This document shows, one piece after another, positions 1 through 64,000 of a stretch of 64,000 bases of DNA. The DNA comes from Methanocorpusculum sp. (GTDB lineage: Archaea > Halobacteriota > Methanomicrobia > Methanomicrobiales > Methanocorpusculaceae). Under the pieces are notes generated by a model. That model did not search any database, was not told the origin of the DNA, and was given only the letters and a program-made list of their open reading frames with translations. Every line of letters begins with the position of its first letter. Position 1 is the first letter of the stretch. The position numbers and the translations under genes are program-made. The stretch is taken from assembly GCA_017399555.1 (NCBI GenBank), contig JAFQBW010000050.1:1-64000 (forward strand), read 5' to 3'.

Positions 1-38
1 AGGTGCTCTAACATATTAGTCATTAGAACTTATAAACC

Positions 39-61
39 CTTCGAAGCAACTTGCTTCGAAG
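39..61. repeat. Perfect palindrome near left edge
   Basis: Two 11-base arms, CTTCGAAGCAA and TTGCTTCGAAG, flank a single central C. It lies beyond the scpA end of the condensin operon. There is no obvious T-run next to it, so a terminator role is not shown. The rest of bases 1-173 shows no gene; the neighbouring gene to the left is outside the window. Confidence 0.6.
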
Positions 62-173
62 AAAGTAAAGCATGGCAAGGCCTCAGATTCAGTCCACTCA
101 GGGAGAGTGACTGTCTGACTTGCGAGGTAACATAGTTGTATACGGAAGCATAAATAAGCTTCGATTCGATTAT

Positions 174-275
174 TCAGTAGATAAAAATCGAACTAAGAGC
201 AGATATGAGAATAATAATCATCGCAAAAATCCATAAAACCAGGAAAACACGAAAGATAATTTCCCCTCTTGTCAT
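174..275 (-). CDS. Possible 33-residue single-span membrane peptide
   Basis: A short ATG-to-TGA frame begins four bases after the scpA stop. It starts MTRGEIIFRVF and is otherwise almost entirely hydrophobic (leucine, isoleucine, phenylalanine), enough for one membrane helix, ending in tyrosine. A G-rich stretch (GGGGGCGA) before the start could be a weak ribosome site. If translated it would be the last gene of the condensin operon. I recognise no family. The hydrophobic run and tight spacing are seen; that it is a real gene is inference. Confidence 0.35.
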   Translation of the reverse strand: MTRGEIIFRVFLVLWIFAMIIILISALSSIFIY

Positions 276-279
276 AAAA

Positions 280-1029
280 TCATTCGCCCCCTGCATCTTC
301 GCTGCCGGTTAGAACAACCCACAAATCCCCGAAAATCTCCTCCTGTTCAATCTCAACCCTCCCCCCCTGCGCGAGGAAAAGGCAGGGTAAATAGACCATA
401 TAGAGCGGCCAGTGGAATGCCGCGCAGATTTCCATAATCGAAACTCCCACATCACGCGCATCCGAAGAGCGCGCAATAAACGCATAAATCTCCTCGGCGA
501 GTTCCTCATACTTCTCCTCATGGGCAATACCCACGACTTCTTCTGCATCCGGAGAAAACAAATCATCCTCAGAATCAATCAGCCGCTGGCGCCGGATTCT
601 TCTGCGTTCTGATTTCTCCGCCAGACGCAGCTGTTTGATTAACTCATACAGATTCGTATGCCGCTTTCTTACATCCTTGCGCTTAATCCGGCGGTCAATC
701 TCCCGCTCCAGAAGTTCAATAGGGCCAAGAGCGCGCTCCGAAAACTCCCCGTCTTCCCCTTCCTCAAAGAAATCATCTATATACTCCTCTTCCGGTTCCG
801 GCTCATCCAAAAGCTCGGACTTCATCCGCACCAGAACCGACAGATAAAAAATCGTCAGACCGGAGACACGCAGACTCATTGCCCGGCGTGCCTCAAGCTC
901 TGCTAAAAACTTCTCGGTTAAATCTGCAATATCAATATTCCAGGGGTCAAGGACACCGTCTTTGACCATCTTTACCAAGATAGCAATAGGCTCCTCATTT
1001 TCCCCCTGGGGCAGAACAAACTCCGGCAT
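280..1029 (-). CDS. scpA: Segregation and condensation protein A (ScpA kleisin)
   Basis: Kleisin subunit that bridges the two heads of the SMC dimer in the prokaryotic condensin, which compacts and segregates the chromosome. The 249-residue product has the typical N-terminal segment with the DPWNIDI motif (about residues 28-34), which contacts the SMC neck, an acidic middle part (about 78-100), and a C-terminal winged-helix region (about 180-249) for the other SMC head. Its ATG overlaps the smc stop codon by one base (TAATG), so translation is probably coupled. Acidic, charged composition is normal for the family. No scpB is seen next to it. Confidence 0.93.
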   Translation of the reverse strand: MPEFVLPQGENEEPIAILVKMVKDGVLDPWNIDIADLTEKFLAELEARRAMSLRVSGLTIFYLSVLVRMKSELLDEPEPEEEYIDDFFEEGEDGEFSERALGPIELLEREIDRRIKRKDVRKRHTNLYELIKQLRLAEKSERRRIRRQRLIDSEDDLFSPDAEEVVGIAHEEKYEELAEEIYAFIARSSDARDVGVSIMEICAAFHWPLYMVYLPCLFLAQGGRVEIEQEEIFGDLWVVLTGSEDAGGE

Positions 1030-4000
1030 TACTCCACCATCTTCACGCCGGTCACCAGCGTACTCTTATCTCCCGGTCTGACGGTTACCCCCATCATCCG
1101 GTCAGCCGCTTCAATCATTGGTTTTCTGTGCGACACAATCACGAACTGCGTATTTGCACAAATCTCGCGGACCAGCTGGGACAGACGCTCAACATTCAGA
1201 CCATCCAGGTTCGAATCAATCTCATCCAGTGCGTAGAACGGTGCCGGCATATACTGCTGAATAGCAAAGATAAACGAAAGTGTTGTCAGAGACTTTTCTC
1301 CGCCGGACATCATGTTTAAGCGGTGAACCTCCTTTCCGCGGGGAGACACCTCAAAGGTCATACCGCCAAGGAACGGATCATCATAGTTATCCAGAACAAG
1401 CCGTCCGTCACCTTCATTTAAGCGGTTATAGATTCTCTGGAAGTTCTCATTGATTGCGGTAAACGAATCCATGAACGCATCATGCTTCATCTGCCGGAAG
1501 CTCTCAATCTTTTCCAGGATTGCCTCGCGTTCGCGGGAGAGCGTATTCTTCTTCTCCGTCTTTTCAAGCGTCTTGCGTTCCAGCTCATCGAACTGCTCAA
1601 TGGCCAACATATTCACATTGCCGAGCTTTCGAATCGCCCGCTCGGTTGTGATAATGCCGTCCTGAATCTCGGAAAGACTCAGTTCGCACTCAATCTCCTC
1701 CTCGACCGACCCCTTCATCTCAGAAATTTCGGCAGTCAGTGCCGCAGACTTTTCATCGAACGCGGAAATCTGCACCACACAGCGTTCCACATCGCCCTGG
1801 AGAGAAGTGATTCTGAACTGTGCTTCATCTGCTGCTTCCTGTACGCGGGCACGTTCGCAGGAAAGCGCTTCCAGCTCTCCGGAGAACGCCTTTAACTGAT
1901 CCTCGTATGCGGCAAGTGCAGCCTTTGCTTTTTCGATATCCGCATTGCAGGCAGAAATCTCTGCTTCCAGCTCTGCATTCCGCTCTTCAATCGTTGTCCG
2001 CTCGGCCGTGCGTTCTTCCACATTCTGCTTGAAGTGCCGGCGTTCCAGAAGAACATCATTTAATGCGTTCGTCTTGGTCTCCAGACGGCGCTCGGCATTT
2101 GCGAGGTCTTTCTGTGCCCGCTGAAGCTGATCGGTTAAGAGATTGAACTCCTCTTCATCAAGGACAGCGCGAATCTCGGCAATCCGAGCATTCAGTCCCT
2201 CGATTTCGGTCGAGACCTCATCAATCTCTGCCTCAAGGGCGGCAACCTTTGCCGCGTTCTCCTTTGCATCGCGTTCCGTCTCTTCCAGAAGCCGTGCAGC
2301 CTCGATTTCATCAGCCGCAATCTTGTCCAGCTTTCTTCCGCAGTCCGCAAGCTTCAGCTCAAGGGTGGTTATCTTTGAGTCAGCCGCAGTCCGATCTTCA
2401 CGAAGACCTTCGGAAACTGCACGGTGACGGCGCTCGGCAGCCGCTAAGTCCTCTTCCTCTTCGCGGAGTTCGGCAATCTTTGCCGAAAGCTCTGCCGCCT
2501 CGTGACCGACAGCCACCCCGAATCCCCGGATATTCTTGTTAATAGAACCGCCCGTCATAGCCCCTCCCTTATCAAGCAGTTCTCCGTCTAAGGTCACCAT
2601 GCGGTATCTTCCCATCAAACGCCGTCCGGCATCCAGGTTTTCGACGACCACCGTCTGCCCGAACACCAGATTAAAAGCGTCGCGGAACTCCGGCTCGAAG
2701 TCGATTAAGTTGATGGCATAATCAATGATGCCGTTTCCGGCCAGGGGCGGAAGCGGCGGCTGAATCTTCATCTTGTTCAGCGGCAGGAAGGTAAGTCTTC
2801 CCAGACGCTCTTCTTTCAGGTAGCGGATGGCGTTTGCTCCCGTCTGGTCGGTATCCACAATAACATTATTGAGTCTGCCGCCGGCGGCAATATTCAAAGC
2901 AACCGTGTGCTGGGCGTTTAAGACCTTACCCAGTTTGGATACAGTGCCGAATACCCCATCCATTCCGGAGACCGCAGAGATTGCCCGGTCGGATGCCCCC
3001 GATGCCTGCTGGTGTGCTTCCAGCTGCATCTGCCGTTTGGAAAGCCGGGAAATCTCTTCGCGGACACCATCCAAGAGTTTTCTGGAGTGGAGCATCTGCC
3101 GCTCGGCCTCGGCAATCTGCTTGGTGATTACCGCCTTTTCCTCGCGGGCATCGGAAATCTCTGCTTCCAGACGGGAAGCCTCGGCAGTTACCTCACTTCT
3201 CTCTTCGGCAAGCGAACCCTGCTCACGCTGACAGCGCTCAAGCTCATTTCTGCGGACGCGGCTCGCTTCAATAATTCCGTCACGCTGGACAACAATTGCC
3301 CCACGGGCTTCCTTCTTTGCCTCAGTCTTGTTCATCAACTCCACAAGCTCAGCCTGTGCTCCCTTCGAGTCGCGGCTCTTTTTGTTGACCAGTTCCTGAG
3401 CCTTTTCCAGAACCTTCTTCTGGGCTTCGACCTCCATCGCCAGATTGGCGCGGTCAATCTGCATCGTCTGGGCTTCTTTATTCTTGTCGTTGTACGAGTT
3501 CTGATGTTTGAGAATCTCTAAGTACAGTGAGTTCATCCGGGCAAGATTCTGTTCCTTGTCCTTCCTGCGGCGGGAAATTGTGTCCTCCGCAACCCGGATG
3601 TTTCCTTTCTCCGCTTCCTGACCGGAGATGATGGAAAGATATGCCGGACCCTGCTTTTCCGCAATCCGGCGGTCGATGTCTGCCACTTCCTCGCGGCGGG
3701 CATCACGCTCGTTTTCCTCCATCCGGATGCTCTCCTCAAACATTGCCTTTCTGCCTTCCTGCTCGGAACGGGATGAGGCAATCAGAGCAAGCTCTGTCTC
3801 AAGGGAACGGATGCCGGCAATCTTTCGGGCCGCGTTTAAGTAGTCCAGCTCCTTTTTCAGATTCTGATACTTGACCGCATCCTCGCGGGCTGCGCTGAGT
3901 TCCTCCAAGCGCCGGGCATAATCTTCGAGCAGAAGCTCTTCGCGTTCAATTTTTGCCCGCACCTGTTCAAGTTCAACTAATGCCTGCTCCTTTTTCGTAT

Positions 4001-4478
4001 CGAACGCCGCAACGCCGGCAATCTCGTCAATGATGCCGCGGCGGTCACGGTCGGACATGTTCATGATACGCGTGATATCGCCCTGCATCACCACATTATA
4101 TCCGTGGGGGCGGATACCGTTCTTTGCCAGATACTCGAGAATCTCGGTCTGCGAGCTGGTCTTTTCGTTTAAGTAATAGTAGGAGTAGGTGGAAGATGCC
4201 GTCTGCTTGATTCTCCGGCGAATCTTGGTACCGTCGGAGAACTCGAGGGTTACTTCTGCCGTATTCTTTCCGGAGGTGAAGTTGATAAAATCAGTAATCG
4301 TATCGGCACGAAGCGAACGGGAGGAAGAAAGTGCGAGAACAAAAAGAATCGCATCGATAATATTACTCTTTCCCGAACCGTTCGGTCCGGAGACTACCGT
4401 ATATCCTTCAAAAAAGGGGATTTTGGTCTTCCGTGCAAAGGACTTGAAGTTGTCTATCTCGACCTGGACAATATGCAA
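1029..4478 (-). CDS. smc: Chromosome segregation protein SMC
   Basis: Structural maintenance of chromosomes ATPase, the core of archaeal condensin. The 1149-residue protein shows the full layout: Walker A GPNGSGKS at residues 31-38, a long coiled coil, a hinge around residues 505-640, a second coiled coil, the ABC signature MSGGEKSL near 1055, and Walker B ALDEIDSN near 1085. Length is normal for the family. It lies 14 bases after the coiled-coil protein gene and overlaps scpA by one base, so the three genes form one operon read leftwards. No key residue is missing. Confidence 0.97.
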   Translation of the reverse strand: MHIVQVEIDNFKSFARKTKIPFFEGYTVVSGPNGSGKSNIIDAILFVLALSSSRSLRADTITDFINFTSGKNTAEVTLEFSDGTKIRRRIKQTASSTYSYYYLNEKTSSQTEILEYLAKNGIRPHGYNVVMQGDITRIMNMSDRDRRGIIDEIAGVAAFDTKKEQALVELEQVRAKIEREELLLEDYARRLEELSAAREDAVKYQNLKKELDYLNAARKIAGIRSLETELALIASSRSEQEGRKAMFEESIRMEENERDARREEVADIDRRIAEKQGPAYLSIISGQEAEKGNIRVAEDTISRRRKDKEQNLARMNSLYLEILKHQNSYNDKNKEAQTMQIDRANLAMEVEAQKKVLEKAQELVNKKSRDSKGAQAELVELMNKTEAKKEARGAIVVQRDGIIEASRVRRNELERCQREQGSLAEERSEVTAEASRLEAEISDAREEKAVITKQIAEAERQMLHSRKLLDGVREEISRLSKRQMQLEAHQQASGASDRAISAVSGMDGVFGTVSKLGKVLNAQHTVALNIAAGGRLNNVIVDTDQTGANAIRYLKEERLGRLTFLPLNKMKIQPPLPPLAGNGIIDYAINLIDFEPEFRDAFNLVFGQTVVVENLDAGRRLMGRYRMVTLDGELLDKGGAMTGGSINKNIRGFGVAVGHEAAELSAKIAELREEEEDLAAAERRHRAVSEGLREDRTAADSKITTLELKLADCGRKLDKIAADEIEAARLLEETERDAKENAAKVAALEAEIDEVSTEIEGLNARIAEIRAVLDEEEFNLLTDQLQRAQKDLANAERRLETKTNALNDVLLERRHFKQNVEERTAERTTIEERNAELEAEISACNADIEKAKAALAAYEDQLKAFSGELEALSCERARVQEAADEAQFRITSLQGDVERCVVQISAFDEKSAALTAEISEMKGSVEEEIECELSLSEIQDGIITTERAIRKLGNVNMLAIEQFDELERKTLEKTEKKNTLSREREAILEKIESFRQMKHDAFMDSFTAINENFQRIYNRLNEGDGRLVLDNYDDPFLGGMTFEVSPRGKEVHRLNMMSGGEKSLTTLSFIFAIQQYMPAPFYALDEIDSNLDGLNVERLSQLVREICANTQFVIVSHRKPMIEAADRMMGVTVRPGDKSTLVTGVKMVE

Positions 4479-4492
4479 CGCTTCAATCCTCT

Positions 4493-5188
4493 TCAGCGGT
4501 CTAAGTCTAAGGTGTCATCCTCGTCAGCCTCAATTACGGCGTGGGAATCTGCACGGATAGCAGAGGAACGCGATGTTCTGCCGGGGCCGTATCCGGTTCC
4601 GGCAACAATAACATTCTGTGCCTTGGTCTTTCTGCGTTTGAGAATGGTGCCGTCCGGCTGCATGACGAACTCATACTCGCCTGCTTTGAGGTTCTCGACA
4701 TCCTCTTCAACCGGAGCCGGAGCCGAGGCTGGTTCCGGAACAGGAGATGAGATGCGGCGTCCCTGCACCGGCTGCGGGGCAGGAGCTGCCTGCGGCGGCA
4801 TGCGTGCTGCCGGAGCCTGCGGAACAGGCACTTCACGGACCGGTGCTGCCGGCTGAATGCCGCGTCCGGTATGGACCGGAGCAGGTGTCGGCTCTGCTTC
4901 CGGCTTTCTCATGCCGCCTCTGATAACAGTCTCCGGATGACTCTTGACCGGAGTTCCGCCGAGTTTTTCAATCTGGGCACTTAACTTGCGGGTAACCGAC
5001 TTGAGGTCAAGCAGTTCTTCGGTTAATCCGTTGACGAGTGCTTCCAGTTCACGGACTTTGCGTTCCAGTGCAAGCGTATTGTCCGGGACGACAGGGACTG
5101 CCGGCTGTTCCTTCTGCTCTGCTTTGCGCAGCTGTTCACGTTCCTGTTCTGCCAGTTCGTGTTCGAGGAATTTCATACGGGTATTCAT
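4493..5188 (-). CDS. Hypothetical coiled-coil, proline-rich protein upstream of smc
   Basis: A 231-residue soluble protein with three visible parts. Residues 1-75 are a charged coiled coil (MNTRMKFLEHELAEQERE and onward). Residues about 80-150 are rich in proline, alanine and valine and probably disordered. The C-terminal part (about 160-231) is compact and contains YEFVMQPDGTILKRRK, then an acidic tail. It is the first gene of the smc-scpA operon, 14 bases before smc. I do not recognise a named family; the position suggests a chromosome-associated role, which is inference only. Confidence 0.75.
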   Translation of the reverse strand: MNTRMKFLEHELAEQEREQLRKAEQKEQPAVPVVPDNTLALERKVRELEALVNGLTEELLDLKSVTRKLSAQIEKLGGTPVKSHPETVIRGGMRKPEAEPTPAPVHTGRGIQPAAPVREVPVPQAPAARMPPQAAPAPQPVQGRRISSPVPEPASAPAPVEEDVENLKAGEYEFVMQPDGTILKRRKTKAQNVIVAGTGYGPGRTSRSSAIRADSHAVIEADEDDTLDLDR

Positions 5189-5221
5189 GATGGACGTCCG
5201 AAATTAATTACTAGGTTTTTC

Positions 5222-5300
5222 GGTGACTATCATATATTAGGCTTTTGTTTCACGCCGTTTAACCACTTGGTGCCGCCGAAATACGCAGATATTTATATCG
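5222..5300. promoter_or_regulatory. Divergent promoters, condensin operon and ferredoxin gene
   Basis: The gap between the divergent genes has a TATA-like stretch at about 5228-5237 (ATCATATATT) for the leftward operon and one at about 5289-5298 (ATATTTATAT) for the rightward ferredoxin, each at a distance normal for archaeal promoters. Assignment is by position and base composition only. Confidence 0.5.
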
Positions 5301-5333
5301 TGCAGGATAAAGGGAAGAGTTAAGGATAGAGTC

Positions 5334-6011
5334 ATGCTGCGAAAGATTATCAGAATTGATGAAGAGAAGTGTACCGGCTGCGGGCTGTGTGCAGACGCCT
5401 GTCACGAAGGAGCGATTGGAATCGTGAATAATAAGGCAAAGCTCCTGAGAGAAGATTTCTGCGACGGCCTCGGCGACTGTCTGCCGGCATGTCCGGAGAA
5501 TGCGATTACCTTTGAGGAACGGGAAGCACCTGCCTACAATGAAGCGGCAGTCAAAGCGGCAAAGATGAATAAACAGCCCTGCGGATGTCCCGGCATGCAG
5601 GCAAAAAAGCTGGAAAGAACTCCTGCCTCAGAACCGGCAGGGACAGTCCCAGGACAGCTTTCCAACTGGCCGGTTCAGATTAAACTGGTCCCGGTTCTGG
5701 CCCCCTACTTTGCAGACGCGGACCTGCTGGTTGCGGCAGACTGTACCGCGTTTGCCTACGGAAACTTCCATGCCGAATTTATCCGGAACCGGATAACGAT
5801 TATCGGCTGCCCGAAGCTCGACGGGGCGGACTATGCAGAAAAGCTCAGCGCAATCTTTGCACAGAACAGTATCCGCAGTATCACGGTTACCCGCATGCAG
5901 GTTCCCTGCTGCGGAGGGCTTGAGGCAGCGGTCAGAAGAGCGATTTCTGAAAGCGGTAAAGAGATTCCGCTCTCTGTTGTCACAATATCTGCAGACGGCA
6001 GAATTCTCTAA
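5334..6011 (+). CDS. 4Fe-4S dicluster ferredoxin-like protein
   Basis: A 225-residue iron-sulfur protein. The N-terminal ferredoxin domain has Cys13-x2-Cys16-x2-Cys19-x3-Cys23 and an atypical second set, Cys43-x5-Cys49-x3-Cys53-Pro, of the 'CDGLG.C' type common in anaerobes. A CGCPG motif follows near residue 83. The C-terminal domain (about 110-225) has spaced cysteines, including one in GCPKLDGADY and a Cys-Cys pair in VPCCGG, which may bind another cluster. It is probably a cytoplasmic electron carrier or a regulator coupled to redox state; the partner is unknown. It stands alone, convergent with the symporter gene. Confidence 0.8.
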   Translation: MLRKIIRIDEEKCTGCGLCADACHEGAIGIVNNKAKLLREDFCDGLGDCLPACPENAITFEEREAPAYNEAAVKAAKMNKQPCGCPGMQAKKLERTPASEPAGTVPGQLSNWPVQIKLVPVLAPYFADADLLVAADCTAFAYGNFHAEFIRNRITIIGCPKLDGADYAEKLSAIFAQNSIRSITVTRMQVPCCGGLEAAVRRAISESGKEIPLSVVTISADGRIL

Positions 6012-6012
6012 C

Positions 6013-6027
6013 TTTTTTTCAAAAAAA
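6013..6027. terminator. Bidirectional T-run terminator
   Basis: Seven T, one C and seven A lie between convergent stops. The plus strand offers a T-run after the ferredoxin gene and the minus strand one after the symporter gene, the usual archaeal termination signal. Confidence 0.6.
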
Positions 6028-6046
6028 GAGCAGGGGTGTTCCCCGG

Positions 6047-7621
6047 TTACTGAAGAGCCATCTGCTCTTCAGTGGTAACGCGTTTCTTATCCAGCGGAAG
6101 CAGGACTAAAAGCACAATTACCGAGAGAACGGTTCCGACAACCAGCGGGTCAAGGTAGCACCACGGGCTTGAAACAAGCGTGTTTACCCCAAAGAGCATG
6201 TTGCAGATGCCAAGTGCAGAGGACTCTGCAGTGTGGGCAAAGACCGTCCAGAGAAGCCAGCCGGCAGCACCTGCGAAGATACTCCAGGTTGCGGCAAGGC
6301 GGGACGGGCGTTTGGAGATGATTCCATGGATGAATGCCGGAAGAAGGGCGGCCGTACACAGACCCATAAACATTGCCGTTGCCCGGGCAATGATACTGCC
6401 CGGCATAACAACGGCGAGCAGGATACTGACCAGAAGCATAATTCCAATACCTGCCTGGTTTGCACGGACAGAGTACTTTTCACCCTTGATACGGGAGAAT
6501 AAGTCTCCTCCAAGCGTCGTTCCCATCGTGTGGAGAAGAGACGACAGCGTGGACATGGCAGCGGACAGAAGCGTCAGCATGAAGATGATGACGAACAGCT
6601 CCGGCATTGCCGAGTTGATGAACAGCGGGATAACCGAGTCCGCGTTTCCGCCGGCGGCCTCAAGTGCGAGCTGTCCTGAGGTCTGCATGAAGTACACATT
6701 GGTAAGCGGTCCGACAGTGAAGGCAACGCCGGTCATCATAACGATGAAAAGTGCTCCCATTGGAACAGCACGGTTTAAGGACTTACCGTCCTTTGCCGTC
6801 ATGAAACGGACTGCAAGCTGCGGCTGAGAGAGAACACCGATTCCGACACCTAAGACCAGAGTGGTGATAACGGTCATCCAGAGCGGGCTTCCAAACTCCG
6901 GCATGGAGGTCCAGCCGGTCATTCCCATAGCGATAAGGTTATCCGGAACAAGCGGAGTCATAGCCTCAAGTGCACTGTGTGCCGCGGTAACTCCTCCGAG
7001 CATAATGTAGGTGAACACCAGAAGGATTCCCATTCCGACAAACATAATTGCCGCCTGGACTGCATCGGTGTACATCACCGCAATCAGACCACCGATAATA
7101 ACATAGAGCGCGACAATTACCGCAAATCCGAGAAGTGCAGTCATGTACGGAATGCCTAAGGTCGTCTCAATGAAGCGGGCGCCGCCAATTAAAACTGCGG
7201 CAGTGTAAAGCGGCATGGAGGCAATGAAGATGATACTGATTCCATAGATAATCTTCTTGGATGCAAAGATTTTACCTAAAAGCTCCGGGTAGGTCATGGC
7301 ACCAAGCTCCTTACCCTTTCTTCTGACTCTCTTTCCGAAGAAGATGAAGGCAATAATAACACCCACAACAATACACAGAACGGTAAGCCACATCAGACTC
7401 ATACCGTACTGAGCTGCCATTCCGCCGAATCCGACGATTGCAGAGGTACTGATGAAAGTAGCACCATAGGATAGTGCAAGTACAATTGGAGGCGTGTTTC
7501 TGCCTGCAACCATATAGTCGTCCGCGGATTTTGTCTTCTTGTATCCGTAGTATCCGACACCAAGAATCATCGCCAGATAGATGATAGCGATTCCAACCAG
7601 TAATTGAGTACTAACAGCCAT
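6047..7621 (-). CDS. Sodium:solute symporter family (SSS) transporter
   Basis: Multi-span membrane carrier of the SSS family (related to PutP and PanF), which couples substrate uptake to sodium. The chosen start gives 524 residues beginning MAVSTQLLVGIAI, so the first helix starts at once; a longer frame to 7657 adds 12 unlikely residues. The family pattern YMVAGRNTPP follows helix 1 and about 13 membrane segments are visible. The start overlaps the stop of a 40-residue partner gene by 11 bases. The substrate cannot be read from the sequence; organic acids, amino acids and vitamins are all possible. Confidence 0.88.
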   Translation of the reverse strand: MAVSTQLLVGIAIIYLAMILGVGYYGYKKTKSADDYMVAGRNTPPIVLALSYGATFISTSAIVGFGGMAAQYGMSLMWLTVLCIVVGVIIAFIFFGKRVRRKGKELGAMTYPELLGKIFASKKIIYGISIIFIASMPLYTAAVLIGGARFIETTLGIPYMTALLGFAVIVALYVIIGGLIAVMYTDAVQAAIMFVGMGILLVFTYIMLGGVTAAHSALEAMTPLVPDNLIAMGMTGWTSMPEFGSPLWMTVITTLVLGVGIGVLSQPQLAVRFMTAKDGKSLNRAVPMGALFIVMMTGVAFTVGPLTNVYFMQTSGQLALEAAGGNADSVIPLFINSAMPELFVIIFMLTLLSAAMSTLSSLLHTMGTTLGGDLFSRIKGEKYSVRANQAGIGIMLLVSILLAVVMPGSIIARATAMFMGLCTAALLPAFIHGIISKRPSRLAATWSIFAGAAGWLLWTVFAHTAESSALGICNMLFGVNTLVSSPWCYLDPLVVGTVLSVIVLLVLLPLDKKRVTTEEQMALQ

Positions 7622-7733
7622 CGTCGTCACTATCCTTGTTCCAGTGAACAATTCCATATACTATGCTGAATATCAGCGAGACGATGCATATCACGTAGGT
7701 CATCCAGACCCAGGGATCACTTATTCCAAACAT
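7611..7733 (-). CDS. Symporter small accessory protein (40 residues)
   Basis: A 40-residue frame starts MFGISDPWVWMTYVICIV, has one hydrophobic helix (about residues 9-30) and ends in an acidic tail with three aspartates in a row. It overlaps the start of the SSS symporter by 11 bases, so the two are almost surely translated together. Small one-helix proteins with this DPWVW-type start are known next to SSS symporters in methanogens and bacteria and are named as accessory subunits. A GGTG stretch 11-14 bases before the ATG may serve as the ribosome site. Confidence 0.82.
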   Translation of the reverse strand: MFGISDPWVWMTYVICIVSLIFSIVYGIVHWNKDSDDDGC

Positions 7734-7926
7734 GCGTATTTCACACCTTATGTACCTGATTCATTCGGCAGCATCAGCAGAAGAGTTTTTTCACGAAACC
7801 GTCTGCTGAGGCTGACGGTTCCTTAGTTAAATCTAAAGAAAAAGACGATGCCGGCATACACGATCTGTTCGAGTAGAGGGGTTGTGTATGCTTGCATCTG
7901 AATCACTATCATATACTCCGAGAAAG

Positions 7927-8062
7927 TATTTATATATTGTCACTCGTTGTCATGGCACATGTTGACATTGTTCAAACACAGAGAAAAGCAGTAAATGCAC
8001 AGCATTACAGATACGGGAGAGAACAGAGAGGGGAAGCAGAAACAAACCATGCTTCCCTTTTT
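7927..8062 (+). ncRNA. Candidate small RNA (or small ORF) with its own promoter and terminator
   Basis: A strong TATA box (TATTTATATATT, 7927-7938) predicts a start near 7962. About 70 bases later a hairpin GGGAAGC (8031-8037) with GCTTCCC (8051-8057) is followed directly by five T. This gives a transcript of about 100 bases. An ATG frame (7951 to 8083) of 44 codons runs through it and past the terminator, so coding is less likely. No RNA family is recognised. Confidence 0.4.
8031..8062 (+). terminator. Hairpin plus T-run terminator
   Basis: Seven-base perfect stem GGGAAGC/GCTTCCC with a 13-base loop followed by TTTTT on the plus strand. No plus-strand gene lies before it other than the proposed small RNA. 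Confidence 0.6.
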
Positions 8063-8092
8063 CGTCTTCGGATAGAATCTTAAAAGAGACTT

Positions 8093-8374
8093 CTATCGGT
8101 CAACGAGCGATTCACAGTATATCCTCATCTGTTTCAGGAGGATAATATCCTCAGAGTCGGGAAGCCAGAGGCTTCGAATCTGATGTATGATTCCCCAACA
8201 GAAAAGATTCCACCGGACTTTCAGAGCACGCCGGTTCAAACCAACAGGCTTGCCGAGAATAATCAGTACTGCAAGCAGACCGTCTTCTAATGCAAGGTGA
8301 TAAATCCGACAAAAAGCCGCGATGATTTCATACTCTTCATCAGTAAAATCCAAATCAATAAACTGATACTCCAT
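8093..8374 (-). CDS. Hypothetical 93-residue protein
   Basis: A small protein starting MEYQFIDLDFTDEEYEIIAA, with an acidic N-terminus, a helical middle (LEDGLLAVLIILG) and a basic, tryptophan-containing C-terminal half. No family is recognised. A good TATA box (AGTATAAATAATA, 8394-8407 on this strand) is centred about 27 bases before the ATG, which implies a nearly leaderless mRNA and supports the gene and its start. It stands alone between the small-RNA unit and the MFS gene. Confidence 0.6.
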   Translation of the reverse strand: MEYQFIDLDFTDEEYEIIAAFCRIYHLALEDGLLAVLIILGKPVGLNRRALKVRWNLFCWGIIHQIRSLWLPDSEDIILLKQMRIYCESLVDR

Positions 8375-8393
8375 GTCAAAACATAGTGCACAA

Positions 8394-8407
8394 TATTATT
8401 TATACTT
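8394..8407 (-). promoter_or_regulatory. TATA box of the 93-residue protein gene
   Basis: AGTATAAATAATA centred about 27 bases before the ATG at 8374; this spacing predicts transcription starting at or next to the start codon. Confidence 0.55.
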
Positions 8408-8618
8408 TGCAATAACGATGTTGAGAAAATAGTGCAAAAAATCGAGAAATAACAGCAAATTCTACTGAAAAACAAGACAAATCACTGCACAGCACACACA
8501 TTCCGGGATGCAGTATTGTCCCGGATGACAGACAGTCTGTCTTGTACTTAACAGAGATAATTATTCTTACAAGAATATATTAATTGCGTATTTTCAGAAG
8601 TAAGCGTGAGGAATTTCC

Positions 8619-9779
8619 TCACGCAGTTGCCGAAGCATCCAGTGTTTTGTACCGCACGAAAAGAGCAAGCACCGGTGCCAGAATAATAGGGATTACCAGC
8701 AAAGAGAGGGCGAAAACAAGGTTTCCGGTAATATCTGCGGCAAGACCTACAGCTGCCGCACCGAATCCGCCAAGACCCATGGTAAAGCCGAGCGTCAGTC
8801 CCGAGGCAAGCCCGGTCTTTCCGGGAAGAAGCTCCTGCGTCATAGTAACCGACGTAACATAGCAGAAGCTGGCAAAGAATGCATAGCTCATGATTCCGGC
8901 ATACATCAAAAATCCTCCGGCAAAGATGAGCAGGAAACACGGAATAGCCAGAACAAGACCTGCAACCAGCATGCGCTTTCTGCCGTACTTATCCGAAAGC
9001 CTGCCGCCGGCAAGCTGACCTGCAACACCGAAGAACAGCATGATGGTAACGACCAGAGACGAGAGAAGAGTACTCAGTCCCGCAGATTCGGTCAGGAGGG
9101 TTGGAAGATAGGTGATGACGCCCATGTATCCAATAGCCCGCAGAGCACAGACCGTAACAACCAGTGCCGCGGCAGAAGCCGAACCGGCAATAAGAGATGT
9201 TTTCTGTACCTTAGCTGATGCGGCAGTCTCCGGCATGCGCCGGGTTAAACGGAAAATCCATGCCGCACCGATAATTCCCGGAAGAACCATCCAGCAGACA
9301 GCAGGAAGTCCGCCGAATGCGATTAACGCCCCGGCAACCAGCGGACCAAACGCATAGCTGATGCTTCCGGCAGTGGTAAAGACGGAGTTGTACTTGCCGA
9401 GTTTGGCAGGCGGGCTTACGCGGTAGACCAGATCCATCGCAGACGGGTGGAAAAGAGCGTGTCCTATAGCGGCCCCTGTTACCAGCATGAGGAGAATCAG
9501 GTAGTTATTCGCAAGCGCGGATAAAGAAATGCCCACTGCGCCAAGCAGGACACAGAATGCTACATCCGCCCGCTTTCCGGTTTTGTCGCTCCAGATGCCG
9601 ACCAAAGGCTGAGTTATAGAAGATACAACGTTAAAGACGGTAACGACAAGTCCTGCAAGCAAGTAGGACAAGTCCATCGTTTCCATCAGCAAAGGGATGA
9701 TGATTGGCAGAATCGGGGTGTAGAGGTCGATTAAAAAATGACCGGCAACAGCCCCGGTAAGGGGAGAGGATTTAGCCAT
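8619..9779 (-). CDS. Major facilitator superfamily (MFS) transporter
   Basis: Membrane carrier of 386 residues with about 12 spans in two halves. The first half contains the family loop motif as GIWSDKTGKRADV (after helix 2) and the second half its copy GGRLSDKYGRKRM. These acidic and basic loop signatures are typical of drug or small-solute exporters of the Bcr/fosmidomycin-resistance type. It begins three bases after the xseB stop and is probably cotranscribed with xseA-xseB. The substrate is unknown. Confidence 0.87.
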   Translation of the reverse strand: MAKSSPLTGAVAGHFLIDLYTPILPIIIPLLMETMDLSYLLAGLVVTVFNVVSSITQPLVGIWSDKTGKRADVAFCVLLGAVGISLSALANNYLILLMLVTGAAIGHALFHPSAMDLVYRVSPPAKLGKYNSVFTTAGSISYAFGPLVAGALIAFGGLPAVCWMVLPGIIGAAWIFRLTRRMPETAASAKVQKTSLIAGSASAAALVVTVCALRAIGYMGVITYLPTLLTESAGLSTLLSSLVVTIMLFFGVAGQLAGGRLSDKYGRKRMLVAGLVLAIPCFLLIFAGGFLMYAGIMSYAFFASFCYVTSVTMTQELLPGKTGLASGLTLGFTMGLGGFGAAAVGLAADITGNLVFALSLLVIPIILAPVLALFVRYKTLDASATA

Positions 9780-9782
9780 TCG

Positions 9783-9989
9783 TTATGCGGATTCTGTTTC
9801 CCGGTGTACTTCGGTAATCGTCAGTTCTGCTTTTGCAAGGAAGGCTTCGCATTTTGCAATCAGTTCCATTCCTCTGGCGTGCAGTTTTACCGCATCTTCG
9901 ACGGAGGTCTGTGCGTCATCGAGTTTGCGGGCAATGTCACGCAGTTCAGTAATCATTTCTTCATAGTTTGGTTCTGGTGTTTCAGTCAT
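9783..9989 (-). CDS. xseB: Exodeoxyribonuclease VII small subunit
   Basis: The 68-residue helical subunit that binds several-fold to the large subunit XseA. The pattern YEEMITELRDIARKLDD, then VEDAVKLHARGMELI, matches the two-helix hairpin of the family, and the length is normal. Its ATG overlaps the xseA stop by four bases (ATGA), giving the order xseA-xseB-MFS. Exonuclease VII is mainly bacterial and patchy in archaea. Confidence 0.9.
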   Translation of the reverse strand: MTETPEPNYEEMITELRDIARKLDDAQTSVEDAVKLHARGMELIAKCEAFLAKAELTITEVHRETESA

Positions 9990-11365
9990 ATGATTTTCTC
10001 CACGGTTGCGGTTACTTCTCCGTCTGCAAGACAGAGGGTTAAGCGGTCATCTTTTTTCAGCTGGTTCTTGGAGCGAACGACTGCCCCTCCCATCTGGACG
10101 AGGGCATAGCCGCGTTCGAGCGGCTTTTTCGGGTCGGCGGCAAGGATTTTTTCCTTTTCTCCGGCAAGTTCAAGGGAAGCTGTTTTGATTTTCGCAGATG
10201 CTCCTTTGAAGATGCGCTCCTGCATCTGGGACAGCAGGTCGCGCTGGGATTCTATCCGGCGGACAAAGGCGGAGCGAATCCGTTCTGCGAGGTCTGCGGT
10301 CTGCTGCTGCATCATGTCAAGTCTGCGGGAGAGACGCGAGGGGTCGACCCGCAGTTTCAGTTCGGCAACGGTCCGGTGATTTTCGGCGATGATGCTTCTT
10401 GTTCGGTCATGAATTCTTCTGCGGTACTCTTCGAGAGTGTTTGCAAGAATTGCCCGGTCGGGAACGACGGTTTCTGCCGCGGCAGACGGTGTCGGCACTC
10501 TGCGGTCGCTTGCAAAGTCCACGAGGGTGACATCAGTTTCGTGTCCTACAGCACTGATGATGGGGACTGCAGAGTTTCTGACAGCCCGGACAACATCGGG
10601 GTGGTTGAAGACGAAGAGGTCTTCGAAGCTTCCTCCTCCGCGGGCAACGATTATCACATCGACTTTTCCCTGCAGGGATTCGATTGCTGAAACAATCGAG
10701 ACCTCAGCTCCTGCCCCCTGCACCTGTGCGGGAGCAAGGAGCACCGGAAGCGGATAGCGTCTGGACAGGACATTTCTGATATCCTGAAGTACCGAGCCGG
10801 TTTTGGATGTGACAACACCGACACAGGTTGGAAAGAGCGGAGGACTGCGCTTTTCGGATTCGGGGCGCGGGATAGTGCCTTCCGCTTCGAGCTGTTTTCT
10901 CCACTGCTCTTTCTGCAGGTAAAGACCGGTCTTTCCCCCTGCCGCAGGTTCGATTTTTTTGATGATAAACTGCATCCGCCCGGAAGGAGGGTAGAAGTCC
11001 ACGTGTCCGGTGATGTTTACCGCAAGTCCGTCTTTTATGGGGAAGGCGAGATTTTTTGCGGCATACTTCCACATAACGCAGGAGACTGCGGCGTCGGTGT
11101 CCCCTTTTTCGGTTAAGGAGAAGTAGAGGTGTCCTGATGCATTCGGACGGTATCCGGTAACTTCTCCGGTAACAGTGATGTTCGTTAAGCCATCGCAGTC
11201 CAAGATATCGCGAATCCGTTCACCGAGTTCGGAGACGGTCAACACATCCGGTTCTTTCTTCGGCAGAGGATTCGGGTCTCTGACAGGGCTGATGAAGGTG
11301 GAGGCGCTTCCGCTCTCGCTTTCGTCAAAGGAAAGGGTGGTTTGAACGGGCGCTTTTTTTGCCAT
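9986..11365 (-). CDS. xseA: Exodeoxyribonuclease VII large subunit
   Basis: Catalytic subunit that degrades single-stranded DNA from both ends. With the start at MAKKAPVQTTLSF the protein has 459 residues; a longer frame to 11692 would overlap the divergent gene and adds residues unlike the family. An N-terminal OB fold (about 35-130, with GHLYFSLTEKG) binds DNA. The catalytic domain carries GVVTSKTGSVLQDI, the RGGGSFEDL motif and GHETDVTLVDFASDRR, all hallmarks of XseA, followed by a long coiled coil. It overlaps xseB by four bases. Confidence 0.94.
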   Translation of the reverse strand: MAKKAPVQTTLSFDESESGSASTFISPVRDPNPLPKKEPDVLTVSELGERIRDILDCDGLTNITVTGEVTGYRPNASGHLYFSLTEKGDTDAAVSCVMWKYAAKNLAFPIKDGLAVNITGHVDFYPPSGRMQFIIKKIEPAAGGKTGLYLQKEQWRKQLEAEGTIPRPESEKRSPPLFPTCVGVVTSKTGSVLQDIRNVLSRRYPLPVLLAPAQVQGAGAEVSIVSAIESLQGKVDVIIVARGGGSFEDLFVFNHPDVVRAVRNSAVPIISAVGHETDVTLVDFASDRRVPTPSAAAETVVPDRAILANTLEEYRRRIHDRTRSIIAENHRTVAELKLRVDPSRLSRRLDMMQQQTADLAERIRSAFVRRIESQRDLLSQMQERIFKGASAKIKTASLELAGEKEKILAADPKKPLERGYALVQMGGAVVRSKNQLKKDDRLTLCLADGEVTATVEKII

Positions 11366-11487
11366 GGTGATATATTGGAGTTTAGAGAAGATGAAGCGTT
11401 CTGTTTTCTTTAGGTGTATGATGTTTTTCCATCTACTCGCACCCCCAAGCCAACACCTATTTAGATTCCCGCATACAATCCCATTAC

Positions 11488-12288
11488 ATGTACACGCTCG
11501 AAGCATCCAGCATGTTCTTCCACCCATACAAGACACCGGAAATATTTGCCGCCATGCACTCTGCAGGGCTGGATTCCGTGGAGTTCTGGATGGAGACTCC
11601 GGAGTTCTGGATGGCAGGCGCACGGATAGATGAGCTTCTGGAAGAGAAAAAACGCTACCCGCATCTCTTCCCGTTAGCCATGCATGCGCCAATCTTCGAC
11701 CTCAACCCCTGCTCCTTCAACCCCAAAGTAGCCGCGCTTTCCGCGGACTGTACGATAGACTGCATTGAGATGCTGGAGGCGCTCGGCGGCGGCATCGTCA
11801 CGATTCATCCGGGAAAACGTACCGCAAAACGCCCGGTTACCTACCTTGACAAGGAACGCTTCCACCAGTATCTGGGGCGGCTGTCTGAGGTTTCCGGAAA
11901 AAATGTCATAATCGCCCTGGAAAATATGCCGCCTGCAGTAAATGCACACATAACAACCGCTCCTGAAATGCGGGAGGTCTTGGATGAATACTCCTGGCTT
12001 TCCTTTACCTTCGACTACGCCCACGCCCAGGCGGCAGGAGACCCGTTTTCCTTTATCGAACTGTGCAGCGACCGCATGGTAAACATCCATGCAAGCCTTG
12101 GCCGCTCCGGTGCGATGCACTCACCGCTTGCCGGGACTGCGGAAGGGGATGCACTCAAAACTGTCCTGAAAGATATCGGCTATACGGGACGCGTTACCTA
12201 CGAGTTCGAGGACTTAAACTTTGGAGAGCTGAATCTTTTGGACCGTACGGAAATTCTTGCAGAAGAGACCCGGTGGTATCGGGGATAA
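11488..12288 (+). CDS. Sugar phosphate isomerase/epimerase-like TIM-barrel protein
   Basis: A 266-residue protein of the xylose-isomerase-like TIM-barrel superfamily. The first strand is YTLEASSMFFHP, and metal-binding positions are visible in VTIHPGKR, IALENMPP, FTFDYAHAQ (Asp and His), VNIHASLGR and VTYEFEDL (Glu). Members isomerise sugars or act as AP endonuclease IV; here the substrate is unknown. It is divergent from xseA, so a DNA-repair role (AP endonuclease-like) is possible but not shown. A second, distant relative lies at 31909-32631. Confidence 0.8.
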   Translation: MYTLEASSMFFHPYKTPEIFAAMHSAGLDSVEFWMETPEFWMAGARIDELLEEKKRYPHLFPLAMHAPIFDLNPCSFNPKVAALSADCTIDCIEMLEALGGGIVTIHPGKRTAKRPVTYLDKERFHQYLGRLSEVSGKNVIIALENMPPAVNAHITTAPEMREVLDEYSWLSFTFDYAHAQAAGDPFSFIELCSDRMVNIHASLGRSGAMHSPLAGTAEGDALKTVLKDIGYTGRVTYEFEDLNFGELNLLDRTEILAEETRWYRG

Positions 12289-12302
12289 AAAAGGGAAAAG
12301 GA

Positions 12303-13745
12303 TTATTCGTCCTTTTCCGGCCAGACGGAGACACCGTCAGCATTTGAAAGACAGGACGGAGTGAAAACCGGTTTCTCCACGCCTGCTTTCTTCTGTTTCC
12401 GGTAATCCTGCAGAGCTTCAACTGCATGCTTTCCGAGGAAAGTAAGAGCGAAGATGTTGGTTACAGCCATGATTCCCAGGAAGATATCATTGAGCGCCCA
12501 GATAAGGTCAAGACTCATGACACAGGAAATGAAAATCATGATGATCACCAGAACACGGAAGACGACCATTGCGGACTTCTTTCCGGAAAGGAACTTTACG
12601 TTTGCTTCTCCCATCGAGTAGTAGCTGATAATGCAGGTAAATGCAAAGACCAGCGTGAAGAAGGCAATCAGGTATGGAGCTGCTGCTCCAAGGAATCCTG
12701 CACCTAAGATGTCCTGCACAAGCTGAACACCGGTTGTTCCAAAGGACTGGTAGTCTCCGAAGAGGAGGACAATAAATGCGGTTGCACTGCAGACCACAAG
12801 GGTATCGATAAAGACACCGAGGGACTGGATTAATCCCTGTTCTGCCGGGTGTTTTACTTTTGCGGCAGAAACAACATTCGGCATAGAACCGACACCAGCC
12901 TCATTCGAGAACATACCTCGCTGGACACCAATCACAATCACACCGCCGATTAAACCGCCGATTCCAGCTTTCAGACTGAATGCCTCGGTGAAAATCAGGG
13001 CAAGCATCTGCGGGACAGCAGTGATGTGCATGAGGATGATAATCAGGGCGATACCGAGGTAAACCACAGCCATAAGCGGAACAAGCCATGAGGATACCTT
13101 GGCAACACGTAATACTCCGCCGCAGATGATAAGAGCGGCAAAGAGCGTAACTGCCAGTGCCATAAGAATCTGGCTGACGCCGAATGCATCACTGAATGCA
13201 ATAGCGACCGTGTTTGCCTGAACACCGGTGAAGAGGAATGGATAGGCGACGATAACGAGTACCGCCATGAAGAGAGCGAACTTCGGCTTCTTCAGACCGT
13301 TTTTGATATAGTATGCCGGTCCTCCGTGGTAGAGACCGTCATTCTGGAGTTCTTTGTAAATCTGACCGATTGTACACTCAACGAAACTGGTTGCCGCTCC
13401 AATAATGGCAAAGAGCCACATCCAGAAGATTGCGCCCGGACCGCCTGTCATGATAGCGATCGCAACGCCGGCAATGTTTCCAACGCCAATCCGTGCTCCC
13501 ATACTTACACAGAATGCCTGGAAGGAGGAGACGAACGTGTTTTTCTTCTTTACTGCTTCTCCTGCAAGTCCGGAGAAGGTCAGGCGTACAGATTCCTTGA
13601 GCATGCGGAACTGTACTCCTTTTGTTTTGATAGTGTAGGTCATTCCGAAGAGGAATAATACTACGATGAGGACGTATCCGACAATACTGCAGGCAGTACC
13701 GGCGGCATTGATGAAGGCGTCCTCAAATAATGCCATTGACTCCAT
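12303..13745 (-). CDS. Alanine or glycine:cation symporter (AGCS family)
   Basis: Sodium-coupled amino-acid carrier of 480 residues with about 11 membrane spans. Family marks are FCVSMGARIGVGNIAGVAIA near residue 85, GLIGGVIVIGVQRGMFSNEAG around 265-285, then SAAKVKHPAEQGLIQS. It is related to AlsT/DagA, which import alanine or glycine. It stands alone, divergent from the CNNM-type gene; a TATA-like element (ATTATAAATACC, about 13797-13808 on this strand) fits its promoter. Confidence 0.92.
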   Translation of the reverse strand: MESMALFEDAFINAAGTACSIVGYVLIVVLFLFGMTYTIKTKGVQFRMLKESVRLTFSGLAGEAVKKKNTFVSSFQAFCVSMGARIGVGNIAGVAIAIMTGGPGAIFWMWLFAIIGAATSFVECTIGQIYKELQNDGLYHGGPAYYIKNGLKKPKFALFMAVLVIVAYPFLFTGVQANTVAIAFSDAFGVSQILMALAVTLFAALIICGGVLRVAKVSSWLVPLMAVVYLGIALIIILMHITAVPQMLALIFTEAFSLKAGIGGLIGGVIVIGVQRGMFSNEAGVGSMPNVVSAAKVKHPAEQGLIQSLGVFIDTLVVCSATAFIVLLFGDYQSFGTTGVQLVQDILGAGFLGAAAPYLIAFFTLVFAFTCIISYYSMGEANVKFLSGKKSAMVVFRVLVIIMIFISCVMSLDLIWALNDIFLGIMAVTNIFALTFLGKHAVEALQDYRKQKKAGVEKPVFTPSCLSNADGVSVWPEKDE

Positions 13746-13870
13746 CAGTACAGCGTCGGTCCGGCAGTATAAAGAGGCTTACTTTTTCATACCAATAGGT
13801 ATTTATAATTGCAAAAGGCCACGATGTGAACCCTACTGAATAGGATGAGGGGGCGCAGACTGTTTGACAA

Positions 13871-13882
13871 GATATATTTATG
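13871..13882 (+). promoter_or_regulatory. TATA box of the CNNM-type gene
   Basis: GATATATTTATG lies about 35 bases before the small upstream ORF and about 100 before the main ATG. It implies a leader of roughly 70 bases that is nearly filled by the small ORF. Confidence 0.5.
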
Positions 13883-13914
13883 CTGTCACAACTCATATAG
13901 AGTAAGAATAATTT

Positions 13915-13977
13915 ATGACCGTTTGCAGACATCCGCTTAATCGATTAGCCGCAGATGCGGCGTGGGTTTTTGAGTAA
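13915..13977 (+). CDS. Possible 20-residue leader peptide
   Basis: An ATG frame of 20 codons, starting MTVCRHPLNRLAADAA, ends in TAA that shares its last base with the ATG of the CNNM-type gene (TAATG). The frame fills the predicted leader, so it may couple or regulate translation of the main gene. No family is recognised and no direct proof of translation exists. Confidence 0.3.
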   Translation: MTVCRHPLNRLAADAAWVFE

Positions 13978-15242
13978 TGTATACGAATATCGTTCTTTTT
14001 GTAATTCTGCTGGCTCTTTCAGCATTCTCCTCGGCTTCCGAGGTCGCTCTGGTCGGTCTGAACCGGGCAAAGGTAAAGGCGCTTGCCGAAACCGGAAAAC
14101 GCGGCAGACGGATTGAGAAATTAAAGGAAAATCCGGATCACTTCTTAATCACGATTCTGATTCTGAACAATGTGGTAAACACCGGTACTGCCTCTCTTGC
14201 AACAGCAATTGCTCTCGATTTATTCGGCAACGCCGGTATTGCGATTGCAACGGGAGTTGTAACCCTGCTTATCCTGGTATTCGGCGAGGTTGGACCGAAG
14301 ACGTACGCCAACACGCACCAGGAGCAGATTGCACTCTTTGCCGCAACCCCGATTTACTGGGCAACAACCCTGCTTACCCCGTTCTTCTGGGTATACGACA
14401 GACTCCGCGGAGTAGTAAAGAAGGATGACGACGGACCGGCAGTGACCGAAGAGGAAATCCGTGACTGGATTGATGTCGGAGAAATGGAAGGCGCTATCGA
14501 AGAAGACGAGAAGGAGATGATTTACTCGGTTCTCCGCTTCAACGATACCACCGCCAAAGAAGTTATGACTCCGCGTCCGGATGTCTCCATGATTGAGGAC
14601 TCCGCAACGCTGGATGAAGCGGTTGCCTACATCAGAGAGACCGGCTACTCCCGTCTTCCGGTGTTCCATGAGACCGTGGATAACATCGTCGGTTCGATTA
14701 ACTTTAAGGACGTATTCGATGCATACACTTCCAACGACCACACGAAGCTGACGGTCAAGAACCTGATGGTGGAAGTCTACTGTGTTCCGGAGTCGAAGAA
14801 GATTGACGACCTGCTCCGCGACCTGCAGGTCCGCCGTGTCCATCTGGCTATTGTCTTAGACGAGTTCGGCGGTTTCTCCGGTGTGGTTACCATCGAGGAT
14901 ATCTTAGAGGAGCTTGTCGGCGATATCATGGACGAGACGGATGTTGACGAAGTAGAAGACATCATTGAGATTGCTCAGGGTATGTACATGCTGGATGCTC
15001 AGGTCAGAGTGACGCAGTTAAATGAGTACTTCGAGATTGAACTGCCGGAAGACCCGGGAAGCTATGAGACAATCGGCGGTCTTATCTTCTCGCAGTTAGG
15101 ACACATCCCGCGTCTCGGCGAAGCCGTAAAGACGGTGGATGATATTACGCTGGTGGTAACGAAGATGCGCGGCCGCCAGATCTTAAAAGTAAAGATGATT
15201 TTCCCGCTTTCCGACGAGGACGCCGAAGGCGGAAACGAATAA
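13977..15242 (+). CDS. CNNM/CorC-type transporter-associated protein (DUF21, CBS pair, CorC_HlyC)
   Basis: A 421-residue membrane protein with the standard three-part layout: an N-terminal DUF21 domain with about four helices (residues 1-150), a pair of CBS domains (about 190-315, beginning KEVMTPRPDVSMIED), and a C-terminal CorC_HlyC domain (about 330-415). Bacterial and archaeal relatives export magnesium with sodium exchange and sense ATP-Mg through the CBS pair; older annotations say hemolysin-like. No key region is missing. It stands alone, preceded by a possible leader ORF. Confidence 0.92.
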   Translation: MYTNIVLFVILLALSAFSSASEVALVGLNRAKVKALAETGKRGRRIEKLKENPDHFLITILILNNVVNTGTASLATAIALDLFGNAGIAIATGVVTLLILVFGEVGPKTYANTHQEQIALFAATPIYWATTLLTPFFWVYDRLRGVVKKDDDGPAVTEEEIRDWIDVGEMEGAIEEDEKEMIYSVLRFNDTTAKEVMTPRPDVSMIEDSATLDEAVAYIRETGYSRLPVFHETVDNIVGSINFKDVFDAYTSNDHTKLTVKNLMVEVYCVPESKKIDDLLRDLQVRRVHLAIVLDEFGGFSGVVTIEDILEELVGDIMDETDVDEVEDIIEIAQGMYMLDAQVRVTQLNEYFEIELPEDPGSYETIGGLIFSQLGHIPRLGEAVKTVDDITLVVTKMRGRQILKVKMIFPLSDEDAEGGNE

Positions 15243-15332
15243 CTTTTTTTGTCTGTTTCTGTTGTCCGACTCTTCACGGGCGTAACGAACCAGCCAGACG
15301 CATTTATCTTATCTTACGCCATACAAGAAAGC

Positions 15333-16436
15333 ATGGAAGATGTGTATATTGCCCGTGCCGGCGCTCTTTCTGCGGACCGCTCAACAGAGAAGAAAATCCA
15401 GGCGCTCTGTACGGCAGCCGGCCTTGATATGATGGTCTCTGAAGGAGACTTAACGGCAGTCAAAGTGCATTTCGGCGAACGCGGGAATGATGCGTTTGTT
15501 CCGGCGTTAAGTGTTGCCGCAGTTATTGAGGAGATTAAAAATCTCGGGGCAAAGCCGTTTTTAACCGATACCAATACGCTCTATATCGGCGGTAGAAGAA
15601 ACAGCGCTGACCACCTGGAAACCGCGGCAAAGCACGGCTTCTGCTATCCGGTCGTTTCCTGCCCGGTGATTATCGCAGACGGATTAAAAGGCCAGAACTA
15701 TGAGGAGGTTGAGGTTTACGGAAAACACTTCGACTCGGTAAAGATTGCCTCAGATATCGTCGCGGCAGACAGCCTGGTTGTTGTCTCTCACTTCAAGGGA
15801 CACGAGGTTGCCGGATTCGGCGGCGCAATCAAGAATCTTGGAATGGGCTGTGCGGCAAATGCCGGAAAGCAGGAACAGCATAAGACACGTCCCTTTGTCT
15901 TAGCGGACAAATGTATCACCTGCGGGGCATGTATGAATGCCTGCGGCGAGTTCTGTATCGGGCTTGAAGGGCCGTCGATTGTTATCGACTATGACCACTG
16001 TGTGGGATGTCTGATGTGCATGAACGTCTGCCCGGAGCATGCTATTGATTTAGACTGGCAGGACGACGGAACAGAGTTCGTGGAAAAGATGGCAGACTAC
16101 GCGGCAGGTGCTGTGGCAAACAAGACCGGAAAAGCATTCTACATCAACTTCTTAACCAACATCACCCCGCACTGCGACTGTACGGCATGGAATGACATTC
16201 CGTTCGTCAAAGATATCGGCATTCTCGCATCCCGCGACCCGGTGGCTCTCGACAAGGCATGCTATGATTTAGTGAACGCGGCAGAAGGAGTGCAGGGTTC
16301 ACTGCTCCCGGACCACCACGAGCCGGGCGAAGAGAAGTTCACCCGCGTCTGGCCGGGAACCAACCCGGAACTCCAGCTCGAAGCGGCCGAGGAAATGAAC
16401 GTCGGACGGCGCGAGTATAATCTGGTGGAGATTTAA
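15333..16436 (+). CDS. DUF362 domain protein with two 4Fe-4S clusters
   Basis: A 367-residue protein starting MEDVYIARAGALSADRS; the longer frame from 15249 runs through a T-rich spacer and is unlikely. The DUF362 domain (about 1-190) includes KVHFGERGNDAFVP and SHFKGHEVAGFGGAIKNLGMG. A ferredoxin insert follows with CITCGACMNACGEFC and CVGCLMCMNVCPEHA, enough for two 4Fe-4S clusters. The C-terminal part returns to DUF362 (FLTNITPHCDCTAWND). The family is widespread in methanogens and anaerobes; its reaction is not established. Confidence 0.9.
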   Translation: MEDVYIARAGALSADRSTEKKIQALCTAAGLDMMVSEGDLTAVKVHFGERGNDAFVPALSVAAVIEEIKNLGAKPFLTDTNTLYIGGRRNSADHLETAAKHGFCYPVVSCPVIIADGLKGQNYEEVEVYGKHFDSVKIASDIVAADSLVVVSHFKGHEVAGFGGAIKNLGMGCAANAGKQEQHKTRPFVLADKCITCGACMNACGEFCIGLEGPSIVIDYDHCVGCLMCMNVCPEHAIDLDWQDDGTEFVEKMADYAAGAVANKTGKAFYINFLTNITPHCDCTAWNDIPFVKDIGILASRDPVALDKACYDLVNAAEGVQGSLLPDHHEPGEEKFTRVWPGTNPELQLEAAEEMNVGRREYNLVEI

Positions 16437-16694
16437 GGATATCCGGAAAAATCCTCAACCCCGTATCTTTTTTCCCCGATTTCCGCATCGGAAACCATTT
16501 GCACCAAATCCCTCCCCATAGGGGCAATGCAGAAAAAAAGTCTCTTCTGGAAAAAGACGCACAAAGTATTACCCGGCTTTGGTATTCGTTGCACCAGATA
16601 CAATACTCACGAAAACCGCGTATGATATTTTGAGGAGAGAAGCCCCCTGCAGTCACACAAATAACACAAATAATACATTCATACCACATTAGTA

Positions 16695-16725
16695 TTACGA
16701 ATATAATTATCGTAACATTATATAC
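16695..16725 (+). promoter_or_regulatory. Promoter and candidate operator of the radical SAM gene
   Basis: An inverted repeat, TTACGA (16695-16700) and TCGTAA (16710-16715) with nine A/T bases between, lies directly before a TATA box ATTATATAC (16717-16725). The TATA position predicts transcription from about 16746, which excludes the ATG at 16728 and supports the start at 16770. Confidence 0.45.
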
Positions 16726-16769
16726 ACATGAAATTGAATCTGTTTATGCTGATAACGCAGGAGTCCCTC

Positions 16770-17507
16770 ATGGCATTTTACCAGATTACCTACAACAAAA
16801 AGTACGATTTCGCAACCCTCCACAACTGGGGATGCACCTTCCGCTGTCCATTCTGTTCCTACAAACTCAGAGGCGGCGCTGATTCCAAACCCGGATTCAT
16901 GACTCCAAAGCCTGCGTCCTTTCTCACAACAGAAGAGATAAAAACCGTCCTTGCCGGACAGCGGCCGAAAACGGTATCTCTTATGGGTGGAGAACCATCT
17001 CTTGCACCGGATTTGGAAGAACTTCTGGCATTTGCAAAACAGGAGCTTGGAGCAAAAACCAAACTCGGACACACCAACGGGACACGAATCCCAACAGAAA
17101 ATCTGGATTATGCCAATGTCGGATTTAAAGCATGGAGCCGCGACCTGCACTACAGGATTACCGGAAAACCAAAGGACCTTATCTACACCAACTTCAAAAA
17201 CGCTTGGGAAAGCGGAATGCAGATGGAGGCAAACCTTGTCTATATCCCGGGTTTTGTCGGGCTTGACGAACTGGAAGGGCTGTGCGGATTCCTTGCAGGA
17301 CTGGATGATACCATTCCTTTACGTATCTCCGGATACATCCCGGTTCCGGGACAGCCGTGGAAACGGCCCACGAAAAAACAGATGGCAGAGGCAAAAGAGA
17401 CCGCGGAAAAATATCTCAAAACCGTGGAAGCATCACACCTGACTGTCGCCGAGGCACTGGATTTATCCATGCGGGACGACCGGTTCGATGTTGAGGTGCT
17501 TATCTGA
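16770..17507 (+). CDS. Radical SAM domain protein
   Basis: A 245-residue enzyme of the radical S-adenosylmethionine family. The cluster motif is CTFRCPFC (CxxxCxxC) at about residues 23-30, followed by SLMGGEPSLAPDLEELL, the GGE motif that holds the SAM amino group. The fold resembles activating enzymes of the pyruvate-formate-lyase type. The start is set by a GGAG ribosome site seven bases before ATG and by the promoter position. It is a single-gene unit, so its target protein or substrate is unknown. Confidence 0.85.
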   Translation: MAFYQITYNKKYDFATLHNWGCTFRCPFCSYKLRGGADSKPGFMTPKPASFLTTEEIKTVLAGQRPKTVSLMGGEPSLAPDLEELLAFAKQELGAKTKLGHTNGTRIPTENLDYANVGFKAWSRDLHYRITGKPKDLIYTNFKNAWESGMQMEANLVYIPGFVGLDELEGLCGFLAGLDDTIPLRISGYIPVPGQPWKRPTKKQMAEAKETAEKYLKTVEASHLTVAEALDLSMRDDRFDVEVLI

Positions 17508-17562
17508 AAATCATACTGTTTGCCTCAACAGAATTTCAAAAAAGAACCGGGGAAAAATCCCC

Positions 17563-18294
17563 CTACTGCTTCTTCATCTGCCGAAGGAACAGCAGAACAG
17601 CAGCAACAAGAGTTACCGCGGCATAGCCAAGTACCCACCAGATATGCGGGAAAATCCCGGCAAAATTCCCGGCAATTACCGCACATACCAGGTCTACCGC
17701 ATGCACAAACGGCAGGAGATAGGCAATCTGCTGAAACAGCCCGCCGACAAGGGAAAGGTCAAACCAGATTCCCGACAGCCATCCGGCAAGATTCGTCAGT
17801 AACGCACCGCAAATGCCGCCGACCTGCTTGTCGGTAAAGATACTGCCGCAGAGAAGCCCCAAAGCGATGAAGAACACGGACACCGGAATACTGAACAGGA
17901 GGGCATAGAGAATGTTCACCGAAATATTCAGCCCGAGAAGAATCCCTGCCGCATAGCAGACTGCACACTGCGCAAGAGCAATCGGCACAATCGGAAGTGT
18001 ATAGCCGAGAATAAAATCCCCTGCAGTAAGCGGGGTGGTATAGAGACGGGCAAGAAGCGAACTTTCCCGGTCTTTGGCAATAATCGATGCGGAGAACAGC
18101 GTCATAAAGGAAAGACCGAATATCGTAATGCCCGGCGCTAAATCCGGTATCTCAAAAAGACTGACCGGGATATTTGCCTGGATTGCCGTAAGCAGGAAAA
18201 TCAGTACAAGCGGGAAGCCGAGACCAAACACCAGCGTCCCCGGGTCACGCAAAATCTCTCTGGCAACTCTTTTGGCAAACGGCAAAGCCCTCAT
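17563..18294 (-). CDS. ABC-2 type transporter permease
   Basis: Membrane subunit of an ABC exporter, 243 residues with about six spans. The N-terminal helix region (REILRDPGTLVFGLGFPLVLI) and the following TIFGLSFMTLFSASIIAKDRESS segment are typical of ABC-2 permeases that export drugs, lipids or polysaccharides. Its start overlaps the ATPase gene end by four bases, and it is third in the operon tetR-ATPase-permease. Confidence 0.88.
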   Translation of the reverse strand: MRALPFAKRVAREILRDPGTLVFGLGFPLVLIFLLTAIQANIPVSLFEIPDLAPGITIFGLSFMTLFSASIIAKDRESSLLARLYTTPLTAGDFILGYTLPIVPIALAQCAVCYAAGILLGLNISVNILYALLFSIPVSVFFIALGLLCGSIFTDKQVGGICGALLTNLAGWLSGIWFDLSLVGGLFQQIAYLLPFVHAVDLVCAVIAGNFAGIFPHIWWVLGYAAVTLVAAVLLFLRQMKKQ

Positions 18295-19019
18295 TTTACC
18301 CCCTCAGTCACAATAGTGACAAATGCCTGTTCAATACTCTCTGCCCCGGCAGTTTTCTTCAATGCATCGACGGTATCGCAGATAAGCAGCCGTCCATCCT
18401 TCATGATGCCAATCCGGTCCGAGAGAGCTTCTGCCTCTTCCATGTAATGGGTGGTTAAGATAATCGTTGCTTTCCCTTTGAGGGAACGGATAATCTCCCA
18501 GAGTTCACTGCGGGCGAGAACATCAAGTCCCAGTGTCGGCTCGTCGAGGAAAAGAATCTGCGGCTCGCTGATTAAAGCCATCGCGATACTCAGTCTTCTC
18601 TGCCATCCTCCCGATAACTTCCCCGCCTTTTTCAAAAGGACAGAATCAAGCCCGAGAAGGGCGGTAAGCTCAGCAATTTTCGCGTCCTGCTTTTCCCGCG
18701 AAAAACCGTAAACTCCGCAAATCAGTTCCAGATTTTCCCGGACGGAAAGGCCGGGAGCTACCGCTGTCTCCTGCGGAGAGACGGCAATCAGCTTTTTTAC
18801 CGCGGCAGTATCCGTTCGAATACTTTTCCCGTGCAAAAAAGCATCCCCGCGGGTAGGAGCGGTAAGACAGGAAAGCATTTTGATAGTGGTGGTTTTTCCG
18901 GCACCGTTTAAGCCGAGCAGGGAAAACAGCTCCCCCTGGCGAATGGAAAGCGAAAGACGGTCAACAGCGACAACATCTTTGTACGTTTTCGTGAGCGCTT
19001 CAGTTCTGACTGCGTCCAT
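18291..19019 (-). CDS. ABC transporter ATP-binding protein
   Basis: ATPase subunit of 242 residues with Walker A GLNGAGKTTTI near residue 37, Q-loop, signature LSGGWQRRLSIA near 140 and Walker B ILFLDEPTLGLD near 155. It matches the DrrA/CcmA type that pairs with ABC-2 permeases. It starts two bases after the TetR gene ends and overlaps the permease by four bases. With the TetR gene in front, export of a toxic or signalling compound is the likely job. Confidence 0.92.
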   Translation of the reverse strand: MDAVRTEALTKTYKDVVAVDRLSLSIRQGELFSLLGLNGAGKTTTIKMLSCLTAPTRGDAFLHGKSIRTDTAAVKKLIAVSPQETAVAPGLSVRENLELICGVYGFSREKQDAKIAELTALLGLDSVLLKKAGKLSGGWQRRLSIAMALISEPQILFLDEPTLGLDVLARSELWEIIRSLKGKATIILTTHYMEEAEALSDRIGIMKDGRLLICDTVDALKKTAGAESIEQAFVTIVTEGVK

Positions 19020-19021
19020 CG

Positions 19022-19582
19022 CTACTCCAGACCATAGTGTTTTTTCATGCCCAGATAGGCGTCAGTGAGCATTTTGCTAATCAGCTCCCGGTCGAGATGG
19101 CAGAATCCGGTCGCGGTCATGGTCGCGATTCCGTGCACATATGCCCACATCTCCAGATGAAAGAGCCGGGTGTCGTCACCTTCAAGCCCGGTGTTCTCGT
19201 GAACGATACGTTCCATCCGGCTGTTCTGTGCAGTTTCTTCCGGGATGGTTTCGGAGGAGCGGTCACGCATATATAAGAGTTTGAATAACTCAGTCTCCTC
19301 TTTTGCAAAACGAATGTAGGCCATACCGCTTGCCTTGTAGGGCGGGTATTCGGCTTTTTCGACCTCACGCGTAATATACGCATCACACAGCGTCTCTGCC
19401 GCTTCAATGACGGCGCTTCGGAGTTCTTCCATAGTTGCAAAATTCGAGAAGACCGGCTGGGTGGAACAGTTCAGAGAAGATGCAATATTTCTCGCATTGA
19501 GAGCACTCTCTCCCTGTTCCCGTACCAGGTTAACGGCGGCAGTGATAATGTCCTGTTTTTGAATTTTTATTTTCGGCGGCAT
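19022..19582 (-). CDS. TetR/AcrR family transcriptional regulator
   Basis: A 186-residue repressor with a basic start (PPKIKIQKQDIITAAVN) and the TetR helix-turn-helix at about residues 24-50 (ALNARNIASSLNCSTQPVFSNF). The rest is an all-helical ligand and dimer domain ending RKMLTDAYLGMKK-like, as in the TetR_C domain WHG class. First gene of the ABC operon, so probably self-regulated through the palindrome just upstream of its start. Confidence 0.9.
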   Translation of the reverse strand: MPPKIKIQKQDIITAAVNLVREQGESALNARNIASSLNCSTQPVFSNFATMEELRSAVIEAAETLCDAYITREVEKAEYPPYKASGMAYIRFAKEETELFKLLYMRDRSSETIPEETAQNSRMERIVHENTGLEGDDTRLFHLEMWAYVHGIATMTATGFCHLDRELISKMLTDAYLGMKKHYGLE

Positions 19583-19594
19583 GGTGTTGTTAAA

Positions 19595-19608
19595 ATAACA
19601 TATGTTAT
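19595..19608. promoter_or_regulatory. Perfect palindrome, candidate TetR operator
   Basis: ATAACATATGTTAT is a 14-base perfect palindrome 13 bases before the TetR start codon. It is next to an A/T-rich TATA region (about 19606-19625 on the minus strand). This is where a TetR dimer would block its own operon. Confidence 0.5.
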
Positions 19609-19690
19609 ATATCTATAAATATATTATCCTGAGAGAACGGAAGATGCATACGATTTTGAAAAAGAGAGTCGCTTTCCACCTCCAAGAGAT

Positions 19691-19734
19691 GAAGATATCC
19701 CCACCGCGAGCCGCTCCGCGGTGGAGGTATCTTC
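19691..19734. repeat. 18-base-arm imperfect hairpin
   Basis: Arms 19691-19708 and 19717-19734 pair over 18 positions with two or three mismatches around an eight-base loop (AGCCGCTC); the inner stem CCACCGCG/CGCGGTGG is perfect and GC-rich in an otherwise AT-rich gap. It sits between the TetR promoter region and the 3' end of the broken zinc-ribbon gene. No T-run follows on either strand. Confidence 0.6.
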
Positions 19735-19788
19735 TGATTGTTATAACCAAGAAAAAAGATATTGTGTAATATTGTTAAAGGAAGAGAT

Positions 19789-20517
19789 TTACTTTTTCAG
19801 ATTTCTGAAAGCATCTTTGAGCTTACCTCTATCCTTCCACAGATTTTCCAAAACGGAATGAGTATGATTCTCTCTGAATGAAGAACACAAGATAAGCCCG
19901 CAGGTATGGCATCTTTTCAGTTCATGTTTAGAGAAATAATTCCCGCAATTATCACAACGAGAGTACTTCTCTGGTTCTTTAGCTCTTTCACGATTCGTCT
20001 TTTCCTGTTCTATACGACGAATACGCTCCTGCTCTGCACGAGTTTGAATATGAAGACGCTCTAATTTTTCATGGTATTTCTGAACATCTGCCTGATTACA
20101 AACATGCACGTTTATGCATTCATCACAGAAGTATTTCCCACATTTTGGGCAGAGATGAGCAGCACTTTTAACAAGGACATCACCACATTTCGAACAGAAT
20201 ACACGCTCAACTGTCTGTTTCTTCCCAGAGTCCGAATCCTTCTTTTTAGAATCAAAGAAAACAACATCATGTACTGTTGGCGTATCTTCAAATAAATCAA
20301 CAGTATCTCTCTGATTCTTCTGACCAAATGGATCAAACGGAAGAATCTCAACAACACCATCTTCAGTAATCCTACATCTATGACGTTCCTGACAGGAAGG
20401 ACAATAGAAATACCCTCAGGTTTCACAACAGCGAAGTTCTGAAAAATCAACCTGTATTCCGCAACCGTTACAGGAATATTTCCCATTCTCTTTTCTCTGC
20501 GGCATGTGTATTTCCAT
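19789..20517 (-). pseudogene. Zinc-ribbon protein gene interrupted by an in-frame TGA
   Basis: One continuous frame of 243 codons runs from ATG at 20517 to 19789 with a single stop, TGA at 20416-20418 (codon 34). Cysteine pairs are spread along the whole frame: CNGC (16-19), CC (30-31), then after the TGA CPSC, CSKC, CPKC, CDEC, CDNC and CHTC, giving several zinc ribbons and a charged coiled coil (HIQTRAEQERIRRIEQEK). The TGA sits where a zinc-ribbon Cys (TGC or TGT) would be expected. The gene is markedly more AT-rich than its neighbours. I read it as a nonsense mutation in an acquired gene; a sequencing error or restart at a downstream codon is possible. Confidence 0.7.
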
Positions 20518-20659
20518 AATTTATCCTCGTTGAAATAAACGTCTATAACTTATTGGTAGATTGGTTTGTTCAAGATTTATAGGTATGGTATTCTCTGACA
20601 AATAAGATGCAGACACAGTGAAAAGTGTATCATCCAAGAAAAATGAAAAGAAAAGAGCC

Positions 20660-22675
20660 TTACTCGCTCTTCTCTGCTTTCGGCTCGTCTTTGGGGATTT
20701 CCATGTGCTTGCCCATCCGGGTAAGCTTCTCCTCAAAGTCTGCCTTATCGGTTGGAACTAATGCGTAGCGTAAGACTTCCTCGATTCTCGTAACCGGAAT
20801 AATCGAGACCTTATCTGCATACTGGTCCTCGATTAACACATCGTTTAAGTTCGACTTCGGAATGATGACCGTCTTAATGCCTGCCTTGGCTGCTGCCTCA
20901 ATCTTATAGGTCACACCGCCGATTGGAAGCACATCGCCTCTGACGGAAAGTGAACCGGTCATAGCCAGATCCTGACGGACCGGGATGTTTTCAAGTGCAC
21001 TGATAACCGCTGTGGCCATAGTTACCGAGGCAGAATCTCCGTCAACATTGTACGTTCCGACAAACTGCACGTGGATATCCATCTTGCGGATGTCAGCTCC
21101 GGAGAACTTCTTGATTAACGCACTCACGTTCTTGATGGACTCCTGCGCAATCTCTTTGAGACCTCCGGTTGCCACAACAGAACCTGCTCCCTGTGCCGGC
21201 GTTACCTCTGCCGCGATTGGGAGAACGGAACCGCCGTCGTTTCCAACGACCGCTAAACCGTTCACGTGACCAACGAGAGTTCCCTCGACAATCGTTAAAT
21301 CATAGTCGCGGGTTCTTCTGATGTACTCATCTGCCATCTGGTCCTCAACCGAGCGGGCAATCTTCTTTGCATCAAGCACATGGCGAAGCGTGGTCGTCGA
21401 TGCTCCTTCCTTAATGGCTAAGTCTCCGGCAACACGCACCAGACCGCCTAAGTCTCTCAGTTTTACCGTCAGGTGTCCCTTGCGGCCGGAACGTCTGCGT
21501 GCCTCGCGGAGAATTTCAGAAACTGCAGACGGGTCAAACGGCGGAATCTTTCCGTCGTTTTTGACTTCCTGTGCGATAAAACGGACCAGCTTTCCGCGGT
21601 TCTCTGCGGTATCGTCCATGGTCTCAGTCATATAGACCTCGTAACCATAACCTCTGATACGGCTTCTGAGTGCCGGGTGCATGTACTGCATCGCATCCAG
21701 GTTTCCTGCGGCAATCATTAAGAAGCGGCACGGGACAGGCTCGGTTCTAACCATTGCTCCCGAAGAACGCTCGGACTGGCCGGTAATCGGGAAGACACCT
21801 TCCTGCAGGGCAGTCAGCAGACTCTGCTGGGACTGGTACTCAAGCGAATTAATCTCATCAATGAAGAGAACTCCCTTGTGGGCACGGTGGATTGCACCGG
21901 CCTCGACACGGTCATGTGCCGGCGTTTCCAGACCGCCGGACTGGAACGGATCGTGGCGGACATCACCAAGGAGCGCTCCTGCGTGAGAGCCGGTTGCATC
22001 CACAAACGGTGCAAAGCTGTCCGGTTTGTTTGAGACAATCAGCTTCGGAACCATAGCGCTCTCTTTTGGAATCAGCGAGCGGAATGCCATAAAGAGGAAG
22101 GCAACCGCGATAATTCCCATCAGGAACTGACCGGAGATAAAGGAAATTCCCAAAACCCCAATTACCAGCACCAGAAGGAGCGTATTTCTCGACGAAGCCT
22201 GACGCTTTGCATCCTCCTTGTGGTGGGCGACAATCTCCTTTCCGCGGCCTGCCGGAACCACCCGGATAATCGGGTTATTGTTATCTTCCTGGTTCGGATA
22301 GACCAGGATGTCCTGCATATCCTCTTTCGGGAGAAGCTCGGACATTGCCTTGGCAAGCATGGACTTACCCGTACCCGGGCTTCCAATCATCATCACGTGG
22401 CGGCGCTGAGTTGCCGCCTTCTTAATCACATCAACAGCATGTTCCTGTCCGATAACCTGATCGATTAACGATTCGGGAATTGGGATATCTGATGTTGTAT
22501 CGAAGCGGACGCCGCCGAAAAGCTCTGCATCATAGTCGTCGGATGCATAGTGCTCTTTGACCGGAGTTTCCTCCCGCGCAGGCTCTGCAGCATCACCGCT
22601 TGGGGACGCCTGTGCTAAAACCGGCTCTAAAACAGCCTCGGTCTCCCTGACCGGCGTAGTATTTGGCTCTTCCAT
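20660..22675 (-). CDS. lonB: Archaeal Lon protease (LonB), membrane-anchored
   Basis: ATP-dependent protease of 671 residues that degrades damaged and regulatory proteins at the cell membrane. The AAA+ domain has Walker A GSPGTGKS at 98-105. Two membrane helices (about 168-207) are inserted inside the AAA+ domain, the archaeal LonB layout. The C-terminal protease domain has the catalytic Ser548 (VDGDSAS) and Lys591 (GGVTYKIEAAAKAG), both present. It is divergent from prs; its TATA region lies inside an inverted repeat at 22716-22738. Confidence 0.96.
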   Translation of the reverse strand: MEEPNTTPVRETEAVLEPVLAQASPSGDAAEPAREETPVKEHYASDDYDAELFGGVRFDTTSDIPIPESLIDQVIGQEHAVDVIKKAATQRRHVMMIGSPGTGKSMLAKAMSELLPKEDMQDILVYPNQEDNNNPIIRVVPAGRGKEIVAHHKEDAKRQASSRNTLLLVLVIGVLGISFISGQFLMGIIAVAFLFMAFRSLIPKESAMVPKLIVSNKPDSFAPFVDATGSHAGALLGDVRHDPFQSGGLETPAHDRVEAGAIHRAHKGVLFIDEINSLEYQSQQSLLTALQEGVFPITGQSERSSGAMVRTEPVPCRFLMIAAGNLDAMQYMHPALRSRIRGYGYEVYMTETMDDTAENRGKLVRFIAQEVKNDGKIPPFDPSAVSEILREARRRSGRKGHLTVKLRDLGGLVRVAGDLAIKEGASTTTLRHVLDAKKIARSVEDQMADEYIRRTRDYDLTIVEGTLVGHVNGLAVVGNDGGSVLPIAAEVTPAQGAGSVVATGGLKEIAQESIKNVSALIKKFSGADIRKMDIHVQFVGTYNVDGDSASVTMATAVISALENIPVRQDLAMTGSLSVRGDVLPIGGVTYKIEAAAKAGIKTVIIPKSNLNDVLIEDQYADKVSIIPVTRIEEVLRYALVPTDKADFEEKLTRMGKHMEIPKDEPKAEKSE

Positions 22676-22715
22676 ATCTGTATATACCTGCCTTCAGATG
22701 AAGTCTGTATTATTT

Positions 22716-22738
22716 GTACTTGATTATAATTTAAGTAC
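22716..22738. promoter_or_regulatory. Inverted repeat over the lonB TATA region
   Basis: GTACTT (22716-22721) and AAGTAC (22733-22738) flank an A/T-rich centre that on the minus strand reads AAATTATAATC, a plausible TATA box for lonB. It lies in the gap shared with prs. Confidence 0.4.
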
Positions 22739-22768
22739 TTTCAGTATTAAGATAGTATCTGCAGAAAT

Positions 22769-23614
22769 ATGAAGGTCATCTATACAGAAAAAAGTCAGCT
22801 GCTTGCGGCACGTACAGCCCAGAAACTCGGATGCGGGCTTTCCAGCGTCGAATACACCACCTTCCCGGACGGGGAGTTGTATGTGCGCGTAAAAGAGCTT
22901 GATGATGAAATGGTCGTTGTAGCAAGCACGGTTGATACCACTACCGCCCTTCAGGTTATGCTTCTGATGGACGCCTGCGAAGGAAGAGATGTCACCCTGG
23001 TTCTTCCGTACATGGGATACGCCCGTCAGGACAAGCGCTTCAAAGAGGGAGAGCCAATCTCCGCACGCGCCCTTGCACGCGCACTTTCCGAAGGTGCTTC
23101 CCGTGTGTTTACCGTAAACATCCACGACCCGTCTGTCTTAAACCACTTCCGCTGTCCGGCAGAGAACTTAAACATCGCACCAGAGATTGGCGCATACATC
23201 CAGACGCAGCCAATTGAAAACCCGCTCATCTTATCCCCTGATATTGGCGCATGGGAGTTTGCAAAGAGCGTTTCCGCTCCGTTCGGCTGGGACTGCGACC
23301 ACCTGGACAAGACGCGCCTTTCCGGCTCTGAAGTCAAGATGGCGCCAAAGCACCTTGATGCAGCAGGAAGAGACTGTGTTATTGTCGATGATATTATCGC
23401 AACCGGCGGTTCGATGGCTCTTGCAGCAAGCATGCTCCTTGAGCAGGGTGCAAAGTCTGTTCGCGCAGCAGGTGTCCACGGTGTCTTTGCTTCCGGCGGA
23501 TACATTAAGCTGATGCAGGGCGGTCTTGCAGATGTTGCAAACTCGGATACTATCGAGCGTGCATCCACGAAGTTCTCCGCAGCAGGTATCATCGCAGACG
23601 CAATCAGAAAATAA
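22769..23614 (+). CDS. prs: Ribose-phosphate pyrophosphokinase
   Basis: Makes phosphoribosyl pyrophosphate from ribose 5-phosphate and ATP, the precursor of nucleotides, histidine and other cofactors. The 281-residue protein shows the flexible-loop and ATP motifs YMGYARQDKRFKEGEPIS (about 92-108), the metal and phosphate site VNIHDPS, and the PRPP loop VIVDDIIATGGSM near residue 208. The length fits the short archaeal class. The nob1 gene begins two bases after its stop. Confidence 0.96.
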   Translation: MKVIYTEKSQLLAARTAQKLGCGLSSVEYTTFPDGELYVRVKELDDEMVVVASTVDTTTALQVMLLMDACEGRDVTLVLPYMGYARQDKRFKEGEPISARALARALSEGASRVFTVNIHDPSVLNHFRCPAENLNIAPEIGAYIQTQPIENPLILSPDIGAWEFAKSVSAPFGWDCDHLDKTRLSGSEVKMAPKHLDAAGRDCVIVDDIIATGGSMALAASMLLEQGAKSVRAAGVHGVFASGGYIKLMQGGLADVANSDTIERASTKFSAAGIIADAIRK

Positions 23615-23616
23615 GC

Positions 23617-24096
23617 ATGCAGTATATTCTGGATGCTTCCTTTTTTTTCGCGGAGAATCATTTAGAGGGTGACCTCTGGACTACCGCGGAGGTCGCAGAG
23701 GAGATTCGCGACCATGTCTCAAAGATGCGTTTTGCGGTGCTGACCGCAGAGGGTCTCAAAATCGGCGGGGCAGGACCGGCAGAGGTTTCTGCAGTGAAAG
23801 AGGCGGCAGAGAAGTCCGGAGACCTTCGGGTGCTGTCTGAGACAGATATCTCGGTTATTGCCTTTGGTCTCGCTACCGGCGGGACGGTTGTCTCCGGAGA
23901 TTTTGCGGTGCAGAATGTCTGTAGGCATCTGAAAGTCCCGGTCAAGAGTCTGCTTTCCAAGACAGCGAAAAAGAAGGTCTGGAAGCTTTTGTGCTCAGGA
24001 TGCGGAGCGGAGATTCCGGCAGGAGAAAAGGACTGTCCTATATGCGGTTCTCCGCCGAAGATGCGGGGAACGGAGAAGCGTGCTAACGGAAATTAG
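23617..24096 (+). CDS. nob1: Nob1-type PIN endonuclease with zinc ribbon
   Basis: A 159-residue protein with an N-terminal PIN nuclease domain (Asp6 in MQYILDASFFF, Glu and Asp residues following) and a C-terminal zinc ribbon CSGCGAEIPAGEKDCPICG (about 131-149). This is the layout of archaeal Nob1, which cuts the 3' end of 16S rRNA during small-subunit maturation. It is cotranscribed with prs. A run of ten T just after the gene is its likely terminator. Confidence 0.88.
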   Translation: MQYILDASFFFAENHLEGDLWTTAEVAEEIRDHVSKMRFAVLTAEGLKIGGAGPAEVSAVKEAAEKSGDLRVLSETDISVIAFGLATGGTVVSGDFAVQNVCRHLKVPVKSLLSKTAKKKVWKLLCSGCGAEIPAGEKDCPICGSPPKMRGTEKRANGN

Positions 24097-24121
24097 AGAC
24101 GCAGATAAATAGAGAAAATCC

Positions 24122-24131
24122 TTTTTTTTTT
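24122..24131 (+). terminator. T10 run after nob1
   Basis: Ten consecutive T lie 26 bases after the nob1 stop on the plus strand, touching the stop of the convergent FkbM gene. Confidence 0.55.
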
Positions 24132-24957
24132 ACACCCTTGCATACATCTTCTTCCACTTTTCCGAAATCCGATACTCAGGGTTCGCCGCCTTGATAATTC
24201 CGCGAAGCACTGCCGCATCATCTGCGAAATGATATGTACAGACAGCAATCTTCGGCGCATCCCGCTTCAGCGTCGAAACAGCCCCCTGCATCATCTGCCG
24301 CTCAGCACCCTCAATATCCGCCTTGATAAAGTCCGGGGAAACGCCTTCCGCCTCACAGAACGCATCAACAGTCGTCAGACGTGCCGTCTCCTTTCTTCCC
24401 TGCTGGGAAAGAACCATCGAAGAACCAACCAGAGTCCCGTCAAGCACCGTAAACTCTGCTGAACCCTCACAGTCGGAAAGCGCCGCCGGCACAATATGCA
24501 CCCGCTCCTTTAACGCCGGATTCAAATCAAGCGTCTTTCGAAGCTCTGCGCGGGCGGCGGAAATTGGTTCGAAGGCATAGACCTCTGCACCCCGATATGC
24601 CGCAAGAAGAGAAAACACCCCTAAGTTTGCTCCGCAGTCAAACACCACATCCCCTTCCTCAATTCTCACATCCTCCCACTCATACGGACCCTCATCCACA
24701 TAGCGGAACGAACCAAGCAGTGCCGGATAGAGAATATCGCCAATCTCCATCGCATAATACGCCTCCTCGCGGGTTGGAAACTCCGCATGAGACAAACGCG
24801 GCAGATACAGCGGACCGACAGCAAGGCAGTCCCTCTTTCGCACATAATGCCGCCGAAACATCCGCTCATACTGCACCCGGTAGAAATCCTCCGTTCTTCC
24901 GGCAACCGTCAGGCGATAGCGAAGCGAATCAAAAAAAGCAGGTTTAGTTCTCATCAT
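24130..24957 (-). CDS. FkbM family methyltransferase
   Basis: A 275-residue SAM-dependent methyltransferase. The FkbM domain (about 95-250) contains GDVVFDCGANLGVFSLLAAYRG, the SAM-binding loop, then VYAFEPI and DFIKADIEGAERQMM, the family motif. Such enzymes often methylate sugars in glycolipids or glycans. It overlaps the upstream flippase-like gene by 14 bases, so the three genes 27028-24130 form one operon; a role in modifying surface glycan or lipid is a fair inference. Confidence 0.87.
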   Translation of the reverse strand: MMRTKPAFFDSLRYRLTVAGRTEDFYRVQYERMFRRHYVRKRDCLAVGPLYLPRLSHAEFPTREEAYYAMEIGDILYPALLGSFRYVDEGPYEWEDVRIEEGDVVFDCGANLGVFSLLAAYRGAEVYAFEPISAARAELRKTLDLNPALKERVHIVPAALSDCEGSAEFTVLDGTLVGSSMVLSQQGRKETARLTTVDAFCEAEGVSPDFIKADIEGAERQMMQGAVSTLKRDAPKIAVCTYHFADDAAVLRGIIKAANPEYRISEKWKKMYARV

Positions 24958-25993
24958 CCAGCGTTACCGTTGCATTCTTTGCTTCCCGCTTTACAATGAT
25001 AAACGACGCAATAAATCCAAGTACCAGATTCGAGTAGTACAGGATGGCACGCAGGAGAACAACAAAGAGACCAATAACCGAGCTTGGCAGAATCAGCGAA
25101 TAGAATCCCGCATAACACAGCTCTGCAATACCCGTACTTCCCGGAGTTAACGGAATCATCAGGATGACCGCGATAATCAGCTGGAAGATAATCGAGAGCA
25201 GAATATGCGGCTCATAGCCCATTCCCATCATGATAACCGAGGCAATCGAGTACTCGCAGGTCCAGAATGCCAGCGAGAACAGCAGACCGAGGAATAGACC
25301 AATTCTTCCCTCCTTTCCGGCGAAGTGGCGGAAGGTGCTGTAGAACTGATCGATTCCACCAGTGATGTCTCCCTCCAGCTTCTCGCGGCGTGCCGGCTTC
25401 ATCTTCTTGGTAACGAGTCCGAGAATCGCAAGTCCCCACTTCTTGACGGTCTCGGGTTTTCGCATAATCAGAATCAGAACCAGCAGAATGCCGACAAAGA
25501 ATGCCGTTCCAATCCAGGCGGCGGTAATCAGTTCCGCGGGAATCTCGCCGTTGCGGTAAACGATAGAGAATGCCCCCATACCAATGATGACTCCCAGAAC
25601 CAGCAGAACCGCTTCAAGCAGACGTTCAACGAGGACGACAGCCGTTGAGTCTGCAAGCGGCACCTTTGCTTTGTAGAGCTCGTGGACGCGAACGGGCTCT
25701 CCGCCAATATTCGACGGCGTAATTGCCGCAAGAAGCTGGCCGGACGCCGCCATATTGATACAATGGCGAAGCGGGACGCGGTATCCAAGCGAGCGGCAGA
25801 GAACCAGAATACGGATTCCCCAGAACACAATCGCCAACAGATGCAGACCAAAGGCTATCAGAAGGAATCGGTAGTCAAAGTTTTTCAGCGCAACCAGCGT
25901 CTCTTCGTCAAAGGTGAAGAGAATCACCAGAAGCATGATTCCAAGCGAAAGGCCAATGGAAATCCAGAGAAGTTTTTTGTATTTTGCGTCCAT
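24944..25993 (-). CDS. Flippase-like membrane protein (LPG synthase TM/UPF0104 family), copy 2
   Basis: A 349-residue integral membrane protein with about eight helices. The conserved blocks NMAASGQLLAAITPSNIGGEPVR (about 83-105) and IPLTPGSTGIAELCYAG (near the end) identify the lysylphosphatidylglycerol-synthetase membrane domain, also called flippase-like, which is thought to move lipid-linked molecules across the membrane. It is a clear paralogue of the gene directly upstream, with which it abuts without a gap, and overlaps the FkbM gene. Confidence 0.88.
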   Translation of the reverse strand: MDAKYKKLLWISIGLSLGIMLLVILFTFDEETLVALKNFDYRFLLIAFGLHLLAIVFWGIRILVLCRSLGYRVPLRHCINMAASGQLLAAITPSNIGGEPVRVHELYKAKVPLADSTAVVLVERLLEAVLLVLGVIIGMGAFSIVYRNGEIPAELITAAWIGTAFFVGILLVLILIMRKPETVKKWGLAILGLVTKKMKPARREKLEGDITGGIDQFYSTFRHFAGKEGRIGLFLGLLFSLAFWTCEYSIASVIMMGMGYEPHILLSIIFQLIIAVILMIPLTPGSTGIAELCYAGFYSLILPSSVIGLFVVLLRAILYYSNLVLGFIASFIIVKREAKNATVTLDDEN

Positions 25994-27028
25994 TTATGTC
26001 TCCAGATGGGCTTCGCGGCGTACGATGCGCATACTTGCGATAAAACCCACGATGAGGTTGAAGTAGTAGAAGATAAAGCGGTACAGCAGCACGAAGATAC
26101 CGACAATCGAGGTCGGAATAATCAGTGCATAGAGACTGCCTAAGGAAATCTCTGCAACGCCGACTCCGCCAGGGGTTATCGGGATCATGAGAATCACCGT
26201 AATCAGCACCTGGAAGATTAAGGAGAGCAGGAAGAGTGCCGGGGTTGGTTCAACACCGAGTCCCATGCAGATGAAGAATGCGATGATAAACTCGTTTACC
26301 CAGTAGAGGACGGTAAAGAGCAGACCAAAAGCGAGTCCTGCCCGGGCTTTTCCGCTGAAATGTGAAAGCGTGGTGTAGAACTGTCCGACATAGCCTTCGA
26401 ACTTCTTAAAGCTCTTCTGCATCTTCTCCGGGCTTTTTTTGCGGGAGAGGAGATTAGATATCTTTCCCATGAATGCGTAGCCGAGCTTCGGGTTTCTGGC
26501 AAACACCAGGAAGAGCAGCACAAGCCCGGCAAAGATACCGGCCGCAAGATATGCGGCAAACATGCAGACTGCCGGAAGCTCAATTTCCCCGAAGAACATG
26601 CCAAGCGCAAACACGCAGATTCCGGTGCCGACCGCAAGAACGATTCCGTCAAATACCCGCTCCATGATAACGACCGCGGTCGCGTTTCCGCCGGGAACGC
26701 CTGCTTTGGTCAGCTCATAGACACGAACCGGCTCGCCGCCAATCTGCGAAGGCGTGACCGAGGCGATAAAGGTGTTGGAACAGACGAGATTTATGCAGTG
26801 GAAAAAGCGGACCTTGTAGCCGAGCGAGCGGCACATCAGCTTGATTCTTCCCGACCAGAAAAGAAGGGATACCGCATGCATCGCAAGGGCGAGAATCAGC
26901 AGACCAGGCATACAGCTTTTCAGTGCGGTTAAAGTGTCTGCATCAATTGTCAGGAGGAGAACGGCAAAGAGAACTGCCAGACTGATTCCAACAGAAATTA
27001 TCAGCAGTTTCTTCTGTCCTTTCTCCAT
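25994..27028 (-). CDS. Flippase-like membrane protein (LPG synthase TM/UPF0104 family), copy 1
   Basis: A 344-residue membrane protein with the same layout as its downstream neighbour: NLVCSNTFIASVTPSQIGGEPVRVYEL and IPITPGGVGVAEISLGSLYALI are the matching blocks. The two genes are a tandem duplication, separated by zero bases. It is the first gene of the operon; a palindromic TATA region GGCATATATGCC (about 27054-27065) precedes it. The transported lipid or glycan carrier is unknown. Confidence 0.88.
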   Translation of the reverse strand: MEKGQKKLLIISVGISLAVLFAVLLLTIDADTLTALKSCMPGLLILALAMHAVSLLFWSGRIKLMCRSLGYKVRFFHCINLVCSNTFIASVTPSQIGGEPVRVYELTKAGVPGGNATAVVIMERVFDGIVLAVGTGICVFALGMFFGEIELPAVCMFAAYLAAGIFAGLVLLFLVFARNPKLGYAFMGKISNLLSRKKSPEKMQKSFKKFEGYVGQFYTTLSHFSGKARAGLAFGLLFTVLYWVNEFIIAFFICMGLGVEPTPALFLLSLIFQVLITVILMIPITPGGVGVAEISLGSLYALIIPTSIVGIFVLLYRFIFYYFNLIVGFIASMRIVRREAHLET

Positions 27029-27111
27029 GTATGCTTAAGATATGGTCGCTGTCGGCATATATGCCTTCTTCATAGTATAGAGAAAGAAAGGAGGAACGAA
27101 AAACCAAAACA

Positions 27112-27129
27112 GCAATGCCGTTGCATTGC
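27112..27129. repeat. GCAATGC hairpin
   Basis: GCAATGC and GCATTGC flank a four-base loop CGTT. It has the same seven-base stem and four-base loop layout as the end hairpins of the two repeat elements and the same stem sequence as the right hairpin of the second copy (60851-60868). Confidence 0.65.
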
Positions 27130-27159
27130 TCAAAAGAGGTGGCGGAAAAAGATAGGAGA

Positions 27160-27425
27160 ATTTCTAACAACCTCTATTTTTCAAAAACTTCATGAAGCAA
27201 CACGATAGTGTTGCGTTACAGAAAGCGAGCGATAAGCGAAGCTTTCGCCATCTTCATGATGAACATTATGTCCGAAATTCGTGTAGATTCGCGTTTGAAA
27301 GTTAAAACACGCGAATCAACGCGAATATTGAAAATATGTTTGGAGGATCTTTTGTCGCTCCGTCGCTAATCGCTCCTCCGCTGCTCACGCAACACTATCG
27401 TGTTGCTTTTGTGGTTGTTAGAAAT
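27160..27425. repeat. Long inverted repeat element, copy A
   Basis: Nested perfect or near-perfect inverted repeats span 266 bases: ATTTCTAACAACC (27160-27172) with its complement at 27413-27425; a 20-base unit at 27196-27215 with its complement at 27388-27407, each itself a hairpin (GCAACAC-GATA-GTGTTGC); and a core ATTCGTGTAGATTCGCGTTT (27277-27296) opposed by CGCGAATC-type repeats (27306-27326). A second copy with the same plan lies at 60630-60875. There is no transposase; it looks like a non-autonomous, MITE- or REP-like element or a structured RNA. Confidence 0.75.
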
Positions 27426-27436
27426 CCCCGAGAAGG

Positions 27437-27907
27437 TTATTCTACCGGGATTTCTTCTCCTTCTTCCTGCTTTACCTTCATGAGGACAAGCTCTAAGACG
27501 CCGTTTCTAAAAACAGCCCGTGCCCCTTCAGCGGTAACTTCTTCCGGCAGAAGGATGGTGCGTTTTCCCGCAGCGGTTCTTCTTTCGCGTAAGTGATAGA
27601 CGCCGGAAGAGACCGTCTCGGTACAGACGGATGTCTGGATGAGCAGGGTTGTCGGGTTGAGCAGTTTTACCGAGACATCCTCTTTGGTCATGCCGGGAAG
27701 GTCACAGGAGATGACTAAGGCCTCATCAGTCTCGGTTAAGTCAACCATGAAGTTTCCGGAGATACGCGGAACAGTATTTCTCACGGTGGTTCTGATATAT
27801 TCCGGTTTCGGCATCACCGAAACGGCACGGGATTCGATATCGGACAGGAAGGAATCAATGGTGTTTCCAATCGATTCAAAACTGAATGCATATGGGGTAA
27901 GTGACAT
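27437..27907 (-). CDS. hsp20: Hsp20/alpha-crystallin small heat shock protein
   Basis: An ATP-independent chaperone of 156 residues that holds unfolding proteins. The alpha-crystallin domain (about 45-140) shows VDLTETDEALVISCDLPGM and the closing A-x-x-x-NGVLEL motif (RAVFRNGVLELVL). Its promoter has a TATA box (about 27962-27972 on this strand) followed at once by the palindrome CTTAC-N5-GTAAG, which also lies before the ArsR-type regulator at 35834. Heat induction by release of a repressor is therefore likely. Confidence 0.94.
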   Translation of the reverse strand: MSLTPYAFSFESIGNTIDSFLSDIESRAVSVMPKPEYIRTTVRNTVPRISGNFMVDLTETDEALVISCDLPGMTKEDVSVKLLNPTTLLIQTSVCTETVSSGVYHLRERRTAAGKRTILLPEEVTAEGARAVFRNGVLELVLMKVKQEEGEEIPVE

Positions 27908-27942
27908 GGTTTGTATTCTCCGTATGGTATTTGTCAGGTCTT

Positions 27943-27972
27943 GACTTACTAATAGTAAGTCATATTTATTTA
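27943..27972 (-). promoter_or_regulatory. hsp20 promoter with heat-shock-type palindrome
   Basis: The perfect inverted repeat GACTTACT-AAT-AGTAAGTC (27943-27961) contains CTTAC-N5-GTAAG and lies between the TATA box (AAATAAATA on the minus strand) and the expected transcription start near 27942. The layout matches heat-shock repressor sites in other archaea, where the repressor blocks the start site. Confidence 0.65.
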
Positions 27973-28043
27973 AGTAGTTTTTCGAAACGGCAAAAAGAAG
28001 AGAGGAAGGTGTTTATGATAAGAAAGAGAAATTATATACACAC

Positions 28044-28679
28044 ATGGCTGTACAGAAGAAAACAAATGCCGGTGACAAGCCGGCGGAAGAGAAGAAAACC
28101 AACTGGATGCAGATTGGTGTAATCGCATTCTGTATCCTGATGGTTGTTATGTGCGTTCTCTCGTTCGCAAACTTCCAGAACTTCTTCGGCGGAGGAGGAA
28201 CTGCCGGACCGGCAGAAGCAGGAAACCCGGTTGCCGTTCAATATACCCTGTTCATTGGAGAATCCCCGGTCTTTACCAACGTTGACGGATTCATCGCAGG
28301 ATACGAAGTAAACGAAAGCGCCTACATCTCTGTTGCAAACAAGACCGAGCCGTACATCCTCTACGCATCTGAACAGAATGCAATCGCAAACGGTGTTATC
28401 GGTATGAACATCGGGGAAAGCAAGACCGTTGACGGTTCCGGCGCGGCCCTGAAACTGACCTACCCGAAGGCAGATGTCGAGAAAATGGGACTGAAGTTCG
28501 CAGAACTTGAAGTCGGAGATATGCTGCAGTTATCCTTCCCGTACATTGACGAACTTGATGAAGTGGCAAACGGATTCCGCTCCGCAATTATCACCGAAAA
28601 GACCGCAGAGAATATTACAGTCCAGTACGGTACCGACAAGATTGTCATGCAGTTTGTCGGATACATGCAGATTGCATAA
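28044..28679 (+). CDS. Membrane-anchored FKBP-type peptidyl-prolyl isomerase-like protein
   Basis: A 211-residue protein with a charged N-terminus, one membrane helix (about residues 23-43) and an outer domain. VAVQYTLFIGESPVFTN and GVIGMNIGESKTV, then LTYPKADVEKMG, match the core and flap parts of FKBP-type isomerases of the SlyD kind. Some catalytic aromatic residues are not obvious, so activity is uncertain and a chaperone role is possible. It is divergent from hsp20 with a gap of 136 bases. Eight T follow the stop. Confidence 0.72.
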   Translation: MAVQKKTNAGDKPAEEKKTNWMQIGVIAFCILMVVMCVLSFANFQNFFGGGGTAGPAEAGNPVAVQYTLFIGESPVFTNVDGFIAGYEVNESAYISVANKTEPYILYASEQNAIANGVIGMNIGESKTVDGSGAALKLTYPKADVEKMGLKFAELEVGDMLQLSFPYIDELDEVANGFRSAIITEKTAENITVQYGTDKIVMQFVGYMQIA

Positions 28680-28688
28680 CCCCATATC

Positions 28689-28696
28689 TTTTTTTT
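28689..28696 (+). terminator. T8 run after the FKBP-like gene
   Basis: Eight consecutive T begin ten bases after the stop codon on the coding strand, the usual archaeal termination signal. Confidence 0.5.
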
Positions 28697-28746
28697 CCTG
28701 AGTCAATAAGAGCAGGTTTTTCCCGTATTCCCGCGAATATACCTGT

Positions 28747-29709
28747 ATGTTTGATACGCCGACGAATCCGATGCGCCCTGAAGCATCAGTAGACAAGCTT
28801 CTGGAGAATATGAGCAGATCGGGTTTTCAGGGAAGAAAGCTTGGCGAGAGTTTCCAGATTTGGAAGGAAATGATTGAGACGCCGGGAATCCGGATTGTGC
28901 TTGGTCTTTCCGGGGCGATTGTTCCAGCCGGTATGCAGGAGTGTATCATCCAGCTGGTGGAAAACCGCTTTGTGGACTGTATCGTATCCACCGGGGCAAA
29001 TATGTTCCATGACCTCTGCGAGCACATGGGCATTAAACACTACAAGGGAACCCACCTGGCAGATGATGCGGCACTGTTCAACAGCGGAGTTAACCGGATT
29101 TATGATGTGTTTGCATCGGACAAGGAAATCTGTTCGATGGAAAACTGGGTGTGTGCGCTTGGTCTGTCTCTTGGAAAACAGACGATGTCCTCCCGCGACT
29201 TCCTGCGCCTGGTCGGGGAAAAAATCAATGAAGAGCGTCCCGAGGGAAGAAGTATTCTTGGAACCTGTGCAAAAATGGGCGTTCCGCTCCATGTCCCAGC
29301 ACTGGCTGATTCCTCGATTGGTATTGGGCTTGTTGCGGCCCGGAGAAAAGGGGCAGAACTTACCATTGACCAGGTAGCAGATGCAGATGAGCTTTCGGAG
29401 TTTGTAGAACTTGGTGAGAAGAGCGGCGTTATCTACCTTGGCGGCGGAACGCCGAAGAACTTCATTCAGCAGACAGAAGTTATCTTCCCGAAGTATCACG
29501 ACCACTATTTAGGCGGTCATGAGTTTGCCCTGCAGTATACAACCGACGCCCCGCACTGGGGAGGACTTTCCGGCTGTACGTTTGAGGAGGGTATCAGCTG
29601 GGGCAAGGAACGCCCGGAGTCACGCAAACTGCAGTGCTTCTGCGATATCACGATAGCGCTCCCGATTGTAACCTCCGCCCTGATTGCCTCCGGCGTAAAG
29701 CGGGCATAA
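28747..29709 (+). CDS. dys: Deoxyhypusine synthase
   Basis: Transfers the aminobutyl group of spermidine, with NAD, to a lysine of initiation factor aIF5A, the first step to hypusine. The 320-residue protein has GLSGAIVPAG near residue 56, the NAD-binding stretch STGANMFHD, and the active lysine Lys237 in GGGTPKNFIQQ, followed by TTDAPHWGGLSGCTFEE. All are standard for the family, and the length is normal. A T6 run follows the stop. Confidence 0.95.
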   Translation: MFDTPTNPMRPEASVDKLLENMSRSGFQGRKLGESFQIWKEMIETPGIRIVLGLSGAIVPAGMQECIIQLVENRFVDCIVSTGANMFHDLCEHMGIKHYKGTHLADDAALFNSGVNRIYDVFASDKEICSMENWVCALGLSLGKQTMSSRDFLRLVGEKINEERPEGRSILGTCAKMGVPLHVPALADSSIGIGLVAARRKGAELTIDQVADADELSEFVELGEKSGVIYLGGGTPKNFIQQTEVIFPKYHDHYLGGHEFALQYTTDAPHWGGLSGCTFEEGISWGKERPESRKLQCFCDITIALPIVTSALIASGVKRA

Positions 29710-29843
29710 CCCGCACCTTTTTTGAAAGAGAAAACATTCGACAACGTATTGCACGTTGATGTCCGGTACGATACTCTTTTGCACATTTTGTTCCATAATC
29801 TGCTGTTTTCTTTAAATACTAAGAACATGAATTACTCAGTGTT

Positions 29844-30518
29844 ATGAAGAAAGTAGCTATCCTTGGAGGTACTGGAAATATCGGTGAAGGTCTTGCCCGC
29901 CGTATCTGTCTCGGTGAAAAGTTCGATGTGGAAATCGGTTCCCGCGGTGCGGAAAAAGCCGCAGAAGCTGCTGCCGGAGTCTGCACCTGTCTTATCGAGC
30001 ACAACTGTACCTGCACAACCTGTACCGGAGGTACCAATGCAGATGTCTGTGATGCGGATATTCTGATTCTCTCCCTGCCGTTTGAGAGAATCGAGTCTAC
30101 CATTGAGACCGTCGGCAAAGAGTGTTTTGAGAACAAGATTGTGGTTTCCTTAATCAACCCCATGATTAGAAACCCGAAGGAGAAGTACTTCCTCCCGGAC
30201 AGACCGGCAGAAGGTTCTGCAGCTCTTGCCATCAGAAAAATGCTTCCGGAGTCTGCCAAACTCGTTTGCGCATTCAACAATGTTGCCGCAAACAAATGGA
30301 TGCTCTTAGATGAAGAACTGGATTACAGTGTTGCCGTCTGCGGAGATGATGAAGAGGCAAAGAAAGTGGTCATGGAACTGGTGGAAAGCGTTTCCAAACT
30401 CCGTGCATTAGATGCCGGACCGCTTGAGATGTCCGCGGTTATTGAAGGAATCACTCCGCTTGTGATAACTATAGCCATGAGAAACGGCTTAAAAGACGTT
30501 GGAGTATATTTCAAATAG
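29844..30518 (+). CDS. npdG: F420H2:NADP oxidoreductase
   Basis: Moves hydride between reduced coenzyme F420 and NADP to supply NADPH for biosynthesis in methanogens. The 224-residue Rossmann protein starts with VAILGGTGNIGEGLARR, the dinucleotide loop, then SRGAEKAAEAA for the NADP phosphate, and ends NGLKDVGVYFK. A CTCTTCTGG-containing insert (CTCLIEHNCTCTTCTGG) is unusually rich in cysteine. A TATA-like TTTAAATAC lies about 25-32 bases before the start. It stands alone. Confidence 0.93.
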   Translation: MKKVAILGGTGNIGEGLARRICLGEKFDVEIGSRGAEKAAEAAAGVCTCLIEHNCTCTTCTGGTNADVCDADILILSLPFERIESTIETVGKECFENKIVVSLINPMIRNPKEKYFLPDRPAEGSAALAIRKMLPESAKLVCAFNNVAANKWMLLDEELDYSVAVCGDDEEAKKVVMELVESVSKLRALDAGPLEMSAVIEGITPLVITIAMRNGLKDVGVYFK

Positions 30519-30574
30519 ATACCATACGGGTCATTTGGAGTCTCCCCCACCCATCTTTCGCCCTTTATTTTTTT

Positions 30575-31078
30575 ATGAAACGCGGTCTTTTTCTTGGAAC
30601 ATTTCAGCCCTACATGCATCAGCACCGGGCAGTTCTGGAGCAAATTGGGCAGAATGTTGATGAATTGATTGTCGGAATCACCGGCGCTCAGATCAGCCAT
30701 GAGCTGTATGCTCCGTTTACTGCAGGAGAACGGGTTCAGATGGTTTCGGCAGACCTGCGGGATTTTGAAATTCCGGTGTATGTTCTCCCGATTGAGGATA
30801 TCAAGCGAAGCTCCCTTCTGGTTTCTCACATCGTCTCTCTTGTTCCCGAATTCTCTGTCGTGTACTCTGCAGATTCTCTTGTCAGAAGGCTGTTTCGGGA
30901 AGCAGGGTATATCGTGAATTCTCCCGATATTGATGATTCCACACTGCAGGAGAGATGGTGCCGTCTGGCTCTCGACAGCGAAAAATGGGATGAACTGATT
31001 CCAGAGTCAACAAAAGCAGTTATCAGAGGACACGACGGTATTTCCCGAATGAAGAAGATTGCAGAAACAGATTATTAA
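30575..31078 (+). CDS. nadM: Nicotinamide-nucleotide adenylyltransferase (archaeal type)
   Basis: Joins NMN (or nicotinate mononucleotide) to AMP from ATP to make NAD. The 167-residue protein begins RGLFLGTFQPYMHQHRAVLEQI, the GxFxPxHxGH-type nucleotidyl-transferase site with MHQH in place of the more usual HLGH, followed by IVGITGAQISHE and ending in the archaeal family's Ser-Arg-Met (GISRMKKI). The length is normal. Upstream T-rich bases probably end npdG. Confidence 0.92.
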   Translation: MKRGLFLGTFQPYMHQHRAVLEQIGQNVDELIVGITGAQISHELYAPFTAGERVQMVSADLRDFEIPVYVLPIEDIKRSSLLVSHIVSLVPEFSVVYSADSLVRRLFREAGYIVNSPDIDDSTLQERWCRLALDSEKWDELIPESTKAVIRGHDGISRMKKIAETDY

Positions 31079-31162
31079 AAAAGTGAGAGTCAGGTATCTA
31101 CTGCTGCCCTCTGCCAAGCCACCTGCAATGTCGCAGGTAATCGAAGACAGTATTTTCGGATA

Positions 31163-31912
31163 TTACTCTCTAACCACAACGTCTGCCTTTTCTGCAAACG
31201 GACTTTTGCGAAGAGACAGAGAGAAAAGATACGGATAACTGCCGCTTAAGTATTCGATGTGCGAAAGCCAGACGGAGGCAAGCGTGCAGTACACGCGGCT
31301 GATGTCTCCGGTCAGATGCCCTATGTCGGATTTCGGCAGATTCGAAAAGTCTCCGCGGCCGGCGAGTTCTTCGCCTAAGTGGAAGAGAGCCTGCATCAGT
31401 TCGGTGATTTTCCCGTGTTCCAGAAACACCGGGTTTTCCACTAAGCGGAGCAGGAACTCATGATGGGAATCCAGAAGGCTTCGCATCTCGATGAGGTCGG
31501 AAATCTCCGGAGATAACCGGCTGCAGTGATTTTCCAGAACTTCCTGTGCTGCGGAATAGTCCTGCTTGGTCCAGCTTTTGGTTACCGCCAGGACTGAGCA
31601 GATGCTCTCTTTGGATTTGTCGCAGCGGACAAAAAGCCGCAGAAGTTCCGAACCGAACTCGGAGAAGAAAAGCCCAACAATCATTTTCATCTTTTCCTGC
31701 TGTTCTTTTTTGGCCCGCATGGACAAGAGGCCGTTTAAGATAAGGGTTACCAGCAGGACATTGAGCGGCAGAAATCCTAAGGCATTGAAGATGTAGGTGA
31801 CCGTGTTGCTCTGTCCGTCGTCACCGATTATCAGAATTTTTGCCGTGTAGATGAGAATACAGGCGGCAATCAGAAAGAGGGAGAGTTTCATCTCCCAGGT
31901 GAACTTTTTCAA
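31163..31912 (-). CDS. Hypothetical membrane protein with helical cytoplasmic domain
   Basis: A 249-residue protein with two membrane helices near the N-terminus (about 10-29 and 40-64), then a lysine- and glutamine-rich linker (RAKKEQQEKMKM) and a large soluble helical domain. No catalytic motif or named family is recognised. It is the second gene of an operon: its start overlaps the TIM-barrel gene's stop by four bases. Confidence 0.7.
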   Translation of the reverse strand: MKKFTWEMKLSLFLIAACILIYTAKILIIGDDGQSNTVTYIFNALGFLPLNVLLVTLILNGLLSMRAKKEQQEKMKMIVGLFFSEFGSELLRLFVRCDKSKESICSVLAVTKSWTKQDYSAAQEVLENHCSRLSPEISDLIEMRSLLDSHHEFLLRLVENPVFLEHGKITELMQALFHLGEELAGRGDFSNLPKSDIGHLTGDISRVYCTLASVWLSHIEYLSGSYPYLFSLSLRKSPFAEKADVVVRE

Positions 31913-32631
31913 AGAAGTGCCTCCAAAACCTTCTTTGAAGCAAGGGAGGCGTCAAGAGTTCCGCACTCGATTACCGGGCAGGAGACACCATACCGGCGAA
32001 CGGCTTCACAGACCGCAGTCATATTGATATTTCCCTCGCCAAGTGCCGCGTGAGAATCGCTTGTTCCGTCGTTGTCATGGATGTGGATGTGAGAGAAGGG
32101 AACATTCAGGAAGGCGTCAAGAGTTCCGCACTCGTTGGCATGCCCGATATCCAGACAGAACGGCGTATCTCCGACAAGGGGGACGTCTCCCGTGTCTTTG
32201 AGGAAGAAGTATCCCCAGTTGCCCATGTTTTCCACGCAGGCAGAAACCCCCGCATCCTCGGCATACGCAGAGATTGCGGAAAGCGAAGTCTTCAGGGCAG
32301 AGACGGCTTTCTCATACTCTTCGGTGAAGGCATAGTATCCCGGATGGAACACGACGGTTTTTGCATTCGCTGATACCGCAAGCTCGATGCTGTCACAGAT
32401 AATCTCGGTCGATGCCCGGCGGATTGGTTCTAAGACAGATGCAATGTTTACACTTCTTGCAGGAGCATGAATGCTGTAGGTAAACGAGTGAGAAAGAAGC
32501 GGTTCTGTATCTTCGATATAGTGTCTTCCGTCATTCATGACCTCAACGTGAGAAGTATGCCCGGCAAGCATTTCGAGTGCCTCGTTAAGTGTCAGAGATG
32601 ACAGGCAGTGAGTAGAGAATGAAAGAGGCAT
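31909..32631 (-). CDS. Sugar phosphate isomerase/epimerase-like TIM-barrel protein
   Basis: A 240-residue xylose-isomerase-like TIM-barrel protein starting MPLSFSTHCLSSLTLNEAL; the longer frame to 32739 runs through a hairpin in the promoter region and is rejected. Metal-site positions are visible in TVVFHPGYY, ACVENMGNW, CLDIGHANECG (Asp, His), HIHIHDNDG and CPVIECG (Glu). The substrate is not known. It is the first gene of a two-gene operon with a membrane protein. It is only distantly like the TIM-barrel gene at 11488. Confidence 0.82.
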   Translation of the reverse strand: MPLSFSTHCLSSLTLNEALEMLAGHTSHVEVMNDGRHYIEDTEPLLSHSFTYSIHAPARSVNIASVLEPIRRASTEIICDSIELAVSANAKTVVFHPGYYAFTEEYEKAVSALKTSLSAISAYAEDAGVSACVENMGNWGYFFLKDTGDVPLVGDTPFCLDIGHANECGTLDAFLNVPFSHIHIHDNDGTSDSHAALGEGNINMTAVCEAVRRYGVSCPVIECGTLDASLASKKVLEALL

Positions 32632-32707
32632 AATAGTATAACATGAGGCGCACTGGGATAAAAAATAATCACTTGCGGATGGTGCGCAGGAGGCACAGGC
32701 GAATTTT

Positions 32708-32733
32708 GTGAACACATAATGCAATGTGTTCAC
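32708..32733. promoter_or_regulatory. Perfect 9-base inverted repeat in a divergent promoter region
   Basis: GTGAACACA (32708-32716) and TGTGTTCAC (32725-32733) flank eight bases. On the minus strand it lies just after a TATA-like CAATATAG (about 32749-32756) of the TIM-barrel operon, and it is about 40 bases before the TATA region of the SDR gene. It may be the operator of the TetR-type regulator encoded at 33663. Confidence 0.5.
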
Positions 32734-32867
32734 CAACATACACTATGTCTCTATATTGTATTACAATTCACCTATATCTTTATCCCTCATTGGATGTGAG
32801 TTAGAAATAGTCCTGAAACGCTTTTGGTATACCTTTCCCAACAGCGTATGGGACGGAGGAATTACTA

Positions 32868-33629
32868 ATGAGCAAATTAACAGGTAAAGTTGCAGTAGTT
32901 ACCGGAGCATCGTCCGGAATGGGTCACGCAATTGTTGAACGATATGTAAAGGAGGGAGCAAATGTTATTGCTGTTGCCCGCAGAAAAGAGCGTCTTGATG
33001 AACTTGCAGAATCACTGAAAGATGCACCGGGCAAAGTCATTCCTTACGTTGGCGATGTCTCGCTTCTGGAAGTAAACGAAGGCATGATTGATACTGCTGT
33101 TAAAGAGTTTGGCAGACTTGACATCTTAGTGAACAACGCAGGAATCATGGATGATATGGCAGGTATTGGAGATGCATCAGATGCTATGTATGAGAAGGTC
33201 TTCAAACTCAATGTCTATGGTCCAATGGCAGCTATGAGAAAAGCAGTCAACATCTTCCTTGCTCAGGGCGGGGGAGGATGTATTATCAATGTTGCCTCAG
33301 AAGGAGCATTACATGCATGTGCCGGTGCGGTATACTGCGCATCCAAAGCAGCACTTGTTTCCTTTACCAAGAACACTGCATTCATGTACTTGCCGCAGAA
33401 CATCCGCTGCAATGTCATAGCTCCGGGTGGAATCTCCACTGAAATCGGTGCATCCATGGGCAATGTCAACATGACTGGTGCAGCAAGAGTTCAGAATATA
33501 GTAAACCTTGCCCCGCCGGCAGGAAGTTCGGAACAGATTGCAGGAGCTGCATTCTTCCTCGCATCTGATGATGCATCATACGTCAACGGTGATGTTCTCA
33601 TGGTTGACGGCGGCTGGAACTCTATGTAA
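32868..33629 (+). CDS. Short-chain dehydrogenase/reductase (SDR)
   Basis: A 253-residue NAD(P)-dependent oxidoreductase of the classical SDR type. It has the cofactor loop TGASSGMGHA (about 13-22), NNAGIMDD near 89, catalytic serine in VASEGALHACAGAVYCASKAA with Tyr-x3-Lys, and the C-terminal VNGDVLMVDGGW. The arginine-rich RRKER after strand 2 suggests NADP. A GGAGG ribosome site precedes the ATG. The TetR gene follows 33 bases later, as is common when the enzyme handles a toxic or signalling substrate. Substrate unknown. Confidence 0.92.
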   Translation: MSKLTGKVAVVTGASSGMGHAIVERYVKEGANVIAVARRKERLDELAESLKDAPGKVIPYVGDVSLLEVNEGMIDTAVKEFGRLDILVNNAGIMDDMAGIGDASDAMYEKVFKLNVYGPMAAMRKAVNIFLAQGGGGCIINVASEGALHACAGAVYCASKAALVSFTKNTAFMYLPQNIRCNVIAPGGISTEIGASMGNVNMTGAARVQNIVNLAPPAGSSEQIAGAAFFLASDDASYVNGDVLMVDGGWNSM

Positions 33630-33662
33630 AATAGAAATAGTCTCCCCTCCTATTTTTTAATC

Positions 33663-34241
33663 GTGACTGACAGGCCGGATCGCAGATTTCTCCGTACAGA
33701 AAAGCTCATCAAAGCTGCATTCATTAGTCTGCTTGCTGAAAAGAGCTTTGCAGACATCTCCATCAGCGATATTGCAGAGCGGGCAGAAATCGGACGCGGT
33801 ACATTCTACAAACATTATGCGGATAAGCATGCACTTCTTTCATCCTTTGAGGAACGTATCAGACAGGATCTGGAACAGAAACCATACCCGAAGTTCATGC
33901 AAAACCGCGAAGACTATGTGCGGAAAAAGATTCTCTACCGTTATCAGTACTTTGCAGAGCACATTGATATGATGCGCTCTCTTTTCGGACCAAACGGTGA
34001 CGCAGCATTTCAGCAGCGAATGCGGGATTTTATCTGGAAAGACCTCTATATTGAAGAGGATGAGGTTGCGCTCGTTGTGAGAAGAGACAAAATCCCGCCG
34101 GAATATGTGAGTATTATCAATACCACTGCCTCCTTTGTCTTTGATGTCTGGCTGAAGAAGGAAAATCCCGAGTCACCGGAGGAAATTGTGGATATTATTG
34201 TCCACATGACAGGTCTTGCAAAGTATAAAATTCTCGATTAA
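33663..34241 (+). CDS. TetR/AcrR family transcriptional regulator
   Basis: A 192-residue TetR protein with GTG start and helix-turn-helix at about 25-55 (SFADISISDIAERAEIGRGTFYKHY), very typical. The C-terminal domain resembles the TetR_C_7 type (AcrR-like). It follows the SDR gene and precedes two exporter genes, so it may control one or both; the divergent region upstream of the SDR contains a candidate operator. A T-run (TATTTTTTA) just before its start may partly separate it from the SDR gene. Confidence 0.9.
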   Translation: MTDRPDRRFLRTEKLIKAAFISLLAEKSFADISISDIAERAEIGRGTFYKHYADKHALLSSFEERIRQDLEQKPYPKFMQNREDYVRKKILYRYQYFAEHIDMMRSLFGPNGDAAFQQRMRDFIWKDLYIEEDEVALVVRRDKIPPEYVSIINTTASFVFDVWLKKENPESPEEIVDIIVHMTGLAKYKILD

Positions 34242-34279
34242 ATGCGTCTGAAATGTCTTCTTTTCTCTAACCTACATAT

Positions 34280-34288
34280 CTTTATACT
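34280..34288 (+). promoter_or_regulatory. TATA box of the small multidrug export genes
   Basis: CTTTATACT lies about 25 bases before the ATG at 34312, favouring that start (nearly leaderless mRNA) over the ATG at 34294. Confidence 0.45.
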
Positions 34289-34311
34289 GTGAAATGCAAC
34301 ATAATCTCACT

Positions 34312-35103
34312 ATGTTGGAAGAACTCAGAAAAACCCACGAGCTGGCATGGGGCATTAGCAAGCGCATTCTTATGCTTCTTGGCCCAATCGCCGCCTATGG
34401 GATTCTTCTGGTGTTCTTCTGGTTCGTTTTCCCGCCGCCGGAAGGAGCGGCATTTCCTGCATTCAGTCCACAGTTTATTGTCCTCGTCGGACTGTTAATC
34501 GCGTATCTTGTCCCGCCGTTTGGAAAGGAGACGATTATCCCGGCGGCTCTGATTGGCGGCGCGGCTGTTGCGGCGCTGATTGCCGGAATTATCGGAATGC
34601 CGATTGACCCGGCTGAGATTACCGGATTTCCTCTGTGGGTAGTGGTCCTCGCAATTGTGGGAATGGATATCGCGGTTGCCGCATTTATCACCTTCAACTT
34701 CAACCTGCTCTTAAAAATCCCGTTTATTGGAAACTGGCTTCGCTGGATTATGCGGGGAGCAGACAATATCATCCAGTCCAAGAAATGGATTCGGGATTTA
34801 TCCAGTGCAGGACTCCTGCTGTTTATGTATATCCCGCTCCAGGGTTCCGGGGCAATGACAACGTCAGTTATTGCCAGACTCCTGAACTATCCGCCAATGC
34901 TTGCCATTGGACTCGTTACTATCGGCAGTCTGATGTCGAGTCTGACGGTGGGACTCGGTATCTCTTCGATTATCAAGCTCTGGGAAGTAAATCCGCTGCT
35001 TGCAGTCCTTGAAGTGATTGCAATTCTGGGATTCATTGTTCTCGTTGCGGTTTCCTGGAGTAAGATTGTCCGCAAAATCGGACAGATGCAGAATAAGAAA
35101 TGA
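34312..35103 (+). CDS. Small multidrug export protein family (COG2426), copy 1
   Basis: A 263-residue membrane protein with about six helices, starting MLEELRKTHELAWG. The conserved VPPFGKETIIPAALIGG and the later IPLQGSGAMTTSVIARLL mark the small multidrug export family. Despite the name, the transported compound is unproven. Its stop overlaps the next gene's ATG (ATGA), and that gene is a paralogue, so the pair may form a heteromeric complex. Confidence 0.82.
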   Translation: MLEELRKTHELAWGISKRILMLLGPIAAYGILLVFFWFVFPPPEGAAFPAFSPQFIVLVGLLIAYLVPPFGKETIIPAALIGGAAVAALIAGIIGMPIDPAEITGFPLWVVVLAIVGMDIAVAAFITFNFNLLLKIPFIGNWLRWIMRGADNIIQSKKWIRDLSSAGLLLFMYIPLQGSGAMTTSVIARLLNYPPMLAIGLVTIGSLMSSLTVGLGISSIIKLWEVNPLLAVLEVIAILGFIVLVAVSWSKIVRKIGQMQNKK

Positions 35104-35780
35104 GCGAGGCAAAACTCTATAAACCGGATTTATCCATCCGTCTTATTTTTTCCCTGGGCATTATTGCCGTCCTTGTTCTCTGGGTTGTTCTGCTGTTTTT
35201 CCTCTTCGGCGGCGGTCAGCTTGCAGTGTTTCTGGGACTCTTCGGCATCTATTTCGCCCCCGGATTCGGAAAGGAAAGTATTATTCCAATTCTTTTAGCC
35301 GCAGGATGCCCGCTGTGGGTGATTATCTCCGGCGTGATTATCCTGGATATGGTGCTTGCAGTCCTTATCGCCTTTAACTTCGATTTGCTCTTAAAAGTCC
35401 CGCTTCTGGGACGGGTGCTGTCTCATTTCACGACCAAGACCGCAACGCTTCTCAAAGAGCACCGCTGGATTGTCGGACTGGAAGGTATCGGGCTGTTTTT
35501 GTTTATGTACATCCCGTTTATGGGTTCGAGTGCGATTAATACGGCACTTATCGGAAGAATTCTCGCCATTCACCCGAAAGTGCTTCTGCCGATTATTTTT
35601 GCCGGAAGTGCCGGCGCAACCTTAACGGTTGCTGTCGGCATGCAGGCGATTATCAATCTCTGGTTTGTAAATCCGTGGTATGCGGTAGCGGCTGTTGCCG
35701 GAGTTGCGGCAGTTGTGTTTATTCTCTGGAAACTCTGGCAGAAGCATGTCGCCGCCAGATTCGAAAAGGATAGAAAATAA
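35100..35780 (+). CDS. Small multidrug export protein family (COG2426), copy 2
   Basis: A 226-residue membrane protein with the same plan as its neighbour: FAPGFGKESIIPILLAAG and IPFMGSSAINTALIGRIL match the corresponding blocks of copy 1. About six helices are visible and the C-terminus is basic. It starts four bases before the end of copy 1, so the two are translated together. Products of a tandem duplication. Confidence 0.84.
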   Translation: MSEAKLYKPDLSIRLIFSLGIIAVLVLWVVLLFFLFGGGQLAVFLGLFGIYFAPGFGKESIIPILLAAGCPLWVIISGVIILDMVLAVLIAFNFDLLLKVPLLGRVLSHFTTKTATLLKEHRWIVGLEGIGLFLFMYIPFMGSSAINTALIGRILAIHPKVLLPIIFAGSAGATLTVAVGMQAIINLWFVNPWYAVAAVAGVAAVVFILWKLWQKHVAARFEKDRK

Positions 35781-35788
35781 GAGAAAGA

Positions 35789-35820
35789 TTATATTATCTG
35801 AAACACTTACATTATGTAAG
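35789..35820 (+). promoter_or_regulatory. Promoter and operator of the ArsR-type regulator
   Basis: TTATATTA (35789-35796) is the likely TATA box. The perfect palindrome CTTACAT-T-ATGTAAG (35806-35820), which contains CTTAC-N5-GTAAG, covers the expected transcription start. The same 5-5-5 pattern occurs at the hsp20 promoter. Confidence 0.65.
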
Positions 35821-35833
35821 CAGGTAATTAAAC

Positions 35834-36487
35834 ATGTTTGAACAGGAACATATCGCCCAGCTTCTCGACATCCTGGGAAACCGGAACAGAAGACGTATTA
35901 TTGAGCTTCTGCGGTACAAGCCATGTTTTGTTACAGAAATATCCGACCGGCTTTTGCTGAACCCGAAGACGGTCATTGAACATCTGGCACTGATGCAGAA
36001 GGAGGATGTGGTCTCGTTCTATCAGGATGAGAAACGCAGGAAATATTATTATCTGATTCAGGACTTCAGGCTGTCTGTCGAGATGCAGCCGAAAGAGGAT
36101 CCGGTGCAGGCTGCAGAGGAGAAAAAGGAGGAAGAGACGTTCCAGATTCTGCCGCTGATGGATAAAATCGGACAGATTAAGAGTCTGCTTGATGCCCGCG
36201 AGAAGCTTATCGAGCATCTGGATGCGGTAGAGAAGGATATTGATGATAAGATGGAGGAGGTAATGACCGGCGGCCGGGATGTTTTGAAGAACAACCTGGA
36301 AGCAGAGATTCTCCTCTCGCTGATTTACTCTCCGCTGACACCGATTGAAATATCCGATACAATCGGCCGCAGTATTCCGGATGTAACAGCCTCCCTTCGC
36401 TCGCTTGCATCACAGGGATATCTGGAAGCACATGCCGGCAGATACTCGCTGATCGAACCAAAGAAGCCGGCGGCAAAGATGCTCTGA
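35834..36487 (+). CDS. ArsR-type winged-helix regulator, possible heat-shock repressor
   Basis: A 217-residue DNA-binding protein. Residues about 6-75 form an ArsR winged helix (LLDILGNRNRRRIIELLRYKP, then ISDRLLLNPKTVIEHLALMQKE). A middle coiled coil follows, and a second winged-helix-like part lies at about 155-210 (LTPIEISDTIGRSIPDVTASLRSLASQGYLEAH). The palindrome in its own promoter recurs before hsp20, so it may be a heat-shock regulator like HSR1 of Archaeoglobus, an ArsR-type protein reported to bind CTAAC-N5-GTTAG. That equivalence is inference. It shares TGATG with the DUF371 gene. Confidence 0.85.
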   Translation: MFEQEHIAQLLDILGNRNRRRIIELLRYKPCFVTEISDRLLLNPKTVIEHLALMQKEDVVSFYQDEKRRKYYYLIQDFRLSVEMQPKEDPVQAAEEKKEEETFQILPLMDKIGQIKSLLDAREKLIEHLDAVEKDIDDKMEEVMTGGRDVLKNNLEAEILLSLIYSPLTPIEISDTIGRSIPDVTASLRSLASQGYLEAHAGRYSLIEPKKPAAKML

Positions 36488-36912
36488 TGGAAGTAACCGA
36501 GGTCATCCACTGCCGCGGTCATGAAAATGTCCGGGCATTCCATAAGAGTACGTTTGAGATTACCAAAGAGACCGAACTCTCGCCGAAAGGTGACTGTATT
36601 ATTGCAGTCGGCGCAGACAAAGGCGCGGCTGATTTGTCCCCGGAGTTTCGGGAACTGATGGCAAAGGAAGGCTCCCGGCTGACCGCAGTGTTTTCTGCCG
36701 GAGGCATCACCGCAACGGTTACCGCAGACGGGGGAGCAGGTATCTGCCTGACGCATCCAACCGACCTTGTCTGGCGGCGAAGCTCGTTTGTGTGCCCCAG
36801 AACCATTGGTGTCTATGCAGATGCAACCGCAGCTCTTCTGCCGCGGGAGTTAATTGCAGTACTGCAGACCGGCGCGGAAATGACCGTGACGCTTACGGTC
36901 TCTGCTGAATAA
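36487..36912 (+). CDS. DUF371 family protein
   Basis: A 141-residue archaeal protein. The start (EVIHCRGHENVRAFHKSTFEITKE) and the block DCIIAVGADKGAADLS are typical of DUF371, a small beta-rich family conserved in archaea and without known function. It is coupled to the ArsR-type regulator by a one-base overlap (TGATG), so both are expressed together; a link with stress response is possible but unproven. Confidence 0.85.
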   Translation: MEVTEVIHCRGHENVRAFHKSTFEITKETELSPKGDCIIAVGADKGAADLSPEFRELMAKEGSRLTAVFSAGGITATVTADGGAGICLTHPTDLVWRRSSFVCPRTIGVYADATAALLPRELIAVLQTGAEMTVTLTVSAE

Positions 36913-36954
36913 TATTTGGAGAAAAGAGAGAAGGAAGGGGTGAGGCAGATCCCC

Positions 36955-37929
36955 TTAATTCTGCATTTTTATCTGCTGGCCTTTTATCATCGGGTAACTG
37001 ACCAGCATGTCGGAATCAAGGTCTTCTTTGTGCATATCAACAGCTGAGATCTGACTGTTTTCATAGGTGGTGTAGTAGAAGATTCCTTTATCCGTGTTAC
37101 AGCATGAGGTATAGATGGTATATTCGTATTTATCCTGTCCCAGATGTACTAAACCGCGCTGCTGTGCAACGGAACCTAAAATCTGGAAGAACTGACTGAT
37201 GCTTTCCGATTCGGATGTGCCCGATACGGAATTGAGACGGGTGAAAGCAGCTTTGATGAACCGGGAGTTGGAGGAAAGGTCTCCGGGGAGACCAATTGCC
37301 CCCATACCCCGGCTGTAGGTTTCGAGAGTGAGGTGTGGAGAGAAAGAGTTTGTCGGAGGATTGGACGAGAGTGACATGCAGTTGTTTAAGGAGAACATCT
37401 GCATGTCGAATGTCGGGTTGTTGGTCATTACATGGACCGGGTTTTCGTAGACTTTCAGGCCTTCCCTGACAGATTCCACAACAATTGCGGAACTGCGGTC
37501 GGCAATCATCCAGTGGAGCGGGGAGAGTGGTAAGGTATCGCTGAAGGGGAGGGCTATGATATTGATATTGGCGAGGATGGATTTGGCTTCGGACACACTT
37601 GAGCACTGGCCGAGAATGTACGGTATCAGTTCGAAGGGTGTGATGTTCTTTTTGCCGGGTACTTCCGGTTTATAGTCGGCGTTTCCCGGGAAGTTGAGTC
37701 CGGCAATCCCGAGTCCCTTTTCGTTTACGGCATCATAGTAGAGCGGGTAGTTGTCTACTACAAAGGCAACACCGATTATGGCATAGTGGGAGGTCATTTC
37801 CTCGGATTTGCGAAACGTAAACGGATAGTTCCTCGGGGTGACCGTGATAGTCTCGTTGTACGAGTACTCAAGGTCGAGGTTGCGTCCGAAGTAGTGGTCG
37901 GCAGTTTGGTAATCCAAGGCGGTACACAT
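36955..37929 (-). CDS. Linear amide C-N hydrolase (bile salt hydrolase/penicillin V acylase family)
   Basis: A 324-residue N-terminal nucleophile hydrolase. Cys2 after the initiator Met (MCTALDYQTADHYFGRNLDLEYSY) becomes the nucleophile, and the Arg in FGRNLD and the Asp that follow match the family. NEKGLGIAGLNFPG, MTNNPTFDMQ and SRFIKAAF are further typical blocks. Relatives split bile salts, penicillin V or N-acyl homoserine lactones. In a methanogen a bile salt hydrolase would suit a gut host; the substrate cannot be decided here. A TATA box lies about 38006-38019 and a GGAG site precedes the ATG. Confidence 0.9.
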   Translation of the reverse strand: MCTALDYQTADHYFGRNLDLEYSYNETITVTPRNYPFTFRKSEEMTSHYAIIGVAFVVDNYPLYYDAVNEKGLGIAGLNFPGNADYKPEVPGKKNITPFELIPYILGQCSSVSEAKSILANINIIALPFSDTLPLSPLHWMIADRSSAIVVESVREGLKVYENPVHVMTNNPTFDMQMFSLNNCMSLSSNPPTNSFSPHLTLETYSRGMGAIGLPGDLSSNSRFIKAAFTRLNSVSGTSESESISQFFQILGSVAQQRGLVHLGQDKYEYTIYTSCCNTDKGIFYYTTYENSQISAVDMHKEDLDSDMLVSYPMIKGQQIKMQN

Positions 37930-38234
37930 GGCTTTTACTCCTATCTGGATGGTTCTTTTTTGTTACAGGTTGGTTGTTCCTGCAAATAATTCATAGGATT
38001 TCTGAATATAAATATTTACGAATCGGGATACTTTTTCGGTCGAGGTATTTTTGATATTTTGCCGTTTTTGCCGATATTTCCACGAATTAATTTTCAAAAT
38101 AATTTTTAATTTACATGGTGTTTGGATGGGCTTTAGGGAGGATTTTTTCATTCCTGCCGCAACCAAAAAAGTACCGGAGACAGGAAAGCTCAATAAAGTT
38201 TTCAAAAAAGTGAGGTTCTGAGAAATCCCCGTAA
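37930..38234. other. AT-rich gap with the hydrolase promoter
   Basis: The 305-base gap contains a TATA-like AAATATTTATATTC (38006-38019, minus strand) and a GGAG ribosome site for the hydrolase, and a T6 run near 38201-38206 on the minus strand after the HEAT-repeat gene. Nothing else is recognised. Confidence 0.5.
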
Positions 38235-39326
38235 TTACTGTCCGACTTCCCGCTTCTCAAGTTCCGACAAAGCATTCTTCATAATGCCTGCCAGAATCGG
38301 GTTTCGAACCTGCGATGCAGAAACCAGCGCAGCCTTCGCTTTCTCCCCGCCAATTTTTCCAAGAGAGTTTGCCGCAGCCGCACGGATTCCCGGCTTGGGG
38401 TCAGAAAGCGCGGCAATTAACGCATCAACAACAGCGTCCCCTTCTGCATGCGAAAGTGCCGCGGCAGCAGCCCGGCGAACGCCCGGCATATCATCTGAGA
38501 GAAGCGGAATTAACACTTCATCCATCCGCATGCCGCGTTTTCCTGCGGCATCAGCAGCAGCTGTCCGCACAGATGAATCTACGTCCGTCAGGAGCTTTCG
38601 CAGAATTGCCGCAGAATCCGTAACCTCAGCCATTGCCCGGCGCACCCGGGAATCCGCATCCTCTGCCGCAGAGTCCGGAACTGTCGCATCTAAAACATAG
38701 ACGGCAAGCGCCCGAACGCCGGCATCCGCATCTGAGAGAAGCGGCATCACAGAAAGCAGTGCATCCGAAGAAAGCGCCCTTCCTTTCAGTCCGGAAAGAG
38801 CCGCGGAACGGACATCCGGCTCATCCGAGAGACGGGAAAGCAGAGCGTCTGTTACCGCATCATCCGGATACCGGGCAAGAGAATATGCCGCAAGAGCGCG
38901 GACTTCCGGTGCTGACGCTGAAAGCGACGCCAGAAGCGGCTGCTTTGCGCACTCGCTTCGCATCTGGCCAAGCGTCTCCACTGCCCCGTACTGCAGATTC
39001 AAATCATCAGAGGAAAGTGCAGAAACCAGCGTTTTACACGCGGCCTCCCCTCCTTCCATAAACAGCACCTGCGCTGCCTCACGGACATCATCGTCTGCCG
39101 AACAGACAAACGGCAGAAACTGAGAATAATCCGCTATCGTATAATTGCGCAGTGCCCAAAGCATCACCCGGCAGATAAGCGGGGTTTCACTTTGCAGTGC
39201 ATCCAGAATCAGAGGATAGGCATTTGCATCCCGCAGGGAGCAGATAGTATTTGCCGCATCCTCAACCTTTGCGAAGTCCTCGGATGATAAATCTGCAACA
39301 AGACGGGCAAAGGTTTTTGCGTTCAT
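38235..39326 (-). CDS. HEAT-repeat protein
   Basis: A 363-residue protein made of about eleven helical HEAT (PBS lyase-type) repeats, seen as recurring blocks such as AALSDPKPGIRAAAANSLGKIG and PLLSDADAGVRALAVYVL. Such repeats form a curved scaffold for protein binding; a few relatives are phycocyanobilin lyases or deoxyhypusine hydroxylases, but the metal-binding His-Glu pairs needed for the latter are not seen. It lies one base after the parvulin gene in the same direction. Confidence 0.9.
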   Translation of the reverse strand: MNAKTFARLVADLSSEDFAKVEDAANTICSLRDANAYPLILDALQSETPLICRVMLWALRNYTIADYSQFLPFVCSADDDVREAAQVLFMEGGEAACKTLVSALSSDDLNLQYGAVETLGQMRSECAKQPLLASLSASAPEVRALAAYSLARYPDDAVTDALLSRLSDEPDVRSAALSGLKGRALSSDALLSVMPLLSDADAGVRALAVYVLDATVPDSAAEDADSRVRRAMAEVTDSAAILRKLLTDVDSSVRTAAADAAGKRGMRMDEVLIPLLSDDMPGVRRAAAAALSHAEGDAVVDALIAALSDPKPGIRAAAANSLGKIGGEKAKAALVSASQVRNPILAGIMKNALSELEKREVGQ

Positions 39327-39327
39327 C

Positions 39328-39609
39328 TTAGTTCTTCACGTCAACGACTTTGATTACATGATAGCCGAACTGAGTCTTGACCGGGCCTACAACATCACCG
39401 GCTTTTGCATTGAAGCATGCAGTCTCGAACGGCTTGACCATCTGGCCTTTGCCGAAGTATCCAAGGTCGCCGCCGGCATTTCCGCTCGGGCACTGGGAGT
39501 ACATCTTGGCGAGTTTTGCGAAGTCATCGCCTGCGGCAAGCTTCTGCATAATCTGTTTTGCCTCAGACTCGGTCTTTACTAAAATGTGGGATGCTTTTAC
39601 ACGTACCAT
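39328..39609 (-). CDS. Parvulin-type peptidyl-prolyl cis-trans isomerase
   Basis: A 93-residue, single-domain parvulin. It starts VRVKASHILVKTESEAKQI and includes QCPSGNAGGDLGYFGKGQMVKPFE and TQFGYHVIKVVD, with the two family histidines. It catalyses proline isomerisation in folding proteins in the cytoplasm. It is followed one base later by the HEAT-repeat gene, so the pair is cotranscribed; the scaffold may direct it to clients, which is speculation. Confidence 0.94.
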   Translation of the reverse strand: MVRVKASHILVKTESEAKQIMQKLAAGDDFAKLAKMYSQCPSGNAGGDLGYFGKGQMVKPFETACFNAKAGDVVGPVKTQFGYHVIKVVDVKN

Positions 39610-39734
39610 AGTAAATACTCATTTCGTCCGTGAGCGTATAAAGGGTAGAGATTGCCTTCGGATGACATGTACAAGCATTGAATATCTCAGCCGTCAAATG
39701 AATATACACTATTCCAATCTGGAGTAATACATAC

Positions 39735-40946
39735 ATGACTGAAGAAGCACAGAAAGGAGGAAAAGGCACTGTTGTTCTTGCCTTCTCCGGAGGACTTGAC
39801 ACCTCCATTTGCGTTCCAATCTTAAAGAATATGTACGGCTACGACAAGGTTATCACCGTCGCAGCAGACGTCGGACAGCCGGAATCGGAAGTCAAGATGG
39901 CAACCGACAAGGGAAACCTCATCGCTGACAAGCACTATACCTTAGACTTACGCGAGGCATTCGTCAGAGAACACGTCTTCCCGGCAATCAAGGCAAACGC
40001 ACTCTACGAAGGATACCCAATGGGAACTGCACTTGCAAGACCGCTTATCGCATCCGAGATTGCAAAGATTGCAAAGCAGGAAGGAGCAAAGGCAGTCGGT
40101 CACGGATGTACCGGTAAAGGAAACGACCAGCTCAGATTCGACTACATCTTCCGCTTAAACGGCCTCGAAATCATCGCACCAATGCGTGAGCACAACATGC
40201 GCCGCGACTGGGAAATTGAATATGCAGAACAGAACAACATCCCAATCCCGGTCAAGAAGGACACCCCGTGGAGTGTTGACGAGAACATCTGGTCCCGCAG
40301 TATCGAAGGCGGCCGCTTAGAAGAGCCGGCATACCACCCGCCGGAGGAAATCTACCACTGGACCGCACCATTAAAGGACGCACCGGATGAGCCGGAAATC
40401 ATCTCCATTGGATTCGAGAACGGTGTCCCGGTCTCCTTAAACGGCGAGAAGATGGCAGGTGTTGACTTAATCGTTGCCTTAAACAAGATTGCAGGAAAGC
40501 ACTCTGTTGGAAGAAACGATATGGTCGAGGACCGTGTCTTAGGTCTCAAAGCACGTGAGAACTACGAGCACCCGGCAGCAACCGTCTTAATCGCTGCACA
40601 CGCCGACTTAGAGAAGCTTGTTCTCTCCCGCTTCGAACTCAAGTTCAAGCACATCGTTGACGACCAGTGGGCAGAACTCGCCTACATGGGATTAATCCAC
40701 GAGCCGCTCTACCACGACCTGGGAGCCTTCATCAACAAGACCCAGGAACGCGTTACCGGAACTGTTGACGTCCAGCTCTTCAAGGGAGGACTCCACATCA
40801 TGGGACGTTCCTCTCCGTTCGCACTCTACTCCGAGGACTTAGTTTCCTTCGATACCAACACCGGCATCGACCAGCGCGACTCCATTGGATACTCCAAGTA
40901 CTACGGTCTTCAGGGAAGACTCTTAAACCAGCTCCAGAACGAGTAA
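39735..40946 (+). CDS. argG: Argininosuccinate synthase
   Basis: Joins citrulline and aspartate with ATP in the seventh step of arginine synthesis. The 403-residue protein has the ATP loop [14 protein letters not shown] at about residues 14-27, [14 protein letters not shown] near 118, and [10 protein letters not shown] near 185. Length and motifs are normal. The glycosyltransferase gene begins one base after its stop, so the two are probably cotranscribed. Confidence 0.97.
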
Positions 40947-40947
40947 G

Positions 40948-41886
40948 ATGACCGAGATTAACCGGGATTTGGTCTGTGTCTTACTGCCGACGCTGAATGA
41001 GAAGGATACCATTGGTCCGGTGATTGAAGGACTGAAGGCACAAGGATATCATAATATCCTTGTTGCTGACGGCCGCTCTACAGACGGAACGGCAGAAATC
41101 GCGGCAGATCTCGGGGCAAAGGTCTTTGTTCAGCAGGGCAAAGGAAAAGGTCAGGCAATGATTGAGGCGTTCTCAATCATCGAAGACCCATATGTGTTAA
41201 TGCTTGACGGAGACGGAACAAATCCGCCGGAGTTTGCTGATGCCATGGTTGAACCGCTCTTTGCAGGACGGGCTGATCATGTTATCGGAAACCGCCTGGC
41301 AGATTACGAGAAGGGAGCTCTTACCAAACTGAACCGGTTCGGAAACGATGTGATGAACCGGATGTTTAAGTGGGCGCATGGGGTCTATATGACGGATATT
41401 CTCTCCGGATACAGGGCTTTTACGAAAGCATCCCTGGAACAGATGCACCTGACAGAGTCCGGTTTCGAGATTGAGACAGAGATTTCCGCAGAAATCGTGC
41501 ACCACAATCTCCGCTTCGAAGTTGTTCCAACGTACTACAAGAAGCGTCCGGGATCTCCTACCAAGCTGAACCCGATTAAGGACGGAGCACGGATTCTCCG
41601 TGCCATCAACAGATACGGAAAGATGAACAATCCGATATTCCATTTCGGAACTATCGGTGTGATTCTCTCGGTTATTGGTTTCCTCTGCGGTCTCTATGTT
41701 GTCTCCGAGTGGTTCCAGGGAATTGAGCACCTGCCGCTGACGATTCTGACCATGCTTCTTATCGTCACGGGTATCCTGGTGTTTATGATTGGACTCTTAA
41801 GCGATATGATTGTTGCATACCACCGCGAGGAGATTCGCGAGATTTCCCTGCTGAAAGCAGAAATTGAAGAGTTAAAGAAGAGATAA
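40948..41886 (+). CDS. Family 2 glycosyltransferase, AglJ/Dpm1-like
   Basis: A 312-residue enzyme with an N-terminal GT-A domain: VLLPTLNEKDTIGPVIEGL, then VADGRSTDGTAE and MLDGDGTNPPE (the metal-binding DxD) and SGYRAFTKASLEQM. Two membrane helices lie near the end (about 230-250 and 260-285), followed by a charged tail. This layout is that of dolichyl-phosphate hexosyltransferases such as AglJ, which start the S-layer N-glycan. The donor sugar is unknown. It follows argG by one base. Confidence 0.87.
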   Translation: MTEINRDLVCVLLPTLNEKDTIGPVIEGLKAQGYHNILVADGRSTDGTAEIAADLGAKVFVQQGKGKGQAMIEAFSIIEDPYVLMLDGDGTNPPEFADAMVEPLFAGRADHVIGNRLADYEKGALTKLNRFGNDVMNRMFKWAHGVYMTDILSGYRAFTKASLEQMHLTESGFEIETEISAEIVHHNLRFEVVPTYYKKRPGSPTKLNPIKDGARILRAINRYGKMNNPIFHFGTIGVILSVIGFLCGLYVVSEWFQGIEHLPLTILTMLLIVTGILVFMIGLLSDMIVAYHREEIREISLLKAEIEELKKR

Positions 41887-42111
41887 CTCTCTTACCAACG
41901 TTTTTTCTTTTTTGTATTTCCCGTCACCATACAGACCTGCATCTGCATTTTCCCCGTATATGCCGAATGCCGTTACTAGAAACAATATTTTTGTGCAAGA
42001 AATAAACCATATAATGATTCACAAAAACATGTCGAAATTCCTGCCGCATCCAAGATTTTGATAACCTTTCGCGGCAAGAAAAGTAGCATAACCACAACAG
42101 AGAAAAGAACC

Positions 42112-42528
42112 ATGAAGAAACTGCTCATTATTGGAACCCTCCTGCTTCTCTGTGTGTTTGGAGCAGGATGTGTAAACACAGAAATAACTGAACCGGGAAA
42201 AACCATCCCAAACATCCCGGCAGAAGACCATCCGCCGGTAACGCTGCAGCCAATTGTCGGCGAGTGGGAAGGATATGATGCACAGACCAAAACAACATAC
42301 GAGGCAACATTCCTCTATGACGGCTATGCAAAACTGGAAATCGAAAAAGAACAGCCCAGTGAAGACAAAGAATCCATACTCTTTGGAGCATGGGAAGGAA
42401 ACAGCCCGAACTACCAGATTAAACTGAATCTCGGAAACTATACCCTAACCATACTGGAAGAAGGAAAGTCCGCAAAGCTGACCACACCGGACAACAGAGC
42501 AGTCACTCTGCGCTATGAATCATTCTGA
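42112..42528 (+). CDS. Hypothetical lipoprotein
   Basis: A 138-residue secreted protein. The start MKKLLIIGTLLLLCVFGAGC is a lipoprotein signal with a lipobox ending at Cys20, so it is probably anchored on the outer face of the membrane. The mature part has a proline-rich linker and a small beta-rich domain beginning IVGEWEGYDAQTKTTYEATF, like extracellular beta-barrel domains. The ATG at 42058 is rejected because the signal would be internal. Its 3' end overlaps that of tiaS by nine bases, facing it. Confidence 0.72.
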   Translation: MKKLLIIGTLLLLCVFGAGCVNTEITEPGKTIPNIPAEDHPPVTLQPIVGEWEGYDAQTKTTYEATFLYDGYAKLEIEKEQPSEDKESILFGAWEGNSPNYQIKLNLGNYTLTILEEGKSAKLTTPDNRAVTLRYESF

Positions 42529-43716
42529 AATCCGACAGACAGGTTTAGCAAGATGCCTGCGGGCATCCGGCGGGACCTCATACCAGCCGGCAGAAAGTAT
42601 GCGTTTTGTATAGACCGGTTCACGAACTCTGCCGGAACAGTCCCGGCACTTGTATCCCTTGCCCTTTCCGGCAGACGTCATTCTGCCCCCGCATACCGGA
42701 CAGCACGGAGACACCCGCACCTCTTTTTTTGCCGGACTGCGCAGACAAAACTTTTCCACATGGATAACTCCACCCTGGAAGCTGCCGAAAACTGTCAGCT
42801 CATCCCCTTCCAAGAGTTCGCGCACCACAGAACGGAACGACTTCGTCGGCTCAAACGCATAGCAGACCACCCCGTCAACAGCGAACGAAACATGCCCCCC
42901 GCGCTGAGTCGTCGGCAGAGCCGTAACTGTTCCGTCGAAAACATAAGACCTTCCTTCCAGGAACTCACCAGTGAAGGAAAGCATATGCGCATCCGTTCCC
43001 TGATTTGTTTCCCAGATAACAAACCGGCTGACCTCTTCTGTTTTCAGATACGAGACAGCTTTTTTCACCCACTCCGGAGACTCCCCGCGGATTCCAAACA
43101 GCACCGGATCTTTTCCATGCGGAATACAGACCGGTTTGTCTGCGGAAAAATCCCAGGTATCCCAGACATGCGGAAAGGTCGCTTCTGCAGACTCGCGAAT
43201 GGATTCCGCATCAAAAACCCGCGGCGTTCCAAACGCTTCCGGCTTCCGGTATGCCAGATACTCATAGGTTTTATCCGGCAGCTCTGCGCAGATTGCCGCA
43301 AGTGCCCCAATCAACCCCCGTTCGTTTTTGTATCCGCGATACACAGCCCCGACCGAATCAAGAACCGCCTTTGCTTCCTCTACCGTACAGAACTCCCGAA
43401 GCGCCTGATAGTAAAAATCCGGCGCAGGCTTTTTTGCACAGACCGCAAAACCCGGATTCGTATTCTCACAATCAAACATCCCGTATTTTTCTATAAACTC
43501 GCCGGCGGTTTGTGACGCAAATTCCATATCCCCGTCAAACTCAATGCACACCCCGGCATTTCCGCGTGTTTTCCACGGCACATTCGGATTCAGACGGATT
43601 AAACGCATATTTTTAACCGTACAGCCGCCCGCCTCGAGCGCTTCTGCTATGAGCGCTGCAAGGTACGTTGTACACATACCATCCGGAGAATCCGTATCAT
43701 CAAGTCCCAGATACAT
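42520..43716 (-). CDS. tiaS: tRNA(Ile2) 2-agmatinylcytidine synthetase
   Basis: Attaches agmatine to cytidine 34 of tRNA-Ile2 so that it reads AUA codons in archaea. The 398-residue protein starts MYLGLDDTDSPDGMCTTYLA, the kinase-like N-terminal motif, followed by KNMRLIRLNPNVPWKTRGNAG. An OB-fold part (about 275-325) and a C-terminal zinc ribbon, CCPVCGGRMTSAGKGKGYKC, complete the standard layout. A TATA-like ATATATGA lies about 43724-43734 on this strand. Confidence 0.95.
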   Translation of the reverse strand: MYLGLDDTDSPDGMCTTYLAALIAEALEAGGCTVKNMRLIRLNPNVPWKTRGNAGVCIEFDGDMEFASQTAGEFIEKYGMFDCENTNPGFAVCAKKPAPDFYYQALREFCTVEEAKAVLDSVGAVYRGYKNERGLIGALAAICAELPDKTYEYLAYRKPEAFGTPRVFDAESIRESAEATFPHVWDTWDFSADKPVCIPHGKDPVLFGIRGESPEWVKKAVSYLKTEEVSRFVIWETNQGTDAHMLSFTGEFLEGRSYVFDGTVTALPTTQRGGHVSFAVDGVVCYAFEPTKSFRSVVRELLEGDELTVFGSFQGGVIHVEKFCLRSPAKKEVRVSPCCPVCGGRMTSAGKGKGYKCRDCSGRVREPVYTKRILSAGWYEVPPDARRHLAKPVCRISE

Positions 43717-43816
43717 AAACGAGTATCATATATTGGCCGCTGGAAGAAGATAGTATTTTTCCTTCCCCGTTGAGGACATTTATATGGAAATCCGTGAAAA
43801 TTATAGATAACAGGCT

Positions 43817-44704
43817 ATGTACGGCATAATAGATATCGGGTCAAATACCATCCGCCTCGTCTTGTATATTGTCAGGGACGGAAAAATTCTCCCGATGCTC
43901 AACAAGAAGTTCACTGCAGGACTTGCAGGATACATCAAAAAAGGACATATGAGCGACAAGGGAAAAGAGAAACTCATCGAAGTTCTGATCGAATTCCGCC
44001 ATATTCTCACCCATATACAAACCGCAGAACTGTTCTGTATCGCAACAGCCCCTTTAAGAAATATTGACAATACCAAAGAGATTTGTGCCGCTGTTCTGGA
44101 ACGGACCGGGTTTTCCATAACTGTCCTTTCCGGAGAAGAGGAAGCGCTGTATGATTACTATGGTGCAATGCAGTCCGTACAGGAACCAAGCGGGCTCGTA
44201 ATTGACATAGGAGGCGGCAGTACCGAGTTTGTGTTCTATACAGAAAATTCCGTAAAATCCGTCTATTCTCTTCCAATCGGTTCGCTTACTGCATACACCA
44301 CCTATGTAAAAACCATCCTTCCAAGCAAAAAAGAGGAGAAGCTGATTGCCGAAGCGATTCGCGAGGCCGCATCAGACCTGCCGAAAGAGCGGCCGGAGGT
44401 TATCTGCGGAGTCGGCGGTTCAATTCGTGCCGCAGTAAAAATCTACAATGAACTCTTCGAAAATACCCTGCCTGCAGGACGAGTGGATTTGAAAAAACTG
44501 CAGACTCTGCTGAAGATTCCGCAGGACACGCTGGCAAAGGCAATCCTGAAAATCTCGCCGGAACGGATTCATACCTTCATCCCCGGACTGATTCTTCTCT
44601 GCACGATTGCAGAGATGTGGGACATCACGAAGATTTCTGTCAGTACCTCCGGCGTGAAGGAAGGATATCTGGCAGCACGTCTGCAGGAGCGCGGGGTGCT
44701 CTGA
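43817..44704 (+). CDS. ppx: Exopolyphosphatase (Ppx/GppA family)
   Basis: Removes terminal phosphate from polyphosphate (or acts on pppGpp in bacteria). The 295-residue protein has two actin-like blocks, IDIGSNTIRLVLYIV (about 4-18) and VIDIGGGSTEFVFY (about 132-145), and ends near the short archaeal length without the HD extension. Its stop shares bases with the ppk1 start (TGATG), so synthesis and breakdown of polyphosphate are encoded together. A TATA box lies at about 43779-43786. Confidence 0.9.
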   Translation: MYGIIDIGSNTIRLVLYIVRDGKILPMLNKKFTAGLAGYIKKGHMSDKGKEKLIEVLIEFRHILTHIQTAELFCIATAPLRNIDNTKEICAAVLERTGFSITVLSGEEEALYDYYGAMQSVQEPSGLVIDIGGGSTEFVFYTENSVKSVYSLPIGSLTAYTTYVKTILPSKKEEKLIAEAIREAASDLPKERPEVICGVGGSIRAAVKIYNELFENTLPAGRVDLKKLQTLLKIPQDTLAKAILKISPERIHTFIPGLILLCTIAEMWDITKISVSTSGVKEGYLAARLQERGVL

Positions 44705-46788
44705 TGCCTGCCCCCTATATGCAGAACCGGGAGCTTTCCTGGCTGCGGTTCAATGAACGTGTTTTGGCAGAAGCGGCAGATGAAAGCGTCCCGCTTCTGG
44801 AACGGCTCAAGTTCCTCTCCATTTTCACGAGCAATCTGGACGAGTTTTTCATGATCCGGGTTGGAAGTCTCTTCGATTTACAGTCGGTGAACGCTGAGGC
44901 GCTGGATTCCAAGACCGGGATGACCCCGAAAGAACAGCTCGATAAACTGTATGCGAGTGTACATCCGCTCATCAAAAAACGTGATGAGGTGTATTTCACC
45001 GTGGAGCAGAGGCTTCGAAAAGAAGGAATCGTCAACCTCTCAACAGCAGAGCTTTGCATTGAGGAGTTCCGCTTTGTCAAGCAGTACTATGAACAGGAGA
45101 TTGCCCCAATCCTTTCCCCGCAGATTGTAGATTCCCATCATCCCTTCCCGCATCTGCAAAGCAAAGTCCTGCATATCGGGGCTGTCCTGAAAGAGGAGGA
45201 AAAAACTCTCTTCGGTGTCATCCCTGTCCCGTCATCCCTGCCGGATATCATACAGATTCCGGGAACTGGCGTGCGGTACGTCAGAGTCGAGGACATCATC
45301 CTCGACCATGTGGAGCAGGTCTTTTCGATGTATCGGATTGCAGAAAAGACCATATTCTGCATCACGAGAAACGCGGACATCCATCCGGATGATGAAGCCT
45401 TTGACGTGAATCAGGATTTCCGGTCGAAGATGCAAAGGCTCCTGCAGGAACGCAGGCGTCTTGCCGCTGTCCGCCTGGAACTGAACAGCCCGGTCTCCGC
45501 AGAGTTTGAGAACTATCTCTGCGAGACGCTGGAGCTGAACCCTGAGCAGGTGTTTGTCTCCCGTGCCCCGCTGAAACTGTCCTATGCCTTCAGCCTGACA
45601 GCCCCGGACGGAGCAGAGAATCTGTGCTACAAGCCGTTTTCCCCCTGTCGGACGCCCGGGGTTTCCTACGACGGGCTGTTTCGCCAGATTGCAAAGCAGG
45701 ATATTCTGCTGTCCTACCCGTTCGAAAGCATGACGCCGTTTCTCCGTCTGATAAAAGAGGCCGCGGCTGATAAGAACGTTATTTCAATCAAGATTACCAT
45801 CTACCGCCTGGCACGCAAGGCAAAGCTGGTGGATTATCTCTGCCGGGCAGCAGAGAACGGGAAGGACGTCACAGTCTTTATTGAGCTTCGTGCACGCTTT
45901 GACGAGCAGAACAATATTGACTGGTCAGAACGTCTGGAGGATGCAGGATGCAGAATCATCTACGGATTCGAGGAGTACAAGATTCACTCCAAGGTCTGTC
46001 TGATTACCCGGAAAGAAAAGAGTTCCATCCGGTACTATACCCAGATTGGAACGGGCAATTACAACGAACGAACCGCTGCGCAGTACACGGATGTATCGCT
46101 GATGACCGCAAACCAGCAGATCGGATTGGAAGCAAACGAGTTCTTCCGCAACATGGCGCTTGGAAATCTCTACGGGAACTATTCCCATCTGCTGGTCTCT
46201 CCGGTGAGCCTTAAGGAAACAGTGCTTCGGTTAATTGACGAGGAGACGGCAAAAGGCCCGTCGGGCAGGATTCTGGTAAAGATTAACTCCATGACCGACG
46301 TGGATGTGATTGAGCATCTGCAGAAGGCTTCCGCCGCCGGCGTGCAGGTGAATCTGATTGTCCGCGGCATCTGCTGTATTCTGCCGGGAATCCCGGGCCT
46401 TACGGAGAACATCACCGTTCGAAGCATCGTTGGACGGTTCCTCGAACACTCGCGGATTTATGTGTTCGGAGATGGAGCGGAGGCGAAGATGTATATCGCA
46501 TCAGCAGATTTCATGACCAGAAACACCGAGCGCCGGGTGGAAGTTGCCTGCCCGATTTACAGCCCGGCAGTGCGGGAGAAACTGATGCACATCTTAGAGA
46601 CCGAGCTTGCGGATACCGTAAAGGCCCGGATGATGAAGCCTGACGGAACATATGAGCGGATTTCAGCTGACGGAATTGACAGCCAGCAGGTACTGCTGGA
46701 AGAAGCGGAAGCCGCAGAACGCGCCATCCCCGAGCAGGTTGAAGGATTCGTGCGGTCGCTTCTTACAAAGTTTCGCGACTGGCGGTAA
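44704..46788 (+). CDS. ppk1: Polyphosphate kinase 1
   Basis: Makes polyphosphate from ATP, reversibly. With ATG at 44704, overlapping the ppx stop by one base, the protein has 694 residues and starts MPAPYMQNRELSWLRFNERV, the family's N-terminal motif. The catalytic part shows ITIYRLARKAKLVD, EDAGCRIIYGFEEYKIHSK with the first active histidine, IGTGNYNERTA, and VGRFLEHSRIYVFGDG. The longer frame from 44617 lies inside ppx and is rejected. Confidence 0.96.
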   Translation: MPAPYMQNRELSWLRFNERVLAEAADESVPLLERLKFLSIFTSNLDEFFMIRVGSLFDLQSVNAEALDSKTGMTPKEQLDKLYASVHPLIKKRDEVYFTVEQRLRKEGIVNLSTAELCIEEFRFVKQYYEQEIAPILSPQIVDSHHPFPHLQSKVLHIGAVLKEEEKTLFGVIPVPSSLPDIIQIPGTGVRYVRVEDIILDHVEQVFSMYRIAEKTIFCITRNADIHPDDEAFDVNQDFRSKMQRLLQERRRLAAVRLELNSPVSAEFENYLCETLELNPEQVFVSRAPLKLSYAFSLTAPDGAENLCYKPFSPCRTPGVSYDGLFRQIAKQDILLSYPFESMTPFLRLIKEAAADKNVISIKITIYRLARKAKLVDYLCRAAENGKDVTVFIELRARFDEQNNIDWSERLEDAGCRIIYGFEEYKIHSKVCLITRKEKSSIRYYTQIGTGNYNERTAAQYTDVSLMTANQQIGLEANEFFRNMALGNLYGNYSHLLVSPVSLKETVLRLIDEETAKGPSGRILVKINSMTDVDVIEHLQKASAAGVQVNLIVRGICCILPGIPGLTENITVRSIVGRFLEHSRIYVFGDGAEAKMYIASADFMTRNTERRVEVACPIYSPAVREKLMHILETELADTVKARMMKPDGTYERISADGIDSQQVLLEEAEAAERAIPEQVEGFVRSLLTKFRDWR

Positions 46789-46832
46789 GCGGACGGCACA
46801 TTAATCCCTTCGCAGATGAAATGGTTATCTGT

Positions 46833-47759
46833 ATGCGGTATTATCTGCGAAACGACACCCTGATTATCCGCGGCGATTTCCGTGCGGCAAGCAACGGCGC
46901 GGAAGGCGGATTAAAGGATGCAAAGACGCTTCTAAACGTCAGCATACCGCGGGGCTTTTCAGAAAATGCCGCAGGGTATCTGGAACGCATCTCGGCGCGG
47001 AACGGATTTCTGCATCCGTACTTCGGGCTTTTAACAGCCGTTCCCATGCAGAATCTCTGCATTGCCCAGTACGATTACATAACAGCCTTTGTAACCGCCG
47101 CCGTATCAGACAGAAACCGCACCATCAATATCATTGTAACCTCCGCAAAACCGCTGACGGATGCCGCGCTTCTTGGTGCGATGATGACCGTAACGGAGGC
47201 AAAGATGAAGGTTATTGCCGAGCGGAAACTTCCGGCAACAGCCCAATCCACCGATGCGGTAATCGTCGCCGCGGAAAAGAACGGCTCTGCCGCAGAAGAG
47301 TTCGCCGGCCCCTTAACGGAGGTCGGCATGCGGATTGCAAAAGCCGTATCCCATGCTTTAACAGAAGCCTTTGTCCGCTTCGACAACTATCTCTTAACCA
47401 ACTGGGGAATTTCCAGGGGATGGGGAGGAGGGGCATCTGCTCTTATGAAGCGCAAACGCCCGTCCTTTTTTATCCTCAGCCGCTACGGAGGCGAACACTG
47501 GAACGAATGGGTGCCGGAAGGCTGTCCCTACCATCCCTGCCATAATTTTGCAGAACAGCAGTGCGACTTCTGCTACTGCCCGCTCTACCCCTGTAAGGAT
47601 ACGGAACTCTCGGAAGAGATTGATACGCCTGCAGGAAAACTCTGGAGCTGTATGGACTGCCGCTTCATCCACGAGCCGGCGGTTGTAAAACATCTCAAAG
47701 AAAATCCCGAAGCGGGAATGGCTGAACTGAAAGCGGTTCTCAGGAACGCGGGAAAATAG
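46833..47759 (+). CDS. cbiZ: Adenosylcobinamide amidohydrolase (CbiZ) fused to a cysteine-rich domain
   Basis: A 308-residue, two-domain protein. The first 200 residues match CbiZ, which cuts adenosylcobinamide so that the corrin can be salvaged: NVSIPRGFSENAAGYLERI, TAVPMQNLCIAQYD and TDAALLGAMMTVTEAK. The last 80 residues are a cysteine-rich small domain: CPYHPCHNFAEQQCDFCYCPLYPC and WSCMDCRFIHEP, which probably binds metal. The ATG at 46821 would add four residues. Such fusions occur in methanogens. It is a single-gene unit. Confidence 0.86.
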   Translation: MRYYLRNDTLIIRGDFRAASNGAEGGLKDAKTLLNVSIPRGFSENAAGYLERISARNGFLHPYFGLLTAVPMQNLCIAQYDYITAFVTAAVSDRNRTINIIVTSAKPLTDAALLGAMMTVTEAKMKVIAERKLPATAQSTDAVIVAAEKNGSAAEEFAGPLTEVGMRIAKAVSHALTEAFVRFDNYLLTNWGISRGWGGGASALMKRKRPSFFILSRYGGEHWNEWVPEGCPYHPCHNFAEQQCDFCYCPLYPCKDTELSEEIDTPAGKLWSCMDCRFIHEPAVVKHLKENPEAGMAELKAVLRNAGK

Positions 47760-47779
47760 AATACAAAAGGGAAAAACCC

Positions 47780-47938
47780 TTACTTTCTCTTTTTGGGTTT
47801 TGACTTGCAGGCACATGCCGCGCCGCATCCGCATCCGCAGTCGCCCTGAAGCGCCTTGCGGACCATCTTTATGAAAAAGAAAAGGATTGCCGCGGCAACC
47901 GCCACAAAGGCGATTCCCCAGACAATATCAGAAACCAA
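47780..47938 (-). CDS. FeoB-associated Cys-rich membrane protein
   Basis: A 52-residue membrane protein: one helix ([20 protein letters not shown]) and a cysteine- and lysine-rich tail ([20 protein letters not shown]). I place the start at TTG (47936-47938), inside the last codons of feoB, because a strong GGAGGT ribosome site (47951-47946) lies seven bases before it; ATG at 47983 would overlap feoB too far. Small proteins of this kind follow feoB in many anaerobes and may help ferrous iron uptake. The third gene of feoA-feoB. Confidence 0.85.
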
Positions 47939-49886
47939 GGAGGAGACCTCCCTGGTAGATGATAAACGAGACAATCCATGCAACTGCGAGCATCAGAACT
48001 GCTGCGAAGAGAGTGAACTTCCAGGAGTGAGATTCCTTCTTGATGGTGAAGAGTGCTGCAAGACACGGGATGTAGAGCAGGACAAACGCCATGAAGGAGA
48101 AGGAAGACAGCGGAGTGAACACGTTGACTAAGACATCGCCGAGTGCCTCCTCGCCGACACCGTAGAGCGTTCCAAAGGTACCGACGACAACTTCCTTTGC
48201 GAGAAGACCCATGATGATAGCAACAGCCGCCTCCATGAATCCGAATCCAAGCGGAGCGAAGAACGGTGCGATAGCATTTCCAATCATACCGAGGATGGAG
48301 TCAGCAGAGCCGTACTCGACGCCCATTGGAAGGGATGCAAGAAGCCAGACAACCAGACAGGCTGCGAAGATAATCGTTCCGGCTCTTACTAAGAACTCCT
48401 TTGCGTTGTGCCAGGTGTGGTGCAGAACTCCCTTGATGGTCGGCAGTCTGTACGGCGGCATCTCAAGGACGAACTCGGTCTGTCCCTCTCTGAAGATGGT
48501 CTTTCTTAAGAGGAAACCAACGATTAATGCGACCACAATTCCGAGGAAGTAGATGGCAAACATTGCGAGACCCTGGAACTCCGGTGCAACAAAGATACCG
48601 ACTAACAGAAGGTAAACCGGCATTCTGGCACCGCAGGACATGTACGGAGTCAGAAGCATCGTAAGCTTTCTTTCGCGTTCGGTCTCCAGCGTGCGGCAGG
48701 CCATGATTGCCGGAACACTGCATCCGAAACCAAGAATCATTGGGATGAAGGCTTTTCCGTGGAGACCTAAAGCGTGCATAATTCTGTCCATTAAGACAGC
48801 GACACGGGCAAGGTATCCGGAACCTTCCATGATTGCGAGCAGGAAGAACATGATGATAATGTTCGGCAGGAAGACAACAACTCCTCCAACACCGCCAATG
48901 ATTCCATCGACTACCAGGGAGGTAACCCACTCAGGGGCTGCGATTGCTTCAAGTGCACCGCCGCAGACTTCTCCAAGCCATCCGAAGAATGTCTCAATCC
49001 ATTCCATTGGCGGAGCACCGACAGTAAAGACAATCTGGAAGATGAGGTACATAATGACCGCAAAGATCGGGAATCCAAGCCAGCGGTTGGTAAGAATCTT
49101 ATCGATACGTCCGGTCTGACTCTTTCCGCCTGCCTGCATGGTGTGGACGGACTCGTGAAGGATGCCTGCGATATATGCGTAGCGTGCGTCTGCGACAACT
49201 TCATTGATTTCTGCACCGCAGACGGTTTCGATGTGCTTTCTGGTGGCGGTAATCTCTGCCGGCTCACCCTCGGTCTTATTTAAGAGGGCAAAGATTGCGT
49301 CAAAGCGGTCTGCCGGAGTCTTGGCGATTTCTCCGAGGTGCTCTTCGAACTCGTCAGAGTAGTGCGGGAGCTTCTTTGCCGGAGCAGGTTTTGCGATGAC
49401 TTCCTTCAAGAGCTCGTCGCGTCCGGTTTTGTCGATTGCCTCGATTTTGACAACCGGAACACCAAGCATATTGGAAAGTTTCTTCGTATCGATAACAAAC
49501 CCTTCCGCTTCCGCATATTTATTCATGTTGAGTGCAAGGATAAGCGGACAGCCAAGCTCGATGAGCTGGAGGGTTAAATAGAGGTTTCTTTCGAGGTGTG
49601 CCGCATCAACGATGTTGACGACAGCATCCGGTTTTTCGTTTCTGAGGAACTCAGATGCAAGCTCTTCATCTAATGCACGGGAGGATAAACTGTAAGTTCC
49701 CGGAAGGTCAACGATTTCCAGCGTGTATCCGTTGTATTCTGCCTTTCCTTCCATGCGTTCAACGGTAACGGTCTTACCCGGCCAGTTTCCGACATGGTTG
49801 TGCAGACCGGTTAATGCGTTGAAGAGCGTGGTCTTTCCGGCATTCGGATTTCCGGCAAGGGCGACGGTGAGTTTCTTCCCGCTCAT
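47928..49886 (-). CDS. feoB: Ferrous iron transport protein B
   Basis: Membrane carrier for ferrous iron, 652 residues. An N-terminal GTPase domain shows G1 GNPNAGKT (about 12-19), [10 protein letters not shown] and [10 protein letters not shown] (NKxD-like, with the variation NMNK-Y). The membrane part has the two inward-facing Gate regions ([13 protein letters not shown] and [17 protein letters not shown]). Its start overlaps feoA by four bases and its end overlaps the Cys-rich protein gene by 11 bases. Confidence 0.96.
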
Positions 49887-50125
49887 ACCACCGTCACCTC
49901 AATACCTTCTGCTTCCTTCTTGCGTAATGCAAGACGGCAGCCTTTTACCTCGAGGACAATGGGGTCCCCGAGAGGTGCTTCTCCGCACACGGTAACACGC
50001 GTACCGCATGTCATGCCAAGCTCAAGGAGGCGGTGACGAAGACTGTCACTGACTCCGTTGAACCTGGTAACCTGGACGGTCTGTCCGGGTTTTACATTCC
50101 GAAGAGACATGCTCGTAGATTGCAT
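49883..50125 (-). CDS. feoA: Ferrous iron transport protein A
   Basis: An 80-residue SH3-like cytoplasmic protein that works with FeoB in ferrous iron uptake: [34 protein letters not shown], then [26 protein letters not shown]. Length and motifs are standard. It is the first gene of the feoAB operon and is preceded by two strong palindromes (50163-50179 and 50192-50208). Confidence 0.95.
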
Positions 50126-50478
50126 GAAATCTATGTTTTTTGTTCGGTTGTAATAAGCTGAATCCGAAAAAGTTTCGGAAGAGTTCGATTATCCGAAACT
50201 TTTTCGGATTAAAAAACCATTTCCGAAAAAGAGCGCAGGAAGGCATTTAATGGATGAAAGAAGCCCAGTATGCAGAGGTTTCGGATTTTTCCGGAAAACC
50301 GGAACTTTTGCGGCTCTGGTTTATCACAACCGAACGACAGAATATAGTTGGGAGGAGATAGAAAGAAAAAAAGGAAACAATACCGCGGGATAAATCTCTC
50401 CATAACAATAAAAATACACAACCTCACAAAAAACTTCTTTGCATGTAAAGGGACAATCCCTTTCTCTTCTAAAAAAAG
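50126..50478. other. feoAB regulatory gap
   Basis: The 353-base gap between feoA and the copper ATPase contains the paired palindromes described next, a further half-site TTCCGAAAAAG (about 50220-50230) and TTTCGGATTTTTCCGGAAAACCGG (about 50279-50301). No gene is seen. The left end of the ATPase gene lies beyond at 50479. Confidence 0.55.
50163..50208. promoter_or_regulatory. Two palindromic operators upstream of feoA
   Basis: TCCGAAA-AAG-TTTCGGA (50163-50179) and TCCGAAA-CTT-TTTCGGA (50192-50208) have seven-base perfect arms and centres 29 bases apart. The pair also forms a 19-base inverted repeat (50161-50179 and 50192-50210). An A/T-rich stretch that may be the TATA box lies just upstream (50208-50215 on the minus strand). 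A metal-sensing repressor would bind here; the family is not shown. Confidence 0.65.
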
Positions 50479-52896
50479 TTATGCGGATTCCACAGCCGTG
50501 ACCGTGAAATCCTCAGCCTCGACAGCCGCCTTTAAGTCAGCATCAGAGACCTCTTTGGTAAGTGTTACCACTGCTTTTTTCTCATCCAGACTGACATCGA
50601 CCGCTTCGACGCCGTCAACTGCCTGGAGCGCGTTGGTTACTGCTTTGACGCAGTGTTTGCACATCATTCCTTCAACACAAATAATCTTCTGCATAGTTTC
50701 TTCACCTGCTGGTTCTGGTTTGTATTCAATCTCTTCTGCCGGCTCTTTAAAGAACCGGAGGCGCAGTGCGTTGGAGACAACGCAGACGGACGAACAGCTC
50801 ATCGCAAGAGCCGCGATTCCCGGCGAGAGCAGGATGCCGAACGGCGCATAGAGAATGCCTGCCGCAAGCGGGATGCCGACTGTGTTGTAGATGAACGCCC
50901 AGAAGAGGTTCTGCTTTACGTTTCTGATGGTTGCCCGGCTCAGGCAGACGGCGGTTGCCGCAGCCATTGGGTCACTGTTCATGAGGATGATATCCGCAGA
51001 TTCGAGCGCGATATCCGCACCGGCGCCGATAGCCATACCGATGTCTGCCCGGGCAAGGGACGGCGCATCGTTGATGCCGTCTCCGGCCATGATAACCCGG
51101 TGACCTTCCGCCTGCATTTTGCGGACGGCGGCTTCCTTATCCGCCGGGAGGAGGTCGGCATAGTATGCGTCAACGCCGGTCTCTTCAGCAACCCGGGACG
51201 CGGTTGCCTCTGCATCGCCGGTCAGCATCACAACCCGCATACCAAGCTCATGGAAGCGGGCAACCGTCTTTGCCGCGGTCGGTCTGACCGCATCCGAGAC
51301 AGTCATCGCCCCAAGCGGCACGGACTCGCGGGCAAAGAAAATCTGTGCCCGGGACGCGGGAATCTCCGGAAACGCTCCGGAAACGCCGGACTCCTGCATA
51401 TAGGCAGGATTTCCGGCATAGTAGCGGACACCGTCTAAGACCGCAGTCACACCGCGGCCCGGAACTGCTGTAAAGTCCGAAACCGGGGCAGGGGCAATGT
51501 TCTGCGTCTTGGCAAACGCCAGAACCGCTGCTGCAAGCGGATGCTCAGACGGCGCCTCAACGGCGGCCGCGGCAGCAAGCAGCTCCTCGCGGGAGATACC
51601 GTCTGCTGCAAAGATGCCGTCGACTGCCGGTTTTCCCTCGGTAAGCGTTCCGGTCTTGTCAAAGACAATCGTATCCGCCTTGCCTGCGGTCTCCAGCGTC
51701 TCGGCGGACTTAATCAGGATACCAAGCGACGCCGCCTTGCCGGTTCCAACCATAATCGCGACCGGCGTTGCAAGGCCCAAAGCGCACGGACAGGAGATGA
51801 CCAGCACCGAGATGGCAACGCCGAGCGAAAAGGAAAGCCCGGCTCCAAGAAACATCCAGATGCAGAAGACAATAAACGCGATTAAGATAACCGTCGGGAC
51901 AAAGACGCCTGCAACCTTATCTGCGAGACGGGCAATCGGCGCTTTGGATGCAGAAGCATCCCGCACCAGTTCGATAATCTGGGCAAGCGTCGTATCATCG
52001 CCGACCTTCTCCGCACGGAAACGGATCGTGCCGTACAGACAAATCGTTCCGGCCTGCACCGAATCGCCGGCACGCTTGGTGACCGGCAGACTTTCTCCGG
52101 TCAGCGCAGAGGTGTCAACCGAAGAGCTTCCTTCCAGGACCGTGCCGTCCACCGGGATTTTCCCTCCCGGACGAACGATAACCACATCGCCTGCGGCAAC
52201 GTCTGCAATCGGAAGCGTCTGCTCCTCTCCATTCCGGATGACCGTTGCCGTCTTCGGGGCAAGGTCAAGCAGGCGGGTAACCGCCTCCGTGGTCTTTCCC
52301 TTCGAGCGGGACTCTAAATACTTGCCGACCGTCACCAGCGTCAGAATTGTTCCCGCAGACTCAAAGTAGAGATGCGAAGCCGGAGCACCGAAGAGCATGC
52401 TTACCAGAACCACAAAGCTGTAGAGCAGGGCAGCACCAGAGCCTATGGCCACCAGCGAATCCATGTTCGGAGAAGAGCGGACAAGCGCCGGAATACCCTG
52501 CACGAAGTACTTCCGGTTCAAAATAACAATCGGGATAACGATAATCAGCTGCAGAATGCCAGAGGCAGTTGCCGGAATCGGCAGCGGCAGGCCAAGCATT
52601 GGACCCATGCTCACATAAAGCAGCGGGATTAAGAGACACAAAGAGCCGACTAACCGGCGCTTCATGGACTGATACTCAGGGGCTACCTCCTTTCTTCCGG
52701 AAAGCGCCTTGTATCCGGCATTGGTTACGGCATCGATGATAATCTCCTCCGCAACGCCTTCCGCTTCCACGGTCAGCGTATTGGCGAGCAGATTTACCCG
52801 GGCCTCGGTGATTCCCGGAATCTTCGATACCGCACGCTCTACGTTTAATGCGCATGCCTGACAGGACATGCCAAGGACGGTATAGGTTTGTTTCAT
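50479..52896 (-). CDS. copA: Copper-translocating P1B-type ATPase with two HMA domains
   Basis: An 805-residue heavy-metal pump. The N-terminal HMA domain has [14 protein letters not shown] (Cys12, Cys15). Eight membrane helices, the [10 protein letters not shown] motif, the phosphorylation site DKTGTLTEG, and [16 protein letters not shown] follow. Unusually a second HMA domain is attached at the C-terminus after residue 735 ([13 protein letters not shown]). CPC and the rest suggest copper or silver export. It starts four bases before the sua5 stop and is probably cotranscribed with it. No copper regulator is seen nearby. Confidence 0.94.
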
Positions 52897-52899
52897 AAA

Positions 52900-53499
52900 T
52901 TAGTGAGTCTTGATATAGTCAGCCACCTCGTCGAGCAGTGCTCCCGGCCGCTCAATACGTCTCGTTTCCAGATTGACGACCGTACTCGGCATTCCGGGAA
53001 GCGCGCCGTCCTCGAGGAAATAGTCATGCGGGACATTGACCTGTCCGGGATTTACCGGGGAGATTTCGCCGGAGATGTTGGCTGAGGTGGAGGTAATCGG
53101 CGCATCCAGGGCCGCGATTAACGCAAGCGCTAACGGATGGTCCGGGAAGCGGATACCAATCGTTCCCGTGCCGCAGGAAAGGTCTCCCGGAAGGGAGCTT
53201 TTCACCGGAAGAACGACCGTAACCGGTCCCGGGAGGAAGCGGGAGATGAACTCCTCGGCAAACTCATCCACGTATGCGATGCCGTAAATCATCTCCAAAT
53301 CGGAGACGGCAACGGAGATGGGTTTTCCAAGAAGCCGCTGTTTTGCCTCAAAGACCTTGAGGACCGCTGGCTCGGAGAGTGCGTCTGCACCGAGACCGTA
53401 CACGGTTTCGGTCGGATAGACAACCAGACCGTCCCGGGAGAGAACGGATACTGCTTTTTCGATGCGTGCGCTGTCTGAGGGGCTAACTGTTTCCTGCAT
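52900..53499 (-). CDS. L-threonylcarbamoyladenylate synthase (Sua5/YrdC)
   Basis: Makes threonylcarbamoyl-AMP for the t6A37 modification of tRNAs that read ANN codons. The 199-residue YrdC domain shows GLVVYPTETVYGLGADA (about 29-45) and KQRLLGKPISVAVSD, then PITSTSANISG near the end. It is the short YrdC type without the Sua5 domain. Its ATG shares one base with the stop of the ACT-domain gene (TAATG). Confidence 0.93.
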   Translation of the reverse strand: MQETVSPSDSARIEKAVSVLSRDGLVVYPTETVYGLGADALSEPAVLKVFEAKQRLLGKPISVAVSDLEMIYGIAYVDEFAEEFISRFLPGPVTVVLPVKSSLPGDLSCGTGTIGIRFPDHPLALALIAALDAPITSTSANISGEISPVNPGQVNVPHDYFLEDGALPGMPSTVVNLETRRIERPGALLDEVADYIKTH

Positions 53500-54167
53500 T
53501 AAAATTCCTTTCCTTTGACGCGGGCGATGTCAAATACACCGATTGTACTGATATGCATGACAGCCATAACTCCTGCCTGAATGGGGTCGGTTACGACTAA
53601 ATCTGCGGCAGAGGTAACACTTCCGGCCATTTTCAGGCAGACCACCGGAATGCCGCGGGACTGCACAAAACGGACGGCATCGGTAATCCGGCCCCCCATA
53701 AGCGAGCCGGCTAAGACCAGAATTGCCGCACGCGGCAGACGGGGAACCGCCTCTACCGCACGGGCGATTGTCTCTTCTCCAACCAGCGGGATGGTATCCA
53801 CTGAGATTCTTTCGCCTCTGATGTTGTGACGGTCGGCTTCGTTTACGGCGCCGAGTGCCACCTGGGCAACCTGAGCACCGCCGCCGATAACGATTACACG
53901 CTTTCCGAAAATCTCCGCTGCGGACTGGTGGTTTTCCACGGACACGATGCCTTCGATTTCCCGGATGCGGGAGATGAGGTCAGCAGGATCTCCGGAGAAT
54001 TCCGCCTCCAGGCTGATAACCGCACGGCCTGCATCCTTTCCTTCGGCAGAGATTTCCTGCTGGGTTGTTAAGATATTGGCATTAATCTCTGCACATGCAG
54101 ATCCGATATCCCGGAGAATACCGGTTTTGTTTTCCGCTATGATAGTTACTGCGCAGTTTGCTGTCAT
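53499..54167 (-). CDS. ACT-domain protein, DUF5612 type
   Basis: A 222-residue protein: an N-terminal ACT domain (TANCAVTIIAENKTGILRDIGSACAEIN, residues 2-75) that likely binds an amino acid, and a C-terminal domain with GKRVIVIGGGAQVAQVALGAV (about 90-110), GEETIARAVEAVPR and a final segment VVTDPIQAGVMAVMHISTIG. This is the methanogen DUF5612 family of unknown function. The start MTANC is chosen because the longer frame adds unrelated residues. Upstream of and coupled with the YrdC gene. Confidence 0.82.
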   Translation of the reverse strand: MTANCAVTIIAENKTGILRDIGSACAEINANILTTQQEISAEGKDAGRAVISLEAEFSGDPADLISRIREIEGIVSVENHQSAAEIFGKRVIVIGGGAQVAQVALGAVNEADRHNIRGERISVDTIPLVGEETIARAVEAVPRLPRAAILVLAGSLMGGRITDAVRFVQSRGIPVVCLKMAGSVTSAADLVVTDPIQAGVMAVMHISTIGVFDIARVKGKEF

Positions 54168-54241
54168 GATGGCGATACGATAAACGGGGGAAACGGGGAG
54201 TACCCGTATTTCCGTCACCGCGGGATAGAATTGTATTTGTT

Positions 54242-55051
54242 TTAAACGATATTAGACGTTTCCATATCCGGCTCTTTTCCCCAGATAATTGCCCGCAGAC
54301 AGGCGAGTTCCTTTGCAACGCCTCTGAGTCCTGCAATAAGTACCGGAATATTGGATGCCGCAAGCATGAGCACTTCCGCCGCCGCGGATGATTTTGACGG
54401 CCGCATTACAGGAATTGCCCGGCGGACAGCAAGAAGCAGCAGGCCTGCGGTAAGCGACGAGGTCAGAAGCGAATAGAAAAGCTCTGCCAGATGCTTGAGC
54501 GGCCCAAAGAGCAGGCGGTCCGCTTTCTCCGCGGAGGCCTCCGCCTCCCCGCCGGAAATGAACAGCAGGCCTGTCAGATACGGAGCGGCCGCGGATGCCG
54601 CAGACACATACATCCCGGTCTCGGAAAACAGAATATCCCGCATCGACTGCTGACCGGATAACAGGGAGAGCAGAATCTGCAGGATACTGAAATCCGCAGT
54701 TCCAGCCGCCGCCTCTTCTGCCTCAGCCTCCGCTTTTTCGTAAATCTCCGATACTGCGGCAAGCATCTCGGAAGGGCTTGCGGCATGCTCCGGCAGAAGC
54801 GCTGCTGCTTCCGGCATCAGTACGGAAAGCTCTGCTGAATCCGGCAGCGTATCAAAGACCGAAAACACCCGGCGGACGGCAGAAAACAGCGGAGACTCAA
54901 AGCCTTCGGACGAGATTGACGAGACAATCTCCTTGCCGTCGCGAGACAGCAGGCGGACTGCTTCAAGCAGTTCAGACGCAGCGGCAGAATAATTCCCGTT
55001 CTGGAAGAAGATATCAGCACTGTCCAGGCGGGCATCAACGGAATCCGGCAT
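54242..55051 (-). CDS. Hypothetical helical protein
   Basis: A 269-residue protein rich in alanine, leucine and glutamate. Residues about 1-45 resemble a TPR-like helical pair (ADIFFQNGNYSAAASELLEAVRLLS). Two hydrophobic stretches, LLTSSLTAGLLLLAVRRAIPVM and VLMLAASNIPVLIAGLRGV, near the C-terminus may be membrane helices. No family or catalytic motif is recognised. It precedes the ACT-domain gene in the same direction. Confidence 0.6.
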   Translation of the reverse strand: MPDSVDARLDSADIFFQNGNYSAAASELLEAVRLLSRDGKEIVSSISSEGFESPLFSAVRRVFSVFDTLPDSAELSVLMPEAAALLPEHAASPSEMLAAVSEIYEKAEAEAEEAAAGTADFSILQILLSLLSGQQSMRDILFSETGMYVSAASAAAPYLTGLLFISGGEAEASAEKADRLLFGPLKHLAELFYSLLTSSLTAGLLLLAVRRAIPVMRPSKSSAAAEVLMLAASNIPVLIAGLRGVAKELACLRAIIWGKEPDMETSNIV

Positions 55052-55276
55052 AGAATACTAGCATGTATGCTATCAAATGAAATAAAATATTGCAAACAGG
55101 ACAAAACAGATATTCAACAAGCGACACATGCTTCTTTTGTTCAGAAGCGCTCTCGTATAACCCTTACAGACGTATTACGTTTTTTTGGCAGTTCACCTCC
55201 GCGAACTGTCTTATAATACAATCTACCTCTGAGCATATAAACCTATTGATTACAGAGAAGAATTCAGAAAAAGAAA

Positions 55277-55351
55277 CGGGCCTGGAGGGATTCGAACCCC
55301 CGGCATTCGGGTTAGAAGCCCGACGCTATATCCTGGCTAAGCCACAAGCCC
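55277..55351 (-). tRNA. tRNA-Arg(UCU)
   Basis: A complete 75-base tRNA on the minus strand. The acceptor stem GGGCTTG/CAGGCCC is perfect except for one G-T pair, the anticodon stem is TCGGG/CCCGA around the loop CTTCTAA (anticodon TCT), and the T loop is TTCGAAT with stem GGGGG/CCCTC. The discriminator is G. No CCA is encoded and there is no intron. It reads AGA (and possibly AGG) arginine codons. A T5 run follows the 3' end, and a TATA-like CATAGTATAAGG lies about 16-27 bases before it. Confidence 0.93.
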
Positions 55352-55409
55352 GCAGGTGTGATGCCTTATACTATGGGTTTTTCTTATAGATAAAGGTGAT
55401 GTTTGGAAG

Positions 55410-56138
55410 TTATCCAAACATGATGTCGCCCTCGTACGTGATGGGCACCATGTCGCTGTTTTTCACATCTTCTGCCAGCTGCAGGAGCATGGGTTCGACG
55501 GTGTCAGCCTGTTTAATGAGTTCTTCGGTGTCTATGGTGAGGCTGTAGAGTGTACCAAGAGCAGTCAGACCGGCGGCAGATGCGCGCGGATCGACATCAA
55601 AGTTGGTCTCAATTAAGAGGCCATATGCTGGGATGTTGCGGAATGCCGCCTCGTTTAAGATGCCGCCGGTGATTCCCGTGATGTTGAGCGCCGGAAGGAT
55701 TTCTGCAACTGCTTTCAGCTTTTCCAGAATCTCCGGAGTCGTTGCCGCACCAAACACGCGCTCTCCGGTACCGCCTGTCACAACGCCGCCAATTACGGCA
55801 ATTTCTGTTATTCTGGAGCGTTCCAGAATCCAGTCAAGAACACCGCAGGAGATATCATAGGCTGCTTCATCCTGCACCGGGACATCAGAGACGAGAGCCA
55901 CCAGGTTTCCCTTCTCATAGACGCGGATGGACGGACGGGCAAGACCGTTTACGGCGGCAGAGGTTACCGGAAGAAGCGGGGAGCTTACACAGCCAAGATA
56001 GGTAAAGCCGAACTTGTCGGTTAAGTAGTTTACCGCGATACTTCCAACAAGTCCCGAGCCGGGAAAACCTGCAACCAGAACGATATCGCGGGCAGAGGGG
56101 GCGTTTGCCGCGATACGGACAATATCAGAAGAACTCAT
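55410..56138 (-). CDS. PAC2 family protein (proteasome assembly chaperone-like)
   Basis: A 242-residue archaeal PAC2-family protein, starting MSSSDIVRIAANAPSARDIV. It shows DIVLVAGFPGSGLVGSIAVNYL near residue 20, RITEIAVIGGVVTGGTGERV around 145-160 and ILNEAAFRNIPAYGLLIETN near the end. Eukaryotic relatives chaperone proteasome assembly; the archaeal role is not settled. The long upstream frame to 56309 overlaps the divergent gene and is rejected. Confidence 0.85.
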   Translation of the reverse strand: MSSSDIVRIAANAPSARDIVLVAGFPGSGLVGSIAVNYLTDKFGFTYLGCVSSPLLPVTSAAVNGLARPSIRVYEKGNLVALVSDVPVQDEAAYDISCGVLDWILERSRITEIAVIGGVVTGGTGERVFGAATTPEILEKLKAVAEILPALNITGITGGILNEAAFRNIPAYGLLIETNFDVDPRASAAGLTALGTLYSLTIDTEELIKQADTVEPMLLQLAEDVKNSDMVPITYEGDIMFG

Positions 56139-56209
56139 AGTTACATGTAGTTTGTTCAAAGGGATATATCTATGTGCACCCTGCAAACGGCAGGTAATTA
56201 TGAGAAAAC

Positions 56210-56226
56210 GCTCTAACATATAGAGC
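56210..56226 (+). repeat. Inverted repeat directly before the DUF5611 start
   Basis: GCTCTA (56210-56215) and TAGAGC (56221-56226) flank five bases, ending at the base before the ATG of 56227. It could affect translation or bind a regulator; there is no further evidence. Confidence 0.4.
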
Positions 56227-56571
56227 ATGCAGGAATATGAAGTAAAACGCGGCAACACCAAGGACCTTGACGACAGAATCAAAGCAGGGTTTGCCGACAT
56301 CTTCTGCAAAGAGCCGGAAGTAAAAGACGGTCACTATTCCATCTCCTACGGAAGCATGAAACTGCTGGAAGTCTGGGCCGGGGAGAAGAACAAGACGGTC
56401 TTAGTCGATACGGTAACGGATGAGACCGTGCTTGCCATGCCCGACGAGGAAGCGGATGTTATCATCTTAGATACCAACAAGAAGTTCAGACAGTTCCTGG
56501 ATTTAGTTACCTGCTTTACCACCAAAGAGCGTGTTAAGCGGGCAAAGAAGGCAGCAGAGAAGTCTGAATAA
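56227..56571 (+). CDS. DUF5611 family protein
   Basis: A 114-residue methanogen protein starting MQEYEVKRGNTKDLDDRIK. The pattern YSISYGSMKLLEVWAG and VDTVTDETVLAMPDEEADVIILDTNKKFRQFLD is characteristic of DUF5611. It is acidic in the middle and lysine-rich at the C-terminus. The function is unknown. It is divergent from the PAC2 gene, and a T6 run follows the stop. Confidence 0.78.
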   Translation: MQEYEVKRGNTKDLDDRIKAGFADIFCKEPEVKDGHYSISYGSMKLLEVWAGEKNKTVLVDTVTDETVLAMPDEEADVIILDTNKKFRQFLDLVTCFTTKERVKRAKKAAEKSE

Positions 56572-56675
56572 CACCCATCTTTTTTACACATTTTTGTGCG
56601 TTTTCCGCCCGGCTTCGTAGGAACGTTTTCCCTACACACCCCAAGAGATTACCCAATACAAAAAAGAAAAAAAAG

Positions 56676-57014
56676 TTAGAATGCCGAGAAGGGAGACATC
56701 CCATCCGGAATGGACGGGATGGAAAGCACCTTTGGATAATAGAATCCTGCAGGCGCTTCGTCTCCTGCCAGAAGCCAGACTATGTCTGCGAGGGCCTGCA
56801 GTTTGTCTGCTTCGGTGTCTGTGATGAGCATGGAGAGTGGATGATACACCGTTATCAGTTCTACCGGAAGCGGCAGAGCAGTTCCGAGAATCGGCATGAT
56901 GAGCATCGTCTCACCCTCAATGACGTCCGGCTCGAGAGTATCTGCTCCGGCAAAACCGGTGCCGAATCCGGCAATGCAGAAGAGGACAAGAAGGAGTGCA
57001 AGAGTCTTTTTCAT
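56676..57014 (-). CDS. Hypothetical secreted protein
   Basis: A 112-residue protein with an N-terminal signal peptide (MKKTLALLLVLFCIAGFGTG, cut probably near the AGA at 22-24). The mature part is about 88 residues, contains VELITVYHPLSMLITDTEADKL, and has no known motif. It is a single gene between the nusA-rpl30e pair and DUF5611. No family is recognised. Confidence 0.6.
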   Translation of the reverse strand: MKKTLALLLVLFCIAGFGTGFAGADTLEPDVIEGETMLIMPILGTALPLPVELITVYHPLSMLITDTEADKLQALADIVWLLAGDEAPAGFYYPKVLSIPSIPDGMSPFSAF

Positions 57015-57154
57015 ACAGAGAGACTTAACGCGGTGAAAATATATACTTTCCGGGAAATGTACAAAGAAGTGTCGAATGTCTGAAACAGTGTACGAGTGAG
57101 AACTGAATGAAGATAGAATAAGATACAGTAAGAATAGAGTAAAGTGGAGGAGGA

Positions 57155-57610
57155 TTACTCCTCTGCCTCTTCTTCCTGTCTGAGTTCGACATTTACGATG
57201 TCAAACTGACGGAAGGCGAGCCTTTTTGCTTTGATGATATTTCTTCCTTCTTTTCCGATTGCAAGTCCTCTGTCTTCCGGTTGGACTTCGATGTATGCAA
57301 CTTCTGCACCGTCTTCATCCTTCTCGAAGGTGACGACCTGAATCTGGACCGGGAGGAAGCAGTTCCTTAAGAACTGAACCTTGTCGGTGTTGTATTCAAC
57401 AACTTCGACTTTCTTTCCGAATGCATCGGATGCCTTCTTGACGCTGGCACCTTTCTTTCCGATTGCGAGACCCATTTCTCCCGGATTGATGACGAAGAGG
57501 ATTCTGCTGAATTTTTCGTCAACAACGCAGTCGCGAGCACCTGCACCAGTCAGGTTCTCGAACTGGGCGATAAGACGCATATCGTCTTCGGAAATGGTAA
57601 TTTCACCCAT
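57155..57610 (-). CDS. NusA-like transcription termination signal-binding factor
   Basis: A 151-residue protein made of two KH domains: VINPGEMGLAIGKKGASVKKA and YIEVQPEDRGLAIGKEGRNIIKA hold the two GxxG-type loops. This is the short archaeal NusA that binds RNA near RNA polymerase; it lacks the S1 and N-terminal domains of bacterial NusA. It follows rpl30e by two bases. In many archaea this pair lies between the RNA polymerase genes and rps12; here neither flank has them. Confidence 0.93.
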   Translation of the reverse strand: MGEITISEDDMRLIAQFENLTGAGARDCVVDEKFSRILFVINPGEMGLAIGKKGASVKKASDAFGKKVEVVEYNTDKVQFLRNCFLPVQIQVVTFEKDEDGAEVAYIEVQPEDRGLAIGKEGRNIIKAKRLAFRQFDIVNVELRQEEEAEE

Positions 57611-57612
57611 AT

Positions 57613-57903
57613 TTATTCACTCTTGAGGGAAAGAATGTCGGACTCGCCTGCGTCGACGACTGCGAGGACGCTGACCATGTGGTCGCGACCGATTTCTTTT
57701 CCGAGCTGACGGGAGCTGCCGTTGAACTCATAGACAGAGACACCCTCTGCTGCTGCAAGGATTGCGCGGACCTTTGCCGGTGCGTTCTTTGCAACGATAA
57801 CAAGCTGTGCCTTGTTCTCTGCGATGACTTTTTCAACAGTGTTCTGACCGAGTGCGACGTCTCCGGTCTTCATTGCTCTCTTTAAGGATAAGTTGAAATC
57901 CAT
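57613..57903 (-). CDS. rpl30e: 50S ribosomal protein L30e
   Basis: Large-subunit ribosomal protein of 96 residues, archaeal and eukaryotic only. It begins MDFNLSLKRAMKTGDVALGQNTVEKVI and contains KAQLVIVAKNAPAKVRAIL, the RNA-binding core of the L7Ae/L30e family, and SRQLGKEIGRDHMVSVLA. The start follows a GGTGA ribosome site (AAAGGTGAACATAAAATG); the frame starting 30 bases earlier is not needed. nusA follows two bases after its stop. Confidence 0.95.
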   Translation of the reverse strand: MDFNLSLKRAMKTGDVALGQNTVEKVIAENKAQLVIVAKNAPAKVRAILAAAEGVSVYEFNGSSRQLGKEIGRDHMVSVLAVVDAGESDILSLKSE

Positions 57904-57961
57904 TTTATGTTCACCTTTTGAGGTTTTCTGCACTCAGGACAAAACTCAGGGAGGTGAATCC

Positions 57962-57974
57962 CTATAGTATTTCT
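57962..57974 (-). promoter_or_regulatory. TATA region of rpl30e-nusA
   Basis: AAATACTATAGGG on the minus strand lies about 60 bases before the rpl30e start. Farther upstream a perfect inverted repeat CTGCATC/GATGCAG (about 57997-58013) is present and unexplained. Confidence 0.4.
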
Positions 57975-58104
57975 TTGTCCGTCCCGCAGGGCAGGACTGC
58001 ATCAGTGATGCAGACCTTGTTTCCATAGGAAACGGTATATTGTTGGCGCTGTGAGATAATCAATGTTTGCCGAATCTGTCCATACAGGAATATCTGGACA
58101 AATC

Positions 58105-58112
58105 AAAAAAAA
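58105..58112 (-). terminator. T8 run after the DEAD-box helicase gene
   Basis: Eight consecutive T on the coding strand seven bases after the helicase stop codon. Confidence 0.5.
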
Positions 58113-58118
58113 GAAGGA

Positions 58119-59993
58119 TTAGTCGTAGAAGTCGTGGGACGGTTCGCGGCGGAAGTTTCTTCTGTCTCCGCCTCTTCTGTCCCCGCCGCGGCGGTCGCCG
58201 TCTCTTCTATAGTTATTTCCGCCCTTGTTTCCGTAGCTTCCGCGGTTATTATTGTACGGCTTTCTGTCACGGAATCCTCCGCGGTCGCCTCCGCCTCTTC
58301 TGTCGCGGCGGAAATCATTTCCGTCACGCTCCGGTCTTGGGGTTGCAACGGAAATCTGCAGCTCCTTGCCGCGAATGGTGGCTCCTCCCATAACCTCTGC
58401 CACATGGTCTGCGTGTTCGAGCGGAACCTCGACAAAGGAGTAGTTGCTGTAGAGATCGATTCTTCCAATAGCAGAGCCTGGAATGTCACACTCGCCTGCA
58501 AATGCTCCGACAATATCCTTCGGGCGAATCTGCTGGTTCTTACCAAGCGTGATTCTGAAACGAACCATGCCCGGCTCTGCTCCGCAGTTCTCGTAGGTTC
58601 CTTCCTCAACCTCACCCTTGAACGGGACAGGCTCTGCACGCGGCTGCAGCTCGACAATCTCCTCGCTCATCGAAGTCTTGCTGTCTTCTAAGTGCATCTT
58701 CAGAAGTGCTGCTGCCACCTCGATACTGGTTACTTCCTGCTCCTCGCCTTCGGTCTCCGTCTCTAAAAGCTGTTCGACAAGCGGGAGGTAAATCTCCAGC
58801 TCGCCTGCCTTCATGACATCGCGGACCTTGTCAAGGAAGAGCTGCTGCTTCATCTCGGCAACATCATCTAAGGACGGAATCGGCGTCTTTGCAATCTTAA
58901 TCTTTGCATAGCGCTGAATGTCGCGGAGCTTGTAAATCTCACGCGGAGCAACAAAAGTCACCGACTTTCCGGTTCTGCCGGCACGACCGGTTCTGCCGAT
59001 TCGATGCACATAGTACTCCACATCCTGCGGAACATCATAGTTGAAGACGATATCCACATCATCCACATCGATACCGCGGGCGGCAACATCCGTGGCGATT
59101 AAGACATCGATAGAGCCTGCTCTGAAGCGTGCCATGACACGGTCACGCTGAATCTGCTTCATGTCACCGTGGAGTGCTTCGACAAAGTATCCGCGTGCCT
59201 GCATGCGCGACATTAAATCGTCAACCGTTCTCTTCGTGTTACAGAAGACGATAGCAAGCTCCGGGTTGTTGATATCAAGCATACGGCAGAGTGCTTCTAA
59301 CTTGTCACGCTCGCGGACCTCGATGTAGGTCTGCTCAATCTGCGGGACGGTAAGTTCCCGGCGGGTGATTTTGACAAAGACCGGGTCTTTCTGGAAGCGC
59401 TTGGTGATGTCCAGAATCGGACCCGGCATAGTTGCGGAGAAGAGAATCGTCTGGCGTTCTGCCGGCGTCTCGCGGAAGATTGCCTCGATATCCTCACGGA
59501 ATCCCATATCCAGCATCTGATCTGCCTCATCGAGGACAAACATGGACACTTCATCCAAGTGCAGGGTTCCGCGGTTGATGTGGTCGATAACTCTTCCCGG
59601 TGTTCCGATAACCACCTGAACCGGGCCGCGCAGTGCACGAAGCTGGCGGTCAATCGGCTGTCCGCCGTAGATTGGCACGACATTTAATCCGTGCTTGTAT
59701 TTCATCAGACGGGAGAACTCTTCTGCCGTCTGAATCGTTAACTCTCGGGTTGGCGAGAGGACTAAAGCCTGAACATTCTTATTTTCCGGATCGAGTCTTT
59801 CGATAATCGGAATACCAAAGGCAGCAGTTTTTCCCGTTCCTGTCTGTGCCTGACCAGTTACATCGTTCCCCTCAAGAATCTGCGGTATAGCCATCAGCTG
59901 AATCGGCGTCGGCTCTTCAAATCCCATGTCGCTGATTGCCTGAAGAACATCTTCAGAAATCGCGAACTCCGCGAATGTTTTCGTTTCCTCCAT
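58119..59993 (-). CDS. DEAD-box RNA helicase with RGG-rich tail
   Basis: A 624-residue RNA helicase. The core has Q-motif FEEPTPIQ (about 25-32), motif I AQTGTGKTAAF, DEAD as VLDEADQML, SAT, and motif VI HRIGRTGRAG. A linker and a DbpA-like RNA-binding domain (about 460-540; IRPKDIVGAFAGE, GAIGRIDL-type) follow. The last 80 residues are rich in arginine, glycine and aspartate (RDRRGGGDRGGF and GGDRRGGDRR), a disordered RNA-binding tail. It matches the bacterial CsdA/DeaD class that remodels RNA in the cold. Single gene, divergent from 60080. Confidence 0.94.
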   Translation of the reverse strand: MEETKTFAEFAISEDVLQAISDMGFEEPTPIQLMAIPQILEGNDVTGQAQTGTGKTAAFGIPIIERLDPENKNVQALVLSPTRELTIQTAEEFSRLMKYKHGLNVVPIYGGQPIDRQLRALRGPVQVVIGTPGRVIDHINRGTLHLDEVSMFVLDEADQMLDMGFREDIEAIFRETPAERQTILFSATMPGPILDITKRFQKDPVFVKITRRELTVPQIEQTYIEVRERDKLEALCRMLDINNPELAIVFCNTKRTVDDLMSRMQARGYFVEALHGDMKQIQRDRVMARFRAGSIDVLIATDVAARGIDVDDVDIVFNYDVPQDVEYYVHRIGRTGRAGRTGKSVTFVAPREIYKLRDIQRYAKIKIAKTPIPSLDDVAEMKQQLFLDKVRDVMKAGELEIYLPLVEQLLETETEGEEQEVTSIEVAAALLKMHLEDSKTSMSEEIVELQPRAEPVPFKGEVEEGTYENCGAEPGMVRFRITLGKNQQIRPKDIVGAFAGECDIPGSAIGRIDLYSNYSFVEVPLEHADHVAEVMGGATIRGKELQISVATPRPERDGNDFRRDRRGGGDRGGFRDRKPYNNNRGSYGNKGGNNYRRDGDRRGGDRRGGDRRNFRREPSHDFYD

Positions 59994-60079
59994 GTTGTAT
60001 TACTATAGGATTTGAAAGAATATAGTTTGAACGGGTAGAAATCCAAAAATCCTTTTGGCAGGAAGACCTATCCTATCTT

Positions 60080-60607
60080 ATGTATAACCGCGATATCCTG
60101 CAGAATCTGTCCAAAGATGCCCTGCTGGACCTGATTGATATTCATGCAAGAAACTTTCTCGCGCTGGACGGCGTCTGGTTTCAGTCGGTGGAACGAACGC
60201 GTGGAATGGATGAGGCGATGTTCCATGATACCGAAGCCTGGAAGCGCTACACGGTTACCGAGGCGCGCCGGATAAAGAAGTTCCTGGGACTTGCAGAGCA
60301 TGGCGGAGTTGCAGGGCTTAAAGATGCTTTGCTTCTCCGGTTTAATGCAAGCGTGAATGATAATCTGGTGGAAGTTGACGGAAATACGGTTACCTGTACA
60401 GTTCGGACCTGCCGGGTGCAGACCGCACGAAAGGAGAAAGGTATGCCGTATCATCCGTGCAAACCGGTCGGGTTTGTCGAGTATGAAGGGTTTGCAAAAA
60501 CGATTGACCCGCGGTTTACCTGCGAATGTCTCAGCTGTTTTCCGGATGTGACGGATGAGACCTGCTGCTGTAAATGGCGGTTTGTTCTGCAGGATGAATC
60601 CTGCTGA
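60080..60607 (+). CDS. DUF6125-type hypothetical protein
   Basis: A 175-residue soluble protein. It starts MYNRDILQNLSKDALLDLID and has FLALDGVWFQSVERTRGMDEAM and a cysteine cluster near the C-terminus (FTCECLSCFPDVTDETCCC), which could bind a metal or cluster. This matches a family of cytoplasmic proteins called DUF6125 in methanogens and anaerobic bacteria, function unknown. It is divergent from the helicase gene; the repeat element at 60630 begins about 20 bases after its stop. Confidence 0.78.
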   Translation: MYNRDILQNLSKDALLDLIDIHARNFLALDGVWFQSVERTRGMDEAMFHDTEAWKRYTVTEARRIKKFLGLAEHGGVAGLKDALLLRFNASVNDNLVEVDGNTVTCTVRTCRVQTARKEKGMPYHPCKPVGFVEYEGFAKTIDPRFTCECLSCFPDVTDETCCCKWRFVLQDESC

Positions 60608-60629
60608 AATGCTTTGCTCCTGAATAAAC

Positions 60630-60875
60630 CCTCCAAGGCAGTGCGATAGCACTGCATAACAGCGGAGGTGCGATAAGCACCAAAGCGACGATGATTTGGG
60701 TAAGCATTTTATTCCAATTCGTGGAGATTCGCGTGTTTGCAGATTTCTGGTTCGGCGGCAAAAGAAGAACACGCGAATCTGCACGAATCAAAACAGAACA
60801 TCTAATCCACGGCAGGCCGCTTCGGTGTTAATCACACCTTCGCTTGTTACGCAATGCTGTCGCATTGCTTAGAGG
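60630..60875. repeat. Long inverted repeat element, copy B
   Basis: The second copy of the element at 27160, 246 bases. Ends CCTCCAAG (60630-60637) and CTTAGAGG (60868-60875) are inverted with one mismatch. Hairpins GCAGTGC-GATA-GCACTGC (60638-60655) and GCAATGC-TGTC-GCATTGC (60851-60868) lie just inside. The core ATTCGTGGAGATTCGCGTGTT (60717-60737) is opposed by a copy at 60768-60788 with one mismatch in 21. The plan matches copy A though most bases differ. The rest of the 60608-60913 gap has no gene. Confidence 0.75.
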
Positions 60876-60887
60876 ATGTAAGAAACC

Positions 60888-60894
60888 AAAAAAA
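60888..60894 (-). terminator. T7 run after leuS
   Basis: Seven T on the coding strand begin 20 bases after the leuS stop, just outside the inverted repeat element. Confidence 0.45.
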
Positions 60895-60913
60895 GAGAAG
60901 TCCGTTTCGGACT

Positions 60914-63715
60914 TTACTCGACGACGATTGCCGGCTTGAACGGTAAGGCGGACTTTGCCTTTGCGTGCTCGCTGGTCTCGGCTGCGACAACCTCGACGGT
61001 GAGTCCGGATTCCTTCTCGATGAACTCTTTTGCGGCGGCAAAGACCGCTGCCTCGTCAACACCATCAGCAATGCCGGAGACGAGTTCTGGTGCAAGAGAG
61101 TGGATGAGCTTGACGGTCTGGAGTGCGGCATCGGTTGCTTCCTTGCCCTTTGCGCGGAGTGCTTCGTTTGCCATGACGGTCTTTACCACATTGCGCTTGT
61201 CCTCTGCTCCTGCAACGATTCTGAAGACTTCCTTCTTCCACTCCGGAGCGATGAAGAGAGTGACCTTCTTTGCCTCAATCTGGACGAGCTTTAAGATGGA
61301 CTGAATGTCTTCCACAGTTCTCTGGAGGAGTTCCTCGGAGACTTCAACAGCCTTGTTAATCTTTGCTTCATCTGCAACCGGCCACTCGGCAAAGGAGACG
61401 AGACCGTTTGCGTCGCGTCCGGTCTTCTTCCAGAGCTCTTCTGCGGTGTACGGAATGACCGGTGCCATTAAGCGAATCCACTGGGACATGACATCCTTAA
61501 CCACTGCACCCTGGGAAGCACCGGCTAAGCGTCTGCGGTACCAGGCAAGGTCGGAGACAACACCATTGTATGCTTCCTGGAGTGCCTGTCTGGTCTGGAA
61601 TGCGGTAAGGCACTTGGTTGCGGCAGCGATTCTCTGCTGCATGCGGGACTCAAGCCAGGAGTCGATTGGGGTCGTTCCCTCGGCGGTTTCTGCGTCGAGG
61701 ACTAACTGCCACATACGCTCAATCTGTTTCTTGACGGATAAGACAAGCTCGTTTCTCCAGTCAAAGTCCTGCCACGGCTCGGCAGAGCCGACTAAGAACA
61801 TACGGACGGTATCTGCACCGAACTCGTTTGCGGCATCCTCTAACAGGAAGACGTTTCCTTTGGAGGAGGACATCTTCATACCGTTTAAGAGACCCATACC
61901 GAAGACGACCATTCCCTTTGGCTGAAGCTCTGCCGGGAAGATTGCCTTGTGGTGGAAGAGCTGGAAGGTTAAGTGGTTGGAGATTAAGTCCTTTGCACTG
62001 AAGCGGTAGTCGTACGGGTACCAGTAGAGGAACTCAGCTCTGAGGTCCTTTAAGGTTGCCTCATCGACCGGCAGGTTTGCGGCGTCGCCCTTTCCAAGGA
62101 AGATGTAGTCGAAGACTTCCGGCGTCAGCTTCTCGGCATCAATCTTTTCGATCTTGTGCGAGATGGTGTAGTATGCCATGTAGATGGTCGAGTCCGACAG
62201 TGGTTCAAAGAGCCACTTCGGGTCCCACGGGACGTGAGTTCCAAGACCGACACGGCGGGAGCACGGCCATTCGCGGAGCCAGTCGGTGGTTCTCTCGAAC
62301 TCTGCTCTGACTTCTGCCGGGACAAGCTCAAGGTTCGGGAGTTCCTCGTGGACTGCCTTCTTCCACTCGGCGTCACCGTAGTTGATGAACCACTGGTCGT
62401 CTAAGATTCTGACATAGACGCGGTTTCCACAGCGGCAGATGACACGCTTCTGGCTCATCTCGTGGAACATGATAGAACCGCGCTGTTCGACGAACTCCTT
62501 GGTAACATCCTCTCTTGCCTGGCGGACGGACTTACCTGCGTGCTCTCCGCAGTTCTCGTTGAGCTTACCCTTGGAGAACTCGGCAGTGTAGAGCTCCTGG
62601 GTGAGGTCGTCCATTCTCGGATCGTCCTGGTTTGGAATCTTGTTCTTCTCGACGATGTCCTGGGCCGGAATCTTTCCGTAGTTCGGAACAGTTACAAGCG
62701 GGATTGGGACGATGTCAGTGTACTTGCCCTGCTGCTGTAAGTCACGCAGTGCAATGTAGTCGAACGGAGCATGTGCCGGAACGGACATGACAAGACCGGA
62801 ACCCATGTCAGAATCGACGAAGGATGCCGGAAGGATTGGAACTGCAGCGCCGGTGTACGGGTTTACCGCGTTCTGGTCGATGAGTTCGGTTCCCATGATT
62901 CTTCCAAGCTCAGTGACCTCGTGCTTCTGCATGCGCAGTTTCTCTGCGGCTTCCTCGGAGATAATCCACTTCTGACCGTCAACTTCTGCTTTCAGGTAGT
63001 TGGTCTCCGGGTTTGCCCAGAGGTTGGTGACACCGAAGATGGTCTCAGGGCGTAAGGTTGCACATGGAATCTTGTACTCGCCGAACTCGTACATGACAAA
63101 GACGAAGTGCATGACCTCTGCACTGTCTCCTTCGAGGAGATCGTGGTCACCAACCGGCTGGTCACAGTGCGGGCAGTATCTGACCGGGTACTCGCCTTTC
63201 TGGACTTTGCCCTGGCCGTGAATGTGGGTGTACTGCCACTCGATGAACTTGCTGTACTGCGGGATAATGGTGGTGAATCTGCGTCTCCAGTCGATGGAAA
63301 GACCGAGCTGCTGCATGACACGCTGGTATTCGTCGGCGAAGTAGTTGACGATAGTAATCGGGTCAGTGAACTTCTCTAAGGTCTCTTCCGGAACACGGTA
63401 GAGACCGCCGTAGAGCTTTAAGGTCTTCTCATCCTTGTTTGCAATACGCTTTGCAATTCCAAGAACCGGTGCTCCGGTAACGTGGAATGCCATCGGGAAG
63501 AGGACCTGCTTTCCGCGCATTCTCCAGAAGCGGGCAACGACATCCGGGATGATGTAGGTTCTGCCGTGTCCGACGTGCATGGCACCCGACGGGTACGGGA
63601 ATGCGACGTTTACGTACAGCTTGTCTTTTGCCGGGTTCGGATTCGATTCAAACTGCGGAATCCAGTTCTCGCGGATTGCAGGTTCAATTTCACTCATTAC
63701 GAGATTTTCAGTCAT
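60914..63715 (-). CDS. leuS: Leucyl-tRNA synthetase
   Basis: Charges tRNA-Leu with leucine. The 933-residue archaeal-type enzyme has the HIGH motif as HVGHGRT (about 46-52), the editing domain in the middle (about 180-330, [14 protein letters not shown]), the KMSKS motif as KMSSSKGN (near residue 623), and an anticodon-binding region followed by a C-terminal domain. Size and order fit. It follows a partial gene 24 bases upstream in the same direction, and may be cotranscribed with it. Confidence 0.97.
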
Positions 63716-63739
63716 GTTTTTACCTTTGTCTATTGTATT

Positions 63740-64000
63740 TCAGTCGACGGGGCGGAGTTTGAGGTCTTCTCCAGCTCCGTAGCGGCGGATCATTTCAGCG
63801 GCGATACTTGAGTTTCTTGCGAGGTGGATTTCTCCGTGACCATCCACCGTTGCGGTGAAGAGGTATTCTTTGCCGGAGAATACGTCAACAATCTTTCCGG
63901 TGTGTTCCGGACAGATGATGGCGAGCTGTTTTTTCTCGCTGCGTAATTTGAATCCCGGACCGCTGCGGGCTGCAGGGGTCGGGATTTCAGTTAGGGTCTC
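63740..64000 (-). CDS. Conserved hypothetical protein, C-terminal part (cut by window edge)
   Basis: The reading frame is open from the window edge to TGA at 63740, giving 86 residues. It contains KLRSEKKQLAIICPEHTG, then GKEYLFTATVDGHGEIHLARNSS and ends AEMIRRYGAGEDLKLRPVD. I do not recognise the family with confidence. It lies 24 bases before leuS and probably shares its transcript. The start is outside the window. Confidence 0.65.
   Translation of the reverse strand, partial: ETLTEIPTPAARSGPGFKLRSEKKQLAIICPEHTGKIVDVFSGKEYLFTATVDGHGEIHLARNSSIAAEMIRRYGAGEDLKLRPVD

Follow-up and report, generated by a model that had tools for sequence, protein, structure and literature searches.

The regulators that control the heat-shock response of archaea have been described in few cases, and the passages of a 2022 review on which we draw name only Phr and HSR1 (PMC9133787), which another study groups in arCOG01684 (PMC5852551). 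Phr is described in these sources as a repressor acting at the start site of hsp20 and of its own gene (PMC9133787; PMC10746257), and the review passages list TTTA, TGGTAA and AAAA blocks as required by the protein and name no RNA among its targets. The same passages associate a CTAAC-type motif with HSR1 alone among the heat-shock regulators of archaea, place hsp20 downstream in its gene arrangement and state that little is known of its mechanism (PMC9133787). The kind of circuit that we discuss below is already known. In the open-access literature, which does not extend to the original HSR1 study published by subscription, we found neither a changed operator accompanied by a change at the recognition helix nor an RNA-like target.

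Our analysis started from a stretch of 64,000 nucleotides, here called the window, of a Methanocorpusculum genome (G000) that comprises 2,024,668 bases (2.02 Mb) in 67 contigs and is 92.66% complete. An earlier interpretation of this DNA, termed the sequence-only reading, had pointed to a pair of palindromes of the form CTTAC-N5-GTAAG that are alike in arms and spacing and located just downstream of a TATA box. Both are present, at 27945-27959 (CTTACTAATAGTAAG) and 35806-35820 (CTTACATTATGTAAG), as the only two exact copies in the window, compared to a mean of 0.01 in 100 dinucleotide shuffles. In each case, a TATA-like box with the orientation of the downstream gene is located about 10 nt ahead of the palindrome. 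The arms of both sites are longer than initially described, each site being a complete 15-mer in which a single central base separates arms of 7 bp. Since the window contains 14 palindromes of such kind with 7-bp arms, where about 3.9 are expected from composition, it is the shared letters of the two sites and not their palindromy that is special.

In one of the two promoters, a TATA-like box read from the sequence (ATTATATTA, ~35788..35796, plus strand) is followed by the putative operator at 35806..35820, which has at least 9 of the 10 letters conserved in 23 of 25 genomes of the genus, and by the gene of an ArsR-type regulator of 217 residues (35834..36487, plus strand; Pfam HTH_5, 2.4e-11), which would control its own expression via this palindrome. 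A TATA-like stretch at similar spacing was recognized by eye in nearly all regulator promoters that we compared. In the other promoter, which is oriented along the minus strand, the TATA-like box, equally read from the sequence (CTTAAATA, within 27963..27974), precedes the putative operator at 27945..27959 (CTTACTATTAGTAAG on the minus strand), which matches at no less than 9 of 10 letters in 21 of 22 hsp20 loci of the genus, and the gene hsp20 (27437..27907, minus strand; Pfam PF00011, 4e-10) encoding a small heat-shock protein of 156 residues. Divergent from hsp20, the region 28044-28679 encodes a 211-residue protein with N-terminal membrane anchor, and similar-looking genes occupy the equivalent place in several sister genomes (L135, L148-L150, L152, L154).

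The regulator combines an N-terminal ArsR-type domain with a C-terminal TrmB-like winged helix. The best match of its profile in the PDB, and thus its best structural relative by sequence, is the entry 2p4w (annotated as ArsR family, E 9.8e-21, profile positions 5-198), which we take to be Phr of Pyrococcus furiosus. Among NCBIfam models the best hit is Phr_regulator (NF053602, E 3.4e-16), where the 59.4 bits obtained do not reach the cut-off of 320 bits; this model is of the type 'exception' and the missed cut-off excludes Phr proper but not the wider family. The alignment with HSR1 that had been proposed in the sequence-only reading is in line with such a relationship, with 30% identity over 208 residues (E 1e-24) to a homologue at an HSR1-type locus (L245) of an Archaeoglobus-type genome (G132; 2,178,400 bp). 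The relation to the HSR1/Phr heat-shock regulators extends over the DNA-binding domain and beyond, and it is accompanied by a conserved operator at the protein's own promoter and at hsp20. Relatives of the regulator were found in 60 of the 61 searched genomes of the order, one of them as fragment of 25 residues, and in 174 of 196 genomes of the phylum.

The Archaeoglobus-type locus displays the palindrome CTAACATAAAGTTAG behind the letters TATATA and ahead of the regulator homologue, which is followed by the genes of a Cdc48-type ATPase of 733 residues and an Hsp20 of 174 residues, which corresponds to the arrangement of the HSR1 operon with its cdc48. Among 13 loci of the phylum that were read, exact CTAAC-N5-GTTAG is found in all five with the order regulator-cdc48-hsp20 and in none of the eight others. 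The system of the window resembles HSR1 of Archaeoglobus fulgidus in its homologous regulator, in a palindrome of equal arms and spacing behind a TATA box and in its predicted targets, which comprise its own gene and hsp20, with a Cdc48-like gene as a possible further member. It differs in the letters of the operator, which are CTTAC-N5-GTAAG in this genus instead of CTAAC-N5-GTTAG, in an asparagine at a place where the homologue at L245 carries an alanine, and in its organization, with scattered genes in place of the operon HSR1-cdc48-hsp20 and an RNA-like unit as an additional predicted target. A 5-N5-5 palindrome and an RNA-like unit also set it apart from Phr as portrayed in the review passages.

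The altered letters of the operator are a feature of the genus. We compared the promoters of the regulator in 60 genomes, 25 from Methanocorpusculum and 35 from other members. Within the genus, CTTAC-N5-GTAAG is matched at 10 of 10 letters in 15 promoters, at 9 in eight and at only 6-7 in two (G022 and G024). Conversely, none of the 35 other promoters contains CTTAC in its best window, while nine carry exact CTAAC-N5-GTTAG and most of the remaining ones display CTAAC on the left side and a weaker match on the right. An equivalent pattern is found in 59 hsp20 loci, a set from which 11 further matches to extra or partial copies were left out. Here, 21 of the 22 loci of the genus match CTTAC-N5-GTAAG at 9 or more letters (12 exactly), the exception being a locus without site in G015, whereas 23 of the 37 other loci match CTAAC-N5-GTTAG at this level (nine exactly) and 14 are below it. 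As judged from shuffling, a score of 9/10 would be reached in about 0.5 to 5% of cases in a stretch of 256 bases. No exact copy of CTAAC-N5-GTTAG is contained in four genomes of the genus that were searched for it, including that of the window. Since the CTTAC form is found at both promoters in the genus and CTAAC-like forms in its relatives, the sequences of the two promoters differ from their counterparts in the same way, with a presumed direction of change. The claim of an HSR1 counterpart with a shifted operator that controls itself and hsp20 was in this respect borne out by comparison, as the CTTAC form is confined to the genus and present at both of its promoters. Other occurrences of the CTAAC form were also encountered. 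In one sister genus (L140, L142-L144, L146), a longer palindrome centred on CTAACA-N3-TGTTAG with AT-rich flanks precedes the gene of a membrane protein of 128-130 residues, which we set aside as probable site of another regulator, and in G034 (L134 near 1500) an exact CTAAC-N5-GTTAG is separated by 87 bases from a downstream gene whose product, judged by eye, resembles an HtrA-type protease, a possible further stress target.

The change in the operator is paralleled by a change in the protein. In an AlphaFold model, which is weak in the N-terminal half (with block means of 34 to 64) and was used for helix limits only, the recognition helix starts at residue 44, placing Asn 43 immediately in front of it. 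Asn 43 and Gln 55 occur together in all 24 readable proteins of the genus, the 25th (G023) being cut by its contig, whereas all 35 other proteins contain Ser 43 and Glu 55. Both residues lie at or in the recognition helix. Because their coincidence with the operator letters is a correlation with n=1, in effect representing one event on the tree, we regard it as a lead and not as proof, and the cause of the change may be located elsewhere in the protein.

The number of sites in the genome does not by itself reveal this relationship. Exact CTTAC-N5-GTAAG is found four times in the whole genome, the same as a reversed control pattern, and if one mismatch is allowed, the 38 sites are fewer than the 69 obtained for the control. 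Similarly, CTAAC-N5-GTTAG is not enriched in 41 genomes of the order (31 sites compared to 46 for the control), with at least 14 of the 31 sites residing at promoters of the regulator (6) or hsp20 (8). With exact counts that equal the control and one-mismatch counts below it, frequency alone proves nothing, and we have rejected it as an argument; the evidence instead consists of position and conservation. A genome-wide clustering of hits near stress genes, which had been suggested as check in the sequence-only reading, was accordingly observed only after adding these two properties, and not for the exact arms as such. Besides the two sites in the window, one exact site leads to an RNA-like unit and the last (C17:11290) was rejected as regulon member, as it shares its surrounding letters with C39:13083 and C63:17808. 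At these three places (L001, L264, L275) common letters around CTATATACTTACA are followed by a GTAAG-like arm, and they constitute a small repeat family that is unrelated to the heat-shock operator.

Among the 34 sites with one mismatch, 33 were judged together, 26 of which are located inside an open frame of at least 100 codons, whereas the last (C45:60868, in the window) was judged from its sequence. Two sites show both the TATA spacing and a gene. At C50:73, CTTACCTAAAGTAAA (9 of 10 letters) is found behind TTTAAATA and 37 bases before the gene of a tandem-AAA ATPase, whose N-terminus looks Cdc48-like by eye. This N-terminal part has close relatives in five of 61 genomes; for four of these the promoter is contained in the contig, and all four promoters share an identical site. 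At C34:26773 (L263 near 373), CTTCCATAAAGTAAG, which contains one mismatch and has a similar spacing to a TATA box, is located 17 bases before a desulfoferrodoxin gene, a lead to an oxidative-stress gene that is possibly part of the same circuit.

A further predicted target emerged from searches with CTTACTAWTAGTAA in the 25 genomes of the genus, which identified 28 distinct places in 17 genomes and none for the reversed control. Fourteen of these places are hsp20 promoters, the other 14 precede an RNA-like unit, and none is located elsewhere. At the latter loci, a TATA box is followed after about ten bases by the palindrome and then by up to about 300 bases, all situated between longer open frames. 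Similarity searches and inspection added three cases in which the palindrome is varied (G013, G017 and G006). The unit is thereby present in 17 of 25 genomes, and none of the 12 genomes with a completeness of 90% or more lacks it. By sequence, four groups of units can be distinguished, one of which (D) contains a single member. Units of different groups could not be aligned here, and from the shared promoter we infer that they represent one kind of RNA.

The properties of these units suggest a non-coding RNA that is structured and measures roughly 110-300 nt. With ends set by hand, all 17 units fold more stably than shuffled sequences (z of –2.1 to –5.9). The mean z is –3.83 on the transcribed strand and –1.49 on the opposite strand, with the transcribed strand being stronger in 15 of 17 cases, compared to –0.15, –0.52 and –0.56 for 250-base controls from 15 hsp20 messages, 14 upstream and 14 downstream stretches, respectively. 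In the six sequences of group C, 13 of 46 pairs have changed on both sides, with six of these 13 located within a single helix, whereas shuffles give 4.8; the structure was derived from the same alignment in which the changes were counted. In group B such double changes concern only 3 of 28 pairs. Compensatory changes support a structure in one of the four groups, namely C. The search of nine loci from eight of the 17 genomes against Rfam 15 has not identified any match within the unit at E values up to 1. Fifteen of the 17 units contain the pentamer CCTCC, with a total of 23 copies compared to 6.2 expected; 15 of the 23 have a mean unpaired probability of at least 0.5, and about five overlap the end of a converging gene in group B.

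Group A (L133, L129, L130, L079) contains a box of 20 bases (CATACAGATATCTCCCCTGA) that is identical in three of its four members, whereas the fourth contains a version shortened by one base. In the reverse direction, this near-invariant box becomes GGGGAGATATCTGTATG, which resembles a fair ribosome-binding site with a start codon. The latter would be expected if the third unit were to consist of small genes on either strand, with the C-rich stretches being ribosome-binding sites of genes on the opposite strand. This view is also favored by an opposite-strand frame of 89 residues in the genome of the window, by a transcribed-strand frame of 19 residues in three of five listed genomes of group C, with a longer variant in a fourth, and by the consensus folds of groups A and B, which are more stable on the opposite strand. 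We nevertheless consider it unlikely, since the groups do not share any open frame on the transcribed strand, the TATA box and operator point the other way, and both the folding of single sequences in 15 of 17 units and the compensatory changes in group C argue for an RNA read from the transcribed strand. In bacteria, small RNAs under the control of a regulator, such as the streptococcal csRNAs, mask ribosome-binding sites. The RNA-like unit shares with these the predicted properties of being short and structured, with its own promoter under one regulator and CCTCC stretches, and it differs in its archaeal origin; we know of no relationship in sequence. It is conceivable, albeit doubtful, that a heat-shock repressor of archaea would control a genus-wide small RNA acting on translation. 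On heating, this RNA would be released along with hsp20, and its exposed CCUCC stretches would cover ribosome-binding sites and thus slow protein synthesis during the production of chaperones. Within the window, a search for the complement of the group A box identified one site with three mismatches, compared to 0.11 sites expected and at least one in 10 of 100 shuffles.

Taken with the homology of the regulator, the described sites very probably reflect a heat-shock repressor circuit of the HSR1/Phr type, with CTTAC-N5-GTAAG as operator, an asparagine in place of serine before the recognition helix and the RNA-like unit as third target. By analogy with Phr and HSR1 (PMC9133787, PMC10746257, PMC5852551), a dimer of the regulator would at growth temperature occupy the palindrome immediately downstream of the TATA box, where transcription is expected to start, and exclude RNA polymerase. 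At higher temperature it would let go, and its own gene, hsp20, possibly the gene of the Cdc48-like ATPase, and the RNA-like unit would be switched on. Repression at the start site would agree with the location of the sites, which closely follow the TATA box. The palindromes could alternatively bind another regulator of similar taste, be it the product of a TetR gene at 33663, which ends 1.6 kb away, or an unlisted factor, with the ArsR-type gene being one more target, and this is favored by the proximity of the TetR gene and by the CTAAC-type palindromes with different flanks in front of an unrelated membrane protein in the sister genus mentioned above. Such a scenario appears improbable, because the site precedes the gene of the regulator itself across the order and at all five Archaeoglobus-type loci, which also contain cdc48 and hsp20, and because the review passages list no archaeal heat-shock regulator with this motif other than HSR1 (PMC9133787). 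Finally, short AT-rich palindromes near start sites could be due to chance or a general feature of promoters, as the equal numbers of exact arms and control patterns in the genome would permit, an explanation to which we attribute hardly any weight given that orthologous promoters over many genera conserve the site at similar spacing to the TATA box and that all 28 CTTACTAWTAGTAA sites in the 25 genomes are confined to two kinds of place, with none for the control.

If organized as proposed, a circuit of the HSR1 type could be followed across an order of methanogens, one genus of which deviates cleanly in the letters of its operator and offers a candidate residue for this deviation. Specificity is thereby open to tests in which one or two residues and two bases are exchanged. 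If the RNA-like unit is a target, the heat-shock response of archaea would gain a post-transcriptional branch.

Two other candidate components of the circuit fared less well. The DUF371 protein (36487..36912, plus strand; Pfam PF04027, 2.1e-48), whose gene overlaps the stop codon of the regulator by one base, was thought to belong to the circuit by operon. It is probably co-transcribed with the regulator here and the arrangement recurs in part of the genus, but in flanks ranging from ~1.5 kb or less to several kb, DUF371 adjoins the regulator in only eight of 62 loci, corresponding to eight of 24 in the genus and none of 38 in others of order and phylum. We have thus rejected it as conserved and stable part of the circuit. 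A clustering of sites before hsp60, for which the sequence-only reading had proposed to look, was not found in the promoters of 29 chaperonin loci, which contain no operator (with 8/10 as best score). For these promoters the start codons were assigned by a simple rule, and the set does not include another 18 matches to chaperonins. Downstream of DUF371, the region 36955-37929 encodes a protein of the choloylglycine (bile salt) hydrolase family (E 1.5e-103), which would fit a gut archaeon, and the named relatives of the genome are from animal guts.
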